Source: Guyparkeria sp. SCN-R1 (lineage in GTDB: Bacteria > Pseudomonadota > Gammaproteobacteria > Halothiobacillales > Halothiobacillaceae). Taken from it: a stretch of DNA of 64,000 bases. Below the pieces are notes generated by a model that saw only the letters and a list, made by a program, of their open reading frames with translations, was not told the origin of the DNA and did not search any database. This document shows positions 1 to 64,000 of this stretch, one piece after another. Within the stretch, counting starts at the first letter, position 1; each line of letters starts with the position of its first letter. The position numbers were made by a program, and so were the translations under genes. The stretch covers positions 1 to 64,000 of the forward strand of contig NZ_QZMT01000008.1 in NCBI RefSeq assembly GCF_003932495.1, written 5' to 3'.

Positions 1-1451
1 GACTCAGGCCTTGGTGCCCGCCTAACCAACCGTCCAACTTTTGGGGGTCAGTTCACGCGGGCGGTTTTCTTTTCTTCCCCCAGGTGACCGTCACCACGCT
101 GTACGACACCAATATCTACGGCGTGAACGGGTCAGTTCCGATCATTAAGGAACAGGATCCACCTGCACCGATCGAAGACGAGACAGCGGATACCGTCGGC
201 ATTCTCTCGCCGAGCCTCGCGGTGCGCTCGGACTGGGACAACCACGAACTGAACTTCAACGCTGGGGCGGACTTGGCGCGCTATCGCGACAACAGCGACG
301 AGAACTACGACGACTTCTGGCTCAACACAGACGGCCGCTACGACATCAATGCCGTCTCCAACGTGTTTGGCGGGCTGGGCTACACCCGGACGCACGAGGA
401 TCGCACCTCGCCGGAAGGGGCGGCCGGGGTGGAACCGGTGCAATACGACAGCCTGGATGCCCATGGCGGCTACGCGCGTCGTATTGGTCAGACCGTGTTG
501 CGACTGGGCGCGACGGCGCAGCAACTGGATTACGAGAGCGGCATCGATGCAACTGGTGTGCCGATCAACCACGACGACCGTGATCGGGATATTTACGCCC
601 TCGGTGCGCGACTGACCTACCTGCGCTCGCCGCAAATCCAGCCGTTCGTGCAGGGCTCGGTCGAGACCCGACGCTACGAGCAACTAACCAACCATTTCGA
701 AACCACTGCTCTACCCGGTGAGGACGTTGACCGTGATTCGGACGGTTATCGAGTAGCGGCGGGCCTGGCTTTCCGCCAGGGCACAAGTCTCGATGGCGAG
801 GTCTATGCGGGGGTGTTGCATCAGAACTTCGATGATCCTCGTTTCTCGTCGATCACGACGCCGGACATCGGAGCTCAAGTGAACTGGCAGGTTACGCCAT
901 TCACCAAGTTGCGTGGATCGCTCGATCGTTCGCTCGAAGAGACGACATATTGGGTAATGCCCGATGGGGTGCAGCCGATTTTTTCGTCGAGCTACCTCTA
1001 CAGCCGTGCCGAGGCCAGTGTCGAGCACCGCCTCACGCCCCGCACGACCTTGTCGGCCCTGGCCTCCTATGGCCAGGTGGACTATCAGGAGGTGGATCGC
1101 ACCGACGACCTGATCAGTGCCGGCGTCGGGATCGAGTACCGGCTGACGCGCAACCTGTTGCTGCAGTTCGACTACCGCCACTTTCAGCGCGACTCCGACT
1201 TCCGCGATCCGTTCAACGAGAAGCAAGATCAGTTCAACGGTGACCTGTTCGATGGCAATTACCAGCGAGACCAGTTCTACCTGCGTCTCAAGGCGTTGCT
1301 GTACCCGGTACGCGAGCCGGCGGTGGTCGCCGGCACCTTCTCCGGGCTGGCCGACACGCGTGGCTCGGGGCTCGGCGGTGGCTTCTACGCCGGTGCGCAA
1401 GCCGGCGTGAGTGGCTTGGCCACCGATACCATCGGGCCGCGTGGCGAGTAG
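1..1451 (+). CDS. Outer membrane beta-barrel protein (BBP2_2-like), 5' partial, ends at an in-frame TAG
   Basis: The frame is open from the window edge, so the start codon and signal peptide lie upstream. The GTG at 84 is unlikely to be the true start, because the codons before it already read like mature barrel sequence (HAGGFLFFPQ followed by VTVTTLYDTNIYG). The body alternates aromatic and polar residues and ends its first barrel near RDQFYLRLKALLYP, as expected of the BBP2_2 family of outer-membrane barrels linked to exopolysaccharide or surface functions. From about position 1371 a second, opacity-type barrel begins (GGGFYAGAQAG) but is cut by TAG at 1449-1451. The same frame continues without another stop to 2600. 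The amber codon is seen directly; whether it is a real mutation, readthrough or a sequence error cannot be told. Confidence 0.8.
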   Translation, partial: LRPWCPPNQPSNFWGSVHAGGFLFFPQVTVTTLYDTNIYGVNGSVPIIKEQDPPAPIEDETADTVGILSPSLAVRSDWDNHELNFNAGADLARYRDNSDENYDDFWLNTDGRYDINAVSNVFGGLGYTRTHEDRTSPEGAAGVEPVQYDSLDAHGGYARRIGQTVLRLGATAQQLDYESGIDATGVPINHDDRDRDIYALGARLTYLRSPQIQPFVQGSVETRRYEQLTNHFETTALPGEDVDRDSDGYRVAAGLAFRQGTSLDGEVYAGVLHQNFDDPRFSSITTPDIGAQVNWQVTPFTKLRGSLDRSLEETTYWVMPDGVQPIFSSSYLYSRAEASVEHRLTPRTTLSALASYGQVDYQEVDRTDDLISAGVGIEYRLTRNLLLQFDYRHFQRDSDFRDPFNEKQDQFNGDLFDGNYQRDQFYLRLKALLYPVREPAVVAGTFSGLADTRGSGLGGGFYAGAQAGVSGLATDTIGPRGE

Positions 1452-1469
1452 GGCACTGATACCGCCACC

Positions 1470-2600
1470 ATGGTCGGCAAGGGCTGGAACACGGGTCTGT
1501 TCGCCGGCTGGGGCCTGACCACCCGGAACAACTGGTACGGCGGCATCGAGATTGAAGGCGCGCGCAGCGGTGCCGACTGGGATCACTCCAAGAACAAGTC
1601 AACCAGCCGCACCTTTTCGCTCGACATGAACGACAGCTGGGGCGCGAGCCTGCGCGGCGGTCGCGTGCTGGCCAACGGGGCGTTGCTTTCCGGCCAGCTC
1701 GGCATGGTTCGCAGCGAATTCGATACCTTCTACCAGGCCAACGACGCCCCGCAGAACGCCGCAGACGACTCGGACGACCAGAACGGCACCCGCTACGGGG
1801 TGGGCGTCGACGTGCCGGCGGGCAAGCACCTGTTCTGGCGCATGGGCTACAGCATCACCGATTACGACGGCTACGATGTGGTCTACGACACCACGCCCGA
1901 TGGCGTCGACCGGTTCGAGACACGTGAAGGGCTGTTCCGCATCGGTCTAGGCTGGCGCTTCGGTGGCCAGGACTACGCGCCGGTCGACCCGACCGAGGGA
2001 GATATCGGCGGCTTCTACGCCGGTGGACAGGTCGGCCATACCCTGCTCACCAGCGACCTCGACGCCGAGCATTACGACTCGGACGAGGGGCCGTATCGTT
2101 TGCAGGCCAGTTTCGGTAATGACGGCGCAAGCACCGGCGTGTTCGCCGGTTACGGCTGGCAGTGGGATCGGATCTATCTCGGCCTGGAACTGGACGTCGA
2201 GAACAGCGGCGCGGAATGGGAGCACGTGCGCGAGCCGACGGGCCGCCAATTCTCCGCCGAGCAGAAGGGTGGACAGGCGCTCTCCGCTCGTCTGGGCTAC
2301 CAGCTGGACAACGGCACGCTGCTCTACGCCCGTTTGGGCAAGGCGCGCAGCCAGTTCAACTACCGATACCGCAAGGGCGAGAATCCCGATAACGACATCA
2401 ACCGCGATGTCAGCGAGATCGGAACCCGTTTCGGCCTGGGTGCGGAAGTGCCGTTGACGCCCAATACCTTCGTGCGAATGGACTACAACCGCACGGACTA
2501 CGGCGACATTGATTTCGCGACCACCCATGGCAACACCGACACGGTGAGCCTGGACAACGAAACCGACCAGTTCCGGCTCGGGGTGGGCTACCGCTTCTAG
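1470..2600 (+). pseudogene. C-terminal part of the same barrel protein: two tandem opacity-type barrels
   Basis: This lies in the same frame as the preceding gene, 18 nt after the TAG. It has no visible ribosome binding site and no signal peptide, so it is probably not an independent gene. It holds the rest of opacity-type repeat 1 (ending RIGLGWRFGG near 1967) and a complete repeat 2 that begins DIGGFYAGGQVG near 2002 and ends in the outer-membrane signature FRLGVGYRF. The repeats share the pattern GxFAGxG, IEIEGARSGADW versus LELDVENSGAEW, and LGxxRSxF. With the upstream part, the intact protein would be one BBP2_2 barrel fused to two eight-stranded barrels. A strong terminator follows. Confidence 0.75.
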
Positions 2601-2632
2601 CTTGGGGGCGCTCCATTTTCCTGTGCGAAAAG

Positions 2633-2664
2633 AACCCCGCCGTCGAGCGGGGTTCATTGTTTTT
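2633..2664 (+). terminator. Rho-independent terminator of the barrel gene
   Basis: AACCCCGC and GCGGGGTT form a perfect 8-bp stem around a 6-nt loop, followed by CATTGTTTTT. Confidence 0.85.
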
Positions 2665-2811
2665 GGGGCTGATCCGGGCGGTGGATAGTGGCGTTTGGAC
2701 CCGCAAATGGCGTCCGCCGGACGATAAAATAACTGACTGATATGCTGTGATTTTATTCGATAGTAGGTTTGATAAATCGATATTGGTCTGGCCCGTAAAA
2801 TTTGATCGGCT

Positions 2812-2847
2812 AACTACCTTGTACGAAGTAGTTTATGGGCATATAAG
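2812..2847 (+). promoter_or_regulatory. Predicted sigma-70 promoter with an overlapping inverted repeat
   Basis: TTGTAC (2819-2824) and TATAAG (2842-2847) are separated by exactly 17 bp in an AT-rich stretch unlike its surroundings. A 6-bp inverted repeat, AACTAC (2812-2817) and GTAGTT (2828-2833), brackets the -35 box and could be an operator. The only gene it can serve is the secreted Gly-rich protein at 2890. Otherwise the interval 2665-2889 holds only the AAAGGAGG ribosome binding site at 2866-2873. Confidence 0.55.
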
Positions 2848-2889
2848 TGTATTGGGACAGCTGAGAAAGGAGGCTCCCTCTTACTGAAC

Positions 2890-4068
2890 ATGAAATCGCT
2901 TTTCAATACCAACCAGAAACGCTTGACCGTCAGCCTGGTGGCTGCCGGTGTGTTTGCCGTGCCCATGCTGGTCGGCAATACCTACACGCACAACCTGATG
3001 CCAATCTCGTCGGCCCATGCGGCCTCGGAACAAGGCCAAGGCGGCCAAGGGGCCGGTGGTGCCATGAAAGGCCAGGGCGGCATCGGTGGCGCTGGCGGCG
3101 TCTCCGGAGGCCAACAGAGCCTGGACGTCAACGACGTGCTGCGCGGCAAGGGTACCGGTGGCCGGGATGCCGGCATCACGGGTCGACCCGACGACAAGGG
3201 CCCGCCGGAAGGTGATGGACCGACTGGTGACATGGGCGGCGGCAATCCGAATGCCGGTACCACCAAGGGGGATCTCTACGGTGATCTCTACGTGGTGCTG
3301 CGAGACCCCCTCACCGGCGCGCCGATCCTTGATGACGAGGGTCGCCTGCAGTTCCTCGATGTCGATGGCAACGTGATCGCTTATGCATCGGATGATCCGG
3401 AAGACGAGGGATATACCGAGGTCGTCGATGAAACGCTGTTGCAGGAGGTCTCGTTTGACCGCCTGAACCTGGCCCGTTCGCCGCAGGCCGTCCTGAGTCA
3501 CTCTCTCGACACGGCGCTCGAGACGATCGCCCTGGATGCCGATGGTGTGCTCGAGTTCGATGCCGCCGGTCGTGTGGTGATCGTGGATGCTGACGGCGTC
3601 GTCTACACGATCGATTCGCCGCTGGAAAACCTGGCGCTTTACCAGGATGCCATCGTGCGACTGAACGATGACATCGACGGGAACGAGACGTTCACCCTCG
3701 ACCAGACGGACTCCCTGCTGGCCGCCGCGGCGAGCAAGTTCGGTACGGTGAGCCTCGACATGGTCGTCTACCTGAACACCATCCTTGGCCTCAACACGGT
3801 GACCGATGCGGGCACAACGGACTATGTGGACCTGACAAGTTTCACCTATGACCGTACCGATGCCTACACCAATCCGGATGGGACTCCTGTCGAGGTGACA
3901 TACCTCTCCGACCCGGAGGGTGATGGGACTTACATCACCGTCACCGAGTCGCTGCTGGATGCGGTGTTCGACGGCGAAACCGCGACGGCTGACGGCGCCA
4001 CGGGCTACGCCTTGTCGACGGACGACGCCCTGCAGGTAATCGAGTTCATCCACGAACCGATTCACTGA
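2890..4068 (+). CDS. Secreted Gly-rich protein of unknown function (paralog 1)
   Basis: This is a 392-residue protein with a Sec signal peptide: KR-rich n-region, hydrophobic core and likely cleavage after SSAHA near residue 44. The mature N-terminus is a Gly/Gln-rich low-complexity linker to about residue 75. A folded acidic region from about residue 125 starts with YGDLYVVLRDP. It contains repeated DxDG-type turns (FLDVDGNVIAY, ALDADGVLEFD, IVDADGVVYTID) reminiscent of calcium-binding or adhesin loops. It shares the whole C-terminal region with the next gene, including the ending EFxHEPIH. A strong Shine-Dalgarno lies 16 nt upstream of the ATG. I recognise no named family. Secretion to the cell surface or medium is inferred only from the signal peptide. 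Confidence 0.8.
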   Translation: MKSLFNTNQKRLTVSLVAAGVFAVPMLVGNTYTHNLMPISSAHAASEQGQGGQGAGGAMKGQGGIGGAGGVSGGQQSLDVNDVLRGKGTGGRDAGITGRPDDKGPPEGDGPTGDMGGGNPNAGTTKGDLYGDLYVVLRDPLTGAPILDDEGRLQFLDVDGNVIAYASDDPEDEGYTEVVDETLLQEVSFDRLNLARSPQAVLSHSLDTALETIALDADGVLEFDAAGRVVIVDADGVVYTIDSPLENLALYQDAIVRLNDDIDGNETFTLDQTDSLLAAAASKFGTVSLDMVVYLNTILGLNTVTDAGTTDYVDLTSFTYDRTDAYTNPDGTPVEVTYLSDPEGDGTYITVTESLLDAVFDGETATADGATGYALSTDDALQVIEFIHEPIH

Positions 4069-4105
4069 TTCGCTTGGTGAGGTGGAATGGCTGGTAGCCA
4101 TTTTC

Positions 4106-4133
4106 AAGGCCCCCGTTCCGGGGGTCTTTTTTT
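4106..4133 (+). terminator. Rho-independent terminator between the two Gly-rich paralogs
   Basis: GGCCCCC pairs with GGGGGTC across GTTCC, followed by seven T residues. It suggests the two paralogs are not simply one transcript. Confidence 0.85.
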
Positions 4134-4195
4134 CGCCTCGACTCTCAAGCGAAGCGACCGATCAGTGCAGAAGGGCAATCTCCAGGGAGATTCAC

Positions 4196-5356
4196 ATGAC
4201 TATCAATAATTCGTTCAAGAAAACACATCGCCCGTTACTCGCCAGTCTGGCCGTCGCCGGGCTCGTCTCCGGATCGATGCTCATCGACGCGGGCCCGCTC
4301 GCGCCGGTTACCGCCATCTCGACTGTTCAGGCCGCCGAGGGCGGCCATTCCAGCGGTGGTCGGGGCGGCTCGGCGGGCGGTGGCCACGATACCGGCACGA
4401 CGCACACCGATGACGGTACCGATGATCACGCCGACAGCGACCACGGCAAGAAAGGCCCGGGTGGCAAGGGTGGTGCCGGCGGCAAGGGCGGCAAAGGCGG
4501 TGGCCACGCCGGCGCAGGCAGCCAGCAACTGGTCGACAGCGTGTTCCGCGGCAAGGGGCGCGACAGCCTCGACGCGATGCCAGGAACGTCGGGTCGAGGT
4601 GCGTCCGGCAAGGGTGGGCTGTACGGCGATCTCTACGTGATCCTGCGCAATCCGGACGGATCCCCCGAGCTCGACGACCTCGGTCGCGTGCAATTCCTCG
4701 ATGCCGATGGGAACGTGATCGCGTACACCTCAGATGATCCGGATGCCGAAGGCTTTACCGAGGTGGTCAACGAGGCGGCGTTGCAGGAAGTCGAATTCGA
4801 ACGGCTGAACGTGGTCCGGGCGCCGCCAACGGTGCTTGATCACTCGCTTGAAGAGGCACTGCGCACGCTTGCCCTGGATGCCGACGGCGAACTGGACACC
4901 GATGCCGCCGGCCGGCTCGTGGTGGTGGATGCCGCCGGCAACGAGTTCACCATCGACTCACCGCTGGCGAACCTCTCGCTCTATCGGGCGGCCCTGACCG
5001 ATGGCAGCTGGACCCTGCAGGACGCCGCGGTGTTCCTGGGTAGTGCCTCGTCCAAGACCAACGGCATCACGACGGACACGGTCGTCTACCTGAACACCAT
5101 CCTGGGCATCAACAACCCAGAGGACGGCTACTACGACCTGTCCGGGTTTGCCTACGAGCGCACCGGTGTCCACACGGGGACCGTTACCTACCTGACCGAC
5201 CCGGATGGGGACGGCACCTATGTCGAGCAGACCGAGTCGATCATGGATGCCGTGTTCGACGGCACGGGGTACAGCGGCACCGGGGCCGATGCCTTTGCCC
5301 AGGCGGCCGACGATGCCCGGGCGGTGATCGAGTTCACTCACGAGCCGATTCACTAA
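4196..5356 (+). CDS. Secreted Gly-rich protein of unknown function (paralog 2)
   Basis: The start ATG at 4196 is chosen because AGGGAG lies 7 nt upstream and a Sec signal peptide follows directly, with cleavage likely after VQAA. An upstream in-frame ATG at 4082 would run through the terminator. The 386-residue protein has a long linker rich in Gly, Lys, His and Asp (residues about 45-115, with repeated GGKGG). It then has the same domain as paralog 1: YGDLYVILRNP, FLDADGNVIAYTSDDPDAEG, LDADGELDTDAAGR, TIDSPLANLSLY and a final EFTHEPIH. The two copies differ mostly in the low-complexity linker. Tandem duplication is the simplest explanation. Function unknown. Confidence 0.8.
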   Translation: MTINNSFKKTHRPLLASLAVAGLVSGSMLIDAGPLAPVTAISTVQAAEGGHSSGGRGGSAGGGHDTGTTHTDDGTDDHADSDHGKKGPGGKGGAGGKGGKGGGHAGAGSQQLVDSVFRGKGRDSLDAMPGTSGRGASGKGGLYGDLYVILRNPDGSPELDDLGRVQFLDADGNVIAYTSDDPDAEGFTEVVNEAALQEVEFERLNVVRAPPTVLDHSLEEALRTLALDADGELDTDAAGRLVVVDAAGNEFTIDSPLANLSLYRAALTDGSWTLQDAAVFLGSASSKTNGITTDTVVYLNTILGINNPEDGYYDLSGFAYERTGVHTGTVTYLTDPDGDGTYVEQTESIMDAVFDGTGYSGTGADAFAQAADDARAVIEFTHEPIH

Positions 5357-5378
5357 CAACGGCAATGGTCGGCGAGCC

Positions 5379-5460
5379 ATCGCGTCTCGCAGGAGCGCCT
5401 TCAGGCGCGATGGTTTGACGGTGCCACCCGAATGTTTCGCGGCTGAAGCCGCTCCTATGG
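5379..5460. repeat. Inverted pair of REP-like palindromes
   Basis: Two related palindromes face each other: AGGAGCGCCTTCAGGCGCGA at 5391-5410 and the reverse complement of AGGAGCGGCTTCAGCCGCGA at 5437-5456. They differ by a compensatory change in the stem (GCGCC/GGCGC versus GCGGC/GCCGC) around the same TTCA loop. This is the classic layout of a REP pair (BIME) between convergent genes. Confidence 0.75.
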
Positions 5461-6459
5461 TGACGGCTGGCCCTCGAGCCGCCGAATCCGTTCGTCGAGC
5501 GGCGGGTGGGTGTCGAACAGGCGGGCGCCGCCGGCGCGGAACAGGAAGGCGTGGTTCATCTCCGCGGCGGCATCGGACTCCACCCGGGAGGAGGCGCCGC
5601 CCTTGAGCTTCTCGAAGGCGCTTTTCAGGCCGTCGGGATAGCGGGTGAACTGCACGGCCGAGGCGTCGGCGAGAAACTCGCGCTGGCGGCTGACGGCCGC
5701 CTGCAGGATGCGACCGAAGAACACGGTCAGCAGCCCCACCAGCGCGATGGCCGCCGCACCTGCCAGCATGGCGATGCGCAGGCGAGCGTCTCGCCGGCCT
5801 GGTCCGATGCCGACGTGGAACCACCAGCGGGCGACGAAGAACAGGAAGGTGAAACCGAACACCATTGCCGCCACGCGCACGGACAGCTTGATATCGCTGT
5901 TGGCGATGTGGCCGAACTCGTGGGCGACCACGCCGGCCAACTCGTCACGGCTGAGGTTGTCCAGCGCGCCCTGGGTCACGGCCACCGCGGCGTTCTCCGG
6001 CTTCGTGCCGGCGGCGAAGGCATTGATACCGGCCTCCCGGTCGAGCACGAATACCCTCGGCCGGGGCAGGGAGGAAGCGATCGCCATCTCGTCGACCACG
6101 TTCACGTACTGGCGTTCGGCCGGGCTGAGGTTGGTTTCGCCCGCGCCGGTGAGCTCGCGGCCGCCGAGCGACTGAGCCACCTTGGCGCCGTCCGAGCGGG
6201 TGAACCAGCGAAACAGGGTGACCAGGAGAATGCCACCGCCGGTCAGTCCGGCGGCCCAGGCAAACGCCTCCCACGTTGCATCTACCGGCATGCTGGACGG
6301 ACCGCTGCCCTGAGCCGCCTGTGCCTGTTCACCCAGTGTCAGCCCGAGCCACATCAGCCCGCCCACGGTTGCGGCAGCGGCGAGAAGTAGCAACACGTAC
6401 AGTCCGACCAGTATTCGGGTCTGTCGTCGGGCGAGGTCCTGCTGTTCGCGAAAATCCAT
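5455..6459 (-). CDS. M48-family membrane metalloprotease (HtpX-like)
   Basis: This 334-residue integral membrane protease has the zinc motif HEFGH near residue 180 and the third-ligand segment REFLADASA. It ends in the usual DTHPPLDERI signature of HtpX-like enzymes. Four hydrophobic segments (about residues 17-40, 63-85, 195-220 and 230-255) flank the catalytic region, so the active site should face the cytoplasm. The gene follows lemA by 11 nt in the same orientation, the common LemA/M48 pairing. A role in membrane-protein quality control is inferred from the family. It is longer than E. coli HtpX and carries an extra N-terminal hydrophobic hairpin. Its stop codon abuts the REP pair. Confidence 0.9.
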   Translation of the reverse strand: MDFREQQDLARRQTRILVGLYVLLLLAAAATVGGLMWLGLTLGEQAQAAQGSGPSSMPVDATWEAFAWAAGLTGGGILLVTLFRWFTRSDGAKVAQSLGGRELTGAGETNLSPAERQYVNVVDEMAIASSLPRPRVFVLDREAGINAFAAGTKPENAAVAVTQGALDNLSRDELAGVVAHEFGHIANSDIKLSVRVAAMVFGFTFLFFVARWWFHVGIGPGRRDARLRIAMLAGAAAIALVGLLTVFFGRILQAAVSRQREFLADASAVQFTRYPDGLKSAFEKLKGGASSRVESDAAAEMNHAFLFRAGGARLFDTHPPLDERIRRLEGQPSP

Positions 6460-6470
6460 GAGTTACCGGC

Positions 6471-7067
6471 TCAGAAGCTGACTTCGGGGGGCTTCTGGAT
6501 GGCCTCGCTGTCCTCGAACTCCAGCAATTGGGCATCCTCGCCATGGCCGACCAGCTTGCCGATCACGACCGGCGGGAAGGAGCGGCGGTACTCGTTGTAC
6601 TTCTGCACCAGGTCGTTGTAGGCCTGGCGGGAGTAGGCGACGCGGTTTTCCGTGGTGGCCAGTTCCTCGGCGAGCTGGCGCATGTTCGCATCGGCCTTGA
6701 GATCCGGGTAGGCCTCGAAGGTGGCGTTCAGTCGGCCCAGGCCACTGGTGAGCGCGGATTCCGCGCGGGAAAGCAGGTCCATGGTCTCGGGGTTTCCCGG
6801 CCGGTCATGCGCCGCGTCGACCGCCTTTTCGGCGGCGGCACGCGCCTCGGTGACCTCCTTGAGGACCGAGGCTTCGTGGTCCATGTAGCCCTTGGCCGTG
6901 TTGACCAGGTTGGGAATCAGGTCATGGCGACGCTTCAATTGCGTCTCGATTTGCGCAAAGCCGTTCTCGTACTGGGTCTGGTACGAGGTGAGCTTGTTGT
7001 AGAGGTAGATGACGTAGACGGCGGCGATCACGACCAGCGCGATCACGATCCAGATTTCGGTTCCCAT
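6471..7067 (-). CDS. lemA: LemA family protein
   Basis: This 198-residue protein begins with one N-terminal membrane segment (residues about 5-24). The helical LemA domain follows, with the hallmark stretch RRHDLIPNLVNTAKGY and the later ENRVAYSRQAYND and YNEYRRSFP. The start at 7067 is supported by AAGGAG about 9 nt upstream; the frame is open further upstream but without family similarity. It forms an operon with the M48 protease. LemA proteins are thought to work as membrane-anchored partners of these proteases, but their molecular function is not settled. Confidence 0.92.
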   Translation of the reverse strand: MGTEIWIVIALVVIAAVYVIYLYNKLTSYQTQYENGFAQIETQLKRRHDLIPNLVNTAKGYMDHEASVLKEVTEARAAAEKAVDAAHDRPGNPETMDLLSRAESALTSGLGRLNATFEAYPDLKADANMRQLAEELATTENRVAYSRQAYNDLVQKYNEYRRSFPPVVIGKLVGHGEDAQLLEFEDSEAIQKPPEVSF

Positions 7068-7311
7068 GGCGGCTTCTCCTTGCTTAAGCGCGACGAATGG
7101 TCGCGGGCCGTTTGACCAGGATTGGATGGACCCGCACGAGTGTACTCGTCTCGCTGGGTAGTTGCGTGGCAGTCGAGAGTGGATCGGCTGGGTACACGGC
7201 GTTTGCTGGTGGCGAACTGCGGTTTCGGGAAAACAGGGCGGGGCGTTCGGCAGCAACGTCAATCGTCGGTTTTTGGCACACTGCACGCTTGGTTCACTGA
7301 TGGGAACACGC

Positions 7312-8094
7312 ATGTCCTGGATTGGAAAAGCGGTGGGGGCCGGGCTTGGCTTCTGGATATTCGGTTGGATCGGAGCGGGTATCGGGCTGTTGCTCGGGCA
7401 CTTTCTCGATCGATTCTTCGGCCGGATCAAGCGGGTCGGTGGGCGGCTGCTCGAGGTGCAACAGACCTTCTTCGAGACGACCTTCACCGTGCTGGGTCAC
7501 GTCTGCAAGGCGGATGGCCAGGTCACGCAGGCGGAGATTCGTGCCGCCGAGCAGATCATGACGCAAATGCGCCTGACCAAGGCACGGCGCAGACGCGCGA
7601 TCGAGGCCTTCAATCGCGGCAAGGCCAGCGATTTCGATCCCGAACACATCATTCGCCGATTCGTGCGCGTTTGCGGCAGCCAGCCGACGCTGCTGCGGGT
7701 CTTTCTCGAGATCCAGATCCAGGCGGCGTTCGCCGATGGCCAGATTGCCCCGGCCGAGCGCGAGGCGTTGATGCGTATCGCCCATACCCTGGGCGTGTCG
7801 GATGCCGACTTTTCCCGGCTCGAGGCGCTGCTGGCGGGCCACTATCAACGTGGTCCGGGTGCGCCGACCACGGCCGCGGCCCTGGACAACGCCTACCAGG
7901 CGTTGGGGGTGGAGCGCTCGGCGACCGATCCCGAGGTCAAGCGCGCCTATCGAAAGTTGATGAGCGAGCACCATCCGGACAAGCTGATTGCCAAGGGGTT
8001 GCCGGATTCAATGGTCGAGTTGGCCAAGGAGCGCAGCCAGGAAATCCAGAACGCCTACGAGACCATCCGTCGGTCGCGTCAGGCCCAAGGGTAA
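7312..8094 (+). CDS. djlA: Co-chaperone DjlA (TerB-like domain plus C-terminal J domain)
   Basis: The protein has an N-terminal hydrophobic hairpin with Gly-rich helices (residues about 5-30), as in E. coli DjlA. A TerB-like central domain follows (GHVCKADGQVTQAE and FADGQIAPAERE are the paired acidic motifs). A C-terminal J domain carries the essential HPD tripeptide (EHHPDKL) near residue 220. It would stimulate DnaK ATPase at the cytoplasmic face of the inner membrane. I prefer ATG 7312, giving MSWIGKAVG and matching DjlA N-termini; ATG 7300, four codons earlier, is possible. No strong Shine-Dalgarno is visible for either. Confidence 0.9.
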   Translation: MSWIGKAVGAGLGFWIFGWIGAGIGLLLGHFLDRFFGRIKRVGGRLLEVQQTFFETTFTVLGHVCKADGQVTQAEIRAAEQIMTQMRLTKARRRRAIEAFNRGKASDFDPEHIIRRFVRVCGSQPTLLRVFLEIQIQAAFADGQIAPAEREALMRIAHTLGVSDADFSRLEALLAGHYQRGPGAPTTAAALDNAYQALGVERSATDPEVKRAYRKLMSEHHPDKLIAKGLPDSMVELAKERSQEIQNAYETIRRSRQAQG

Positions 8095-8124
8095 GAGCCG
8101 TTTTTACAACGAAGGAGTGACGTG

Positions 8125-8577
8125 ATGACCGGTTTATTGATGGTGATCCACCTGCTGTCCGCGGTCCTGTGGATCGGTGGTGTCTTCTATGCCTACGTGA
8201 TCCTGCGCCCGTCGGTGGGGTTTCTTTCCGGCCCTGAGCGGGTCTCGCTCTGGGATCGGGTGTTTACGCGCTTCTTTCGTTGGGTGTGGGTCCTGATTGC
8301 CGCCCTGTTGATCAGTGGCTACGGGATGCTGTTCTCGGCGTTCGGTGGGTTCGGTTCGCCGGGCTACCTGCACGGGATGCAACTGTTCGGCTGGTTGACG
8401 ATCATCGCGTTCGTCGTGCTCGCCTTCGGGCCGTATCGGCAGTTGCACATCGCGGTGGCGGCCGAGGACTGGTCACGGGCCGGGGAAATGATTCCGCGCA
8501 TCCGCCGGCTGGTGCATATCATCATGTGGCTGGGCCTGGTGAGCATCGCGATCGGTGGGGGCGGCTCCTACCTGTAA
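8125..8577 (+). CDS. CopD-like integral membrane protein
   Basis: This roughly 150-residue protein has four predicted membrane helices. The opening LLMVIHLLSAVLWIGGVFYAY, with His and Trp in the first helix, and HLHIAVA/RRLVHIIMWLG later in the chain resemble the CopD/DUF4149-like family of small membrane proteins with conserved histidines. Such proteins are variously linked to copper handling or heme-like ligands; function here is unproven. The ATG at 8125 is preferred over the adjacent GTG because GAAGGAG ends 7 nt upstream. It lies 30 nt after djlA and may be cotranscribed. Confidence 0.75.
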   Translation: MTGLLMVIHLLSAVLWIGGVFYAYVILRPSVGFLSGPERVSLWDRVFTRFFRWVWVLIAALLISGYGMLFSAFGGFGSPGYLHGMQLFGWLTIIAFVVLAFGPYRQLHIAVAAEDWSRAGEMIPRIRRLVHIIMWLGLVSIAIGGGGSYL

Positions 8578-8636
8578 GGCGGTGCGTCGGGCGAGCGCTG
8601 GTTTGAAAAACCGCCCGGCCAGGGACTATGGTCTCG

Positions 8637-8902
8637 GGAAACTCTTCACGATTCGATGACGTCTCTGCGGGACCTCCAAGGGCCCAGATGCAAGGCGCAG
8701 TCCGCCGTGAAGGGCCGTGGCCCTTTACAAGGGCTGCAACGCCGCAGATGGGCCCTTGGAGGCCCGCCCGGACGGGGCTCGCGGGTTTGTCCGCACTCGG
8801 CGTTACCGTCCCTCGACGGGCAACGAGCCCGTCTTCGGTCCGGCGCCTTGATTGCGGACAAACCCGCAAGCCAGAGATGCCATCGAATCGTGAAGAGTTT
8901 CC
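8637..8902 (+). mobile_element. Three-armed palindromic element, copy 1 (non-coding, MITE-like)
   Basis: This 266-bp element has perfect terminal inverted repeats of more than 20 bp (left 8636-8658, right 8881-8903) starting GGAAACTCTTCACG. Inside are two long palindromic arms. Arm A pairs CCTCCAAGGGCCCA (8673-8686) with 8749-8762 and carries a tip hairpin AAGGGCC-GT-GGCCCTT (8710-8725). Arm B pairs 8776-8795 with 8853-8872, a 20-bp stem with one mismatch. The 4-bp flanks are CTCG and CTAG. It has no credible gene. It occupies most of the 379-bp gap between the CopD-like gene and the aldolase. Confidence 0.85.
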
Positions 8903-8956
8903 CTAGAGCGGTCACTTTTCACGACATGATTTCACACGGAATCAAGGAGTTCGCGC

Positions 8957-10003
8957 ATGACTACCTATCGTCCCGAGAAAGCCGACGAGTTGATCAAGAC
9001 GGCCAAGGCGATGGTCGCGCCCGGCAAGAGCATCCTGGCGATCGACGAGAGCAATGGAACCTGCAACAAGCGTTTCGAGGCCGTCGGCATTGATGCCACG
9101 GAGCAGAAGCGGCGCGAGTATCGCGAGTTGCTGCTGACCACGCCGAACCTCGAGGAGTACGTCAGCGGCGCGATCCTCTACGACGAGACGATTCGTCAGT
9201 CGGCGGCCGACGGCAAGTCGTTCATCGACGTGATGCGTGAGCGCGGCCAGGTGGTGGGCATCAAGGTCGATACCGGGGCCAAGCCGTTGGCCGGCTCGGA
9301 TGGTGAGAAGGTCACCGAGGGCCTCGACGGCTTGCGCGAGCGCCTCGCGGAGTACTACGAGATGGGCGCGCGCTTTGCCAAGTGGCGGGCGGTCATCGCG
9401 ATCGACACCGCCAAGGGCCTGCCGAGCCGCGGCTGCATCGAGGCCAATGCCCATGCCTTGGCTCGCTACGCTGCCCTGTGCCAGGAGGCCGGCCTGGTAC
9501 CGATCATCGAGCCGGAGGTGCTGATTGATGGTGACCACGACATCGCCACCTGCGAGCGGGTCACCGAGGAGGAGCTCAACGAGGTCTTCCGTCAGCTTTA
9601 TCACCAGAACGTGATGCTCGAGGGCGTGATCCTCAAGACCAGCATGGTGATCTCGGCCAAGAACGCCGCGAACCGGGCGGGCGTCGACGAAGTGGCCGAC
9701 CGCACGGTCGAGACCCTCTTGCGCACCGTCCCGGCGGCGCTGGGTGGCGTGGTGTTCCTCTCCGGCGGGCAGGGCGTCGAGGAATCCAGCGCACATCTGA
9801 ACGCCATGCACACCCGCCACGGCGATCATCTGCCATGGCCGCTGACCTTCAGCTACGCGCGTGCCATCCAGGGCCCGGCGCTCAACTTCTGGAAGGGCGA
9901 GCCCGCTAACGTCGAAGAGGCCCAGAAACGGGCCTTCACGCGGGCGAAGTACAACGGCCTGGCCAGTCTCGGCAAGTACAGCGAGGACATGGAAGGCGCC
10001 TGA
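8957..10003 (+). CDS. Class I fructose-bisphosphate aldolase
   Basis: This 348-residue enzyme of the animal/plant-type class I family cleaves fructose-1,6-bisphosphate (and in Calvin-cycle organisms condenses triose phosphates) through a Schiff base. Recognisable segments are SILAIDESNGTCNKRF, the EPEVLIDGDHD strand, the Schiff-base lysine in GVILKTSMV near residue 225, and the phosphate-binding FLSGGQGVEES. AAGGAG about 10 nt upstream supports the ATG. It is monocistronic, bounded upstream by the palindromic element and downstream by a terminator. The element sits where its promoter should be, so the element could influence expression. Confidence 0.95.
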   Translation: MTTYRPEKADELIKTAKAMVAPGKSILAIDESNGTCNKRFEAVGIDATEQKRREYRELLLTTPNLEEYVSGAILYDETIRQSAADGKSFIDVMRERGQVVGIKVDTGAKPLAGSDGEKVTEGLDGLRERLAEYYEMGARFAKWRAVIAIDTAKGLPSRGCIEANAHALARYAALCQEAGLVPIIEPEVLIDGDHDIATCERVTEEELNEVFRQLYHQNVMLEGVILKTSMVISAKNAANRAGVDEVADRTVETLLRTVPAALGGVVFLSGGQGVEESSAHLNAMHTRHGDHLPWPLTFSYARAIQGPALNFWKGEPANVEEAQKRAFTRAKYNGLASLGKYSEDMEGA

Positions 10004-10032
10004 TTCAGGCAATCCGCACGGTCGACAAGACA

Positions 10033-10059
10033 ATCCCGCCGATCCGGCGGGATTTTTTT
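10033..10059 (+). terminator. Rho-independent terminator of the aldolase gene
   Basis: ATCCCGCC pairs with GGCGGGAT across GATCC, followed by TTTTTT. Confidence 0.9.
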
Positions 10060-10112
10060 GGTGCCAGAGAACGACCGGCTAACGAGCGACCAGGGCGTTC
10101 GTCGGCGCTTGC

Positions 10113-11009
10113 TCAGGGGTGGGCGTCGGCCGGTCGTTCGCGGATCACCACCAGGCCGGCGGCAATGATGATCAGCCCCCCGAGGATCGTGAACGCATCC
10201 GGCCACTCGGCGAAGATCAGCCAGCCGAGGATCGTGGCACCGAAGATCTCCAGATACTGCAGCGGGGCGAGCAGGCTGGCATCGCTGCGGGCGAAGGCCA
10301 TCGCGATCAGCACATGGGCGAAGGCGGCGAGCACCCCGGCGGCGGCCAGCCAGAACCATTCGTGCGGCTCCGGCATGTCCCAGCGGGCGATCGACCAGCT
10401 GAGGCCCTGGCCCAGGAGCACGAAGCCCAGCATGATCAACGAGGCGGCGGCCCCCACCCAGAATTGCAGTACCAGCGCATCGCGGGGCCGAGGTGCGCTG
10501 GTCCAGGCCCGCGTCGCGGTCAGGTAGCCCGCATAGCAGGCAGCGGCGGCGATCGGCAGCAGGGAGGCCAGTCCGAAGGCGCCCCAGTTCGGGCGCAGGA
10601 TGACCACGGCACCCACCAGCCCGCCGAGCACGCCGATCCAGCGCCTGGCGGTGATGCGCTCGCCCAGGAACAGGGCGGAGAAGATGACCAGGATCAACGG
10701 CTCGACGAAGAACAGCGCGATATTGTTGGCCAGTGGCAGGTGGGCCAGCCCCCAGAAGAGGAACAGGATCGAGGCGGCAATCAGTGCGCCCAACAGGAGA
10801 TGGATCGGCCGCAGCCGTCCGCCGCGCCAGTACATGGCGACAAACGGCAGCAGGAAGAGGGTCTGGAACACGAACCGAAGCCAAGCGATCTCGCCCACCG
10901 ACAACTCGGTCGACAGCCACTTGGCGATCGTGTCGGACATCGGGATGGTCAGAACGGCGAGGGCCATCAGGATCAGGCCCAGACGGTGATGATGTTGGCT
11001 CTCTGTCAC
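10113..11009 (-). CDS. EamA/DMT-superfamily transporter
   Basis: This 298-residue protein has ten predicted membrane helices arranged as two EamA repeats. The first repeat ends near LGERITARRWIGVLGGLVGAV and the second near LEIFGATILGWLIFAEWPD; both carry the Glu/Trp-containing helix end typical of drug/metabolite exporters. The substrate cannot be read from sequence. The start is a GTG with a His-rich cytoplasmic leader. It is divergent from the pterin dehydratase gene with 166 bp between them, in which I see no clear promoter boxes. Confidence 0.88.
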   Translation of the reverse strand: MTESQHHHRLGLILMALAVLTIPMSDTIAKWLSTELSVGEIAWLRFVFQTLFLLPFVAMYWRGGRLRPIHLLLGALIAASILFLFWGLAHLPLANNIALFFVEPLILVIFSALFLGERITARRWIGVLGGLVGAVVILRPNWGAFGLASLLPIAAAACYAGYLTATRAWTSAPRPRDALVLQFWVGAAASLIMLGFVLLGQGLSWSIARWDMPEPHEWFWLAAAGVLAAFAHVLIAMAFARSDASLLAPLQYLEIFGATILGWLIFAEWPDAFTILGGLIIIAAGLVVIRERPADAHP

Positions 11010-11175
11010 GGTGCACCCATCGAACAGTTAGGTAGCTAAGCAAACTAACATGCTCTCGCAGATAAGGACAGCGATGGACGCGGCGGTACTCGTTGCCTAC
11101 AGTCCATTGCGACGCCAGAAGCCCTTTTCCATGGCGCGGACACCCTGAAATTGAAGTCGATGAGGTCTTGACGAG

Positions 11176-11523
11176 ATGAGCGAACTGGCCACGAATCGCT
11201 GTGAGGCATGCCGGGCCGATGCGCCCACCCTGGACGACAACGAGATCGCTGCACTGCAGAAGGAATTGCAGGATGACTGGCAGGTGATCACCCGCGACGG
11301 GGTACGACAGCTCGAGCGCGTGTTTCGATTTGACGATTTCGCGAGCGCCCTGGCCTTCACCAACGCCGTGGGCGAGATTGCCGAGGCGGAAGGCCATCAC
11401 CCCGCGCTGCTGACCGAGTGGGGGCGGGTGACCGTCACCTGGTGGAGTCACAAGATTCGCGGGCTGCATCGCAACGACTTCATCATGGCCGCGCGTACCG
11501 ACAAGCTCGCCGCCGAGCACTAG
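11176..11523 (+). CDS. phhB: Pterin-4a-carbinolamine dehydratase
   Basis: This 115-residue protein carries the family signature [23 protein letters not shown], with the catalytic His pair and the later [15 protein letters not shown]. The enzyme dehydrates 4a-hydroxytetrahydropterin, recycling the cofactor of aromatic amino-acid hydroxylases. No phenylalanine hydroxylase gene is in the window, so it may have another role, as is common for bacterial homologs. The N-terminal CxxC (CEACRAD) is typical of the proteobacterial subgroup. Confidence 0.93.
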
Positions 11524-11573
11524 GTCACTTGCCTGTCTTGCAGACATTGCTCCTCTGCGCTTGTCTGGCCAGA

Positions 11574-11609
11574 AGAAAAAAACCGGCCCCGCTACGCGGA
11601 GGGCCGGTC
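11574..11609 (-). terminator. Rho-independent terminator of the dodecin gene
   Basis: CCGGCCC (11583-11589) pairs with GGGCCGG (11601-11607). The run of A residues on the left becomes a U run on the minus strand, so it ends transcription from the dodecin gene. Confidence 0.85.
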
Positions 11610-11632
11610 TATCGGTCCGATCAACGTATCAA

Positions 11633-11839
11633 TCAGTCAAGTTGGAACGTGATTTTGGCGTTGATGCGGTACTTGGTGATGCGGTTGTCCTCGACCTTGG
11701 CCTCGAAGTCCTTGATGTAGATCGACTTGATGCCGTGGACACTGCGGCTGGCATTGGCGATGGCCTGGTTGGCCGCGTCTTCCCAGGACTTTTCCGACTC
11801 CGCGAGGACCTCGACGACCTTCAACATGTCGTTGCTCAT
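11633..11839 (-). CDS. Dodecin (flavin-binding small protein)
   Basis: This 68-residue protein matches dodecin in length and pattern: MLKVVEVLAESEKSWEDAANQAI, then a beta strand with IKSIYIKDFEAKVEDNRI and a final YRINAKITFQLD. Dodecins form hollow dodecamers that store or buffer flavins. The start at 11839 follows AGGAGGGAAGCC, an excellent ribosome binding site; upstream in-frame codons lack family similarity. Confidence 0.93.
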   Translation of the reverse strand: MSNDMLKVVEVLAESEKSWEDAANQAIANASRSVHGIKSIYIKDFEAKVEDNRITKYRINAKITFQLD

Positions 11840-11999
11840 GGCTTCCCTCCTGCCTTGTACGTGGATGGATAACGCCACTAACAAGGGTAGATGGTGAATC
11901 GGTATCCTGTCAGAGGCAGTCGGGTCCTCGTGGCGCGGGCCCGACGTTCAACCTGACCCAAGCAAAGGCGATACATGTTGCCCAGTTCAGACCCGGTGA

Positions 12000-12839
12000 G
12001 TGGCGATGATTGACTGGTTTCTCACGCCGATCGACGCCTTCGTGAGCGCCTCCCCGGTCGTGCAGGCACTGATCGCCACGCTGTTCACCTGGGGCATGAC
12101 CGCCGCCGGGGCGCTGCCGGTGTTCTTCACCGATCGCGAGAACCGTCGGCTGCTCGATGTGCTGCTGGGATTCACGGGCGGGGTGATGATTGCGGCCAGC
12201 TTCTGGTCGTTGCTGGCGCCATCGATCGAGATGGCCGCGGATCTGTCCGTGCCCGCCTGGTTCCCGGCGGCGGTGGGGTTCGCGCTGGGTGCGGTGTTCC
12301 TGCGCGGGGCGGATCTGATCCTGCCGCACCTGCATCTCAATGCCCCCATGCACGAAGCCGAAGGGATGCCGACGACCTGGCGGCGAACCACGTTGCTGGT
12401 CCTGGCGATCACCCTGCACAACATTCCCGAGGGGCTGGCGATCGGGGTGGCCTTCGGCGCACTGGCTTATGGTTTTGACAATGCCAGCCTCGGTGCGGCG
12501 GTCGCGCTGGCCATCGGCATCGGTATCCAGAATTTCCCCGAGGGCATGGCCGTAGCGATGCCGCTGCGCCGCGAGGGGATGAGCCGGCGAAAGAGCTTCT
12601 GGTACGGCCAGCTATCCGGCGTGGTCGAACCGATCGCGGGGGTGATTGGGGCGGCGGCGGTGCTGTTCTGGCAACCCATCCTGCCCTATGCGCTGGCCTT
12701 CGCCGCCGGGGCGATGATCTTCGTGGTGGTCGAGGAGGTGATCCCCGAGGCCCAGCGCAGTGGCCATGCCGATGCCGCGACGCTGGGTGTGGTTGGCGGG
12801 TTTATCGTGATGATGGTGCTGGACGTGGCCTTGAGTTGA
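12000..12839 (+). CDS. ZIP-family metal transporter
   Basis: This protein of about 278 residues has eight predicted helices. The ZIP metal-site motifs are in helices 4 and 5: [11 protein letters not shown] and [10 protein letters not shown] His-rich cytoplasmic loop ([11 protein letters not shown]) precedes them, as in ZupT/GufA-like proteins. It probably imports Zn2+ or another divalent metal. The start may be GTG 12000 or ATG 12006; neither has a strong Shine-Dalgarno. It converges on zntB, only 23 bp from its stop. Confidence 0.9.
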
Positions 12840-12862
12840 ATGACCTGGCCCGGATGCCAGGG

Positions 12863-13801
12863 CTAGAACCAACGCCTTCTCTTGAGCCAGAACCCTAGCC
12901 CGGCGCCAAGGGCGACGATCAGCAGCATCACCCACCAGAATCCCATCTCGGTCTCCACCCACGGCATGCCGCCGACATTGATGCCGAATAGCCCGGTGAC
13001 GAAGCCCAGCGGCAGGAAAATCGCCGCCACGATCGACAGGATGTACATGCGGGTGTTGAGCTGATCGGACAGCCGCGTGAGTAGTTGCTCGTGGATCATG
13101 GCGCCGCGCTCGCGGGCCATGTCCAGGTCCTCAACCAGGCGCGTGAGCGCATCGGCCTGTTCGCGGACGCGACCGCGATCCAGCGAGGCGAGCAGCGGGC
13201 GGTTGATTGTCGAAAGGCGGGCCAGCGCGTCGCGCTGGGGTGCGAGGTAGCGGCGGATGACGATGATGCTGCGACGTATCTGGCCGATGCGACCGCGCAA
13301 TTCGCGGTCGGCCCCCTCGAGCAGTTGTGCCTCGAGCTCGTCGATTTCCTCCTCGATCGACTCGATCAACTCGTCGGTGCGTTCGGCCAGGCCCTCGACG
13401 AGTTCCATCAGCAGTTCGCCGAGATCGGCAGGCCCGGTGCCTTCCTCGATCCGGTGCGCGATCCCCTCGACGGTGCGCAGCGGGGAGCGCGAGGTGCTGA
13501 TCAGCCGATCGCCGTCGAACCACAGCCGCAGCGAGATCATGTCTTCCGGTCGGCTGCCCGCGTTTAGGTTGACGCCGCGCAGGATCAGCAGCAGGCCGTT
13601 GTCGTGCTCGACCACGCGCGGGCGGGTGTCCTCGGCGAGCAGGCTGTCGACCACCAGCTCGTCGACGCCGGCGTCCTGCTCCAGCCAGGCGCGATCGTCT
13701 GGGTCTTCCCAATTGAAGCGGATCCAGGTGCCGACCGGTTGCTGGTGTGGGCCGGCCTGGCCACCGCCACCATCGAGACGGATGCAGTCACGCGTGCTCA
13801 T
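12863..13801 (-). CDS. zntB: Zinc transporter ZntB (CorA superfamily)
   Basis: This 312-residue protein has a large soluble N-terminal domain with a long acidic helix (ESIEEEIDELEAQLLEGAD). It ends in two C-terminal helices with the CorA-family signature FGINVGGMP after LPLGFVTGL. The GIN signature with an N-terminal leader like this is the ZntB pattern. E. coli ZntB was first described as an efflux system and later as a proton-driven importer, so direction is left open. It faces a ZIP transporter gene, which suggests a zinc-homeostasis pair. Confidence 0.88.
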   Translation of the reverse strand: MSTRDCIRLDGGGGQAGPHQQPVGTWIRFNWEDPDDRAWLEQDAGVDELVVDSLLAEDTRPRVVEHDNGLLLILRGVNLNAGSRPEDMISLRLWFDGDRLISTSRSPLRTVEGIAHRIEEGTGPADLGELLMELVEGLAERTDELIESIEEEIDELEAQLLEGADRELRGRIGQIRRSIIVIRRYLAPQRDALARLSTINRPLLASLDRGRVREQADALTRLVEDLDMARERGAMIHEQLLTRLSDQLNTRMYILSIVAAIFLPLGFVTGLFGINVGGMPWVETEMGFWWVMLLIVALGAGLGFWLKRRRWF

Positions 13802-13828
13802 GGGTGCCTCTCCCGGTATCGCGATGGG

Positions 13829-15040
13829 TCACGGTTTGAGCTGGATCGAGCCGGCCGAGCGACGGGCACGCTCGCGTGCCTGCTCGATCGACTCGCCACG
13901 GGCCAGCGCCACGCCCAGGCGACGCTTGCCGGCCAGCGAGGGCTTGCCGAACAGGCGCAGTTCGGTGCCGGGTTCGGTCAGCGCGGCGGCCATCCCGGTC
14001 AGTATCGGGTGCGTGCTTTCGCCCTCGCGCACGATGGCGCAGGAGGCCGACGGGCCGCGCTGGCCGATCTCGTGGACCGGCAGACCGAGCATGGCCCGCA
14101 GGTGCAGGGCGAATTCCGACAGGTCCTGCGAGACCAGGGTCACCAGCCCCGTGTCGTGCGGGCGTGGCGAGACTTCGCTGAACCACACCTGGTCCTCCTT
14201 GACGAACAGCTCCACGCCGAAGATGCCGTAGCCGCCCAGCTCATCGACGATGGTGCGCGCGATCTCGCCCGCCCGTGCCAGCGCCGTCTCGCTCATCGGG
14301 TGGGGCTGCCAGCTTTCGCGGTAATCGCCGTCGACCTGGGTGTGACCGATCGGCGGGCAGAGGGTGATGCCGTCGCGATGGCGGACGGTGAGCAGGGTGA
14401 TCTCGTAGTCGAAGTCGATGAACGATTCGACGATCACCCGTCCGCGTCCCGCCCGGCCGCCGGACTGGGCGAACTCCCAGGCGCGCAGTGCCGTGCTCGG
14501 CTCGCGCACCAGCGACTGGCCCTTGCCCGATGAACTCATCACAGGTTTGACCACGCAGGGGGTGCCGATCTCGTCGATGGCGGAAAGAAATTGCGCCTCG
14601 GTCTCGGCGAAGGCGAACCGGCTGGTCGGCAGGGCGAGGGCCTCGGCGGCCAGTCGGCGGATGCCCTCGCGATCCATGGTCAGCCGCGCCGCGCGTGCAT
14701 TCGGGGTGACCACGAAGCCCTGTGCCTCCAGCTCGATCAGTGTCGGGGTGGCAATCGCCTCGATCTCCGGGACGATCAGGGCGGGCATCTCCTGGGTGAT
14801 CACGCTCTTCAAGGCCGTGCCGTCGAGCATGTCGATCACGTGCGAGCGGTGCGCAACCTGCATGGCCGGCGCGTTGGCGTAGCGGTCGACGGCGATCACC
14901 TCCAGGCCCAGCCGCTGGGCCTCGATGGCGACCTCCTTGCCGAGCTCGCCGGCGCCCAGGAGCATCAGCCGGAGGGCCTCGGGCGAACCGGGGGCGCCCA
15001 GTTGCGCCGCGCGGGTGTCGATGCTGCCGTGATCAGCCAT
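13829..15040 (-). CDS. purT: Formate-dependent phosphoribosylglycinamide formyltransferase PurT
   Basis: This ATP-grasp enzyme forms formyl-GAR from GAR, formate and ATP in purine synthesis. Visible features are the N-terminal [18 protein letters not shown] nucleotide-binding turn, [11 protein letters not shown] (the ATP-grasp loop), [17 protein letters not shown], and the metal-binding [25 protein letters not shown] place the start at ATG 15040, giving 403 residues and overlapping the trpB stop by 8 nt (ATGGCTGA). That implies translational coupling with trpB. An upstream start at 15082 would add an unconserved leader. Confidence 0.93.
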
Positions 15041-16225
15041 GGCCAAAGTTCTCCGTGACGTAGTCGATGTCCTTGTCGCCACGTCCGGAGAGGTTGGCCA
15101 GGATGGTGGTGCCGGGGTTCTCCCGGCCGAACTTCATCGCCCAGGCGATCGCGTGGGCCGATTCCAGCGCCGGGATGATGCCCTCGCGGCGCGAGATCTT
15201 GTAGAACGCATCCAGGGTCTCGTCGTCGCTGATGGCGTGGTAGTTCACCCGCCCGGAGGTCTTGAGGTGCGAGTGCTCCGGGCCGACGCCGGGGTAGTCC
15301 AGCCCCGAGGCGATCGAATGCACCGGCGCCGGGTTGCCTTCCTCGTCAGCCAGCAGCAGGCACTTGAAGCCGTGGATCATGCCGGGCTTGCCGAAGGTCA
15401 TGGTGGCCGAGTGCTGGCCGAGCTCGGTGCCCTTGCCCAGCGGCTCGACGCCATGGAGCTGCACGTCGTCATCGTCGATAAAGCCGGCGAACAGGCCTAG
15501 GGCGTTAGAGCCGCCACCGACGCAGGCAGTGACGTGATCTGGCAACTCGCCGGTCATCTCCAGGTATTGCTCGCGCGCCTCGATGCCCATCACCGACTGG
15601 AAGTTGCGCACCATCTTGGGGAACGGGTGCGGGCCGACCACCGAACCGATCGCGAAGATCGCCTCGTCGGCCTGCGAGAGATAGCTCTGGAAGGCCGAGT
15701 CGACCGCTTCCTTGAGGCTGCGCCCCCCGAACCCACCGGCACCACGTTGGCTCCGAGAAGCTTCATGCGTGTGACGTTGGGTGCTTCCTTGGCGATGTCG
15801 ATCTCGCCCATGTGGATCTCGCACTCCATGCCGAAGTAGGCCGCGGCGGTCGCGAGAGCCACGCCGTGCTGTCCGGCGCCGGTCTCGGCGATCAGCTTCT
15901 TTTTGCCCATGTGCTTGGCCAGCAGCGCCTCGCCCATGCAGTGGTTGAGCTTGTGCGCGCCGGAGTGGTTGAGGTCCTCGCGCTTGAAATAGATATGGGC
16001 GCCGACATCGGCACTAAGGTTGTGTGCGTAATAAACGGGGGTGGGGCGTCCCTGGTAGTGCTTGCGGATGTAGCGCAGCTCGTTGAGGAAGTCGGCCGAT
16101 CGCATCAGGCGCAGGTAGGCATGTTCGATCTCGGCAAAGTGTGGCTCGAGCTCTGGTGGCAGAAAAGCGCCCCCAAATTCACCGAAGTAGCCTTCCTTGT
16201 TCGGAAAAGCCTTTAGATAGGACAT
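15033..16225 (-). pseudogene. trpB: TrpB-type tryptophan synthase beta chain, frameshifted
   Basis: Codons from ATG 16225 read as the TrpB N-terminal half: [16 protein letters not shown], the PLP lysine in [23 protein letters not shown], and [10 protein letters not shown]. They leave the frame in [13 protein letters not shown]. The C-terminal half continues in another frame from [13 protein letters not shown] through [24 protein letters not shown] and [11 protein letters not shown]. The shift falls in a run of six G on the coding strand (15723-15728); seven would give SGGRSLKEA and restore one protein. The cause may be a real deletion or a homopolymer error. No trpA is adjacent; purT follows with an 8-nt overlap. 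AGGAAG precedes the start. If intact, it makes tryptophan from indole and serine. Confidence 0.85.
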
Positions 16226-16378
16226 TCAAACTTCCTGCCTGGTGATTGTGTTGCGTGCCTGCATGATCCAACGCCAGAGAAGCGTTGCCAAGTCCCCGGC
16301 ATCCGGTCTGTCCCTTCCGTTTCGTGTTCGCCAGCGAACTCGGCACTCCCCGTGCTGGTGCACTAAGCTGCACATCGG

Positions 16379-16397
16379 TTGTACAAGACATGTACAA
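16379..16397. promoter_or_regulatory. Perfect 7-bp dyad in the trpB / BdlA-like divergent region
   Basis: TTGTACA-AGACA-TGTACAA is a perfect inverted repeat of 7 bp with a 5-nt centre, in the 242-bp gap between two divergent genes. It looks like a dimeric-repressor operator. The regulator is unknown, and it does not match the TrpR operator consensus. Confidence 0.4.
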
Positions 16398-16467
16398 TAA
16401 CGATACAAAAACGCCGATCTTGACCCCCTGCATCTGTCGGGAGCGAGGCGGCCGGGAGGAATCGAAG

Positions 16468-17769
16468 ATGTTCAATCGTCGTCTGCACAACGAACTGGCC
16501 GAGTGCCAAATCCAGCTGCGCCAGCGAAATGCCGTGTTGGATGCGGTGCGTGGCTCGGTCGCCTACATCGAGTTCAGCCCGGACGGCCACGTGCTGGACG
16601 TCAACGAGCGCTTTCTCGAGACGGTGGGCCGCTCGCGCGGCGAGGTGGTGGGGGCAAACCACCGCCTGTTCTGCGACCACGATTACGCCGAGTCGACCGC
16701 CTATCGACGTTTCTGGGACATCCTGCGCAGCGGGGAGTCGCACTCGGGCACGTTCCCGCGGGTGACGGCCGGGGGCGATCGTCTCTGGCTGGAAGCGACC
16801 TACTTCCCGGTCAAGTCGGCGGATGGCCGGGTCGAACGGGTGGTCAAGATCGCCTCGGACGTCACCGAGCGTGCCGAGGAGCTCCGTGAACACGAGGCGA
16901 TGTTCAAGGCGCTGGATCGATCCATGGCGGTGATTTCGTTTACCCCGGACGGCACGATTATCGATGCCAACCGCAATTTCCTCGACACGGTGGGCTACAC
17001 GAGCGACCAGGTCCGCGGCAAGCACCATCGCCTGTTCTGCGACGACGCCTTCTATCGCGAGCACCCGGACTTCTGGTCGGAGCTGGCCGGCGGGGCGTTT
17101 CGGTCGGGCAAGTTCCGACGTTTTCGTTCCAACGGACAGGAGGTCTGGCTGGAGGCGACCTACAACCCGATCCTCGACGAGGACGGGCGCGTGGAGAAGG
17201 TGATCAAGTTCGCAACAGACATCACCGAGTCCGTGCTGGCGGCCGAGCAGACACGCGATGCCTCGTCGGTCGCGTGCTCCACCGCGCAGCAGACCGCCGA
17301 CATCGCCGCCCGGGGTGCCGATTCGCTGCGCACCTCGATCGAGACCTCGGAACAGATCCGCGAGTTGATTGCCGAGGCCAAGGCGGTGATCGGTAATCTC
17401 AACGATGAATCCAAGAACATCGAGACCATCGTCGCCACCATCAGTGCCGTGGCCGACCAGACCAACCTTTTGGCGTTGAATGCCGCCATCGAGGCCGCGC
17501 GGGCCGGTGAGCAGGGGCGCGGCTTTGCCGTGGTGGCCGACGAGGTGCGCCAGCTGGCCGCGCGCACCAGTGCCGCCACCGGCGAGATCGCCGAGGTGAT
17601 TCGCGGCAACCTCGACTACACCGGCGATATCGTGCAGCGGATCGAGAACGCCAGCCGGGTGGCCGATCTGGGTCGAGAGCAGGTGCGCTCGGTCGAAGCG
17701 ATTGTCGAGGAGATCCGCGAAGGCGCCTCGCACGTTCTCGATTCGGTGTCGTCCATCCCGCGCGGCTAG
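16468..17769 (+). CDS. BdlA-like cytoplasmic PAS-PAS-methyl-accepting chemoreceptor
   Basis: This 433-residue protein has two PAS domains (residues about 15-125 and 140-250). Both end in paired PAC-like segments ([22 protein letters not shown] and [21 protein letters not shown]). A methyl-accepting signalling hairpin follows, with the tip [21 protein letters not shown]. It has no membrane segment, so it is cytoplasmic. This size and order match BdlA, the biofilm-dispersal receptor of Pseudomonas, and related redox-sensing receptors with heme or FAD in PAS. GGGAGGA 7 nt upstream fixes the start. Two diguanylate cyclases follow in the same direction, which makes a link to c-di-GMP control plausible. 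Confidence 0.88.
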
Positions 17770-17999
17770 TCGATACCGGGTCGCGAACATCTCTGCATCC
17801 CCCGGGTCATGGTGACCCTGCCTTCCGGGCTGTTGTTGCCACCGAGTGCCTTCCGGTGAGTGTTGCAAAACGGCAGTGCGTTTGACTCGCACGAAAGTGG
17901 TATGGCGTGGTTCCTTTTAACGATGAACTATGCTCGGCCTTTGGCAACCACGAGCGATCACGGACGGAGTTTGCCGTTGCGCCATCCGGGAGGGATAGC

Positions 18000-20369
18000 T
18001 TGCCGATTCAAGAATCGATCGCGAGACGGAATGCGCGTCACTGGGTCACGCTGGTGTTGGGCCTTGTCGGTTATGGCCTGCTTGTATTGAGCTTTTGGCA
18101 GGGGTATCGGGAACTCGAGCATACGACCACGCAGAAGGCCTTGAGCCACCTGCATGCCGAATACGAGGCCTGGGCCGACTGGCAAGGGTTACTGGCCGAC
18201 CAGATCTATGAGGATCGGCTGCAGCGAGATCAAGTCACGGACATTCTGGCCGAGGCTGCCAACACGACCGATACCAAGCGACATTCGTTGCTTCGGGAGC
18301 GCCTGTCCCACGCGCTCGAGGACCTTTACCCGCGCCTGCAGGAGAAGGGGGTCCGGCAATTTCACTTTCATCTGCCGGGTGCCGTCAGTTTCCTCCGTTT
18401 CCATCGGCCAGACCGTTTTGGCGATTCCCTTTGGGATGTCCGGCCCAGCCTGCGTCTGGTGAACGAGCGGAAGGTGCCCATCTCCGGTTTCGAGGAAGGT
18501 CGTCTCTTCAACGGGTTTCGGCACGTCTATCCCCTGTTCCACGATGGCGAGTTTGTCGGCTCGGTGGAGGTCTCGTTCTCGTTTCGCGCCGTGCTGGACC
18601 ATCATTCCGAGTTGGATCACGGGCTTTATCGGCTTTTGGTCGACCGGGCCCTGGTCCGCAAAAGGGGTTGGCAGGAGCAAACCTCCAAAAACTACCTGGC
18701 ATCGGGGCTCAATTCACAGTTCGAGGTCGACTTATATGCCGACCTGGTGTCCCTTCCCGATCTCACCCCTCCTGAATACGCATGGCTCGTCGACAGCCTG
18801 CCTGCTTACGACCAGCAACTTGCCTCTAGGGTGCAGGCGCGCATGGCCGAGTGGGAGGCGTTTGCCCTGACCGTGGGCCAACCGCGGCCCTTGGTGGTGT
18901 CCTTTCTACCGATCCAGACCATCGGGGGAGAGTGGGGAGCGTACATCGTGCGCTATGAACAAGCGCCCGGGATGGGGCGTGAATGGGGTTACCTGTGGTT
19001 CAAGATCCTGTTCACGGGTGTACTTCTCTTGGTCGCTATCGTGCTGGTGGTAAACCTCGACCGGCGGGAGACGCGTTTCGCGCGCGAGCGGGAGGCGCTG
19101 CTGGCCTCGCTCCAAGAGCGCGAACAGAGCCTCAAGGAGGCTCAGCAATTGGCTCACGTCGGTAACTGGGAATTTCGGCTGCCCTCGGGTCAGGTTCAGT
19201 GGTCGGATGAGATATATCGGATATTCGGTTACGAACCCGGCGAGATAACACCAAGTTACGAGCGTTTTCTCGAGGCGGTTCACCCCGCCGACCGGGAACG
19301 CGTCCGGGCGGCGATCGAGGGCGCGCTGACCAGCGGAATACCCTACAACGTCGAACACCGCATTTATCGCAAGAACGGCCGTGTCCGCTACATCCAGTCC
19401 CGGGGGCAGGCTGAGCCAAAAACCTCTCCCTGTCGCCTTTACGGGACCGTCCAGGACCTTACCGCGCGCCGCAAGGCCGAAGAGGAGCGCCGTCAGGCCG
19501 CGGCCATCATCGAATCCACCCACGAAGGGATCATGGTGACCGACGAGAATGGGCTGATTCTCCGGGTCAATCCCGCGTTCACCGACTTGACGGGTTACGC
19601 CCCGGATGAATTGATCGACCGCCCTGCGTCAAGCTTGTGTGTGGACCAGCCCGGGGAATTGCGTTGCGAGGATATCTGGAAGGAGCTCGAGCGCGACGGG
19701 GCCTGGGAGGGCGAGATCTGGCAGAAACGCCGAAGTGGCGAGCCGTTGCCCATGCGTGTGTCGCTCACGTCGCTCAGCTCGGAGTGGGGGGCAACCCATT
19801 ACGTGGGAGTGCTTACCGACATCTCGTCGTTCAAGGCGCGCGAAGCGGCGATGTGGCGGAGTGCTCACCATGATGCGCTTACCGGCCTGCCTAACCGGGT
19901 GTTGCTCCGTGAGCGGATGTCGCGAGCCATCAAGGAGGCCCGGCGCCACGGCGACCTGGTCGGTCTGCTCTACATCGATCTCGATGAGTTCAAGCCGGTC
20001 AACGACACCTGGGGGCATGACGCGGGTGATTATCTGTTGTCTGAGGTGGCCAATCGGATGCAGGGCGTGATGCGCGAAACCGACACGGTCAGCCGGTTGG
20101 GTGGTGATGAGTTCGCCGTGTTGATCGCTCGCCCGACGACAGATGACGATGTCCAGACCGTGGTAATGAAGCTCCGGGACGAGCTGGGGCGCGCCGTGGT
20201 CTGGCGTGGCCACGATCTCAAGATCAAGCCGAGTATTGGGGTGGCGCTCTACCCGGACGACGGTGAGACCGCAGAAGAGTTGCTCAAGGTGGCCGATCGT
20301 GCCATGTACGAGGAGAAACGGCGTCACAAGCAGGCCGAAGAATCGGGGGCGTCCGAGACTCGTCGTTAA
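18000..20369 (+). CDS. Membrane diguanylate cyclase: dCache-PAS-PAS-GGDEF (paralog 1)
   Basis: The protein of about 789 residues has an N-terminal helix, a periplasmic double-Cache (dCache_3-like) sensor with FHFHLPGAVSFLRFHRP and SGFEEGRLFNGFRHVYPLF, and a second helix near residue 345. Two PAS domains follow, then a GGDEF domain with an intact RLGGDEFAVL active site and an RxxD inhibitory site (RETD) five residues upstream. It should synthesise c-di-GMP in response to an external ligand and be product-inhibited. I choose TTG 18000: GGGAGGGA lies 4 nt upstream and the protein then starts MPIQESIARR, aligning with the downstream paralog. A GTG at 17907 is the alternative. Confidence 0.9.
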   Translation: MPIQESIARRNARHWVTLVLGLVGYGLLVLSFWQGYRELEHTTTQKALSHLHAEYEAWADWQGLLADQIYEDRLQRDQVTDILAEAANTTDTKRHSLLRERLSHALEDLYPRLQEKGVRQFHFHLPGAVSFLRFHRPDRFGDSLWDVRPSLRLVNERKVPISGFEEGRLFNGFRHVYPLFHDGEFVGSVEVSFSFRAVLDHHSELDHGLYRLLVDRALVRKRGWQEQTSKNYLASGLNSQFEVDLYADLVSLPDLTPPEYAWLVDSLPAYDQQLASRVQARMAEWEAFALTVGQPRPLVVSFLPIQTIGGEWGAYIVRYEQAPGMGREWGYLWFKILFTGVLLLVAIVLVVNLDRRETRFAREREALLASLQEREQSLKEAQQLAHVGNWEFRLPSGQVQWSDEIYRIFGYEPGEITPSYERFLEAVHPADRERVRAAIEGALTSGIPYNVEHRIYRKNGRVRYIQSRGQAEPKTSPCRLYGTVQDLTARRKAEEERRQAAAIIESTHEGIMVTDENGLILRVNPAFTDLTGYAPDELIDRPASSLCVDQPGELRCEDIWKELERDGAWEGEIWQKRRSGEPLPMRVSLTSLSSEWGATHYVGVLTDISSFKAREAAMWRSAHHDALTGLPNRVLLRERMSRAIKEARRHGDLVGLLYIDLDEFKPVNDTWGHDAGDYLLSEVANRMQGVMRETDTVSRLGGDEFAVLIARPTTDDDVQTVVMKLRDELGRAVVWRGHDLKIKPSIGVALYPDDGETAEELLKVADRAMYEEKRRHKQAEESGASETRR

Positions 20370-20618
20370 CGTGAGGCGACATCACGCTTACCTGGGCTGT
20401 GCCGGTGGCGTTTTTTGCCGGTTTGTTCGGGTGGTCGCGAGTTCGCCCGATTGTAGTCGTGAGCGGTGTCCTAAAGCGCCTGGAGGCGGACACCTCGTCG
20501 CTGCCCCGACCACGTCCGGTGTCGGTTCCGGTTTTGTGGGCATGTTATAAATTCGCTTGTATTCCCTCCTCCCGATACGAGCTCTGGATGAGGGGCGTTC
20601 ATCAACCACGGACGACGG

Positions 20619-22991
20619 ATGCCGCAGACTCAAGCACCCATCAGGCGCCTCTACCTTCGCCACGCGCTGGTTTTCCTGACCGTGCTGGTGGGGTTTTCCG
20701 TGCTGGTGTGGACGTTCACCGACTCACACCGTGAACTCAAGCGTTCGCTCGGCAAGGAGGCGTTGAGCCACCTCGTCATGGAGTACGACCTCCTCAAGGG
20801 CTACCAGCGCACGCTGGCCGAGGAGGTGGTGATCGCTCACTTGCGCGCACCGGCTGTGGTCGACCTGATGCACCGTGCGGCTACCACCGAGGATCAAGCC
20901 GAGCTCGCACGGTTGCGTGAGCAATTGCATACCCGTCTCGTGCCTGCCTACGAACGGATGAAGGGCAACGGCTTTCGCCAACTTCACTTTCACCTGCCCG
21001 GTGCGGTGAGCTTCCTGCGCTTTCACTTGCCGGGGTCGTTCGGCGATGATCTCTGGGACGTGCGCGCCGGCTTGCGACTGGTCAACGAGACCCGGCGCCC
21101 GGTCTTCGGTTTCGAGGAAGGGAGGGTGTACAACGGCTTCCGGCATATCTACCCGTTGATGCACGCGGGCGAATTTGTCGGTTCGGTTGAGGCCTCGTTC
21201 TCGTTTCGCACCTTCCTGATGCATCACGTCGACCCCGATGCCAGCCTTTATCGCTTGATCCTGCCGCGCTCGCTGGTCGATTCGACGGTCTGGGGCGAGG
21301 CCCGCGAGCGTTACTACGCGAGCACGCCGCTCCCCCCGGAGTTCTTGCGTGACCAGGAAGCCGACCCCTTCAACAATCCCGGGTTGTTGCCACCGGCGGG
21401 CAATTGGACCTCAGACGAGATTGACGCCCTCGAGGCGACTGTTGCCGAACGCGCCGCCGGGAAATTGGCCGCGGGGCGACCGTTCTCGCTGGTTTCACTG
21501 GACCCAAGCCCGGTGGTTATCTCGGCCCTGCCAGTTGAGAACACGCTGGGTGATGCCTCTGCGTGGGTCTTGCGTTACCAGCGCGTCCCCGAGGTGGCGA
21601 CGTCCTGGCGTTGGATGTGGCTGAAGATAGGTGTTGCGCTGGGGTTGCTGCTGCTGGTGCTGGGCACGTTGCTGGTGCTCGATCGCCGCGATTATCTCGG
21701 CGATCGGCTGCGAGCACGTTTGCTGGCCGATCTGCACGACGAGCATCAGCGGCTCGAGCAGGCGCAATGGATCGCCCGGCTCGGCAGTTGGGAGTCGGAC
21801 GGGCCGGAGGGCGAGATCCAGTGGTCGGACCAGATTTACGACATCTTCGGTGTCTCGCCGAATACCTTCCGTCCCACCCACGAGTCGTTCATGGGGCTGG
21901 TGCATCCGGCCGACCGCGAGCGCGTCGAGCAGGCCACACGTCGTTCGTTTGCCACGGGCGCACCGTATCTAATCGAGCATCGCGTCCTGCGCCCGGACGG
22001 GGAGGTGCGGCATGTGATGGAACGGGGCGTGATCGAGGTCGGCGAGGACGGTCGACGGCAGATGATCGGTACGGTTCAGGATGTCAGCGAGCAGCGCGCG
22101 CTGGCGGAGACCCGGCTGGAGTCCGAGGCAATCATCGAGTCGGCCCACGAGGCGATCTTCGTCTGTGACACCAAGGGGCATCTGCAGCGTTGCAACGCAT
22201 CGTTCCTGCGCCTTGCCGGCGTGGACCAGACCGAGGCCAAGTCGTTGACGGTCCGCACGGTCTTTCGGGCGACCGGCCGGGAGGATGGGGTCGATTTCGA
22301 GGCCGCCTGGCGCGAGGCCCGCGAGCAGGGTTATTGGGAGGGGGAGCTGTCGTTGATCGACCGGCAGGATTCGGACACCCCGGTCCGGCTATCGTTGACC
22401 GCCTTGACGCTCGACTGGGGCGAATGGCGAATGGTGGGGCTGTTCAGCGACATCTCCGACATCCATGACCGCGAGCAGCGCATGTGGCACCGCGCCCATC
22501 ACGACCCGCTGACCGGCGCGGCCAATCGGGTGCTGTTCTACGAGCGCCTCAATCGGGCGATTGTCGAGGCCGAGCGTCATGGCGACCTGGCGGCAGTGCT
22601 TTATCTCGACCTGGATGGTTTCAAGCCAATCAATGACACCTACGGCCACGATGTCGGCGACCACATGCTGGTGACCCTCGTGCGCCGGTTGCAGGAGGCG
22701 ACCCGCGAGACGGACAGCGTCGCCCGCCTGGGTGGCGATGAGTTCGCGGTACTGTTGGTGCGCCCGACGGATGCCGACGATGTCCGAAAGGTGGCGCAGA
22801 AGCTGCGCGACGAGGTCGGGCGGCCTGTGCTGGTGGAAGAGGGCACGCTTCGCGTGGCGGTCAGCATTGGCTCGGCGGTCTATCCGGCGGACGGCGTGAC
22901 CGCCGATGTCTTGCTGCAGGTAGCCGACGAGGCCATGTACCAAGAAAAGGCCCGACGACGCCAAGACGCAGCCGGGCCCGACTTGAGCTGA
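20619..22991 (+). CDS. Membrane diguanylate cyclase: dCache-PAS-PAS-GGDEF (paralog 2)
   Basis: This 790-residue tandem paralog of the previous gene has the same order. A helix comes first, then a periplasmic dCache_3-like sensor (FHFHLPGAVSFLRFHLPG, FGFEEGRVYNGFRHIYPL) and a second helix near residue 340. PAS, PAS and GGDEF follow, with the active site ARLGGDEFAVL and the inhibitory motif RETD. The periplasmic sensor is the best conserved part between the two, while the linkers differ. It ends in an Arg/Lys-rich tail. A weak TATAAA-like box lies near 20545 in the 249-bp gap upstream; nothing else was recognised there. Confidence 0.92.
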   Translation: MPQTQAPIRRLYLRHALVFLTVLVGFSVLVWTFTDSHRELKRSLGKEALSHLVMEYDLLKGYQRTLAEEVVIAHLRAPAVVDLMHRAATTEDQAELARLREQLHTRLVPAYERMKGNGFRQLHFHLPGAVSFLRFHLPGSFGDDLWDVRAGLRLVNETRRPVFGFEEGRVYNGFRHIYPLMHAGEFVGSVEASFSFRTFLMHHVDPDASLYRLILPRSLVDSTVWGEARERYYASTPLPPEFLRDQEADPFNNPGLLPPAGNWTSDEIDALEATVAERAAGKLAAGRPFSLVSLDPSPVVISALPVENTLGDASAWVLRYQRVPEVATSWRWMWLKIGVALGLLLLVLGTLLVLDRRDYLGDRLRARLLADLHDEHQRLEQAQWIARLGSWESDGPEGEIQWSDQIYDIFGVSPNTFRPTHESFMGLVHPADRERVEQATRRSFATGAPYLIEHRVLRPDGEVRHVMERGVIEVGEDGRRQMIGTVQDVSEQRALAETRLESEAIIESAHEAIFVCDTKGHLQRCNASFLRLAGVDQTEAKSLTVRTVFRATGREDGVDFEAAWREAREQGYWEGELSLIDRQDSDTPVRLSLTALTLDWGEWRMVGLFSDISDIHDREQRMWHRAHHDPLTGAANRVLFYERLNRAIVEAERHGDLAAVLYLDLDGFKPINDTYGHDVGDHMLVTLVRRLQEATRETDSVARLGGDEFAVLLVRPTDADDVRKVAQKLRDEVGRPVLVEEGTLRVAVSIGSAVYPADGVTADVLLQVADEAMYQEKARRRQDAAGPDLS

Positions 22992-23014
22992 TCCCGAGCG
23001 GAACCAGCGATCGA

Positions 23015-24208
23015 TCAGCTGCCGTTGGGCGGCGTGGCGCTGATGCGGTGGATCGACAGGTCGGCCCCCTCGAATTCCTGCTCCTCGGTCAGGCGAATGC
23101 CGACGCTGCGCTTGAGCAGCCAGTAGACGAGAAAGCCGCCGGCTAGCGCGATAGAAACGCCCACCGTGGTGCCGATCAACTGCGAGACCAGGCTTACGCC
23201 GCCCATGCCGCCGAGGGCCTCGAGCCCGAAGATACCGGCGGCAATCGCCCCCCAGGCACCGCACAGGCCGTGCAATGGCCATACGCCCAGGACGTCGTCG
23301 ATCTTCCAGCGGTTCTGGGTGACGATGAAGGTCGCGACAAACATGGCACCCGCGATCGAGCCGATCGCGAGCGCACCGAGCGGGTGCACGATGTCCGAGC
23401 CGGCGCAGATCGCGACCAGACCCGCCAGCGGCCCGTTGTGGACGAAACCCGGGTCGTTGCGACCGACGAACAGGGCGGCGAGCACGCCGCCGACCATTGC
23501 CATCAGCGAGTTGAGCGCCACCAGCCCCGAGACCGCCTCGACCGACTGGGCGGACATGACATTGAAGCCGAACCAGCCCACGGTGAGTATCCAGGCGCCC
23601 AGCGCGAGGAACGGGATGCTCGACGGCGGGTGGGCCGCCATACCGTTCTTGCCGTAGCGCCCGCGGCGCGCCCCCAGTAGCAGCACGGCGGCCAGCGCGA
23701 TCCAGCCGCCCATGCCGTGCACCACCATCGAGCCGGCGAAGTCGTGGAAGCCCGCGCCGAAGGTGGATTCCAGCCAGCCTTGCAGGCCGAATCGGCCATT
23801 CCAGACCATGCCCTCGTAGACCGGGTAGATGAACGCCACGATCAGGAAGGTCGCTGCGAGCACCGGGTAGAATTTGGCCCGCTCGGCGATGCCGCCGGAG
23901 ATGATCGCCGGGATGGCCGCCGCGAAGGTCAGCAGGAAGAAGAACTTGACCAGCTCGTAGCCGTTGCCGACGCTGAGCTCGGCGGCCGCGGCGTAAAAGT
24001 CCATGCCGTAGGCGATCGAGTAGCCGATGAAGAAGTAGGCGATCGTCGCGACGGCAAAGTCGCCGATGATCTTGACCAGGGCGTTGACCTGGTTCTTCTC
24101 GCGCACCGTGCCCACCTCGAGAAAGGCGAAGCCGGCGTGCATGGCCAGCACCATCGCCGCGCCGATCAAGAGAAAGAAGGTGTTCGCACCGTCCTGAAAG
24201 GTTTCCAT
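23015..24208 (-). CDS. amtB: Ammonium transporter AmtB
   Basis: This 398-residue protein has eleven predicted helices. Signature segments are GAAMVLAMHAGFAFLEVG, the FHDFAGSMVVHGMGGW segment with the recruiting Asp and the first pore His, and WPLHGLCGAWGAIAAG with the second pore His. It conducts ammonium across the inner membrane. The start at 24208 follows GGGAG and gives METFQDGANTFFLL without a signal peptide. No glnK/glnB gene is adjacent, which is unusual for amtB. I found no well-spaced sigma-54 promoter in the 227-bp gap upstream. Confidence 0.93.
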   Translation of the reverse strand: METFQDGANTFFLLIGAAMVLAMHAGFAFLEVGTVREKNQVNALVKIIGDFAVATIAYFFIGYSIAYGMDFYAAAAELSVGNGYELVKFFFLLTFAAAIPAIISGGIAERAKFYPVLAATFLIVAFIYPVYEGMVWNGRFGLQGWLESTFGAGFHDFAGSMVVHGMGGWIALAAVLLLGARRGRYGKNGMAAHPPSSIPFLALGAWILTVGWFGFNVMSAQSVEAVSGLVALNSLMAMVGGVLAALFVGRNDPGFVHNGPLAGLVAICAGSDIVHPLGALAIGSIAGAMFVATFIVTQNRWKIDDVLGVWPLHGLCGAWGAIAAGIFGLEALGGMGGVSLVSQLIGTTVGVSIALAGGFLVYWLLKRSVGIRLTEEQEFEGADLSIHRISATPPNGS

Positions 24209-24435
24209 CGAAGTCTCCCGTCTGAGTTGTTGCCTGCACCATGAGCAGGAACCGTTCCATGGCCGCATGCCGCATTACGGGGCACTCGCCCCACGATGAT
24301 TGCCTATCTCTGGTGCAGTGATGCCCATGGGCGCACAACCGGGGTGCAAGGCACGCGGCCAAGCACTGTTCGGCCGTGCATTGACTAAGCTCAGCTGACC
24401 TCGTGTTCCATGACGGTTCCCGACGGGGGTGACCG

Positions 24436-26439
24436 ATGACCGATCCAGACCAGAAGGCCCGTCGCGAGACGATGGTGGACAATCAGGTGCGTGCCCGGGG
24501 CGTTCGATCGCCGAGGGTGCTCGAGGCGATGCGGCAGGTGCCACGCGAGGCGTTCGTGCCAATGGATCTGCGCGAGTTCGCCTACGACGACACCGCGCTG
24601 CCCATCGCCGCCGGTCAGACCATCACCCAACCCTGGATCGTCGCGATGATGATCGAGGCGCTCGACCTCAAGGGCGGCGAGCGGGTGCTCGACGTCGGTA
24701 CTGGCTCGGGCTACGCCGCGGCGGTGCTCGCGCGGATCGCCGGTGAGGTGTACAGCATCGAGCGCATCGGCGAGCTCGCAAAACAAGCGAGTCGCGCACT
24801 GCTCGACCAGCGGCTTGTGAATGTCGAGGTGCGTGTGGGTGACGGGTCGCTGGGCTGGCCTGAGGCCGCGCCCTTCGATGCGATCATGGTGGCCGCGGCG
24901 AGCCCCAACGTCCCCGACGGGCTCAAGCGCCAGCTCGCGGTTGGTGGACGATTGGTGATCCCGGTGGGCCCAGACGAAAGCGCACAGGAACTGGTGCGGG
25001 TCACGCGTCTGGGCGAAAACGAGTATCGCCACGAAGACCTGGCCGATGTGCGATTCGTCTCCCTGCTGGGTGAGGCGGGTTGGGACGAGGCGAGTGCGCG
25101 TCCACGGCGGGGGTTCGGGCGGCGCGCGATCTCCGAGCGGGATCGGTCGTTGAGTCGCCGTATTGCCGACGTGGCCGAGGGGTTCGAATCGGTCGACGAC
25201 CTGCCGCTCGCGGGCCTGCTGGATCGCATCGGCGCCTCGCGACTTGTGCTGATCGGCGAGGCCTCGCATGGCACGTCGGAGTTCTATCGGGCCCGGCAAC
25301 GGATCACCCGGGCACTGATCGAGGAGAAGGGCTTTGATTTCGTCGCCATCGAGGGCGACTGGCCCGACACCGCCCGCATCGATCACTACGTGCGACACGC
25401 GGAGTACCCGCCTTCCGAATGGACCGCCTTCGCCCGGTTTCCCACCTGGATGTGGCGCAACGAGGAGGTGCGCGGGTTCGTCGACTGGTTGCGCGAGCAC
25501 AATGCCGATCGGGCGCCCGCCGATCGTGTCGCCTTTCACGGCCTGGACCTTTACAGCCTCTACAACTCGATTGCGGCGGTACTGGAATACCTCGACGACG
25601 TTGATCCCGAGGCCGCGGCCGTTGCCCGGGAGCGCTACGGATGCCTGACACCGTTCGAGCCCGACCCGGCCGACTATGCCCGGATGTCGCTGAGCCCGGG
25701 CTATGTCGGCTGCGAGACCCCGGTGGTCGAGATGCTGCGCGACCTGCAGCAACGGCACCGCCAGTACGCCGAGCAGGACGGCGACCGCTTCCTCGACGCG
25801 GTACAGAACGCCCGTCTGGTCGCAAATGCCGAGGAGTACTACCGCTCGATGTTCTACGGCTCGCGCAGTGCCTGGAACCTGCGTGATGGCCACATGTTCG
25901 AGACCCTCGAGGCACTGCTGGCCCATCACGGCGAGGGCAGTCGGGGCGTGATCTGGGCACATAACTCGCACGTGGGCGACGCGCAGGCCACCGACATGTC
26001 GCGCCGGGGCGAATTCAATATCGGCCAGCTGTGCCGGGCGCGTTTCGGCGATGCCGTCTACTCGATCGGTTTCGGCACCGACACCGGCACGGTGGCGGCC
26101 GCCTCCAACTGGGACGAACCGATGGAGATCAAAACCCTCCGCCCGGCACTGCCCGACAGCTACGAGCGTCTCTGCCACGAGAGCGGCCGGTCCGGTTTCC
26201 TGTTGCCGTTGGGGAGGGGCGGTGACGCCCAGGTGCGCCAGGGCCTGGCCGAGCCACGCCTGGAACGGGCGGTCGGGGTGATCTACCGCCCGGAAACCGA
26301 GCGTGCCAGCCACTATTTCCACGCCGAATTGCCCGCGCAGTTCGACGAGTACATCTGGGTCGACCGCAGCCGCGCGGTCACGCCGCTCGACAGTCGGGAG
26401 CTCGAGGGTGCCCCCGACACCTATCCGTTTGGTATCTAG
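24436..26439 (+). CDS. Fusion of protein-L-isoaspartate O-methyltransferase and erythromycin-esterase-like domain
   Basis: This 667-residue protein has two parts. Residues about 1-210 are a PCMT-type methyltransferase (MVDNQVRARGV, PREAFVP, the SAM-binding VLDVGTGSGYAAAVLA, and VGGRLVIPVG) that would repair isoaspartyl residues. Residues about 240-660 are an erythromycin-esterase-family domain with its motifs LIGEASHGTSEFY, AIEGDWPDTARID and IWAHNSHVGDA, which carry the catalytic Glu/His residues. The link near residue 215 is Arg-rich. The esterase-like domain should not be read as proof of macrolide resistance; fused forms occur in environmental bacteria with unknown substrate. Confidence 0.9.
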   Translation: MTDPDQKARRETMVDNQVRARGVRSPRVLEAMRQVPREAFVPMDLREFAYDDTALPIAAGQTITQPWIVAMMIEALDLKGGERVLDVGTGSGYAAAVLARIAGEVYSIERIGELAKQASRALLDQRLVNVEVRVGDGSLGWPEAAPFDAIMVAAASPNVPDGLKRQLAVGGRLVIPVGPDESAQELVRVTRLGENEYRHEDLADVRFVSLLGEAGWDEASARPRRGFGRRAISERDRSLSRRIADVAEGFESVDDLPLAGLLDRIGASRLVLIGEASHGTSEFYRARQRITRALIEEKGFDFVAIEGDWPDTARIDHYVRHAEYPPSEWTAFARFPTWMWRNEEVRGFVDWLREHNADRAPADRVAFHGLDLYSLYNSIAAVLEYLDDVDPEAAAVARERYGCLTPFEPDPADYARMSLSPGYVGCETPVVEMLRDLQQRHRQYAEQDGDRFLDAVQNARLVANAEEYYRSMFYGSRSAWNLRDGHMFETLEALLAHHGEGSRGVIWAHNSHVGDAQATDMSRRGEFNIGQLCRARFGDAVYSIGFGTDTGTVAAASNWDEPMEIKTLRPALPDSYERLCHESGRSGFLLPLGRGGDAQVRQGLAEPRLERAVGVIYRPETERASHYFHAELPAQFDEYIWVDRSRAVTPLDSRELEGAPDTYPFGI

Positions 26440-26474
26440 ACTGCACGTCGGGTTTTACGTCATCAGGAGACAGC

Positions 26475-27629
26475 ATGAAATCGATCGAACTCGGACTGGA
26501 GTGGTTTGTTAAGGAAACTCTGCACGAATGCCATGCCACTCTGGCTTGGCGAGTCGTTCGTGATCAAGGCGCGATGTCGCCGGCGTGCCGGTGGCCACGT
26601 CAAGACATCGCAACGCGGAGCACGGGCGACTCGCCAAGCCCCGCAGGGCGCGCCTTGAGCCGGGCACCTGCTACGTTGTCGTCCTTGGAAAGAGAATGAC
26701 TCTTCCGCGGCGGACGAACGCCTTGCATCTGCCCGGCTCAAGGCACGCAGAGCGGTATGGCATTCGTGCAGAGTTTCCTTGACCCCGACCGCCTGCCGTT
26801 CATCGCCGGCATCGAGAAGGGCTGGTTTCGCGATGCGGGGCTGGATCTGACGTTGATCGAGCCCGAAGGCCACTATGACGGTCTCGCGGAGGTCGCCCAG
26901 GGCAAGCTGGCGTTCGCCTGCAACGAGCCACTGTACATGATCGACGAGGCGCGCCCGGGGCTGCGGGCGCTGGGGTGTTTCTTCGAGACCGAAGGCGGGG
27001 TGATGCTGACCCCGGAAGGCGAACAGGCACTAAAGCGCGGCGAGACGATTCGGGTGGCCTCACCGGTGGCCGGCGAGGTGACGGATGATCTCGCCCGTTT
27101 GATCGTCGCGCGCTGGTGCGAACGCGAGGGTATACGCTTCGAGTCGTCGCAACTGCAGATCGAGGCGGCCGGTTTCGAGCACCTGAAGAACCTGCAGGCG
27201 GGCTTCCAGGGAGCGTGGCTATGTTTCGCAAATTTCGAAGGGGTCGAGGCCCGCGAGCTGGGCGTGGCCGCGCGATTGATCTCGAGCGTCGAGGTGGGGC
27301 TGCCCAACTTCTCGGCGCTTGAGTTGTTCACCGGCGAGGCCTTCCAGCGGGAATATCCCGAGGTGATCGAGGCGGTCACGCGGATCGCCTCGGAAGGGGC
27401 AACGCTCTGCCGCGAGGACCCCGACGAGGCAATGCGGCTGTGGTACCGCCACAGCGGCGAGGCGCAAAGCGACCTGATGGACGCGATTGTCCTCGATACC
27501 TGCTACCGCCTGGTGGCCCCGGTCGTACCAGACGCCGAGCGCTGGCGGGAGATGTGGCAGCAGTTCCAACGCCTGGGCCTGTCCCAGGTGGATCAAGCCG
27601 GCTACGAGGCGATGTTTTCCCCCGTCTGA
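26475..27629 (+). pseudogene. NMT1/THI5-like substrate-binding protein gene, split by a palindromic element
   Basis: CAGGAGACAGC followed by ATG begins MKSIELGLEWFV, the usual N-terminus of NMT1/THI5-like proteins, and then runs into the 266-bp element and a TGA at 26697-26699. After the element the same frame resumes with LDPDRLPFIAGIEKGWFRDAGLDLTLIEPEGHYDG and continues to a normal end. Removing the element and one 4-bp flank gives MKSIELGLEWFVDPDRLPF, an uninterrupted protein of about 295 residues without a signal peptide. The right repeat supplies an in-frame ATG at 26757 (MAFVQSFLDPD), so a nearly full-length product might still be made, but no good Shine-Dalgarno precedes it. No ABC permease or ATPase gene is adjacent. 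Confidence 0.88.
26513..26778. mobile_element. Three-armed palindromic element, copy 3 (inside the NMT1/THI5-like gene)
   Basis: This 266-bp element has perfect 24-bp terminal repeats counted with flanking bases (26511-26534 and 26757-26780), starting GGAAACTCTGCACGAAT. Arm A pairs CTTGGCGAGTCG (26545-26556) with 26627-26638 and contains an inner GCGATGTC/GACATCGC stem. Arm B pairs GCCTTGAGCCGGGCA (26652-26666) with 26730-26744, and its loop contains a GGAAAGAG/CTCTTCC hairpin. The flanks TTAA and TTGA look like a mutated 4-bp target duplication. The arm sequences differ from copies 1 and 2 while the architecture is the same. Confidence 0.85.
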
Positions 27630-27640
27630 CCCGGTGACCC

Positions 27641-29104
27641 TCAGAACGTCGACAGGCCCGTCGCTTCCATCAGGCGGTAGCGCCAATAACGCCACCGCGA
27701 GTCATCGGCGTACTCGGTGAAGGGCAGGCTGTGGCGTTCGCCGTTCTCGTTGGACCAGCGGGTATCGAAAAAGCGGCTCGCGGCCTGCAGTGCCGGGTGG
27801 CCGGCGGGGGCCTGCCAGTCGACGTTGGTTTCCATGTTGAAGTTGTCGAGATTGCGACGGGTGAAATTCGCCGAGCCTAGTAGCAGACGGGCCGAACCGT
27901 CGGCCTTGTGATGGAGCAGCAACTTGCTGTGACACTGCTCGCCGTCGGTATCGCACCAGCGCACCTCCATGCCTGCGCGATGGAGCTCCATGCCGACCGG
28001 GCGATTGGGAATGCCGCTTTTCGTTCGCCCGAAGGCGTCGTGGTTCGGATCGAGCAGGGCGCGCAGTTTCACCCCGCGCTCCGCGGCACGCTTGAGCGCC
28101 TCGATCACCTCCCGATGCGCAAGGTAGAACATCGCCAGGTCCAGCCGCTCGCCGGCCTCGGCTGCTTCGATGATCGCCACGGCGGCTTCACGGATGCGGG
28201 CCTCGGTGAGCACGCGCAAGCGCCCTTCGTTCACATCAAAATAGTCCCCGCGGGGCGGCGAGGGCAGGGTGAAGGCCCGCTCGGCCCCCGACAGGCTTGC
28301 CGCAGCCTTCTCCGTTGACAGCAGGTCCAGGGCCGCGGGACCGGCAAACCGCAGCGCCACGTTGCCGTGACGGCTGCTCGCATCGTGCGGATTGGCCGAG
28401 GTGACCAGCCCAATCCAGTTTTCTCCCCGGTCGGCGATCACGGTCTTGCGATGGTTGGCCTTGAAATTGAGCAGCCGCATCCACGCATCGAAGGTCGAGG
28501 CGCGGTCCTCGGCCAGGGGGTTGGGTAGCCAGCCGGAGCCGGGCTCGCTCTCAAGCCAGCGGCAGCATAGTCGCCATAGACCGGACCACAGGGCATTGGG
28601 ATCACGTAGTCGGTCCAGGTCGGTGGTGATAACCCGCACGCCGGCAGAGCGCAGTCGTTCGAGGTGATCGGATTCGATGCTGCCGTAAACGGTGTTGACC
28701 GGGTCGGTAATCAGCACCGTATCGAAATCCGTCTGGCGGCGCTGCTGCTCGACCAGTGCCGTGGTCAGTTCGGCCGAAAGCGGGCGATGACCGTCGCTGG
28801 CCTGGCCGGCGAAATCGTTGAACAGGAACATGTCGAGCACGAGCAACTCCCGCGCCCCGGCCACCATGTCCGCTATCGCATCAAAGATCTCCTGGTCGCT
28901 GACGCGTTTGCCGTTGGGGGCGGTGTAGGTGGTGTCGGCAAGGAAGGTCACGTCCTCTGCCGGCACCCACGGGGTGGCGACATCGAGCCCGCCCGGCATC
29001 GGCTTGTAGACGTGCCAGGTGCCGACGATCAGCCAGGCGAGCAGGCCGATCGACAGCAGGACCATCAACGTGCGTTTGCCGGGGCGGTAGCGGTTATGAC
29101 GCAT
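27641..29104 (-). CDS. Phospholipase D-family protein, membrane-anchored
   Basis: This 487-residue protein has one N-terminal membrane segment (residues about 12-28) followed by two PLD domains. The HxK motifs are NHRKTVIADRGENWIGLVTSA near residue 215 and CHSKLLLHHKADGSARLLLGSANF near residue 395, the second with the downstream Asn/Ser-Glu pattern (NFTRRNLDNFNMETN). The active site should face the periplasm. The closest class is cardiolipin-synthase/PLD-like phosphatidyl transferases or phosphodiesterases; the substrate is not evident. It is convergent with the split NMT1-like gene and divergent from katG. Confidence 0.85.
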   Translation of the reverse strand: MRHNRYRPGKRTLMVLLSIGLLAWLIVGTWHVYKPMPGGLDVATPWVPAEDVTFLADTTYTAPNGKRVSDQEIFDAIADMVAGARELLVLDMFLFNDFAGQASDGHRPLSAELTTALVEQQRRQTDFDTVLITDPVNTVYGSIESDHLERLRSAGVRVITTDLDRLRDPNALWSGLWRLCCRWLESEPGSGWLPNPLAEDRASTFDAWMRLLNFKANHRKTVIADRGENWIGLVTSANPHDASSRHGNVALRFAGPAALDLLSTEKAAASLSGAERAFTLPSPPRGDYFDVNEGRLRVLTEARIREAAVAIIEAAEAGERLDLAMFYLAHREVIEALKRAAERGVKLRALLDPNHDAFGRTKSGIPNRPVGMELHRAGMEVRWCDTDGEQCHSKLLLHHKADGSARLLLGSANFTRRNLDNFNMETNVDWQAPAGHPALQAASRFFDTRWSNENGERHSLPFTEYADDSRWRYWRYRLMEATGLSTF

Positions 29105-29255
29105 GGGGTTGTGCTTCGGGATGGGGCGGGAGTGTCGCGTGGCCGTCGGGTTGGCCGGTCGCTGCCTGGAATCCTACACGCAACGCGTGGCGCGGCGCAG
29201 GTGAATGCACCCCAGGTATCGCCGCGACGCACCCATTGAAGCGGCGGGAGAGGTG

Positions 29256-29270
29256 ATAGTCACTCGCTAT
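29256..29270. promoter_or_regulatory. OxyR-like dyad upstream of katG
   Basis: ATAG-TCACTCG-CTAT matches the OxyR half-element ATAG-N7-CTAT. Seven bases further on, a weaker second element ends in CAAT. It lies in the 400-bp gap between the PLD gene and katG, about 235 bp before the katG start. The rest of that gap holds no gene that I can see. Confidence 0.45.
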
Positions 29271-29468
29271 TAAAGTGCGGTGAAAAATCAATTTGCAGCG
29301 GGTGCGTGGGGAGCCTAAGTTGGTGAACTGACGCCAGTGTCGTGAGGCACCCATCGAATGACGCAGGCGGGAAGGCGTCGGACGGATGGTTGTAGGCATA
29401 GCAGTTTTCCCGGCGGGTTCGCTCGCTGGGACATTTCGCATGAGCGAATCCGGAGAGCCGGCCGTTGA

Positions 29469-31724
<2,256 letters not shown>

Positions 31725-31780
31725 CCGAGGGCAGCGGCGGGGTCGGCGGAGATCCCCGTCGGTCGACGCCTGAATCGCCA

Positions 31781-31813
31781 AGGCCATCGATCCTCGGATC
31801 GGTGGCTTTTTTT
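31781..31813 (+). terminator. Rho-independent terminator of katG
   Basis: GCCATCGATCC pairs with GGATCGGTGGC (one G-T pair), followed by seven T residues. Confidence 0.88.
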
Positions 31814-31848
31814 GTTGCCGAGAAAGGAGCGGGCCGAACGGCCGGTGA

Positions 31849-33663
31849 TTAGCCAGGCGATCTCGGTTGGGTCTCGTCGGCTTCCGAAGAGCCCGTCGGG
31901 TATGCCGGCCCGGTGGGTGCCTCCTGGTCCTCGGTGGCCGACGGGGTCGGGGCCCCGGTCATCTCCATCACGGCATCGTCGCGATAGGTGTCGGTATCCT
32001 CGACGCCACCGGCTTCGTCCTGGTGCTGGTAGAGCTGCTTGCGCAGCCGGCGGGTGTACTTGGCGGCCTTGTAGGCCTGGTCGACGATGCGCCGGACGTG
32101 GCTCAGTTCGTCCAGTCGGGCGACCATCTGACGTACGGGCAGCCGGTCATCGGCACCGGCGCGCAACAACAGCGCCTTGAGCGACTGATAGTCGTCGGCG
32201 AAATCCTTGATCGCCCGCTTGATCGGCTTCATCTCGAAGCCCTCGGTGTCCGGGTCGGCCAGGGCAAGGAAATGCGCGGTCTCGCGCCGGAATTCGGTGA
32301 GTGCCTCGCTGATCGCCGGGTCCGTGGGGGTCGACAGCGTGGCCTCGAGCTTCGCAACCTCTTCGACGTGCTCGACGATATCGCCGTAGTAACGGCCGAT
32401 GCGCATGGCCAGGGGAAAGCCGTCGGCAATCGAGGCGGGTATCTCGCCATACTGGGCCCGGTTGCTGAATTCCGCGGTGGCGAGGATCAGCCGGTCGACG
32501 ATCGCGCGGTCACGGCGCAGGCGCTCGATGGCCGCCGAGCCTTCCATGCTGATCACGTCGCGGGCGCCCCGACGGGCGATCTCGCCGATGCGTTTCAATT
32601 CCATGTTCAGCGCGTCGAGAGCCAGGTCCGGCGTACTGGCGATGTTGCGGTCGAGATGGCGCGGTTGGCCTTCGTCCTCCTCGGCGCTGCGGAATCGGCG
32701 TTCGAGGAATTTGACTAGCCGGGGCGTCAATGGCCAGAAGATCGCCATGCCCAGCAGCTTCGTGGTGGTATGGAAGATGGCAAGCGAGGTGGCCGGCCCC
32801 GGCTCGAGGCGCATGAGCTGGGCGGCGTGTGCGACCAGCCAGAGCAGGGCGGGCAGCCCAACGAACGCCACGATGCCGACCACCACGTTGAACAATACGT
32901 GGGCCATCGCGGCCCGTTTGGCCGAGGACGTGGCGCCGATGACCGCGAACAGGGCGGTGGAGGTGGTGCCGACGTTCGCGCCGATCACCATGGCGGCAGC
33001 CGAAGTCAGCGGGATCAGGCCGGTGCCGGCCGCCGTGAGCGTGATGGCGAGCGACGCACTGGAGGAATTCATCACCACGGTCATGATCACGCCAATGGCC
33101 GCGAACATCAGCAGGCTCCACACACCGTTGCCGGTATGCGCTGCCAGATCGAATCCCTCGCCGAAATCACCGAAGCTCGCCTTGAGTACATCCAGGCCGA
33201 GAAAGAAGATGCCGAAGCCGGTGAGCGCGTCACCGAGGTAGGCGCGCCGCTTGCCCTGACCGGTGACGCGCAGCAGCATGCCGATGGCCACGGCGGGGAG
33301 GGCCAGGGCCTGCAGGTCGACCTTGAAGCCGACGATCGCCACCAGCCAGGAGGTGGCGGTGGTGCCGATGTTGCTGCCGATGATCACCCCGACGGCCTGG
33401 AACAGCGTCAGCAGCCCTGCGTTGACGAAACCGACCGTGGCAAAGATCACCGCGGAAGACGATTGCACCACCGCCGTGATGCCGATGCCCGAGATGATCC
33501 CGCGCGGGGTGGTGGCCGTGCCACGGGCCAGTATCTCGCGCAGCGCGTCGCCGGCGGCGACCTTGAGGCCATCCGTCATCAAGCGCATGCCCAGCAGGAA
33601 CAGGCCGACGCCGCCGAGGAAGGTGAGTGCCAGATGGAGATTCATGTCGTTCATGATAGCCAT
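31849..33663 (-). CDS. Na/Pi symporter family protein with PhoU-like C-terminal domain
   Basis: This 604-residue protein has about nine membrane helices with the two inverted family repeats: VVQSSSAVIFATVGFVNAG with GSNIGTTATSW, and MNSSSASLAITL with GANVGTTSTA. A cytoplasmic helical PhoU-like domain covers residues about 340-550. It should import phosphate coupled to sodium (NptA/YjbB-like), although some homologs export. Starts at 33663, 33654 or 33645 are all possible; none has a clear ribosome binding site. The C-terminal 50 residues are Pro/Asp/Thr-rich and look disordered. Confidence 0.88.
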   Translation of the reverse strand: MAIMNDMNLHLALTFLGGVGLFLLGMRLMTDGLKVAAGDALREILARGTATTPRGIISGIGITAVVQSSSAVIFATVGFVNAGLLTLFQAVGVIIGSNIGTTATSWLVAIVGFKVDLQALALPAVAIGMLLRVTGQGKRRAYLGDALTGFGIFFLGLDVLKASFGDFGEGFDLAAHTGNGVWSLLMFAAIGVIMTVVMNSSSASLAITLTAAGTGLIPLTSAAAMVIGANVGTTSTALFAVIGATSSAKRAAMAHVLFNVVVGIVAFVGLPALLWLVAHAAQLMRLEPGPATSLAIFHTTTKLLGMAIFWPLTPRLVKFLERRFRSAEEDEGQPRHLDRNIASTPDLALDALNMELKRIGEIARRGARDVISMEGSAAIERLRRDRAIVDRLILATAEFSNRAQYGEIPASIADGFPLAMRIGRYYGDIVEHVEEVAKLEATLSTPTDPAISEALTEFRRETAHFLALADPDTEGFEMKPIKRAIKDFADDYQSLKALLLRAGADDRLPVRQMVARLDELSHVRRIVDQAYKAAKYTRRLRKQLYQHQDEAGGVEDTDTYRDDAVMEMTGAPTPSATEDQEAPTGPAYPTGSSEADETQPRSPG

Positions 33664-33823
33664 CTGCCGTGGCGATGTCGGTGGCCGAGGTCACAGCTGT
33701 CGCGAGCAAGGCTGGCGGGCAGGCCGGGTGCTAGACTCCGATCCCCGATTTCACCACCGTGATCGGCTGGGCGTCCGCCAATCCACGGGCGGCCAGCCGA
33801 TGGTCGAGCCCGAGAGGTTGTCC

Positions 33824-34489
33824 ATGCCCCGTCGTACCGTCCTGATGCCCCTGCTGCTCGCCGGCATGGGCCTGACCACTCTGCTTAGCGGCTGTCAGGC
33901 CGAGGTCGAGGCCGAGCTCGAGATCGGCGATATCCTCGAGCGCGAGACCCATGGGCTGTTTGCCACCAGCAAGGTGCGCACCGAGGATTGCGACCGCGGC
34001 AGTCGCAGCGTCGAACGCGAGGGCAGCGCGGGCTGGACCACCTGGGTGCTTTCCGGCGTATTCCCGGACACGCGCTATCGCGGTTGCCGCGAGCTCGAGG
34101 CGGGGGCCGAGACGACATTTCGCAACATGATCGTGTTCGATGCCATGCCGGGCGAGGCCTTGAGCGGCCTCTCGCACGTCAATATCAAGCTCCACGAGCA
34201 GACCCTGTCGGTGGGTTTGCCGCCGTACGTGCAGGGCAATATCGAGCGGGTTCAACGACAGGTGGGTCTCGAAACAATGCCAACCGTGACCGCGCGTATC
34301 GAGTTGATAAACAACAGTGATACGTCATTTGGGTATCGTCTGGCCAACTACTCAGATGATGGATCAACGAGTTGGGGTGAACGTCGAGAGTTGCCGGAGA
34401 GTTCGCGGGTGACGCTGGAATTCCCCACGATGATGGCTGACAAGGTATTGAAGGGTGCGAATGCCCCCCTGTTGAAAATCGATCCCTGA
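33824..34489 (+). CDS. Putative lipoprotein, unknown function
   Basis: The ATG at 33824 follows GAGAGG and begins a lipoprotein signal: MPRRTVLMPLLLAGMG, then the lipobox LLSGC with Cys near residue 24. The mature part of about 198 residues is rich in beta-strand-like sequence, with a Cys pair (EDCDRGSR and RGCRELEAG) that could form a disulfide. Asp at +2 is absent (residue after Cys is Gln), so outer-membrane sorting is expected. I recognise no family. Codons towards the 3' end are more AT-rich than the rest of the gene. Confidence 0.75.
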   Translation: MPRRTVLMPLLLAGMGLTTLLSGCQAEVEAELEIGDILERETHGLFATSKVRTEDCDRGSRSVEREGSAGWTTWVLSGVFPDTRYRGCRELEAGAETTFRNMIVFDAMPGEALSGLSHVNIKLHEQTLSVGLPPYVQGNIERVQRQVGLETMPTVTARIELINNSDTSFGYRLANYSDDGSTSWGERRELPESSRVTLEFPTMMADKVLKGANAPLLKIDP

Positions 34490-34550
34490 TCCTTGGCAGT
34501 TCATCGTTATTGAAATTTTGGCAACGACGAGTTGCTTATTGACCCATGAA

Positions 34551-34580
34551 AAAAGCCCTTGCCTGAAGGCAAGGGCTTTT
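34551..34580. terminator. Bidirectional terminator between lipoprotein and autotransporter genes
   Basis: A 13-bp stem AAAAGCCCTTGCC / GGCAAGGGCTTTT with a TGAA loop serves the two converging genes. Confidence 0.92.
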
Positions 34581-34600
34581 CGCTGGGATCGGTAAACGAT

Positions 34601-36920
34601 TCAGAAGTGCATGGTGATGCTCACGCTACCCCGGTGCTCGTCGTAGTCATCGTTCGCGAGCGTGCCGTCGTAGTTGACCGACACGGTCATCGGCTGCCCC
34701 CAGCCCGTGAAGCCGGCATCCAGACCGACGCCAGCGCGGACGTAGTTGTCGTCGCGGCCGTCGATTGGCGTGGAGAACGGCAGGGTGCCGCCGGTGAAGT
34801 TCGTCCCGACCGTAGTGCCCTCATCTTCCAGTTCCTTGACCCAGTGGAGTCGGGCGTTCGGTTGGATGAAGCCACCGTTGTCGAGCGCGATCGGCATGGC
34901 GACTTGCCCGCCGAGCCAGATGGTGCGTGACTCGAAGTCCATGTCCTCGACGGACATTGAGAGCACGCCTGCGCCGTTTTCTTCGTAGCCGTCGACCTCG
35001 AGGTCGAGGTACTGGAAACGGGCGCTCGGACCGGCGATGAAGCGACCAATCTCGAAGTTATAGCCGCCATCGAGGGTGAAGCTCTTCTGCTTGCCGTCGG
35101 TGCTGCTCTCGGCCAATTCGTTGTACGTGCCGAAGGCGATGCGGCGATCGTTGTCGTAGTCGAGCCAGGAGTAGCCGAATACCGCGTCGGCAAACAGGCC
35201 GGTCGCGCTGCCGTAGGAGCCATAAATCATCGCGGTAGTGCCGTCGACATCCAGGTCGCCCCGGTTGTCGTTGACGCTTCCCTCGTTCTCACCGTAGCCG
35301 ATAGCCGCACCCACGCGCGTCTTGTCCGTGACGCGGTAATCGCCGCCACCGGTGAGTGCGTAACCGTTGTAGTCGGCGCCGGCACCGTTGGTGGTGTTGT
35401 CGATGTCACCGGTGGAGACCGAGCCGGAGAAGAACACCGAGAAGCGTTCTGTAATCTCCATGCTGTTGCTACCGCCTGTGCCCGCCATCAGGCCGGCAAG
35501 GCCTTGTGCGGAGGAATCGGAGGAGGCCAAGCGGACAGCGCTGATGTCCTCGACCGACGTGGCGCTGGCATTCATGTTGCCGCTGGTGGTGCCGGCCGGC
35601 ATGACCATGCGCCCGTTGTTGAGGTGCTTGAGCACCATCTCGATCTGGTCACGTCCCATCAGGAAGGACTGGGTGCCGAAATTGCGCAGGTAGCTCGTGC
35701 CCGCGCGTTCCAGCGCAGTCTGCTTCTCGGCAACGGTGCCAAGCCCGTTGATCTCGGCAATGACATTCGCGAACTCCGGATCGGCGTTCATGAACACGAT
35801 TTCACTGCTGTCGAGCGACGAGGCTACTGCGAACTGGTAATCCGAGCCGGCCGCTTCCACGATCGGGTTAAACAGAGGGATGAAGCGCATGGTGAACTGC
35901 CCGTCGAGCACGCCGACGTCGATCGGGAAGTTCATGTTGATGTTCGACATGTCCTCGACGTCGCCTTCATAGGTGCCGACGTAGGCATCACCCATTGCCG
36001 CTTTGGCATCAGCGATGCGCTGGTCTACCTCGGCTTGCGTAAGGGTGTCGCCGTTCTCGTCCAACCAGGTGTCGCTGCCGGGTGCCTTCCAGACGAGCAG
36101 GTCATCCTCGGATGCGGTGTCGGTGTCTTCGATGAACAGGCCCGTGGGAACCTGGCTCCGGTCGAGGATGGAGTCACCTACGATGCGGAGGTAGTCGGGG
36201 CCGAGCGCTTCGGTCATGTTCGCGAAGGTCACGGTATCTCCGTCGACGCTTACCGTGAGCTGGTCATTATCTTGGTCCGTGTCGAAATAACCTTCTTCGG
36301 GGGAGGGCTCATCGGCGGTTTGGGCGCAACCATAGCCGAACAGGCCGCAAGGAACGTTGGCGCGGGTTTGCAGGGTGCCTTCTTCCGTGATGCCCACGGG
36401 GAGATCGGACTGGCTGGCCGGGGTGAAGTTTGCCCCAGTGCCAGTACCCACTACGACCTTGAAGCCCGTGATCCGCGCACCGGTCTGGTTGGTGACCTTG
36501 CCGATGTTGTTGTAAACCGTGGGAGTCGGGTCGGCGGTGGCAGCAGTCGTGAAGACGGCGTCGAAGGCACCCCTTCCCGTCAGGTTGGTTTTGTAGCGCT
36601 TGCTGGAACGGGGTTCCGCAGCGCAATCCGTGGTGTCGGTAAAGGCACTGAGGTCACGGCTGGACATTGAGACAGTTGGCCGACACGCTGCCGCCGCCGA
36701 CGATTCCATCAACCGCATCGTAGTTGCTCGGCTCAGGCGTGACGGCCTTGATCCCCGGCTCCATCAGGCCGTCATCTTCATCAACCAGGAAATAGCCATC
36801 CCCAGAGGAGTAGTCCAGCTTGAGAATCTGGTCTGCCGAGGCTTGGGCGCCCCACGCGGCGCAACCCAGCGCAATGCATGCTGACAGGGTGCTGCGGCGG
36901 AATGATTTGATTGTTTTCAT
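34601..36920 (-). pseudogene. Autotransporter with C-terminal barrel, frameshifted near the N-terminus
   Basis: From ATG 36920 the protein begins with a signal peptide (MKTIKSFRRSTLSACIALG, cleavage after QASA) and mature DQILKLDYSSGDGYFLVDEDDG. The frame ends at TGA 36654-36656 after SANCLNVQP. The rest is open in another frame from SSRDLSAFTDTTDC (about 36660) to the end. The passenger of about 380 residues contains short Asp-rich stretches. The last 280 residues are a typical autotransporter barrel ending SVSITMHF with terminal Phe. Either one base is extra or two are missing near 36657-36680. A real mutation and a sequence error are both possible. As written, only an 85-90 residue secreted peptide would be made from the native start. 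Confidence 0.82.
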
Positions 36921-36976
36921 GATCCTGTGACTTCCCTTGTTTCATGAATTAAAAGAAACTCGTAATTGCTCTTCTT

Positions 36977-37057
36977 CTTATGTGTCTCATCGTGGACCCA
37001 AAATCACTTATGTGCCTATAGAATTGTTTCGTGATAGTTGGCGAACCGCTTATGCGT
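36977..37057. promoter_or_regulatory. Phased direct repeats upstream of the autotransporter gene
   Basis: CTTATGTGTCT (36977), CTTATGTGCCT (37007) and CTTATGCGT (37049) are spaced 30 and 42 bp apart, close to whole turns of the helix. They lie in the AT-rich part of the 369-bp gap between the autotransporter and the YeeE-type gene. They may bind a transcription regulator. The regulator is unknown. Confidence 0.35.
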
Positions 37058-37112
37058 AAAGGAAACGCCCGATGGCGGGGCGTGAAATGCCCTAATTAAG
37101 GGGCGAATATGA

Positions 37113-37141
37113 CGTTTGCGTGACAGTGCGCCACGCAAACG
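37113..37141. repeat. Perfect 10-bp inverted repeat
   Basis: CGTTTGCGTG (37113-37122) and CACGCAAACG (37132-37141) form a stem with a 9-nt centre, followed by TTTTTCGCTTTTT on the plus strand. It resembles a terminator, but no plus-strand gene precedes it. A second hairpin, GCGCCAC-GAAA-GTGGCGC, lies at 37218-37235. Beyond these the gap shows nothing. Confidence 0.45.
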
Positions 37142-37289
37142 GTCAATTTTTCGCTTTTTGGTGTGGCCTGCCGACAACACGATGAAGTGAGCTTTTCAGC
37201 GCTGCATGGACGACCGTGCGCCACGAAAGTGGCGCGGGGTGGAAGTCAGGGTATGGCCGTGGCGTTTTTTCGGTTCGGGCGGGGGATTA

Positions 37290-38540
37290 TCAGCGGGAGC
37301 ATCCGGTGGGCCGTTCACCGCTGGGGACTTCATCGCGGAAGGGGTGGCAGCGGCGCGGGATCAGGTGCAGGTCGGCCAGCAATGCGCAGGTCAGCGAACG
37401 CCGGCGGCTTTCGGGGTAGAGCGCGCGGTAGAGCATGATCTTGAGGGTCACGAACGCCCCCAGCACGATGCCGCCCAGGGCGATCAGACTGCCCAGCGCC
37501 AGGGTCGAACTGCCCGAGAGCCCCTGGCCGACCGAGCAGCCCATCGCGATGATCCCGCCGGCGCCCATCAGCAGCCCGCCGATCGAATAGGTGCCGAACT
37601 GCGACCAGGCGCGGAATCCCTGCAACCGGAAATGGCCACGGATGACCGCCCAGACGCCGGCGCCAACGATGACCCCGAGCATCGCCACGATGCCGAAGGT
37701 GACTAGCCCAAGGGCTGGTGATTCGGCCAGGCGCAGCACCTCGGCTGCCGGCGCGACGAAGCTCAGCGACTGGGTGCCGGTGCCCTTGGGCGGGTCGAAG
37801 GCCAGGGCGGCCTCGCTCATCAGGGACTGCCCCGCAGGCGAGCCGGTCCACAGCCAGCCGGCGGTGATCACCAGGCCGATACCCAGCCCGCCGATCACGT
37901 CCGCGCGACGCATGCGCTGGGCGTGGTCCATCCGCCACAGCCAGACAATCAACCCGGCGGCCACCACCAGGGCCGTGGCCAAGCGCCAGTGTTCCAATGA
38001 GCCGCTCGGGCTGACGCCTGCGAGCAGGGCGCCCAGATCCTGATGGCCGATCGAGACGGCCTCGAAACTCAACTGCGGCCAGGCCAATGTCTGGTCGACG
38101 AACCAGCGTGCCTCGGGCCAGTAGAGCAGCCCGGCGGCGGTCACGCCCACCACGGCGTACGCCCACAGCGATTTCATGTCCCCCTGGCCAATGTTGACCA
38201 GCGTCTTGGTGGTGCAGCCCCCGGCCAGCACCATGCCCACCCCGAACAGCAGCCCACCGAGCAGGTAGCGCAGCCACGGAAACTCGGCGGCACGGTAGTT
38301 GACCCGGGTCTGATCGAGATCGAATACCCCGCCGGCCTCGAGCAGGGCAACGCCCGCGACCGCGACCGCGATCGATAGTAGCCAGGCGCGCATCCGTCCC
38401 GGATCGCCGGTCAGTACCCAGTCTGAGACGGCACCCATGTTGCAGTAACGGGTGGCCGCGGCGATGGCGCCAAAGGCCAGTCCGATCAGCGCGGCACCGG
38501 TCAGGAGGGTTAGCCAGGGATTGTCGAACAGTAGGGGCAT
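37290..38540 (-). CDS. YeeE/YedE-family transporter (probable thiosulfate or sulfur-compound uptake)
   Basis: This 416-residue protein has about ten membrane helices in two homologous halves. Each half carries conserved Cys motifs of the family: ATRYCNMGAVSDW, GMVLAGGCTTKTLVNIGQG and IIAMGCSVGQGLSGSS. In the characterised TsuA protein such cysteines line the path for thiosulfate. The long Arg/Pro-rich tail after RRRSLTCALL appears unconserved and might be read-through of the family's usual end. The gene is monocistronic here. Confidence 0.87.
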   Translation of the reverse strand: MPLLFDNPWLTLLTGAALIGLAFGAIAAATRYCNMGAVSDWVLTGDPGRMRAWLLSIAVAVAGVALLEAGGVFDLDQTRVNYRAAEFPWLRYLLGGLLFGVGMVLAGGCTTKTLVNIGQGDMKSLWAYAVVGVTAAGLLYWPEARWFVDQTLAWPQLSFEAVSIGHQDLGALLAGVSPSGSLEHWRLATALVVAAGLIVWLWRMDHAQRMRRADVIGGLGIGLVITAGWLWTGSPAGQSLMSEAALAFDPPKGTGTQSLSFVAPAAEVLRLAESPALGLVTFGIVAMLGVIVGAGVWAVIRGHFRLQGFRAWSQFGTYSIGGLLMGAGGIIAMGCSVGQGLSGSSTLALGSLIALGGIVLGAFVTLKIMLYRALYPESRRRSLTCALLADLHLIPRRCHPFRDEVPSGERPTGCSR

Positions 38541-38787
38541 TGAAGACGTGTCACGAAGGGTAAAAAGGGTGTCCGGTCATGGTAGGGCGAAAAGCACGTC
38601 AGGGCGTTGTTTTTGCCACAGAATCTCGTGATCGGGGCATAAGCCGGCCATCCATGGAGGTCGAGTTTGATGTTGGGATATCGAATCAAAGGTTTCGAAT
38701 AGTTCGACAACGTCACCGGAAACCTGGTCCATACTCCGGCGCTTGATATCGGGCAGGGCCCGGTTGGACGCGTTAATGGAGGAAGCG

Positions 38788-39789
38788 ATGAGTTTGCTTG
38801 TCGAGGGGAAGCTGCATACCGACTGGTTCGAGTCGGAATCCGAGGGCGGCGAGTTCGTCCGCAAGGATTCGATGTTCCGTCACTGGATCACGCCGGATGG
38901 ATCACCGGGGCCGACTGGGGAAGGTGGTTTTCCCGCCGAGGCCGGGCGTTACCATCTCTACGTCTCGTATGCCTGCCCCTGGGCGCACCGCACGCTGATC
39001 TTCCGGGCCATCAAGGGTCTGACCGACCTGATCAGCGTCGACGTGGTTCACCCGCACATGCTGGCCGAGGGCTGGCACTTCGGTGACTTCCCCGGCGCTA
39101 CACCCGACAGCCAGATGGGCGCGCACCACCTGCACCAGCTCTACACCCGTGCCGATCCCAAGGTCAGCGGCATCGTCACCGTGCCGGTGCTCTGGGACAA
39201 GCAGCGTCAGACCATCGTGAACAACGAGTCTTCCGAGATCATTCGCATGTTTAATTCGGCGTTCGACGATCTCACGGGTAATCGTGATGATTACTACCCG
39301 GCCGGGCTGCACGAAGCGATCGACTCGATCAACGCAATTGTCTACGAGAACGTCAATAACGGGGTCTATCGTGCCGGGTTTGCCACGGCTCAGGATGCCT
39401 ACGAGACGGCGTTCGATCGCTTGTTCGAGACGCTAGATGAACTGGAGGCCCGTGTGGCCAACCAGCGATATCTGGTGGATGAGCGGATCACCGAGGCCGA
39501 CTGGCGACTTTTCACCACCCTGGTGCGCTTCGATGCGGTCTACTTTGGCCACTTCAAGTGCAATCGGAACCGGCTGACCGACTTCCCCAACCTCTGGGCG
39601 TTCACACGCGAGCTTTACCAGTGGCCCGGCGTGGCCGAGACGGTGCGCCTCGATCACATCAAGCACCACTATTACGTCAGCCACGATTGGATCAATCCCA
39701 CCAGGATCGTACCGCGTGGGCCAACGATCGATTTCGACCAGCCCCATCACCGGGGCCTTCACCGTGACGAGCGCGAGGTATTGCTGTGA
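38788..39789 (+). CDS. Glutathionyl-hydroquinone reductase (YqjG/ECM4 type GST)
   Basis: This 333-residue Xi-class glutathione transferase carries the active-site Cys in YACPWAHRTLIFR near residue 62. Family segments EGWHFGDFPGATPD, TVPVLWDKQRQTIVNNESSEIIRMFNSAF and TEADWRLFTTLVRFD are present. It reduces glutathionyl-hydroquinones to hydroquinones in the cytoplasm. The ATG at 38788 is preceded by GGAGGA; an upstream in-frame ATG at 38743 lacks one. Its stop overlaps the start of the pirin gene by four bases (GTGA), so the two are translationally coupled. Confidence 0.93.
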   Translation: MSLLVEGKLHTDWFESESEGGEFVRKDSMFRHWITPDGSPGPTGEGGFPAEAGRYHLYVSYACPWAHRTLIFRAIKGLTDLISVDVVHPHMLAEGWHFGDFPGATPDSQMGAHHLHQLYTRADPKVSGIVTVPVLWDKQRQTIVNNESSEIIRMFNSAFDDLTGNRDDYYPAGLHEAIDSINAIVYENVNNGVYRAGFATAQDAYETAFDRLFETLDELEARVANQRYLVDERITEADWRLFTTLVRFDAVYFGHFKCNRNRLTDFPNLWAFTRELYQWPGVAETVRLDHIKHHYYVSHDWINPTRIVPRGPTIDFDQPHHRGLHRDEREVLL

Positions 39790-40514
39790 GTATCGAGATT
39801 TGGGATGCCACCGTAATGGCCGAGGGGGCCGGTGCACGGGTCAAGCGGCACCTGCCGTTGCCGGTGTTCATGAACTTCGACCCGTTCGTGATGTTCGATC
39901 ACTTCGAGCTCGGTGCGGGCACGGGCTTTCCCGAGCACCCGCATCGCGGCTTCGAGGCGATCACCTACTTGTTCAGTGGAGAGATCGAGCACCGCGACAA
40001 CCTCGGCAACGTGTCGACGGTGGGCCCGGGTGGCGCGCAACGATTCACGGCCGGGGCGGGGATCGTCCACTCGGAGATGCCCTCGGTCGAGGAGACCACC
40101 AGCGGTATCCAGCTGTGGGTGAATCTCCCCCGTCGATTTAAGGCCAGCGAGCCGTCCTACGAGGAAGCCCCCGCCAATACGGTGCCCGAAATCGCCTTCG
40201 ACGGCGGGCGCGAGCGGCGCATCGCCGGCGAGGGCGGCCGGGTGACCTTGAAGACCGACGCCCTGTATCGACACGTCCTGCTGGATGCCGGCGGTCGTCA
40301 CGCCATCGACTTGCCAGGCGGATGGCGGGCGATCGTCTACCTCAAGGACGGCGCGGTGCGGGTCAATGGGCAGTCACTCTCCCCGGCGCAGGCCGCCTTC
40401 CTCGACGGCGAGACGCGAATCGATCTCAAGGCCGGCGAGAACAGCGAGGTGATGGTGGCGGCCGGGCATCCGCACGGCGAGCCGATCCGTCAGCGCGGGC
40501 CGTACGTCGATTAG
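39786..40514 (+). CDS. Pirin family protein
   Basis: This 242-residue bicupin has the metal ligands HPHRGFE and IVHSEMP, the pirin pattern, in the N-terminal cupin. The first 20 residues are the usual MSIEIWDATVMAEGAGA-type strand. Some pirins oxidise quercetin and similar quinol-like compounds. Its coupling to a hydroquinone reductase gene is consistent with a role in quinone or phenolic detoxification, which is inference. The start is a GTG overlapping the previous stop. Confidence 0.93.
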   Translation: MSIEIWDATVMAEGAGARVKRHLPLPVFMNFDPFVMFDHFELGAGTGFPEHPHRGFEAITYLFSGEIEHRDNLGNVSTVGPGGAQRFTAGAGIVHSEMPSVEETTSGIQLWVNLPRRFKASEPSYEEAPANTVPEIAFDGGRERRIAGEGGRVTLKTDALYRHVLLDAGGRHAIDLPGGWRAIVYLKDGAVRVNGQSLSPAQAAFLDGETRIDLKAGENSEVMVAAGHPHGEPIRQRGPYVD

Positions 40515-40590
40515 CGTACGTCTGACGTTGGCGCGCGTTGCCGCCGCGTGTATGGCTGGGTAGCATGGCCATTTTTTGGACGGACATTCC

Positions 40591-41271
40591 ATGAATCAAC
40601 GTTCCATCGTGGCCCTGACGGGCTTGCTGCTGGTGGTCTACGCCGCCTGGCTCGTCTACCTGGGTCTCGTGCTGCCGCCTGCGCGCGCCGATGCCATGTT
40701 CAGTGAAACGGGCTGGTTTGAAGACCTCAGCGCCGTGTTCTGGCTGGTTCTTGCCGCGATACTGCTGTTCGCCAGGCCGATCGGGCTTGGGTGTCGGATT
40801 GGTATGTCCGTGATCGCCGCTGCACTGGCGGCCCGGGAAGAGGGCTGGCACAAGAAGTTCACCACCGACAGCCTGTTCAAGTCGGACTATTACCAGATGG
40901 CCAACGTGCCCATGGCCGAGAAGCTGATCGCGGGTGCCGTCGCGGTGGGACTGACGATCACGCTGATCTGGCTGCTGGTGCTGGGTGGGCGCGAGGTGTT
41001 CGCCCGCGGGGGGTGGCGTCGTCCCTGGGGATGGCTGGCCCTGTTCGCGGTGGCGATCTCGCCGATTCTCAAGGCGGTTGATCGCGGCCCATCGATCCTG
41101 CGGGTGCAGTTCGACATCACCCTGCCGGAGAATATCGACATGGTGATGCTCGCCTTGGAGGAGGGCATGGAATCGGCCTTGCCGGTGCTGTTCCTGCTGG
41201 CCCTGGTTCTGTACCTGATGGATCGCCGCTCCGGCGGGACCACGCCCGCCGCGGATCGTGCCCATGGGTGA
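40591..41271 (+). CDS. Uncharacterised multi-pass membrane protein
   Basis: This 226-residue protein has about five predicted helices. A conserved-looking loop AAREEGWHKKFTTDSLFKSDYY after helix 3 has the charged/aromatic pattern found in an uncharacterised bacterial membrane family. No catalytic motif was recognised. The ATG at 40591 gives a normal membrane start. Its stop overlaps the next gene's ATG by eight bases, suggesting coupling. Confidence 0.65.
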   Translation: MNQRSIVALTGLLLVVYAAWLVYLGLVLPPARADAMFSETGWFEDLSAVFWLVLAAILLFARPIGLGCRIGMSVIAAALAAREEGWHKKFTTDSLFKSDYYQMANVPMAEKLIAGAVAVGLTITLIWLLVLGGREVFARGGWRRPWGWLALFAVAISPILKAVDRGPSILRVQFDITLPENIDMVMLALEEGMESALPVLFLLALVLYLMDRRSGGTTPAADRAHG

Positions 41272-41482
41272 GGGACCGGGCGCCGATTTCCGCTGCGGCA
41301 TCGTGGATGTGCTGGAGGCCGCGGCGTTGCACAAACGGCACGCCGAGGTACAGATGGATGGTTGCTGGCGGCGCGTTCGGGTGATCGACGTGGTTACGGA
41401 TCACGGCGAGGACTGGGTGGTCCTTCCCGGGGGTGACCGCCTGGCGGTAAGCCGGATCGAGAAGGCTCGCCCGGAGCGGTAG
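41264..41482 (+). CDS. Rof-like small protein (possible Rho-binding antiterminator)
   Basis: This 72-residue protein reads CGIVDVLEAAALHKRHAEVQM, then VRVIDVVTDHGEDWVVLPGGDRLAVSRIEK. That is the small Sm-like fold pattern of Rof/YaeO, which binds Rho and inhibits termination. The match is by pattern only. It overlaps the preceding membrane-protein gene and is followed at once by a terminator. Confidence 0.6.
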   Translation: MGEGPGADFRCGIVDVLEAAALHKRHAEVQMDGCWRRVRVIDVVTDHGEDWVVLPGGDRLAVSRIEKARPER

Positions 41483-41509
41483 AAAGTACGGGGTGAGGCA
41501 AGGCACGAA

Positions 41510-41537
41510 AAAAACGGGGCGCGATGCCCCGTTTTTT
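41510..41537. terminator. Bidirectional terminator
   Basis: AAAAACGGGGC pairs with GCCCCGTTTTT across GCGAT. It lies between the converging Rof-like and metallo-beta-lactamase-fold genes. Confidence 0.92.
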
Positions 41538-41583
41538 GTTGCCGACGCCCGCCCGATGCGACCGGGGGCGCTTGCGGTTCGCC

Positions 41584-42528
41584 CTACATGCCTTCGAACA
41601 GGATGAACGTGCGGTTCATGTTGGTGCGATGCCAGCTGTCGTAGTGCTCGAGGTGCTTGAAGGCCTCGAGGTCGTCGTTGGCGTTCATGACGTCGCTCAT
41701 GGCCTCGAAGTTGCGGGCCGCCTCGCCGACGGTGTTGACCAGGAAGTCGTAGTAGTCGCCGCTGTCGCGTCGCGCCCGTTCCATGTCACTGACGCGGCCA
41801 TGGCCCGGGACGACATGATCGGGGTCGGTTGCCTCGAGTCGGGCGAAGGCTTCCAGCCCGTTCCGCGGGTTCGACCACGGGTGGATGCCCAACATGCGAT
41901 CGACGTAGACGAGGTCACCGGTGAACACCACGTCGCTTTCCGGCAGGTAGGCCATCGCATCGCCGGGGAAGTGGGCGTTGGTCAGTGAGAGTTCGATCTC
42001 GGTGCCACCGAGCGTGATGCTCGCGGACTCACCGTCGAGGACCCGGTCGGCATAGGCCGGTTTGGTGCCATCGAAGCGCTCGCCCAATGCCTCGGGCAGG
42101 CGGCCTTCCATATGCTGCTCGGCGAACGCCTTCTGCGACTCGACGGTCTGCTCGAAGGCGATCACCTCGGCACCCTGTTGTTGGAAGTAATCGTTACCCA
42201 GCCAGCGGTGGTCCTGCACGCCGATGTTGACCACCCAGCGAATCGGCTGGTCGCTCACCTTGGCGACGGCGCGCTCGATGTACGGGCCGCTGAAGGCGCC
42301 CGGGCCGGCATCGATCAGGATCACGCCCTCATCGGTCACAATCACCCCGTAATTGGCGTTCATGCCGTGGTTCTCGTAGGTGCGGGCATCGGTCGGCCCG
42401 ATGATCGCGTACACCGAGCCCGTGACCGGCTCGGCGGTCGGCTGGTAGACGGTTTCGCCAGCGGCATGGCCGAGGGTGGTGATCAGCAGGGCCAGCGTGA
42501 CGGCGAGCAGGGCGGTGAGTCGTTGCAT
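41584..42528 (-). CDS. Secreted metallo-beta-lactamase-fold protein with a degenerate HxHxDH motif
   Basis: The ATG at 42528 follows GGAGA and starts a signal peptide with cleavage after GHAA; the mature protein has about 295 residues. The fold is clear (YGVIVTDEGVILIDAGPG). The first metal motif reads NIGVQDHRWLGN, so both His of HxH are replaced by Ile and Val while DH stays. The later ligands remain: the His in TNAHFPGDAM, the Asp in VFTGDLVYVD, and the His in VPGHGRVSD. A single metal or a different site is expected. A DHRWLGN subfamily may be conserved in sulfur-oxidising bacteria; I recall this only loosely. Substrate unknown. Confidence 0.8.
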   Translation of the reverse strand: MQRLTALLAVTLALLITTLGHAAGETVYQPTAEPVTGSVYAIIGPTDARTYENHGMNANYGVIVTDEGVILIDAGPGAFSGPYIERAVAKVSDQPIRWVVNIGVQDHRWLGNDYFQQQGAEVIAFEQTVESQKAFAEQHMEGRLPEALGERFDGTKPAYADRVLDGESASITLGGTEIELSLTNAHFPGDAMAYLPESDVVFTGDLVYVDRMLGIHPWSNPRNGLEAFARLEATDPDHVVPGHGRVSDMERARRDSGDYYDFLVNTVGEAARNFEAMSDVMNANDDLEAFKHLEHYDSWHRTNMNRTFILFEGM

Positions 42529-42708
42529 GGGTTTCTCCGGTGACGGGGCGGCCAAGTATAGATGCGTGTGACCGAATATTGGGGGAAAGGTTCCCGCAAC
42601 GAGGCCCCGGCCGGTGCTAAGCTCGATCCAGGTCCATCTCAAGGGCCATCGATAGGGCGATGGTCACGCGATGTGGGGCGGCCGGAAACGATCAAGGGAG
42701 AGGCAGTA

Positions 42709-45102
42709 ATGCGCTTTGTGCGGCGATTTTCCGAACTGGGTATGAACGACGTGGCCACGGTCGGTGGCAAGAACGCCTCACTGGGTGAGATGGTGGCCCA
42801 GCTGGCGGAGCGCGGCGTGCGGGTGCCGGATGGCTTTGCCACCACCGCCGAAGCCTATCGCCATTACCTCGAGCACAACGATCTGACCGACCGGATCGGC
42901 GAGGTACTCGGTTCGCTCGATACCAACGACGTCACCGCGCTGGAAAAGGCCGGACTGCAGATCCGCGGCTGGATTGCCGAGGGCGAGATGCCGGCGGACC
43001 TTGCCGAGGAGATCGTCGCGGCGTACCGGGAACTGGGTCGGGAGTACGGCGAGAACACGGACGTGGCCGTGCGCAGTTCGGCCACCGCCGAGGATCTGCC
43101 CACCGCGTCGTTCGCCGGCCAGCAGGAAAGCTATCTCAATATCGCCGGCGAACAGGCCCTGATCGACAGCATCCGCCACGTGTTCGCCTCGCTGTTCACC
43201 GACCGGGCCATCTCCTACCGGGTGCACCAGGGGTTCGACCACATGGCGGTGGCCCTGTCGGCCGGGGTGCAGAAGATGGTGCGCTCGGACAAGGCCGCCT
43301 CGGGCGTGATGTTCACCATCGACACCGAGTCGGGCTTTCGGGATGCCGTGTTCATCACCGCGGCCTACGGACTGGGCGAGAACGTGGTGCAGGGGGCGGT
43401 CAACCCGGACGAGTTCTACGTCTACAAGCCGATGCTCAAGGACGGGCTGTGCCCGATCGTCTCGCGCCAGCTGGGCGAGAAGGCGATCCGCATGATCTAC
43501 ACCGAGGATGCCCGCCACGGTGCCTCGACCCGCAACGTCGACGTGCCGCTCGAGGAACGGCAACGCTTCGCGATCACGGACGAGGAGGTGCTGACGCTGG
43601 CCCGCTTTGCCGTGGAGATCGAGCGCCACTACAGCGAGCAGGCCGGCGAATTCCGTCCGATGGACATCGAGTGGGCCAAGGACGGGGACAGCGGTGAGCT
43701 GTTCATTCTCCAGGCCCGTCCCGAGACGGTCCACTCGCAGCGCGAGGCCGCCACCCACGCCACCTACCGGCTGGAAGAGCGGGGCGAGGTGCTGGTTGAA
43801 GGCAAGAGCGTCGGCGAGCGCATTGCGGCCGGCCGGGCGCGCACGATCGAGTCCTCGGCGGAAATGGCCAAGCTCGACGATGGCGAGATCCTGATCACCG
43901 ACATGACCGACCCGGACTGGGAGCCGATCATGAAGCGGGCCGGTGCGATCGTGACCAACCGGGGTGGACGGACCTGTCATGCGGCCATCATTGCCCGCGA
44001 ACTGGGCATCCCGGCGATCGTCGGCTGCGGCGATGCCACCGAGCGGGTGCCCGACGGCGAGGAGGTGACCGTCTCCTGCGCCGAGGGCAGCACCGGGCAT
44101 GTCTATCGCGGTGTGTTGCCGTTCACGGTGGAGCGGCTTGATCTGTCGGGGACCGAGACCACACGAACGGACCTGATGATCAATCTCGGCGATCCCGAGC
44201 AGGCCTTCCGGCTGGCCTCGCTGCCGGCGGCCGGGGTGGGGCTGGCGCGACTGGAATTCATCATCAACAACCGCATCGGGATTCACCCGCGGGCGTTGCT
44301 CGAATACGACCAGCTGGATGCCGAAACGCAGGCCGAGATCGACCGACATACCGTGGGTTTCTCCGATCGACGCGAGTTCTATATCCAGAAACTCGCCGAG
44401 GGCGTGGGCACGATCGCGGCAGCCTTCCATCCAAGGCCGGTGATCGTGCGCCTGTCGGACTTCAAGTCGAACGAGTACGCCGCGATGGTCGGCGGGGCGG
44501 GATTCGAGCCGCACGAGGAAAACCCGATGCTCGGGTTCCGCGGCGCGTCGCGTTACTACGCCGAGTCGTTCGCCGAGGCGTTCCTGCTCGAGTGCGAGGC
44601 CCTGCGCCGGGTGCGCGAGGGGATGGGCCTGACCAATGCCCAGGTGATGTTGCCCTTCGTGCGCAGCGTTGAGGAGGTCGACCGGGTGCTCGCCCTGATG
44701 GCCAAGGCGGGGTTGGAGCGCGGGCGGCACGACCTCAAGGTCTACCTCATGTGCGAGATCCCCGCCAACGCGCTGCTCGCCGAGGAATTCCTCGAACACG
44801 TCGATGGCTTTTCCATCGGCTCGAACGACCTCACTCAGCTAACATTGGGGGTCGATCGCGATTCCTCCCTGATCGAGGGGCTCGACGAGCGCAACCCGGC
44901 GGTGTTGAAACTCATGGCCATGGCGATTGCTGCCTGTCGCGCGCAGGGCAAATACATCGGGATCTGTGGCCAGGCGCCCTCGGATTTCCCCGAGATCAGC
45001 GAGTGGCTGGTCGAGCAGGGCATCTCGAGCCTGTCGCTCAACCCCGACAGTCTCCTGCCCATGCAGCAGACGGTGCTCGAGGCCGAGAAACGTCTGGCAT
45101 AA
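42709..45102 (+). CDS. ppsA: Phosphoenolpyruvate synthase
   Basis: This 797-residue enzyme converts pyruvate, ATP and water to PEP, AMP and phosphate. N-terminal ATP-grasp segments (VGGKNASLGEMV, VRSSATAEDLPTASFAGQQE) are followed by the phosphohistidine motif GGRTCHAAIIARELGIPAIVGCG. The C-terminal TIM barrel follows, with GLARLEFI, EIPANALLAEEFLEHVDGFSIGSNDLTQLTLGVDRDS and the catalytic Cys-containing GICGQAPSD. GGGAG 10 nt upstream sets the start at 42709, although the frame extends further upstream. It is a gluconeogenic gene, consistent with an autotrophic or organic-acid lifestyle. Confidence 0.96.
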   Translation: MRFVRRFSELGMNDVATVGGKNASLGEMVAQLAERGVRVPDGFATTAEAYRHYLEHNDLTDRIGEVLGSLDTNDVTALEKAGLQIRGWIAEGEMPADLAEEIVAAYRELGREYGENTDVAVRSSATAEDLPTASFAGQQESYLNIAGEQALIDSIRHVFASLFTDRAISYRVHQGFDHMAVALSAGVQKMVRSDKAASGVMFTIDTESGFRDAVFITAAYGLGENVVQGAVNPDEFYVYKPMLKDGLCPIVSRQLGEKAIRMIYTEDARHGASTRNVDVPLEERQRFAITDEEVLTLARFAVEIERHYSEQAGEFRPMDIEWAKDGDSGELFILQARPETVHSQREAATHATYRLEERGEVLVEGKSVGERIAAGRARTIESSAEMAKLDDGEILITDMTDPDWEPIMKRAGAIVTNRGGRTCHAAIIARELGIPAIVGCGDATERVPDGEEVTVSCAEGSTGHVYRGVLPFTVERLDLSGTETTRTDLMINLGDPEQAFRLASLPAAGVGLARLEFIINNRIGIHPRALLEYDQLDAETQAEIDRHTVGFSDRREFYIQKLAEGVGTIAAAFHPRPVIVRLSDFKSNEYAAMVGGAGFEPHEENPMLGFRGASRYYAESFAEAFLLECEALRRVREGMGLTNAQVMLPFVRSVEEVDRVLALMAKAGLERGRHDLKVYLMCEIPANALLAEEFLEHVDGFSIGSNDLTQLTLGVDRDSSLIEGLDERNPAVLKLMAMAIAACRAQGKYIGICGQAPSDFPEISEWLVEQGISSLSLNPDSLLPMQQTVLEAEKRLA

Positions 45103-45197
45103 CCAGACCGAATTGGTCCGATTTTGCTACTCTAGGGGGTCCTGCCGGCTGTCGCGCCGGTTCAGCGCCAAAAGAACCAAGCGGAGTGACGAGATTG

Positions 45198-46310
45198 ATG
45201 GGCCTGTTCGGCAAGAAGCGCAACGCGAACGACGAACGAAACGCCGAGATCCAGCGTGCGGTGGAGGCGATTCACGATCCCAATAACGACCAGACTCTGG
45301 CCGAATCGGGGGCGGTCGAACGTGTCGAATGCGGCGACAAGTCGTGCCAGATCGATATCGTGCTCGACTACCCGCCGGGCGACTGGGAGGCCGAGTTGAC
45401 CAGTCGGGTTCGTGAGGCTGTCGCCAGCGTTGATACCTCGCTCGCCCCCGCCGTCACGGTGGCCTTCGTCGCCCCCGAGGGCTCGGCCCTGCACGGCAAG
45501 CCCCTGCCCGGCGTGAAGAACATCATCGCGGTGGCCTCGGGCAAGGGCGGCGTGGGCAAGTCGAGCACCAGCATCAACCTCGCCCTGGCCCTGGCCGCCG
45601 ATGGCGCGAAGGTGGGGCTGCTGGATGCCGACATCTACGGCCCGAGCCAGCCGCGCATGTTGGGTAGCAGTGAAAAGCCGCGCCAGGTTGACGACAAGTC
45701 GATGGCCCCCGTCGAGGCCCATGGCCTGCAGACCATGTCGATCGGTTATCTGGTCGACGAGGAATCGGCGATGGTATGGCGTGGCCCGATGGTGACCTCG
45801 GCCCTGATGCAGTTGCTCAACGACACCCGCTGGGACGGCCTGGATTACCTGATCGTCGACATGCCGCCGGGCACGGGTGACGTGCAGCTGACACTTGCGC
45901 AAAAGGTGCCGGTAGCTGGCAGCGTGATCGTGACCACGCCCCAGGAGATTGCCACCCTGGATGCGCGCAAGGCGATCACCATGTTCAACAAGGTCAACGT
46001 GCCGATCCTGGGCGTGATCGAGAACATGGCGACCCACGTCTGTTCGAACTGCGGTCACGTCGAGGCAATCTTCGGCGAGGGTGGCGGTGAATCGATCGCC
46101 CGCCAGTACGGCACCGAGCTGCTGGGGCGTCTGCCCCTGGACCTGCGGATCCGCGAGGATCTGGATGCCGGCACCCCGACGGTTGCCAAGGACCCGTCCG
46201 GCGCCCTGGCCAGCACCTACCGGCAGGCCGCGCGGCGCCTGGCGGCCGGCCTCGGGCGGGCAGTGCGCTCGCAGGAACAGACTGGACCGGAAATCGTCAT
46301 CGAGGAGTAA
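45198..46310 (+). CDS. apbC: Iron-sulfur cluster carrier protein Mrp/ApbC
   Basis: This 370-residue P-loop ATPase has an N-terminal MIP18/DUF59-like domain (residues about 14-95). The Mrp domain follows, with the deviant Walker A GKGGVGKSS, switch I GLLDADIYGPSQP, Walker B VDMPPGTGD, and the cluster-binding CSNC near residue 280. It delivers Fe-S clusters to apoproteins. The ATG at 45198 has GGAG 11 nt upstream. It ends 3 nt before the HAD gene, so they form an operon. Confidence 0.93.
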   Translation: MGLFGKKRNANDERNAEIQRAVEAIHDPNNDQTLAESGAVERVECGDKSCQIDIVLDYPPGDWEAELTSRVREAVASVDTSLAPAVTVAFVAPEGSALHGKPLPGVKNIIAVASGKGGVGKSSTSINLALALAADGAKVGLLDADIYGPSQPRMLGSSEKPRQVDDKSMAPVEAHGLQTMSIGYLVDEESAMVWRGPMVTSALMQLLNDTRWDGLDYLIVDMPPGTGDVQLTLAQKVPVAGSVIVTTPQEIATLDARKAITMFNKVNVPILGVIENMATHVCSNCGHVEAIFGEGGGESIARQYGTELLGRLPLDLRIREDLDAGTPTVAKDPSGALASTYRQAARRLAAGLGRAVRSQEQTGPEIVIEE

Positions 46311-46313
46311 ACC

Positions 46314-46784
46314 ATGCTGGAAATCACCATCCCCAGTCGGGGCGTCCTGCACCTGTCGCATCTGGTGCTCGACTACAACGGCACGCTGGCGCTCGACGGC
46401 GCCCTGGTCGAGGGCGTGGGCGAGCGTCTGCGTGAACTGGCCAAGCACGTCGATGTCCACGTGATCACGGCCGACACCTACGGTGATGTCGAAGGGCGAC
46501 TGGTGGATTTGCCGGTGACGCTCTCGACGCTGTCCGATCATCTTCAGGATGAAGCCAAGCAGCGTTACGTACGTACCCTCTCGGCCCGTGAGTGCGTCAC
46601 CATCGGCAATGGCCGCAACGATGCCCTGATGCTGGCCGAAGCCGTGCTGGGTGTCGGCGTAATGCAGCCCGAGGGACTCTCGCGCCACGCGCTGGATGCC
46701 TGCGACGTGATCTGCCCGGACATCAACAGCGCCCTTGATCTACTCTTGAAACCCAAGCGGCTGATCGCGACGCTACGCAACTGA
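46314..46784 (+). CDS. Small HAD-like protein (soluble P-type ATPase-like, COG4087 type)
   Basis: This 156-residue protein has the HAD motif I as LDYNGTLALDG, motif II Thr in HVITADTYGD, and motif III/IV as IGNGRNDALMLAEA. It resembles the phosphorylation domain of P-type ATPases without membrane parts. A phosphatase role is expected; the substrate is unknown. It directly follows apbC. Confidence 0.82.
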   Translation: MLEITIPSRGVLHLSHLVLDYNGTLALDGALVEGVGERLRELAKHVDVHVITADTYGDVEGRLVDLPVTLSTLSDHLQDEAKQRYVRTLSARECVTIGNGRNDALMLAEAVLGVGVMQPEGLSRHALDACDVICPDINSALDLLLKPKRLIATLRN

Positions 46785-46880
46785 CAACCCTCGACGACGC
46801 GGCGCACTGCCGTTCGCGTTTCAACGATTTCGACAGTCATTTCTGCCAGTTCAGCTGGCTCAAGAGAAAGGAGGCAATCC

Positions 46881-47378
46881 ATGTCCCAGGTCACATTCAA
46901 GGGTACGCCCGTCAACGTTGCCGGCAAGCTGCCGTCCGTGGGTGACAAGGCGCCCGCGTTCTCGCTGACCGCGAGCGATCTCTCCGACAAGGGGCTGGAG
47001 GCGTTTGCGGGCAAGAAGAAGGTGCTGAATATCTTCCCGAGCCTGGATACCGGCACCTGTGCCAAATCGGTGCGCGAGTTCGATCGTCGTGCCGGTGAGC
47101 TTGGCGATACGGTGGTGCTCGGTATCTCCATGGACCTGCCGTTTGCCCAGGGCCGTTTTGCCGAGGCGGAGGGGCTGGATAACATCGCCATGTTCTCGGC
47201 CTTCCGTCACCCGGAATTTCTCGACGATTACGGCGTGCGCATCGCCGATGGTCCCCTGGCGGGCCTCGCGGCACGCACCGTGGTCGTTCTGGGCCCTGAC
47301 GACACGGTGCTTCACGTCGAGCAGGTCGGCGAGATTGCCGATCAGCCGGATTACGAGGCCGCCCTTGGCGCGCTTTGA
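46881..47378 (+). CDS. tpx: Thiol peroxidase Tpx lacking the resolving cysteine
   Basis: This 165-residue peroxiredoxin is clearly Tpx-type: [22 protein letters not shown], the peroxidatic Cys in [14 protein letters not shown] near residue 61, and [11 protein letters not shown] with [17 protein letters not shown]. The segment that carries the resolving Cys in E. coli Tpx (SRFCGAEG) reads GRFAEAEG here, so the protein has a single Cys. It would need an external thiol for turnover. AAAGGAGG precedes the ATG. Confidence 0.92.
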
Positions 47379-47494
47379 TCCGAGTCAGACCGCGTCCGGC
47401 CTCGACCGGGCGTAGATTCAGGCCCGGTACGTGGACGGATGTTGATCCGCTTCGCGGCCGGGCCGCTGTCTTTCTGGAGCAGGGGAATGATGCG

Positions 47495-48412
47495 ATGAGC
47501 AATCGACTGGGCGTCGACCTGGGCGGCACCAAGATCGAAGTCGCGGTGCTTGACCCCGACAACCACATCCGCTGGCGGGAACGTGAACCCACGCCAAAGG
47601 GTGACTACGCCGGAACGGTCGAGACCATGGCCGCGCTGATCGAACGCGCCGAGCGCGAGTGCGGTCGGGCCGACGGCATTGGGGTGGGTACCCCCGGCAC
47701 GATTTCGCCGCGCACCGGTCTGATCAAGAACGCCAACTCGGTGGTCCTCAACGATCGACCGCTCAAGGCGGATCTCGAGGCCCGTCTTGGGCGCGAGGTG
47801 CTGATGGCCAACGACGCCAACTGCCTCGCGTTATCCGAATCCGCGGATGACGGGGCCGCGGCGGGCGCTGATTCGGTTTTCGGCGTGATCCTCGGTACCG
47901 GCGTGGGTGGCGGGTTGGTAGTCGATGGCAGGGTTCTGGTCGGACGCAACGCGATTGCCGGTGAGTGGGGGCACAACCCACTGCCTTGGGCGGAGACGGG
48001 TGAGTCGCCCGGGCCTGCCTGCTGGTGTGGCCTCAAGGGCTGCATCGAGCAATGGCTTTCCGGGCCGGCATTCGAGCGCGATCACGCCGAGCGCACTGGC
48101 GAGTCGCTTGGCGGTGAGACCATCGTGGCCCGAGCGCTGGCCGGAGATGACGCGGCCAACGCGAGCCTCGCTCGTTACGAGATGCGGCTGGCCCGCGCAC
48201 TGGCGCACGTGATCAACCTGTTCGATCCGGACGTGATCGTGCTCGGAGGCGGGATGTCGAACGTCGAACGGCTCTACCAGAAGGTGCCGCGGCAGTGGGA
48301 CGAGTTCGTCTTCTCCGACCCGATCACCACCCGGTTGGTGGCGCCGCGCTTCGGGGATTCCAGCGGCGTGCGTGGGGCGGCGTTCCTAGGGAAACACTGC
48401 CCGGTTCGATGA
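47495..48412 (+). CDS. ROK-family sugar kinase (fructokinase/glucokinase-like)
   Basis: This 305-residue kinase has the ATP-binding N-terminus RLGVDLGGTKIEVAVLD, the catalytic region VLMANDANCLALSE and GTGVGGGLV, and the ROK zinc site GHNPLPW with CWCGLKGCIEQWLSGPAF. The SGPAF ending of that motif is typical of Mak-type fructokinases. The last eight codons and the TGA come from the left terminal repeat of palindromic element copy 2, so the native C-terminus has been replaced. The kinase domain is otherwise complete and probably active. Confidence 0.9.
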   Translation: MSNRLGVDLGGTKIEVAVLDPDNHIRWREREPTPKGDYAGTVETMAALIERAERECGRADGIGVGTPGTISPRTGLIKNANSVVLNDRPLKADLEARLGREVLMANDANCLALSESADDGAAAGADSVFGVILGTGVGGGLVVDGRVLVGRNAIAGEWGHNPLPWAETGESPGPACWCGLKGCIEQWLSGPAFERDHAERTGESLGGETIVARALAGDDAANASLARYEMRLARALAHVINLFDPDVIVLGGGMSNVERLYQKVPRQWDEFVFSDPITTRLVAPRFGDSSGVRGAAFLGKHCPVR

Positions 48413-48649
48413 CGTCTCTGCGGGACCTCCAAGGGCCCAAATGCAAGCCGGCCCGAAGGGCGAGGGTTCACGGACGAACCCAGCGATGCTGCAGATGGGT
48501 CCTTGGAGGCCCGCCCGGACGGGGCTCGCGGGTTTTCCCGCACTCGGTTTTGCCGTCCCTAAAGGGGTAACGAGCCCGTCTTCGCTTCGGCGCCTTGATT
48601 GCGAACAAACCCGCGAGCCAGAGATGCCATCGAACCGTACAGAGTTTCC
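48390..48649 (+). mobile_element. Three-armed palindromic element, copy 2 (at the 3' end of the ROK kinase gene)
   Basis: This 260-bp element can be aligned with copy 1 over its whole length and has the same orientation. Imperfect terminal repeats share GGAAAC and GGTTCGATG/CATCGAACC. Relative to copy 1 (GATTCGATG/CATCGAATC) this is a compensatory change. Arm A pairs 48426-48439 with 48497-48509 (one mismatch) and carries the tip hairpin GGGTTC/GAACCC, different in sequence from copy 1. Arm B pairs GGCTCGCGGGTTT (48523-48535) with 48607-48619. Flanks are CTAG and CTTT. With the 170 bp after it, it fills the gap before the small membrane-protein gene. Confidence 0.83.
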
Positions 48650-48731
48650 CTTTTCCATTGGCAAACGCCTGCGCTGACGCCGATTTCCGGTGGCCAAAAG
48701 GGGTTGAGGAATACTGCAGTGATCTACTGGG

Positions 48732-48760
48732 TTGATAGGTGCATAAGCAGGGTCTAAATT
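48732..48760 (+). promoter_or_regulatory. Predicted sigma-70 promoter of the small membrane protein
   Basis: TTGATA (48732-48737) and TAAATT (48755-48760) are 17 bp apart. The boxes lie about 60 bp upstream of the start at 48824. Confidence 0.45.
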
Positions 48761-48823
48761 CGAAGCCATGACCTGGCCTGGCCCAAGGCGGTCATGCGAT
48801 CAAACAATCGGAGGTTGATTGTC

Positions 48824-48976
48824 ATGGACATTGAACTGCAAATCGTGCTTATCAGCATCCTCGCCATGATCGGCATCGTCGGCATGCCGTTGGCAGCGTT
48901 CTGGATGCTCTGGAAGAGGTCCGGCGATGCCAAGCACGCCCAGGAAGAACGGGAGCACCGACATCAGCACAGTTGA
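48824..48976 (+). CDS. Small single-pass membrane protein, unknown function
   Basis: This 50-residue protein has a membrane segment from residue 6 to 30 (IVLISILAMIGIVGMPLAAFWMLW) and a charged, His/Glu-rich tail (KHAQEEREHRHQHS). GGAGG lies 8 nt before the ATG. The gene has its own predicted promoter and is followed by a strong terminator, which supports a real independent small gene. No family recognised. Confidence 0.65.
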   Translation: MDIELQIVLISILAMIGIVGMPLAAFWMLWKRSGDAKHAQEEREHRHQHS

Positions 48977-49073
48977 TGCTGACATGAAAAAAATTCCGGC
49001 CGGGGAGGTTGAGCGCCTCAGATCTTCCGGGCCACCTCAATCAAGATCATCGTTTCCGCTATGAAGCGATAAG

Positions 49074-49104
49074 GCCGGCGCCCTTCTTAGGGCGCCGGCT
49101 TTTT
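49074..49104 (+). terminator. Rho-independent terminator of the small membrane-protein gene
   Basis: GCCGGCGCCC pairs perfectly with GGGCGCCGGC across TTCTTA, followed by TTTTT. Confidence 0.93.
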
Positions 49105-49213
49105 CATTTCCACGGTCGGCAAGGCGTCCCGGCTCCGGTAGTCAGGCTAACGGTGATGGCGGCGCTCTGAACTAGACTCCTTCATGGGGTTATTCGCATA
49201 AACAGGGAGATCG

Positions 49214-51466
49214 GTGGTGGGTAGTTTCCACGTCGGCCGGTCGGCCGGATATCAGCAGGAAACGGAGCCGACCTCTTTCGGTTCCCAGCCCCTTTTTGCC
49301 CGGCTGAAACGGATTCTTCCGCCCCTCGCCGCGGGCTTTGTGGTTAGTGGCGTGTTGCTAGCGACCATCTGGGTGGTTGAGCGCCAGCTCACAACCGCCG
49401 TCTTGCAGGCCGACCTCGACGACCTGGCCCAGATCCGAACTCGTATCGAATCCCAGCTCAACCAGGCCTCCAATGTCTCCGATGGGGTTGGCGCGATGAT
49501 TGAAGTCAACCGTGGACTGGATGAACCCAGCCTGCGGTCCGTTGCCGAGCGGATGCTTGAACGCACACCGGTCATCCGGTCGATCGCCATTGCGCCGGAC
49601 AATGTGATCCAGGTCAGCATCCCGCTGGAAGGCAACGAGGCCGCCATTGGCGTGGACCTCGCCGCCCATCCAGTGCAGGGGGTGTCGTTGCGCCGGGCCA
49701 TGCAAAGTGGCGAACCGGTGCTCGGTGGCCCATACGAACTGATTCAGGGCGGCTACGCGGTTATTCATCGGGTTCCGGTGTATTTCGATCGCGATCAGGA
49801 CGGGGCAGACGAGTATTGGGGCGTGGTTTCCACCCCGATCGACGTGATGCGCTTGTTCGAAGCGGCCGGGGTATCGGACGAACTGACGGAAGGCACGCTG
49901 GCCGTGCGTGGGATGGATGGCCTTGGAGCCGAAGGAGCGGTTTTTCTCGGTCACCCCGAGATTTTCCGTCAGGAAAATACCCTGAGAACACCGGTGATCG
50001 CCCTGGACGGGCGATGGCAGCTCGCCATGCAGCCCAGCAAACCAAGCACGATGGTCACCTGGCTGACTCGAATCGCCGAACTCGTGGCCCTGATGGCCGG
50101 GCTGCTGGTGATGTGGCTCGCCGTCCGCTGGCAGGCGCAACAACGACTGATGGTCGACTCCGAACGCTTGCTGCGCGATGTCACCTCGAACGTCAGTGAC
50201 GCGGTATTCCGCACGGATGGGGCGGGGCAGTTGATCTATGTCAGCCCGGCCTATGAGCGCATGATCGGCCGTCCTGCGCAGGGGATGATAGGGGCGCCGT
50301 GGCTGAATCTGTTCCCCGAGGACGAGCGACGGCCGATCCGTGAGGCCACCGAGCGGATGCATCAGTCCGAGCAAGTCCCATTCGGTCCCTCCCGCCGAGA
50401 TCGGGTGGTATTGACGACTCGTGTGATGCGAAGCGACGGGGTAGAAGCCCCGGTCGAGGTGCGGGTCGAGCCGGTAACCGCGGCGTCGTACGGGCAAGCA
50501 GGTCTGGTCGGCACCCTGACCGATTTGTCGGATCGGCAGGCCTTCGAGCAGCTGGAAGGGCTGGCGACAGCGGTGTTCGAAGGCGCAGGGGATTCGATAG
50601 TCATACTGGATCGCCATCGCCGGGTGCTGGCTGTCAATCCGGCCTTTGAGCGTCTGGTGGGCTTGCCGTCCAAGGCCCTGGTCGGCGAGCGGCTGACCAC
50701 CCCCGAGGTGCTGGATAAAAGCCGGCGGCGGCTCGAGTCATGCCTGCGTGGGCTTAGACAGCGGGGCCGCTGGAGCGAGGAGTTGGCTTGTCGGCTGCCC
50801 GACGGCCGGGAGCGTGTTCTGGGCTGGTCGGTGGACCTGATTCGTGATGATCGCCAGCGCGTGAGTCGCTACGTCGTCGTGCTGAGCGATGTCACGACCC
50901 GGCACCGCCGCATGCAGGCCATGCATCATCGTGCCCTGCATGATCCGTTGACCGACATGCTCAACCGGTCCGGTCTCGAGGAGCGGTTCGAGCAGGCGCG
51001 CCTGCACGCGATTCGCGAGGGCACGGGTATTGCCTTGGCCTTTGTCGATCTGAATGGATTCAAACCCATCAACGACACCCTCGGGCACCACGTTGGTGAC
51101 CAGGTGTTGCGCGAGGTCGCCCGGCGTCTGTCTGGCGTCGGTCGGGGTGAGGACATCGTCGCCCGATTGGGGGGCGACGAGTTTGTGATCGCCTTCTACG
51201 GCGTGCGTAACGACGAGGACGTACTTCGATTGGGCGACTCACTACTCGAGTCTCTGCGGGAACCCATGATGCTCGATGGGACCACTCAGCTGGTTCACGT
51301 CCGCGCCTCCATCGGTTTTGCCCGCTTCCCCGACGATGCCGACACCCTCGATGGCCTGACGAGGCGGGCAGATGCCGCCATGTACCGCGCCAAGGAAACC
51401 AAGGATGACACCGTCGTCTTCCATCGGGACCTGGTTAACTCACCGGGGTCGCCTGATAATGAATGA
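49214..51466 (+). CDS. Membrane diguanylate cyclase: CHASE-PAS-PAS-GGDEF
   Basis: This 750-residue protein has a helix near residues 37-55, then a periplasmic CHASE domain (RTPVIRSIAIAPDNVIQVSIPLEGNEAAIG), a second helix near residue 290 and two PAS domains. The C-terminal GGDEF domain has the active site RLGGDEFVIAF and the inhibitory RxxD as RGED. It should make c-di-GMP in response to a small external ligand. AGGGAGA precedes the GTG start. It is not a paralog of the tandem cyclases at 18000-22991, since its sensor domain is different. Confidence 0.92.
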   Translation: MVGSFHVGRSAGYQQETEPTSFGSQPLFARLKRILPPLAAGFVVSGVLLATIWVVERQLTTAVLQADLDDLAQIRTRIESQLNQASNVSDGVGAMIEVNRGLDEPSLRSVAERMLERTPVIRSIAIAPDNVIQVSIPLEGNEAAIGVDLAAHPVQGVSLRRAMQSGEPVLGGPYELIQGGYAVIHRVPVYFDRDQDGADEYWGVVSTPIDVMRLFEAAGVSDELTEGTLAVRGMDGLGAEGAVFLGHPEIFRQENTLRTPVIALDGRWQLAMQPSKPSTMVTWLTRIAELVALMAGLLVMWLAVRWQAQQRLMVDSERLLRDVTSNVSDAVFRTDGAGQLIYVSPAYERMIGRPAQGMIGAPWLNLFPEDERRPIREATERMHQSEQVPFGPSRRDRVVLTTRVMRSDGVEAPVEVRVEPVTAASYGQAGLVGTLTDLSDRQAFEQLEGLATAVFEGAGDSIVILDRHRRVLAVNPAFERLVGLPSKALVGERLTTPEVLDKSRRRLESCLRGLRQRGRWSEELACRLPDGRERVLGWSVDLIRDDRQRVSRYVVVLSDVTTRHRRMQAMHHRALHDPLTDMLNRSGLEERFEQARLHAIREGTGIALAFVDLNGFKPINDTLGHHVGDQVLREVARRLSGVGRGEDIVARLGGDEFVIAFYGVRNDEDVLRLGDSLLESLREPMMLDGTTQLVHVRASIGFARFPDDADTLDGLTRRADAAMYRAKETKDDTVVFHRDLVNSPGSPDNE

Positions 51467-51555
51467 AACTAATTAAATGGTCGAATAAGGCGACAAAAAA
51501 TGCATGTTGCATTCCGATAGGGTGAATCCATCACCCGAAACACAGAGGAATCGAC

Positions 51556-53850
51556 ATGCCGGTTGCGAGCACCTACCCCGTCACGCACACCCTGGGTTTC
51601 CCCCGGATCGGGCGCGACCGCGCCCTGAAGTGGGCCCTGGAGCGCTATTGGCGCGGCGAAACGGACATCGACGCACTGCAGCAAACCGCACGTCAGGTGC
51701 GGGCCGACTCACACCAGTGGTACCGCGAGGCCGGCGTAGGGCGACCGGCCTGCGCTGATTTCACCTTCTACGACGGCATGGCGGACCTCTGCCTGCTGTT
51801 CGGGCAAGCGCCTACTCGCTTCGGCGACCTGCCCAACGATCTCGATTCGCTGTTTGCCCTGGCTCGGGGGGAGCCGTCCGAGCAGGGCAATCTCGCGCCG
51901 TTGGCGATGACCAAGTGGTTTGATACGAACTACCACTACCTGGTCCCCGAACTGGATGCGCAGCGCCCGTTCCGACTCGATGCCGATCGGCTGCTGAGCC
52001 AGATTCGCGAATCGCTCGCCGATGACCCGGCCAGCAAACCGGTGCTGATTGGCCCACTGACTTTCCTTTGGCTAAGCGCCGGTGTCGATCGCGACGCACG
52101 CTTGCAGCGCGCCCCGGAGCTGGCCGATGCCTACGCCACGCTATTGAGCGAGATCGCCGCTCTCGGGGCGGAGTGGGTCCAGCTCGATGAGCCGATCCTG
52201 GGGCTGGACCTTCCAACGGGCTGGCTGGCGGCATTCGAGCCGATCTATCACCGCCTGAAGACACCTGGGTTGCGCCTGATGTTGGCGAGTTACTTCTCGC
52301 CGGTGGATGGACGTCTGACCTTGTTGGCCAACCTGCCCGTGGATGGCGTGCACGTCGACGTATCCGCCGGGGACGACCTCGAGGCCCTCGCGGATCGATT
52401 GCCGGGATTCAAGGTACTCTCCGCGGGCGTGCTGGACGGCCGATCGATCTGGCGGGCAGATCTGTCGGCACTGCTCGATCGACTTGAGCCACTCCATGAG
52501 CGACTGGGCGAGCGCCTGTGGCTGGCCCCTAACTGCTCGCTGTTGCACCTGCCGCTGGATGCCGGCGAGGAAACCGATTTGCCGCCTGCGTTGGCTGCAA
52601 ACCTGAGCTTTGCCCGACAGAAGCTCGGCGAGCTGTCATTGCTGGCGCGTGGCTTGGCCGAGGGCCGCGAGGCGATCGCCGAAGCGCTCGAGGCGACTAT
52701 CACGGCGCGGCAACAGCTGGAGGCATTGAATGGCCGTCGGGATGCGCAGCGTCGTGATCGGTTGGCCCGATCGCTTGCCGAAGAGCCGGCACGGGCTCGT
52801 CCGTATGTCGATCGCGCGAAGGCGCAGCAGGCGCGATTGAACCTGCCGATCCTGCCCACCACGACCATCGGTTCGTTCCCGCAGACCGACGAAATCCGGG
52901 CAACACGCCGCGCGTATCGCCGCGGGGAAATCGATATTTCTGCCTACGAGCAGGCGATGCGCGTGGCGATCGCCGACACGATCCGCGAGCAGGAGACCTT
53001 GGGTCTGGACCTGCTGGTGCATGGCGAGCCCGAGCGCAACGACATGGTCGAGTACTTCGGCCAGCAGCTCGAGGGCTTTGCCTTCACCCGCACCGGCTGG
53101 GTGCAGTCCTACGGCTCGCGCTGCGTCAAGCCGCCGATCATCTGGGGCGACGTGGCGCGTCCCCGTCCCCTGACCGTGGACTGGAGTCGGTATGCGCAGT
53201 CGCTCACCGATCGGCCGGTCAAGGGGATGCTGACCGGTCCGGTCACGATGCTCTCGTGGTCGTTCGTGCGCGATGACCTGTCCTGTGAAGAGGTCGCGTA
53301 TCAGCTTGCCGCGGTGCTGCGCGAAGAGGTCGCCGACCTGTGCGCCGCCGGCATCGCCGCGATCCAGGTCGATGAGCCGGCGTTTCGAGAAGGGCTGCCG
53401 CTACGTCGTGCCGGCTGGGATGGCTATCTCGACTGGGCGGTGCGTGCCTTTCGTTTCGCCACTGCGGTGGCGCCGGATGACGTCCAGATCCACACCCACA
53501 TGTGTTACAGCGAGTTCAACGACATCATCGCGGCGATCGCCGCGTTGGACGCCGACGTGATCACCATCGAGACGACGCGCTCGAACATGAAGCTGCTCGA
53601 TGCCTTTGCCGAGTTTGAGTATCCCAACGAGATCGGCCCGGGCGTCTGGGACATCCACTCTCCATTGGTGCCGAGCGTGGCGGAGATTGGTGACCGGCTG
53701 CGGCTGGCACTGGACAAGGTGCCAGTGGATCGCCTGTGGGTGAATCCCGATTGCGGCCTCAAGACACGCGGCTGGGAGGAGGTGAGGGCTGGGTTGCAAA
53801 ACCTGGTCGCTGCAGCGCGCGACCTGCGGCGCGAGTCCCGCTGCGAATAA
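51556..53850 (+). CDS. metE: Cobalamin-independent methionine synthase MetE
   Basis: This 764-residue enzyme transfers a methyl group from methyltetrahydropteroyl-triglutamate to homocysteine. It has the N-terminal TLGFPRIGRDRALKWALE and the C-terminal catalytic barrel with TTTIGSFPQTDEIR. The zinc ligands are His and Cys in IHTHMCYSEFND, Glu in TIETTRSN and Cys in VNPDCGLKTRGW. GAGGAA precedes the ATG. A GGGTGA/TCACCC hairpin at 51520-51536 lies in the short leader; it is not a recognisable riboswitch. Confidence 0.96.
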   Translation: MPVASTYPVTHTLGFPRIGRDRALKWALERYWRGETDIDALQQTARQVRADSHQWYREAGVGRPACADFTFYDGMADLCLLFGQAPTRFGDLPNDLDSLFALARGEPSEQGNLAPLAMTKWFDTNYHYLVPELDAQRPFRLDADRLLSQIRESLADDPASKPVLIGPLTFLWLSAGVDRDARLQRAPELADAYATLLSEIAALGAEWVQLDEPILGLDLPTGWLAAFEPIYHRLKTPGLRLMLASYFSPVDGRLTLLANLPVDGVHVDVSAGDDLEALADRLPGFKVLSAGVLDGRSIWRADLSALLDRLEPLHERLGERLWLAPNCSLLHLPLDAGEETDLPPALAANLSFARQKLGELSLLARGLAEGREAIAEALEATITARQQLEALNGRRDAQRRDRLARSLAEEPARARPYVDRAKAQQARLNLPILPTTTIGSFPQTDEIRATRRAYRRGEIDISAYEQAMRVAIADTIREQETLGLDLLVHGEPERNDMVEYFGQQLEGFAFTRTGWVQSYGSRCVKPPIIWGDVARPRPLTVDWSRYAQSLTDRPVKGMLTGPVTMLSWSFVRDDLSCEEVAYQLAAVLREEVADLCAAGIAAIQVDEPAFREGLPLRRAGWDGYLDWAVRAFRFATAVAPDDVQIHTHMCYSEFNDIIAAIAALDADVITIETTRSNMKLLDAFAEFEYPNEIGPGVWDIHSPLVPSVAEIGDRLRLALDKVPVDRLWVNPDCGLKTRGWEEVRAGLQNLVAAARDLRRESRCE

Positions 53851-53927
53851 AGCGACTCACGCACGCGTGGCGGGGTCTACACTCGGCGCACCTTGAAGAC
53901 AGTGCGCCATCACCCCGGAGCCACCTC

Positions 53928-54812
53928 GTGAAGCGATTTCTGACGGTATTTACCGCCGCGACGGTCAGCCTGCTGAACCTGACGGCTTGTTCCGGGGCGA
54001 AGGTGCTCGAATCACTCGCGCCCAGTGAGTCGGTCATGGTGACCAAGGACGTGGTCTTCGATGCCGAGCGCGACCTCGCGCTGGACGTCTATCGCCCGGT
54101 CGACGCCCAGGGGGCACCGCTGGTGGTGTTCTTCTGGGGCGGGAGCTGGCAGACGGGGGATCGCTCCACTTATGCCTTCCTCGGTAGGACGCTGGCCAGT
54201 CGGGGATTCGTCGTGATGATTCCGGACTATCGCGTCTACCCCGAGGTGCGCTACCCCGATTTCCTGTATGACTCGGCCCGGGCGGTGGCTTGGGCACGGG
54301 CGCATGCCCACGATCACGGTGCCGATCCGGCACGCCTGTCACTGATGGGACATTCGGCGGGGGCCTACAACGTGGCCATGCTGGTGACCGACGATCGCTA
54401 CCTTGAGGCAGTCGGCGGCGCGCGGGACTGGGTTACGTCCTGGGCGGGGCTTGCCGGGCCCTATGATTTCCTGCCGCTAAATGATGCCGAGCTCGAACGC
54501 ATCTTTGAGCCTGCCGACCCACTTGAGTCGAGCCAGCCGATCAACTGGGTGGACGGCGAAGTGCCGCCGACGTTGCTGGTGGTCAGCGACGATGACCCGG
54601 TGGTCGACCCACGCAATACCGAGCGGATGGCCGAGCGACTGGAACGGGTCGGCGTGCCCGTCGAGCTGTTGCGCGTCGACAATCTGCGTCATGCCGGCGT
54701 GGTGGTCAGCCTGTCGAACGTATTCCCCTTCGACGACCGGGTCCTGTCGACGGTATCGCGGTTTCTCGGCCGGGTGCCGCCGACCGGGCCGGCGCAGGCA
54801 ATGAGCGAGTAA
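53928..54812 (+). CDS. Alpha/beta-hydrolase lipoprotein (carboxylesterase-like)
   Basis: GTG 53928 begins a lipoprotein signal (MKRFLTVFTAATVSLLNL, lipobox LTAC). The mature protein of about 275 residues has the oxyanion region VVFFWGGSWQTGD and the nucleophile elbow MGHSAGAYN with Ser. Candidate Asp (VSDDDPVVD) and His (NLRHAG) complete the triad. It resembles the BD-FAE/hormone-sensitive-lipase-like esterases. The substrate is unknown. It follows metE by 77 bp and may share its transcript. Confidence 0.85.
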   Translation: MKRFLTVFTAATVSLLNLTACSGAKVLESLAPSESVMVTKDVVFDAERDLALDVYRPVDAQGAPLVVFFWGGSWQTGDRSTYAFLGRTLASRGFVVMIPDYRVYPEVRYPDFLYDSARAVAWARAHAHDHGADPARLSLMGHSAGAYNVAMLVTDDRYLEAVGGARDWVTSWAGLAGPYDFLPLNDAELERIFEPADPLESSQPINWVDGEVPPTLLVVSDDDPVVDPRNTERMAERLERVGVPVELLRVDNLRHAGVVVSLSNVFPFDDRVLSTVSRFLGRVPPTGPAQAMSE

Positions 54813-54833
54813 GGTCCAGCGGCCTCGACTTGC

Positions 54834-56081
54834 TTACTGCGGGCGGGGCAGTTCGGCGACCGCCCGGATGCGTTCGCGCCTTAGGGCCTCGCCCAGCGCC
54901 TTGCCCCGAATCCCCTGTTCAAGCAGCGGTTGGGGCGAAATCGTGGCCACCGTCTCACGCACTCGGCGTAGCCAGTCCCCCTCCGGGTAGTCGACCGATT
55001 CCTTGCCGGGCTTGCCGCGCGAGTCGGCATGACAGACGGTCAGGATGTCCTCGAATCGCTCCGGGCGCCGCAGGGCGTCGAGCTCGTCGATGAGGTCGAC
55101 CAGGGTGCTGTCACGCATTTCCAGGGCGCGATGAATCCGGCCGTGCTGGGCGGTGACGGTCAGGGCCAGCTCGCGAATCGCCTTGGGGGTGCGCAGGCGC
55201 TCGCACAGGGCCCGTGTCGGCTCGACGCCGCGTCGTTCGTGGCCAATATGACGGGGCCATTCCTCCGGGGGCGTCAGTGCCTTGCCCAGGTCGTGGCAGA
55301 CCGCGGCAAAGCGTACTCCGATCGAGTCGCTCAGGTCGGCTGCCGCATCCAGTACGAGCAGGGTGTGGATCCCTGTGTCGACCTCGGGGTGGTATTCCTT
55401 GGGCTGGGGCACGCCGAACAGCGCCTCGACCTCGGGAAACGTCTCGACCAGGGCGTCGACCTCGTGGAGTACGGCGAAATAGCGTGAGGGTCGTTCGGTT
55501 CCCAGTGCCTTGACCGTCTCCGCCCAGACGCGCTCGGGAACCAGATCGGCAAGCTCCCCGCTGGCACTCATCTGGCGCATCAGCGAGGCAGTCGACTCGG
55601 CGACCTCGAATCCATGAGCGCCCAGCTGGGCGGCGAACCGCGCCACGCGTAGCACGCGTAACGGGTCCTCTACAAAGGCGGGGCCGACGTGGCGCAGCCG
55701 GCGGGCCTCTAGGTCCTCGCGACCACCGAACGGATCGACCACCTCGCCGTTCTCACGCATGGCCATGGCGTTGATGGTCAGGTCGCGCCGGGCCAGATCA
55801 TCCTCGAGGGTGACCTCCGGGGCGGCATGCACCGCAAAGCCGTGATAGCCGCGTCCCTGCTTGCGTTCGGTGCGGGCCAGCGCGTATTCCTCGCCGGTCT
55901 CCGGGTGGAGGAACACGGGAAAGTCCGCACCGACCTGGCGAAAGCCACGGCTGAGCATCTCCTCGGGCGTGGCGCCGACGACCACCCAGTCGTGGTCGAC
56001 CACTTTTCGGCCGAGCAACTGGTCACGCACGGCGCCGCCGACGATGTAGCACTCGAGGTTGTCGGTGACCGTATCGGACAT
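54834..56081 (-). CDS. cca: CCA-adding tRNA nucleotidyltransferase with HD domain
   Basis: This 415-residue enzyme adds or repairs the tRNA 3' CCA end. The class II nucleotidyltransferase core shows YIVGGAVRDQLLG, the catalytic DHDWVVVG, RRDLTINAMA, and the motif EDPLRVLRVARFAAQLG. The C-terminal HD phosphohydrolase domain has VCHDLGKAL. GGAG precedes the start. It is convergent with the esterase gene (21 bp apart) and divergent from the sigma-54 activator gene. Confidence 0.95.
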   Translation of the reverse strand: MSDTVTDNLECYIVGGAVRDQLLGRKVVDHDWVVVGATPEEMLSRGFRQVGADFPVFLHPETGEEYALARTERKQGRGYHGFAVHAAPEVTLEDDLARRDLTINAMAMRENGEVVDPFGGREDLEARRLRHVGPAFVEDPLRVLRVARFAAQLGAHGFEVAESTASLMRQMSASGELADLVPERVWAETVKALGTERPSRYFAVLHEVDALVETFPEVEALFGVPQPKEYHPEVDTGIHTLLVLDAAADLSDSIGVRFAAVCHDLGKALTPPEEWPRHIGHERRGVEPTRALCERLRTPKAIRELALTVTAQHGRIHRALEMRDSTLVDLIDELDALRRPERFEDILTVCHADSRGKPGKESVDYPEGDWLRRVRETVATISPQPLLEQGIRGKALGEALRRERIRAVAELPRPQ

Positions 56082-56190
56082 CGTATCTCCGGGTGATTGA
56101 GTCAGGTTTTGGGCGGCAAAACTGGCTTTATCGTGACGGCCGGTAGCGGTAGACTGGGCGCCATTCCCGTCACGTTATGGACAGATCGCC

Positions 56191-57162
<972 letters not shown>

Positions 57163-57192
57163 CACCTGACGAACGGACCTCGTCTCGAAACT

Positions 57193-57230
57193 AAAGGCCC
57201 CGTTTCAGCACCGTCTGAGACGGGGCCTTT
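57193..57230 (+). terminator. Terminator-like hairpin after the sigma-54 activator gene
   Basis: AAAGGCCCCGTTTCAG pairs with CTGAGACGGGGCCTTT (one G-T pair), a 16-bp stem. The U tract is only the end of the stem, so efficiency is uncertain. Confidence 0.7.
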
Positions 57231-57288
57231 GCGTGGCGCCGTTGTGATTGGGAGTGGTCGTTGGTGTCATCGCCCGCCCCGTTGCGCC

Positions 57289-57314
57289 AAAAAAAACGGC
57301 AGCCGAAGCTGCCG
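57289..57314 (-). terminator. Rho-independent terminator of the copper-receptor gene
   Basis: On the minus strand CGGCAGC-TTCG-GCTGCCG is a UUCG tetraloop hairpin followed by eight U residues. Confidence 0.93.
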
Positions 57315-57357
57315 CAAGGCCACGCCGAGGCGTGGCAGTCTGGAGGTGGAAAGGTAA

Positions 57358-59409
57358 TCAGAACGTGGCGGTGAGGCGTGCCCAGACCGTGCGCCCCGGC
57401 TCGTTGATCCGGCTGGTCGGGTCACCAAATGCGCCGCTATAGACCCGGTTGACGTGCTGGGCGTAGGTCCGGTCGAAGACATTGTCGACTCCGGCTTCCA
57501 TTCGCCAGTTACGGGTGATGTCGTAGCCCGCGTTGAGGTCGAGCACGGCATATCCGGCCGTCTCTGTAGTGTCCAGTCCGCTCTGTTCGTCGGTGGCCTC
57601 GGCGCGACCCGCCCAGCGTAGGACCACGGCGCCATCCAGCGCCCCTCGTTCGGCGCGCACCCCGAGGTTGCCCGACAGCGGCGGGATCTGCGGCAGGTCG
57701 CGCGAGTCGCTGGTGTTGCGCCCACGCACAAAGGCCAATTGCGCCTCGGTCGCCAGCCAGTCGGTCACGGCATAACGCAGGTCGATTTCGCCGCCGTAGA
57801 GGTGGGCGTCGACATTACGGAAGCTGGTGGTCATCGGCATCAGGCCCGCGATCTGCCGGTCCTGCAAGATGTAGTTGTCGACCTGGTCGACGTACAGGTT
57901 GGCCGTCGTGCTGAGGCGCTCGTTCTGCCACGACAGGCCGGCCTCGATCTGGTGGTGGATTTCCGGCTCCAGATCCGGGTTGCCCACTTTCGCCAGCATG
58001 CCGTTCATCAACAAGGTGATGTACTTCTGGGTCAGGTTGGGCGCGACCGCGGTACGGCTGATGCCGACGTGACCGGAGAGGTTCGAGTCAAAGGAATGTT
58101 TGTAGCGAAGCAGGGCACTAATTTCCGTGTCGCTCTTCGCCTCGCGGGCGGACTCTCTGATGTCGGCTGGCACCATCATGTTCGTGGCGATGCTCTTGTC
58201 GAGACTGGTATCGATCTCGCTCTCGAAGCGATCCATCCGCAGCCCGGCGCGCAGGGAGTTGTCGTCATCGAGTTGCCAGTCGCCTTGCAGGAATGCCCCC
58301 ACCTGGTCCGTCTGGCCATCCGGCCACTGGCGGAAGATGAGCATGTCGGTCATCGCGTTGATCGCCTGTGCATCTTGCTCCACCCGCTGGAAATCGAGGC
58401 CGTAGTCGATCTCGATTTGGTTGATGCGTGATGACGCCGTGAGTCGGGCGGTGGTGGTGTGCGACTCAGCCGGCGCCTCCATCGGCATCGGGGCGGTCAG
58501 CTCGCGCAGGCTGTAGTTATCCATCAGGTGGTCGACATTGGCGCGTGAGACTTCCAGGCGCACCGCGTCGACCGGACCTTCGATATCCCCCAGTCGGCCG
58601 TCCAGGCGGTAGATGCTGGCGTTGTCGAATATCGAATCCATGCCGGTGCCGGCGTAGCGGGTGTCGAGCATGCGGTTGCGGTCGACTGACACCTCGATGC
58701 CGGTCACATCGGACACGCGATAGCCACCGATGATGGTGCCGCTGCGCTGCTTGAACGACGAGGGCAACTCGTTGCCGTCGCCGTCCTCGTAGTTCTCGCC
58801 GTTGGCAATCTGGCCGATCACGCGGCCGTAGGCCTGGCCGTTGCTCACCAGTACGTCGGCGCTGCTCTGATCGGTCAGGCCGTTGCTGCTGGTGGCGAAA
58901 CCGAAGCGTGACTGCATGCCGACCTCGGCGGCGCGCTCGAAGGTGTTGCGGGTGAGATCGATGCTGCCGCCACTGCCACCCGGGCCACGGGTGAGGGTGG
59001 TCACGCCCTTGCGTACCTCGACCTCGTCGTAGCCGGCTAGGTTGCCGAAGCTGGTGGGTGGGTCCATGCGGTTCGGGCAGGCATTGGCGATCCCCGCCCC
59101 GTCGAGCAATACGTTGAGCTGGTGTTCACGTTGCCCGCGGATAATCGGATCGAGGCCATGCCCGGACATGCGTCCGGCGTTGACACCGCTGATCTCGCGA
59201 AGCACCTCAGCCAGGTCGGCGCGAGGTGCCGTGTCCTCGGCCGTCAGCGTGACCGGTTGGTCGATCGATACCGGTTCGGGAGCGGTAATCAGGATCGTGT
59301 CCAGCCCCTGAGCGGCGGCAGTCTGGGTGCCGGCTGTCATCGTGGCCACGCTGGCGAGAATGGCGGTGTGCAGGCGGGTGGGGCGGCGGTGCGGGCAAGC
59401 GGCAGTCAT
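57358..59409 (-). CDS. TonB-dependent copper receptor (OprC/NosA type)
   Basis: This 683-residue outer-membrane receptor has a signal peptide with cleavage after AAA, a TonB-box-like region (LDTILITAPEP), and a plug domain with the OprC signature NACPNRMDPPTSF. The 22-stranded barrel ends RTVWARLTATF with terminal Phe. Such receptors import copper and are needed for nitrous-oxide reductase maturation in some species. ATG 59409 is preferred over GTG 59427 because GAGGAA lies upstream of it. It is divergent from gcvH. Confidence 0.92.
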   Translation of the reverse strand: MTAACPHRRPTRLHTAILASVATMTAGTQTAAAQGLDTILITAPEPVSIDQPVTLTAEDTAPRADLAEVLREISGVNAGRMSGHGLDPIIRGQREHQLNVLLDGAGIANACPNRMDPPTSFGNLAGYDEVEVRKGVTTLTRGPGGSGGSIDLTRNTFERAAEVGMQSRFGFATSSNGLTDQSSADVLVSNGQAYGRVIGQIANGENYEDGDGNELPSSFKQRSGTIIGGYRVSDVTGIEVSVDRNRMLDTRYAGTGMDSIFDNASIYRLDGRLGDIEGPVDAVRLEVSRANVDHLMDNYSLRELTAPMPMEAPAESHTTTARLTASSRINQIEIDYGLDFQRVEQDAQAINAMTDMLIFRQWPDGQTDQVGAFLQGDWQLDDDNSLRAGLRMDRFESEIDTSLDKSIATNMMVPADIRESAREAKSDTEISALLRYKHSFDSNLSGHVGISRTAVAPNLTQKYITLLMNGMLAKVGNPDLEPEIHHQIEAGLSWQNERLSTTANLYVDQVDNYILQDRQIAGLMPMTTSFRNVDAHLYGGEIDLRYAVTDWLATEAQLAFVRGRNTSDSRDLPQIPPLSGNLGVRAERGALDGAVVLRWAGRAEATDEQSGLDTTETAGYAVLDLNAGYDITRNWRMEAGVDNVFDRTYAQHVNRVYSGAFGDPTSRINEPGRTVWARLTATF

Positions 59410-59524
59410 GCGGGAATCGTTCCTCACTGTGTTGTAGGTTGGCGGTGGCGTATTGACGCCCTACACAGCAGGAAACGGGCCATCGGCAAGGTGTTGATTT
59501 GTCATTGCAGACGATCCCTTGAGC

Positions 59525-59562
59525 GTGGCAGATGCCGCAATCCGTGTGGCATTTGCCGCAAT
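59525..59562. promoter_or_regulatory. Two 17-bp direct repeats, 21 bp apart, between copper receptor and gcvH
   Basis: GTGGCAGATGCCGCAAT (59525-59541) and GTGGCATTTGCCGCAAT (59546-59562) differ at two bases and are spaced two helical turns apart. Each has a GGCA-NN-TGCC dyad core. The arrangement suggests cooperative binding of a dimeric regulator controlling the divergent genes. The regulator is unknown. Confidence 0.5.
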
Positions 59563-59650
59563 GGGGCGCATGGGGATAATCGAGAAGGTTGGCGGTTTGT
59601 GCCAGAATCGCGGGCCTGTTTACCCGCTTTACCCGACGAAGGAGTCGCCC

Positions 59651-60031
59651 ATGGAAATTCTGCAGGATCGGCGCTACGGCGAAACCCACGAGTGGTACAC
59701 GGTTGAAGGCGACGTGATCACGGTGGGGGTGACCGAGCAGGGCCAGGAAATGCTGGGCGACGTGGTGTTCGCCGATCTGCCGGACGTGGGGCAGGCGGTC
59801 TCCGAGGGCGCGCCCTGTGCCACGCTCGAATCGGTCAAGGCGGCGTCAGACGTGCTTTGCCCGGTCGACGGTGAGGTGCTCGAGGTCAACGAGGCGCTCG
59901 AGGACAGCCCGGAACTGGTCAACGACGATCCGCTCGACGAGGGCTGGATCCTGAAAATCCGCATGGAGGGCGAGCCGGCCGAGTGGATGAGCCCGGACGA
60001 ATACGGCCGCATGCTCGAGTCCACCGACTGA
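59651..60031 (+). CDS. gcvH: Glycine cleavage system H protein
   Basis: This 126-residue lipoyl carrier protein has the lipoyl-lysine motif TLESVKAASDV near residue 64. Conserved ETHEWYTVEGDVITVGVTEQG and the C-terminal NDDPLDEGWILKI are present. It shuttles the aminomethyl group between the P, T and L proteins. No gcvT or gcvP is adjacent, so a role in lipoate relay is also possible. GAAGGAG precedes the ATG. Confidence 0.95.
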   Translation: MEILQDRRYGETHEWYTVEGDVITVGVTEQGQEMLGDVVFADLPDVGQAVSEGAPCATLESVKAASDVLCPVDGEVLEVNEALEDSPELVNDDPLDEGWILKIRMEGEPAEWMSPDEYGRMLESTD

Positions 60032-60100
60032 CCGACGTTGCCGCGGGTCCGGCGAGCCGTTGTCGACGGTCCGCTCGCCCCTGAGCCGAGAGAGGAACCG

Positions 60101-60463
60101 ATGGCGTCCGCACAGAACTACGGCCTGAGGCGCGTCTGGTACGCCCTGCGTTATTCCCTGCAGGGTTTGCGAGCGGCCTGGCGCAAGGAAGAGGCCTTCC
60201 GGCAGGAAGTCGTGGTCGCCATGGTAGCCGTGCCGGTGGCATGGTTCGTCGGCGAAAGCGCGCTGGAGCGAGCCGTCTTGATTGCGGTGGTGCTCCAGGT
60301 GCTGATGGTGGAGTTGGTCAACACCGGAATCGAGGCGGTGGTCGATCGCATCGGTCCCGATCCACACAAGCTGTCGGGGCGGGCCAAGGATGTCGGATCG
60401 GCGGCCGTGTTGATGGCGATCGTGATTGCCGCGGTGGTCTGGGGAGTGCTGTTGTTCGACTGA
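60101..60463 (+). CDS. dgkA: Diacylglycerol kinase
   Basis: This 120-residue protein has three predicted helices. The family core reads VELVNTGIEAVVDRI, then HKLSGRAKDVGSAAVL with the catalytic Glu. It phosphorylates diacylglycerol in the inner membrane. It lies 69 bp after gcvH, and GAGAGGAA precedes its ATG. Confidence 0.95.
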   Translation: MASAQNYGLRRVWYALRYSLQGLRAAWRKEEAFRQEVVVAMVAVPVAWFVGESALERAVLIAVVLQVLMVELVNTGIEAVVDRIGPDPHKLSGRAKDVGSAAVLMAIVIAAVVWGVLLFD

Positions 60464-60494
60464 GCATGTCGCAGGAGCCATGCCGTGGGTCGGG

Positions 60495-60968
60495 CTAGCG
60501 CTCCGAGATGCGTGCCAGTCGGCTGAGCAGGAAGAACACCACGGGCCATGCCGCCAGGTTACTGAGCGCACGCGAGAGGTAGGTGGCCATGGACACCAGG
60601 TCGGTGGCCACGCCTTCCACCCACAGCGCCACCATCAGGTAGACCAGGGTGAAGCCCGCAATCAGAAGGGCCTGAGAGAGCAGGGGCGCCACCCCGAGTC
60701 GCTGTCGCAACGACAGGACGAGGAACGCCGTCATCGTGAACAGCAGGGCATTGAGACCCAACAGGCCATTGGTCGCCACGTCGAGCATCAGCCCGGCGAT
60801 CCAGGCATAGATCATTCCCGCTTGCGCCGGGCGGTAGAGCGACCAGAAGATTATCGTGAGAAGCAGCCATTGCGGGTTGTGCAGCTGCATCGTCGCGGGC
60901 AGGGGCAGCAGGGTTAGTGCCAGTGCCGCGATGCTCGTCAGGATGATGGCGAACCAGCTAGTCGTCAT
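60495..60968 (-). CDS. mreD: Rod shape-determining protein MreD
   Basis: This 157-residue membrane protein has about five helices with the MreD segments LQLHNPQWLLLTIIFWSLYRP and GLMLDVATNGLLGLNAL. It links MreB/MreC to the elongation machinery. Its ATG overlaps the mreC stop by eleven bases. The usual next genes mrdA and rodA are absent; dgkA converges instead. Confidence 0.93.
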   Translation of the reverse strand: MTTSWFAIILTSIAALALTLLPLPATMQLHNPQWLLLTIIFWSLYRPAQAGMIYAWIAGLMLDVATNGLLGLNALLFTMTAFLVLSLRQRLGVAPLLSQALLIAGFTLVYLMVALWVEGVATDLVSMATYLSRALSNLAAWPVVFFLLSRLARISER

Positions 60969-61911
60969 CGGTCGCTCCCGTGGCCGGCGTGGCATCTGGT
61001 GGCGTGGACTCGTCAGCGGCGCTGTCGGCGGGTGGTGTGATCGCTGGTTGCTCCAGCGCGGTATCCGACTCCGACCCCGAGTCGTCTGGTGCGTCGGGTG
61101 CCTCGGTGATCACCAAGACATGATCGAGGCGCTCGAGATCGGCGACTGGCTCGGCGATCAGCCGGATAAAACCCTGGGCCTCGTCCATCTCGATGGAGGT
61201 GACACGCGCGACCGGGTAGCCACGCGGGAAGGCGGTGTCGATACCGGAGGTGGTCAGCAGATCGCCTGGTTCGATGGTGGTGCGCTCGGGCACACGCTCG
61301 GCAATCATCTGGCGGTTACCGGTGCCACGGAGCAGAGCGGTGCGGCCGGTATCGCCGAGGAGGACCGAGAGCATGTGGTCGCGCGAGGTCAGTTGGATGA
61401 CGGTCGCACCGCTACGGGTGCTGCGCAGAATCTGGCCAACGACTCCGTGGGCGTCGATGACCGGGTCACCGGGGCGAACGTCATCGCCGTGACCACGACC
61501 GATCGTGAAGAGATTGCCCTGCAGGCTAGGAGGGTGTCCGACGCGTCGGGCAAGCAGCACGCCGGGGATGGCGCTGGCCTCTCCATTGAGCATGGCGCGT
61601 AGTTCGTCGACTTCACGCTGCAGGGCGACGAACTGCTGCATCTGGCCCCGGAGCAGCGTGTTCTCATCGCGCAAACGGTCGACTTCTGCATGGAGTTCGC
61701 GGCGTTCGACGAACCATTGGCCGATGCCGCGGGACACCACCACCGGTTGGTGAATGGCCTTGACGATGCCGTCAGTAGCACCGCCCAGTCCCTGATCGAG
61801 CTGACTAACCCAGCGGGTGCCGATTCGGTCGAGGCTCATCAGGGCGATCGAGATCACCACCAGCACCAGGAGCAGGTTGAATCCGGGGCGGTGGGAATCG
61901 AAAAGCGCCAT
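60958..61911 (-). CDS. mreC: Rod shape-determining protein MreC
   Basis: This 317-residue protein has one N-terminal membrane helix and a coiled coil (residues about 65-110, HAEVDRLRDENTLLRGQMQQ). The periplasmic beta domain contains QGNLFTIGRGHGDDVRPGDPV and GVVGQILRSTRSGATV. The acidic, Pro-rich tail of about 50 residues is longer than usual. It is coupled to mreD and lies 11 nt after mreB. Confidence 0.94.
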   Translation of the reverse strand: MALFDSHRPGFNLLLVLVVISIALMSLDRIGTRWVSQLDQGLGGATDGIVKAIHQPVVVSRGIGQWFVERRELHAEVDRLRDENTLLRGQMQQFVALQREVDELRAMLNGEASAIPGVLLARRVGHPPSLQGNLFTIGRGHGDDVRPGDPVIDAHGVVGQILRSTRSGATVIQLTSRDHMLSVLLGDTGRTALLRGTGNRQMIAERVPERTTIEPGDLLTTSGIDTAFPRGYPVARVTSIEMDEAQGFIRLIAEPVADLERLDHVLVITEAPDAPDDSGSESDTALEQPAITPPADSAADESTPPDATPATGATDDD

Positions 61912-61922
61912 GACCGGCGCCG

Positions 61923-63176
<1,254 letters not shown>

Positions 63177-63358
63177 TCAGGCAAGTGCCGGACTCGGCAG
63201 GCAGGCGCGGCTGTGGTAGGCTTCCGCCGGAATTTCCGCCTACCGGCAGGCGCCATTAGACAAGGCATTTGTCGATGGGTTCCCGCCGAATTTGGCGGGC
63301 GAACGGTACCCGCAGACCAAACCAGACACGCCAACCACGTTCTTGAGGGGTGACGACG

Positions 63359-63646
63359 ATGTCGTTGACCAATGACCAGTTGCAAACCGTGGCCCATCTC
63401 GCCCGTATTGCCGTCGAGCCGGAATGGACCGAGGCGCTGCGCTCGGATATCAACGGTATTCTCGACCAGGCCAGTCGCCTGGACGACCCAAGGCTCAACG
63501 AGCTCGAACCGATGGCCCATCCGCTCGACCAGGTCCAGCGGCTGCGCCCCGACTCGGTTACCGAGACCGACCAGCGCGAGACCCTGATGGAAGGTGCGCC
63601 GGCCCAGGAACAGGGTCTTTTCCTGGTGCCAAAAGTCATCGAGTAA
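63359..63646 (+). CDS. gatC: Aspartyl/glutamyl-tRNA amidotransferase subunit C
   Basis: This 95-residue subunit of GatCAB carries the pattern TVAHLARIAVEPEW, then PMAHPLDQVQRLRPDSV and GLFLVPKVIE. The complex converts misacylated Glu-tRNA(Gln) or Asp-tRNA(Asn). The ATG at 63359 follows GAGGGG. It begins a gatCA operon divergent from mreB, a common arrangement in gammaproteobacteria. Confidence 0.95.
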   Translation: MSLTNDQLQTVAHLARIAVEPEWTEALRSDINGILDQASRLDDPRLNELEPMAHPLDQVQRLRPDSVTETDQRETLMEGAPAQEQGLFLVPKVIE

Positions 63647-63718
63647 GCCGTATCCCGCCGGCACCGCCCGGCGATGTTCTGAGCGCCGCCCACATTGCCT
63701 GCAAGGGGAACACCTTTC

Positions 63719-64000
63719 GTGCCCACGAGTGATACACAGCACCGCGGCGGGGATGCCGCCCTGATCAACGCCTCGATTGCCGAGTTGCGCGACGGCCTGA
63801 TGACCGGCGAGTACACGGCCGCCGACCTGGCCGCCGTGTTTGCCCAGCGCATCGAGACGATCGATCCGTCCCTCAACAGCCTGGTCAGTCGCGTCGAGCC
63901 GGCCGAGCCGGCATCGGCCGCCGGCCGGCTCGCCGGCATCCCCTATGTCCACAAGGACATCTTCTGTGCCAAGGGTACGCGCACGACCTGCGGCTCACGG
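63719..64000 (+). CDS. gatA: Aspartyl/glutamyl-tRNA amidotransferase subunit A, 3' partial at window edge
   Basis: From GTG 63719 the frame is open to the window end (94 codons). It reads SIAELRDGLMTGEYTAADLAAVF, then AGRLAGIPYVHKDIFCAKGTRTTCGS. The Lys in VHKDIFC is the first catalytic lysine of the amidase-signature family. AGGGGAA lies 9 nt upstream. The remaining four fifths of the gene are outside the window. Confidence 0.93.
   Translation, partial: MPTSDTQHRGGDAALINASIAELRDGLMTGEYTAADLAAVFAQRIETIDPSLNSLVSRVEPAEPASAAGRLAGIPYVHKDIFCAKGTRTTCGSR

Follow-up and report, generated by a model that had tools for sequence, protein, structure and literature searches.

The two tandem genes near the start of a contig of the sulphur oxidiser Guyparkeria sp. 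SCN-R1, termed A and B here, encode exported-type, constrained proteins that have a confidently predicted C-terminal domain in common and are genetically tied to specific outer-membrane barrels. It is very likely that this domain represents an uncharacterised family which is functionally linked to a ‘triple barrel’, a protein in which two OmpA-type barrels follow one of the BBP2_2 type. The partnership of A/B-type proteins with the triple barrel is well supported. Regarding their molecular job, there is about an even chance that A and B belong to the envelope or cell surface and act as dedicated partners of the barrel, the disordered arm docking on it and the acidic domain being displayed for a structural or adhesive purpose. 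The window, which is the whole stretch of DNA analysed (64,000 nucleotides), forms the start of the contig NZ_QZMT01000008.1, and its closest relatives are a MAG named Halothiobacillus sp., Guyparkeria hydrothermalis R3, and Guyparkeria sp. WRN-7.

Two tandem genes for exported proteins

An earlier reading of the letters alone (hereafter the sequence-only reading) had described a tandem pair of secreted Gly-rich proteins, and two tandem open reading frames are indeed present (Table 1), paralogous at 52% identity over 313 columns of a full-protein alignment (E = 3e-88). The mechanically called frame of gene B, from 4082, is an upstream GTG extension beginning 5' of the intergenic terminator; the ATG at 4196, preceded by AGGGAG, is the actual start. 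Both N-termini carry positive charge followed by a hydrophobic stretch (19-residue mean hydropathy of 1.85 in A and 1.81 in B), and a cleavage site of the AHA/VQA↓A type, read by eye, lies near residue 44 of A and 46 of B. The span from the hydrophobic core to the AxA cleavage site is unusually long in A, B, and most relatives, and the signal-sequence pattern ..IS(S/T)(A/V)(H/Q)A recurs in Guyparkeria and in the locus L030. The signal is followed by a Gly-rich linker of 85 residues in A and 96 in B, with 35% Gly in each. The C-terminal domain then runs from YGDLYV to HEPIH, with 54 acidic vs 8 basic residues in A and 46 vs 10 in B, and has four DxDG turns in either protein. All elements of the architecture first proposed, namely a Sec signal, a Gly linker, and an acidic domain of about 260 residues with DxDG turns, are seen in both A and B.

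Table 1. Features of the module in the window (positions of the window, forward strand)
Feature	Position	Strand	Basis or remark
Barrel gene, first part: BBP2_2 barrel and start of first OmpA-type barrel	48-1448	+	Pfam PF10082, E = 4.6e-82
In-frame TAG splitting the barrel gene	1449-1451	+	Read-through translation; relatives have Gln
Barrel gene, second part: two OmpA-type 8-stranded barrels, end GVGYRF	1452-2600	+	Pfam PF13505, PF01389
Terminator-like hairpin after barrel gene	2632-2655	+	9 bp stem, 7 GC pairs, T-rich tail; conserved in relatives
Possible promoter TTGTAC-17-TATAAG (~2819-2847) overlapping weak dyad	2812-2847	+	Sequence; below scan threshold
Gene A	2890-4068	+	ORF; 392-aa exported protein with long-type domain
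A signal peptide with extended c-region, residues 1-44	2890-3021	+	Hydropathy and cleavage pattern; family-wide layout
A Gly-rich arm, presumably disordered, residues 45-129	3022-3276	+	Composition
A short motif SLDVNDVLRGKG, conserved aliphatic cluster in arm	3118-3153	+	Like motif in most other linkers
A C-terminal domain, residues 130-392	3277-4065	+	Family alignments A1-A3; AlphaFold2
Terminator-like hairpin between A and B	4106-4128	+	10 bp stem, 7 GC pairs, T run; position conserved in relatives
Gene B ribosome-binding site AGGGAG	4184-4189	+	Sequence
Gene B	4196-5356	+	ORF from ATG 4196; 386-aa exported protein with long-type domain
B His/Asp-rich part of arm	4346-4453	+	Like small His/Gly gene of L031, L044, L058, L062
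B short motif QQLVDSVFRGKG in arm	4523-4558	+	Sequence
B C-terminal domain, residues 143-386	4622-5353	+	52% identity to A; family alignment A3

A and B are real, constrained genes. Their dN/dS values against three relatives (0.09-0.16 for A and 0.12-0.24 for B) reflect purifying selection, and both genes occur together in five of the 10 other sampled genomes of the genus. In the tree, the A copies form one group (support 100/100) and the B copies another (92/90). Since the copies group separately, the duplication that gave A and B predates the split of the sampled Guyparkeria species, and B additionally has a His/Asp-rich segment, which elsewhere is a separate small exported protein at this place.

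The C-terminal domain and its family

The domain had been described as one that could not be placed in a known family, and HMM and structure-prediction searches likewise gave no clear match to a characterised family, neither in curated libraries nor among solved structures, by sequence or by predicted fold. Scans of the proteins with Pfam, NCBIfam, PHROGs, and PADLOC returned no relevant match for the domain, and single-sequence and profile searches of PDB sequences returned no convincing one. The best query-only PDB match was to dishevelled PDZ domains (E 0.04); it covers the signal/Gly-rich region and represents low-complexity noise. AlphaFold2 modelled the A domain (positions 3268-4065, 32-sequence alignment) with a pLDDT of 88.2 and a pTM of 0.87, and a naturally short, 157-residue relative (L064) with a pLDDT of 93.7 and a pTM of 0.88, the latter all helical. 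For the A domain and the short relative, respectively, the best Foldseek E against the PDB was 0.3 and 1.7, and the best VIA-align Z was 3.3 over 55 residues and 2.7 over 87 residues, with no convincing match in the fold comparison with the PDB and BFVD. A GH76 mannanase (Z 3.3) and the spidroin N-terminal domain (Z 2.7) were rejected as candidates, their scores being within the range of unrelated folds. The outcome of the fold search is consistent with a new fold and is not proof of one. The literature search found no paper on the domain, nor on PF10082 by accession, and outer-membrane or secreted proteins are unmentioned by those words in the Guyparkeria pangenome paper (PMC9032823).

The family alignments reveal several near-invariant residues, which in A-domain numbering are E60, R65, N67, R70, D116, S117, N121, K157, and H262. 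The DxDG turns coincide with beta-turns, and the wider family does not conserve them. For this reason calcium binding through these turns, for which assays had been proposed earlier, is set aside; moreover, no EF-hand loop or RTX nonapeptide repeat was matched by Pfam in A or B. The C-terminal PEP motif, transmembrane helix, and basic tail of PEP-CTERM/exosortase substrates are absent from A and B, which end in an acidic helix and HEPIH and have no such NCBIfam match. Similarly, no N-terminal TPS/haemagglutination activity domain of two-partner secretion was found in A or B by Pfam at E up to 10, and their partner is of the BBP2_2/OmpA type rather than a TpsB protein.

By profile searches, the domain is not private to Guyparkeria. 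It is also present in some 14 other genomes of the phylum, which span at least two classes and include two genomes of one other gammaproteobacterial family and one genome of a further family; the second class is probably Alphaproteobacteria. The domain was counted in 6/369 genomes of the own-class sample (own genus included), 4/398 of the phylum sample, 4/337 of the second-class sample, and 10/148 in one order of the second class. It is thus widespread but patchy. Among viral contigs, 15 pattern matches were obtained and none was confirmed, and plasmids gave no match to the domain with three queries. The tree divides the family into long (about 260 residues) and short (about 110-160 residues) forms (support 97/95); the short ones lack the beta-hairpins at the N-terminus and the greater part of the C-terminal insert.

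Association with fused outer-membrane barrels

The gene upstream of A encodes an outer-membrane barrel protein whose parts are clear members of known families. PF10082 (BBP2_2) matches with 276 bits against a gathering score of 23.7, over profile positions 34-361 of 378; PF13505 matches in two stretches (E = 1.8e-26, 93.8 bits vs 28.7) and PF01389 with E = 1.8e-10 (41.3 bits vs 21). The Pfam scan found no C-terminal peptidoglycan-binding OmpA domain in the protein, which ends with the last barrel strand. The window barrel shares 91% identity with residues 66-908 of the 908-aa barrel of L015, with one TAG inside; the contig end also splits the gene, whose N-terminal ~65 codons are on another contig, residues 1-70 being found on contig C10. 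In the relatives L015, L016, and L017 a Gln stands at the position of the TAG and the gene is one open frame of 828-908 aa. The TAG may reflect a pseudogene, a sequencing or assembly error, or two separate proteins. Any loss of the barrel would be recent, because the substitution patterns look constrained on either side of the TAG (dN/dS 0.07-0.16). As a side observation, synonymous divergence from L015 over positions 84-2597 of the window falls from 0.56 ahead of the TAG to 0.21 behind it, a hint of recombination inside the barrel gene.

The sequence-only reading had proposed this neighbour as a secretion or surface partner, and its partnership with the domain gains support from other genomes. 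In eight of the 11 long-type loci outside the genus (L018, L031, L043, L044, L045, L058, L060, and L062), the gene immediately upstream of the domain gene, in the same orientation, encodes a complete protein with a BBP2_2 and two OmpA-type barrels, at 31-38% identity to the Guyparkeria barrel. BBP2_2 was matched by Pfam in all 11 partner barrels aligned. No cognate barrel was recognised near the long-type loci L029, L059, and L061 or the short-type L065.

In two genome samples, the complete barrel was seen only in genomes that have the long-form domain protein, and invariably next to it. Within the order sample (148 genomes), it is found at full length in exactly four, each with the domain protein adjacent. 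In the class sample, 82 of the 337 genomes match the barrel profile; only G462, G805, G819, and G851 do so at full length (>1000 bits), and these are exactly the four genomes with the domain, the other 78 matching in the common BBP2 part only. The P values for this co-occurrence, 1.1e-5 for the order and ~2e-9 (1/C(337,4)) for the class, are nominal and ignore shared ancestry, the seven genomes concerned representing seven genera. Short-type domains are found beside a different barrel of ~290 residues in L032, L033, L063, L064, and L066, which makes barrel pairing a feature of the whole family.

The short-type member of L030 lies beside an unusual type I secretion locus (6576-12605, minus strand), in which TolC accompanies a fusion of TolC with a BBP2_2 barrel and a LapA-retention/RTX adhesin; its TolC and adhesin neighbours point to surface adhesion.

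The glycine-rich arm and a small His/Gly protein

The arms of A and B contain the motifs LDVNDVLRGKG and QLVDSVFRGKG, respectively. A comparable aliphatic cluster is present within the otherwise Gly-rich arm of most other family members, and also in a small His/Gly gene elsewhere, and we infer that it may serve as a docking motif. The small gene encodes an exported His/Asp/Gly-rich protein (L031 7770-8264, L044 9315-9812, L058 3736-4272, and L062 9095-9538) with the motifs GKGPKYxGG and SLEDRVLK or close variants. It is a candidate metal binder, and the one tested (L031) had no family match. In Guyparkeria, B occupies the place of this gene, and its arm has a similar His/Asp stretch together with KKGPG(Y)xGG.

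Regulatory elements

A clear promoter with an operator-like dyad had been read upstream of A, which the present analysis does not bear out. A sigma-70 promoter scan found none (0.9 expected by chance); TATAAG and the ribosome-binding site of gene A (2867-2873) are conserved in the closest relatives. The dyad (2812-2833) is weak, with 11-nt arms that are 82% complementary, and the operator reading is unsupported because its symmetry is lost in the alignment of relatives. The terminator between A and B, on the other hand, is supported as a hairpin conserved in relatives. Individual regulation of the two genes, as proposed earlier, would follow from that terminator only. Co-transcription of the barrel gene and A is not implied, since a terminator separates them also.

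Possible function and alternative explanations

As their signal sequences suggest, A and B would cross the inner membrane through the Sec pathway. The conserved neighbourhood and strict co-occurrence indicate that they are probably dedicated partners of the upstream triple barrel. The Gly-rich arm may dock on or thread into the barrel via the L-x-D-x-V-L/F-R-G motif, which would leave the compact acidic domain, with its confidently predicted fold, presented at the outer membrane or on the surface of the cell. The displayed domain would most likely have a structural or adhesive job in a surface layer or biofilm matrix. A and B may not always need an intact barrel, as both are intact and constrained although the barrel of their own genome is cut by the TAG.

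Other explanations, in the order of barrel export, periplasmic gating, metal capture, and enzyme, have to be weighed against this display at the surface. It is unlikely that the triple barrel is a dedicated exporter, with A and B as secreted substrates that are released or polymerised as a matrix or fibre and carry the export signal in the arm and signal region. Export would agree with the strict pairing of barrel and substrate, the Gly-rich low-complexity arms, the duplication of the substrates (A with B, and copies in tandem in L033 and L045), and the one TolC/adhesin-type locus, L030. However, BBP2_2 and OmpA barrels are not known to export protein, the two OmpA-type barrels are too narrow for a folded domain, amyloid-type repeats are absent at the Pfam level, and the folded C-terminal domain would need to cross the outer membrane. 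Even less likely are A and B as periplasmic plug, gating, or assembly subunits of a polysaccharide-exporting porin, an idea prompted by the resemblance of BBP2_2 to EpsL-type proteins. The BBP2_2 part does score below threshold against EpsL and a PEP-CTERM-associated outer-membrane family, and BBP2 proteins often occur on their own in that class; yet the NCBIfam cut-off for EpsL is not reached (27.9 bits for the window barrel fragment vs the required 275), and no glycosyltransferase, Wza, or PEP-CTERM genes were recognised near the module in the window and the loci read.

Two further explanations concern the chemistry of the proteins. The His/Asp-rich arm of B, or the small His/Gly gene elsewhere, could capture Zn, Ni, Cu, or Ca at the surface, as the stretch HTDDGTDDHADSDH in B and the separate secreted protein at the same place in L031, L044, L058, and L062 would suggest. 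The arm of A is without a His/Asp segment, though, and with acidic turns that relatives do not conserve, no match of A or B to EF-hand or RTX families, and no metal transporter noticed nearby, metal capture is improbable. Least probable of all is an enzymatic C-terminal domain with a substrate in the envelope or outside the cell. A catalytic role would fit the many polar residues that stay near-invariant while the rest of the domain diverges, but neither its fold nor its family matched any enzyme, and several of the invariant residues lie in helix-cap-like motifs (DSPLENL), suggesting a structural role.

Known systems resemble the module in part. The first barrel of the partner is a clear member of BBP2_2 (PF10082), which includes the EpsL-like proteins of exopolysaccharide loci, but here it continues into two OmpA-type barrels within one protein and is paired with an exported domain protein, and no polysaccharide gene cluster was recognised beside it. 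The two barrels at the end of the protein are like those of the OmpA family (PF01389/PF13505), whereas the periplasmic peptidoglycan-binding OmpA domain is lacking. FapF exports FapC and CsgG exports CsgA, and the Fap and curli systems are alike in outline in having a dedicated barrel beside low-complexity exported proteins. This is an analogy and not membership, as the sequences are unrelated, the barrel is of another family, and A and B have a compact predicted domain where Fap and curli substrates have amyloid repeats; at the level of the Pfam scan, neither A, B, nor the barrel matched Fap or curli families. Likewise, the short-type relative of L030 sits in a locus of LapA/RTX type I adhesins, but A and B have Sec signals and have neither RTX repeats nor a type I target domain.

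A wider and rather doubtful proposal may be made, that the triple barrel and its cognate disordered-arm, new-fold proteins constitute an undescribed outer-membrane display or secretion system, patchily distributed over at least two classes of one phylum, and that a second branch works with a smaller barrel and a shorter form of the domain. Should the barrel display or export A/B-type proteins, it would offer an extra route for building the Gram-negative surface. The A/B-type proteins give a class of fused outer-membrane barrels a concrete, testable partner, and add a domain family that has no equivalent among the curated families and solved structures searched. Being compact (2-4 genes) and patchy in environmental bacteria, the pair is testable as a unit.

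Atypical members of the family

In L029 (7167-9320), tandem copies of the domain are part of a putative lipoprotein with an LTAC lipobox, which fits an envelope location. The units of this protein have a helical segment (ASDKT...ILG) placed before the core instead of after it; the frame has a TAG after its first 114 codons, and a TonB-dependent receptor gene lies upstream. A different rearrangement is seen in L009 (1498-2214, minus strand, genome G008), where the first ~200 codons of the barrel run in frame into the final ~28 codons of gene B. A single deletion, or a misassembly at a GGCGGCAC repeat, may explain why the remainder of the barrel gene, all of A, and the larger part of B are missing together.
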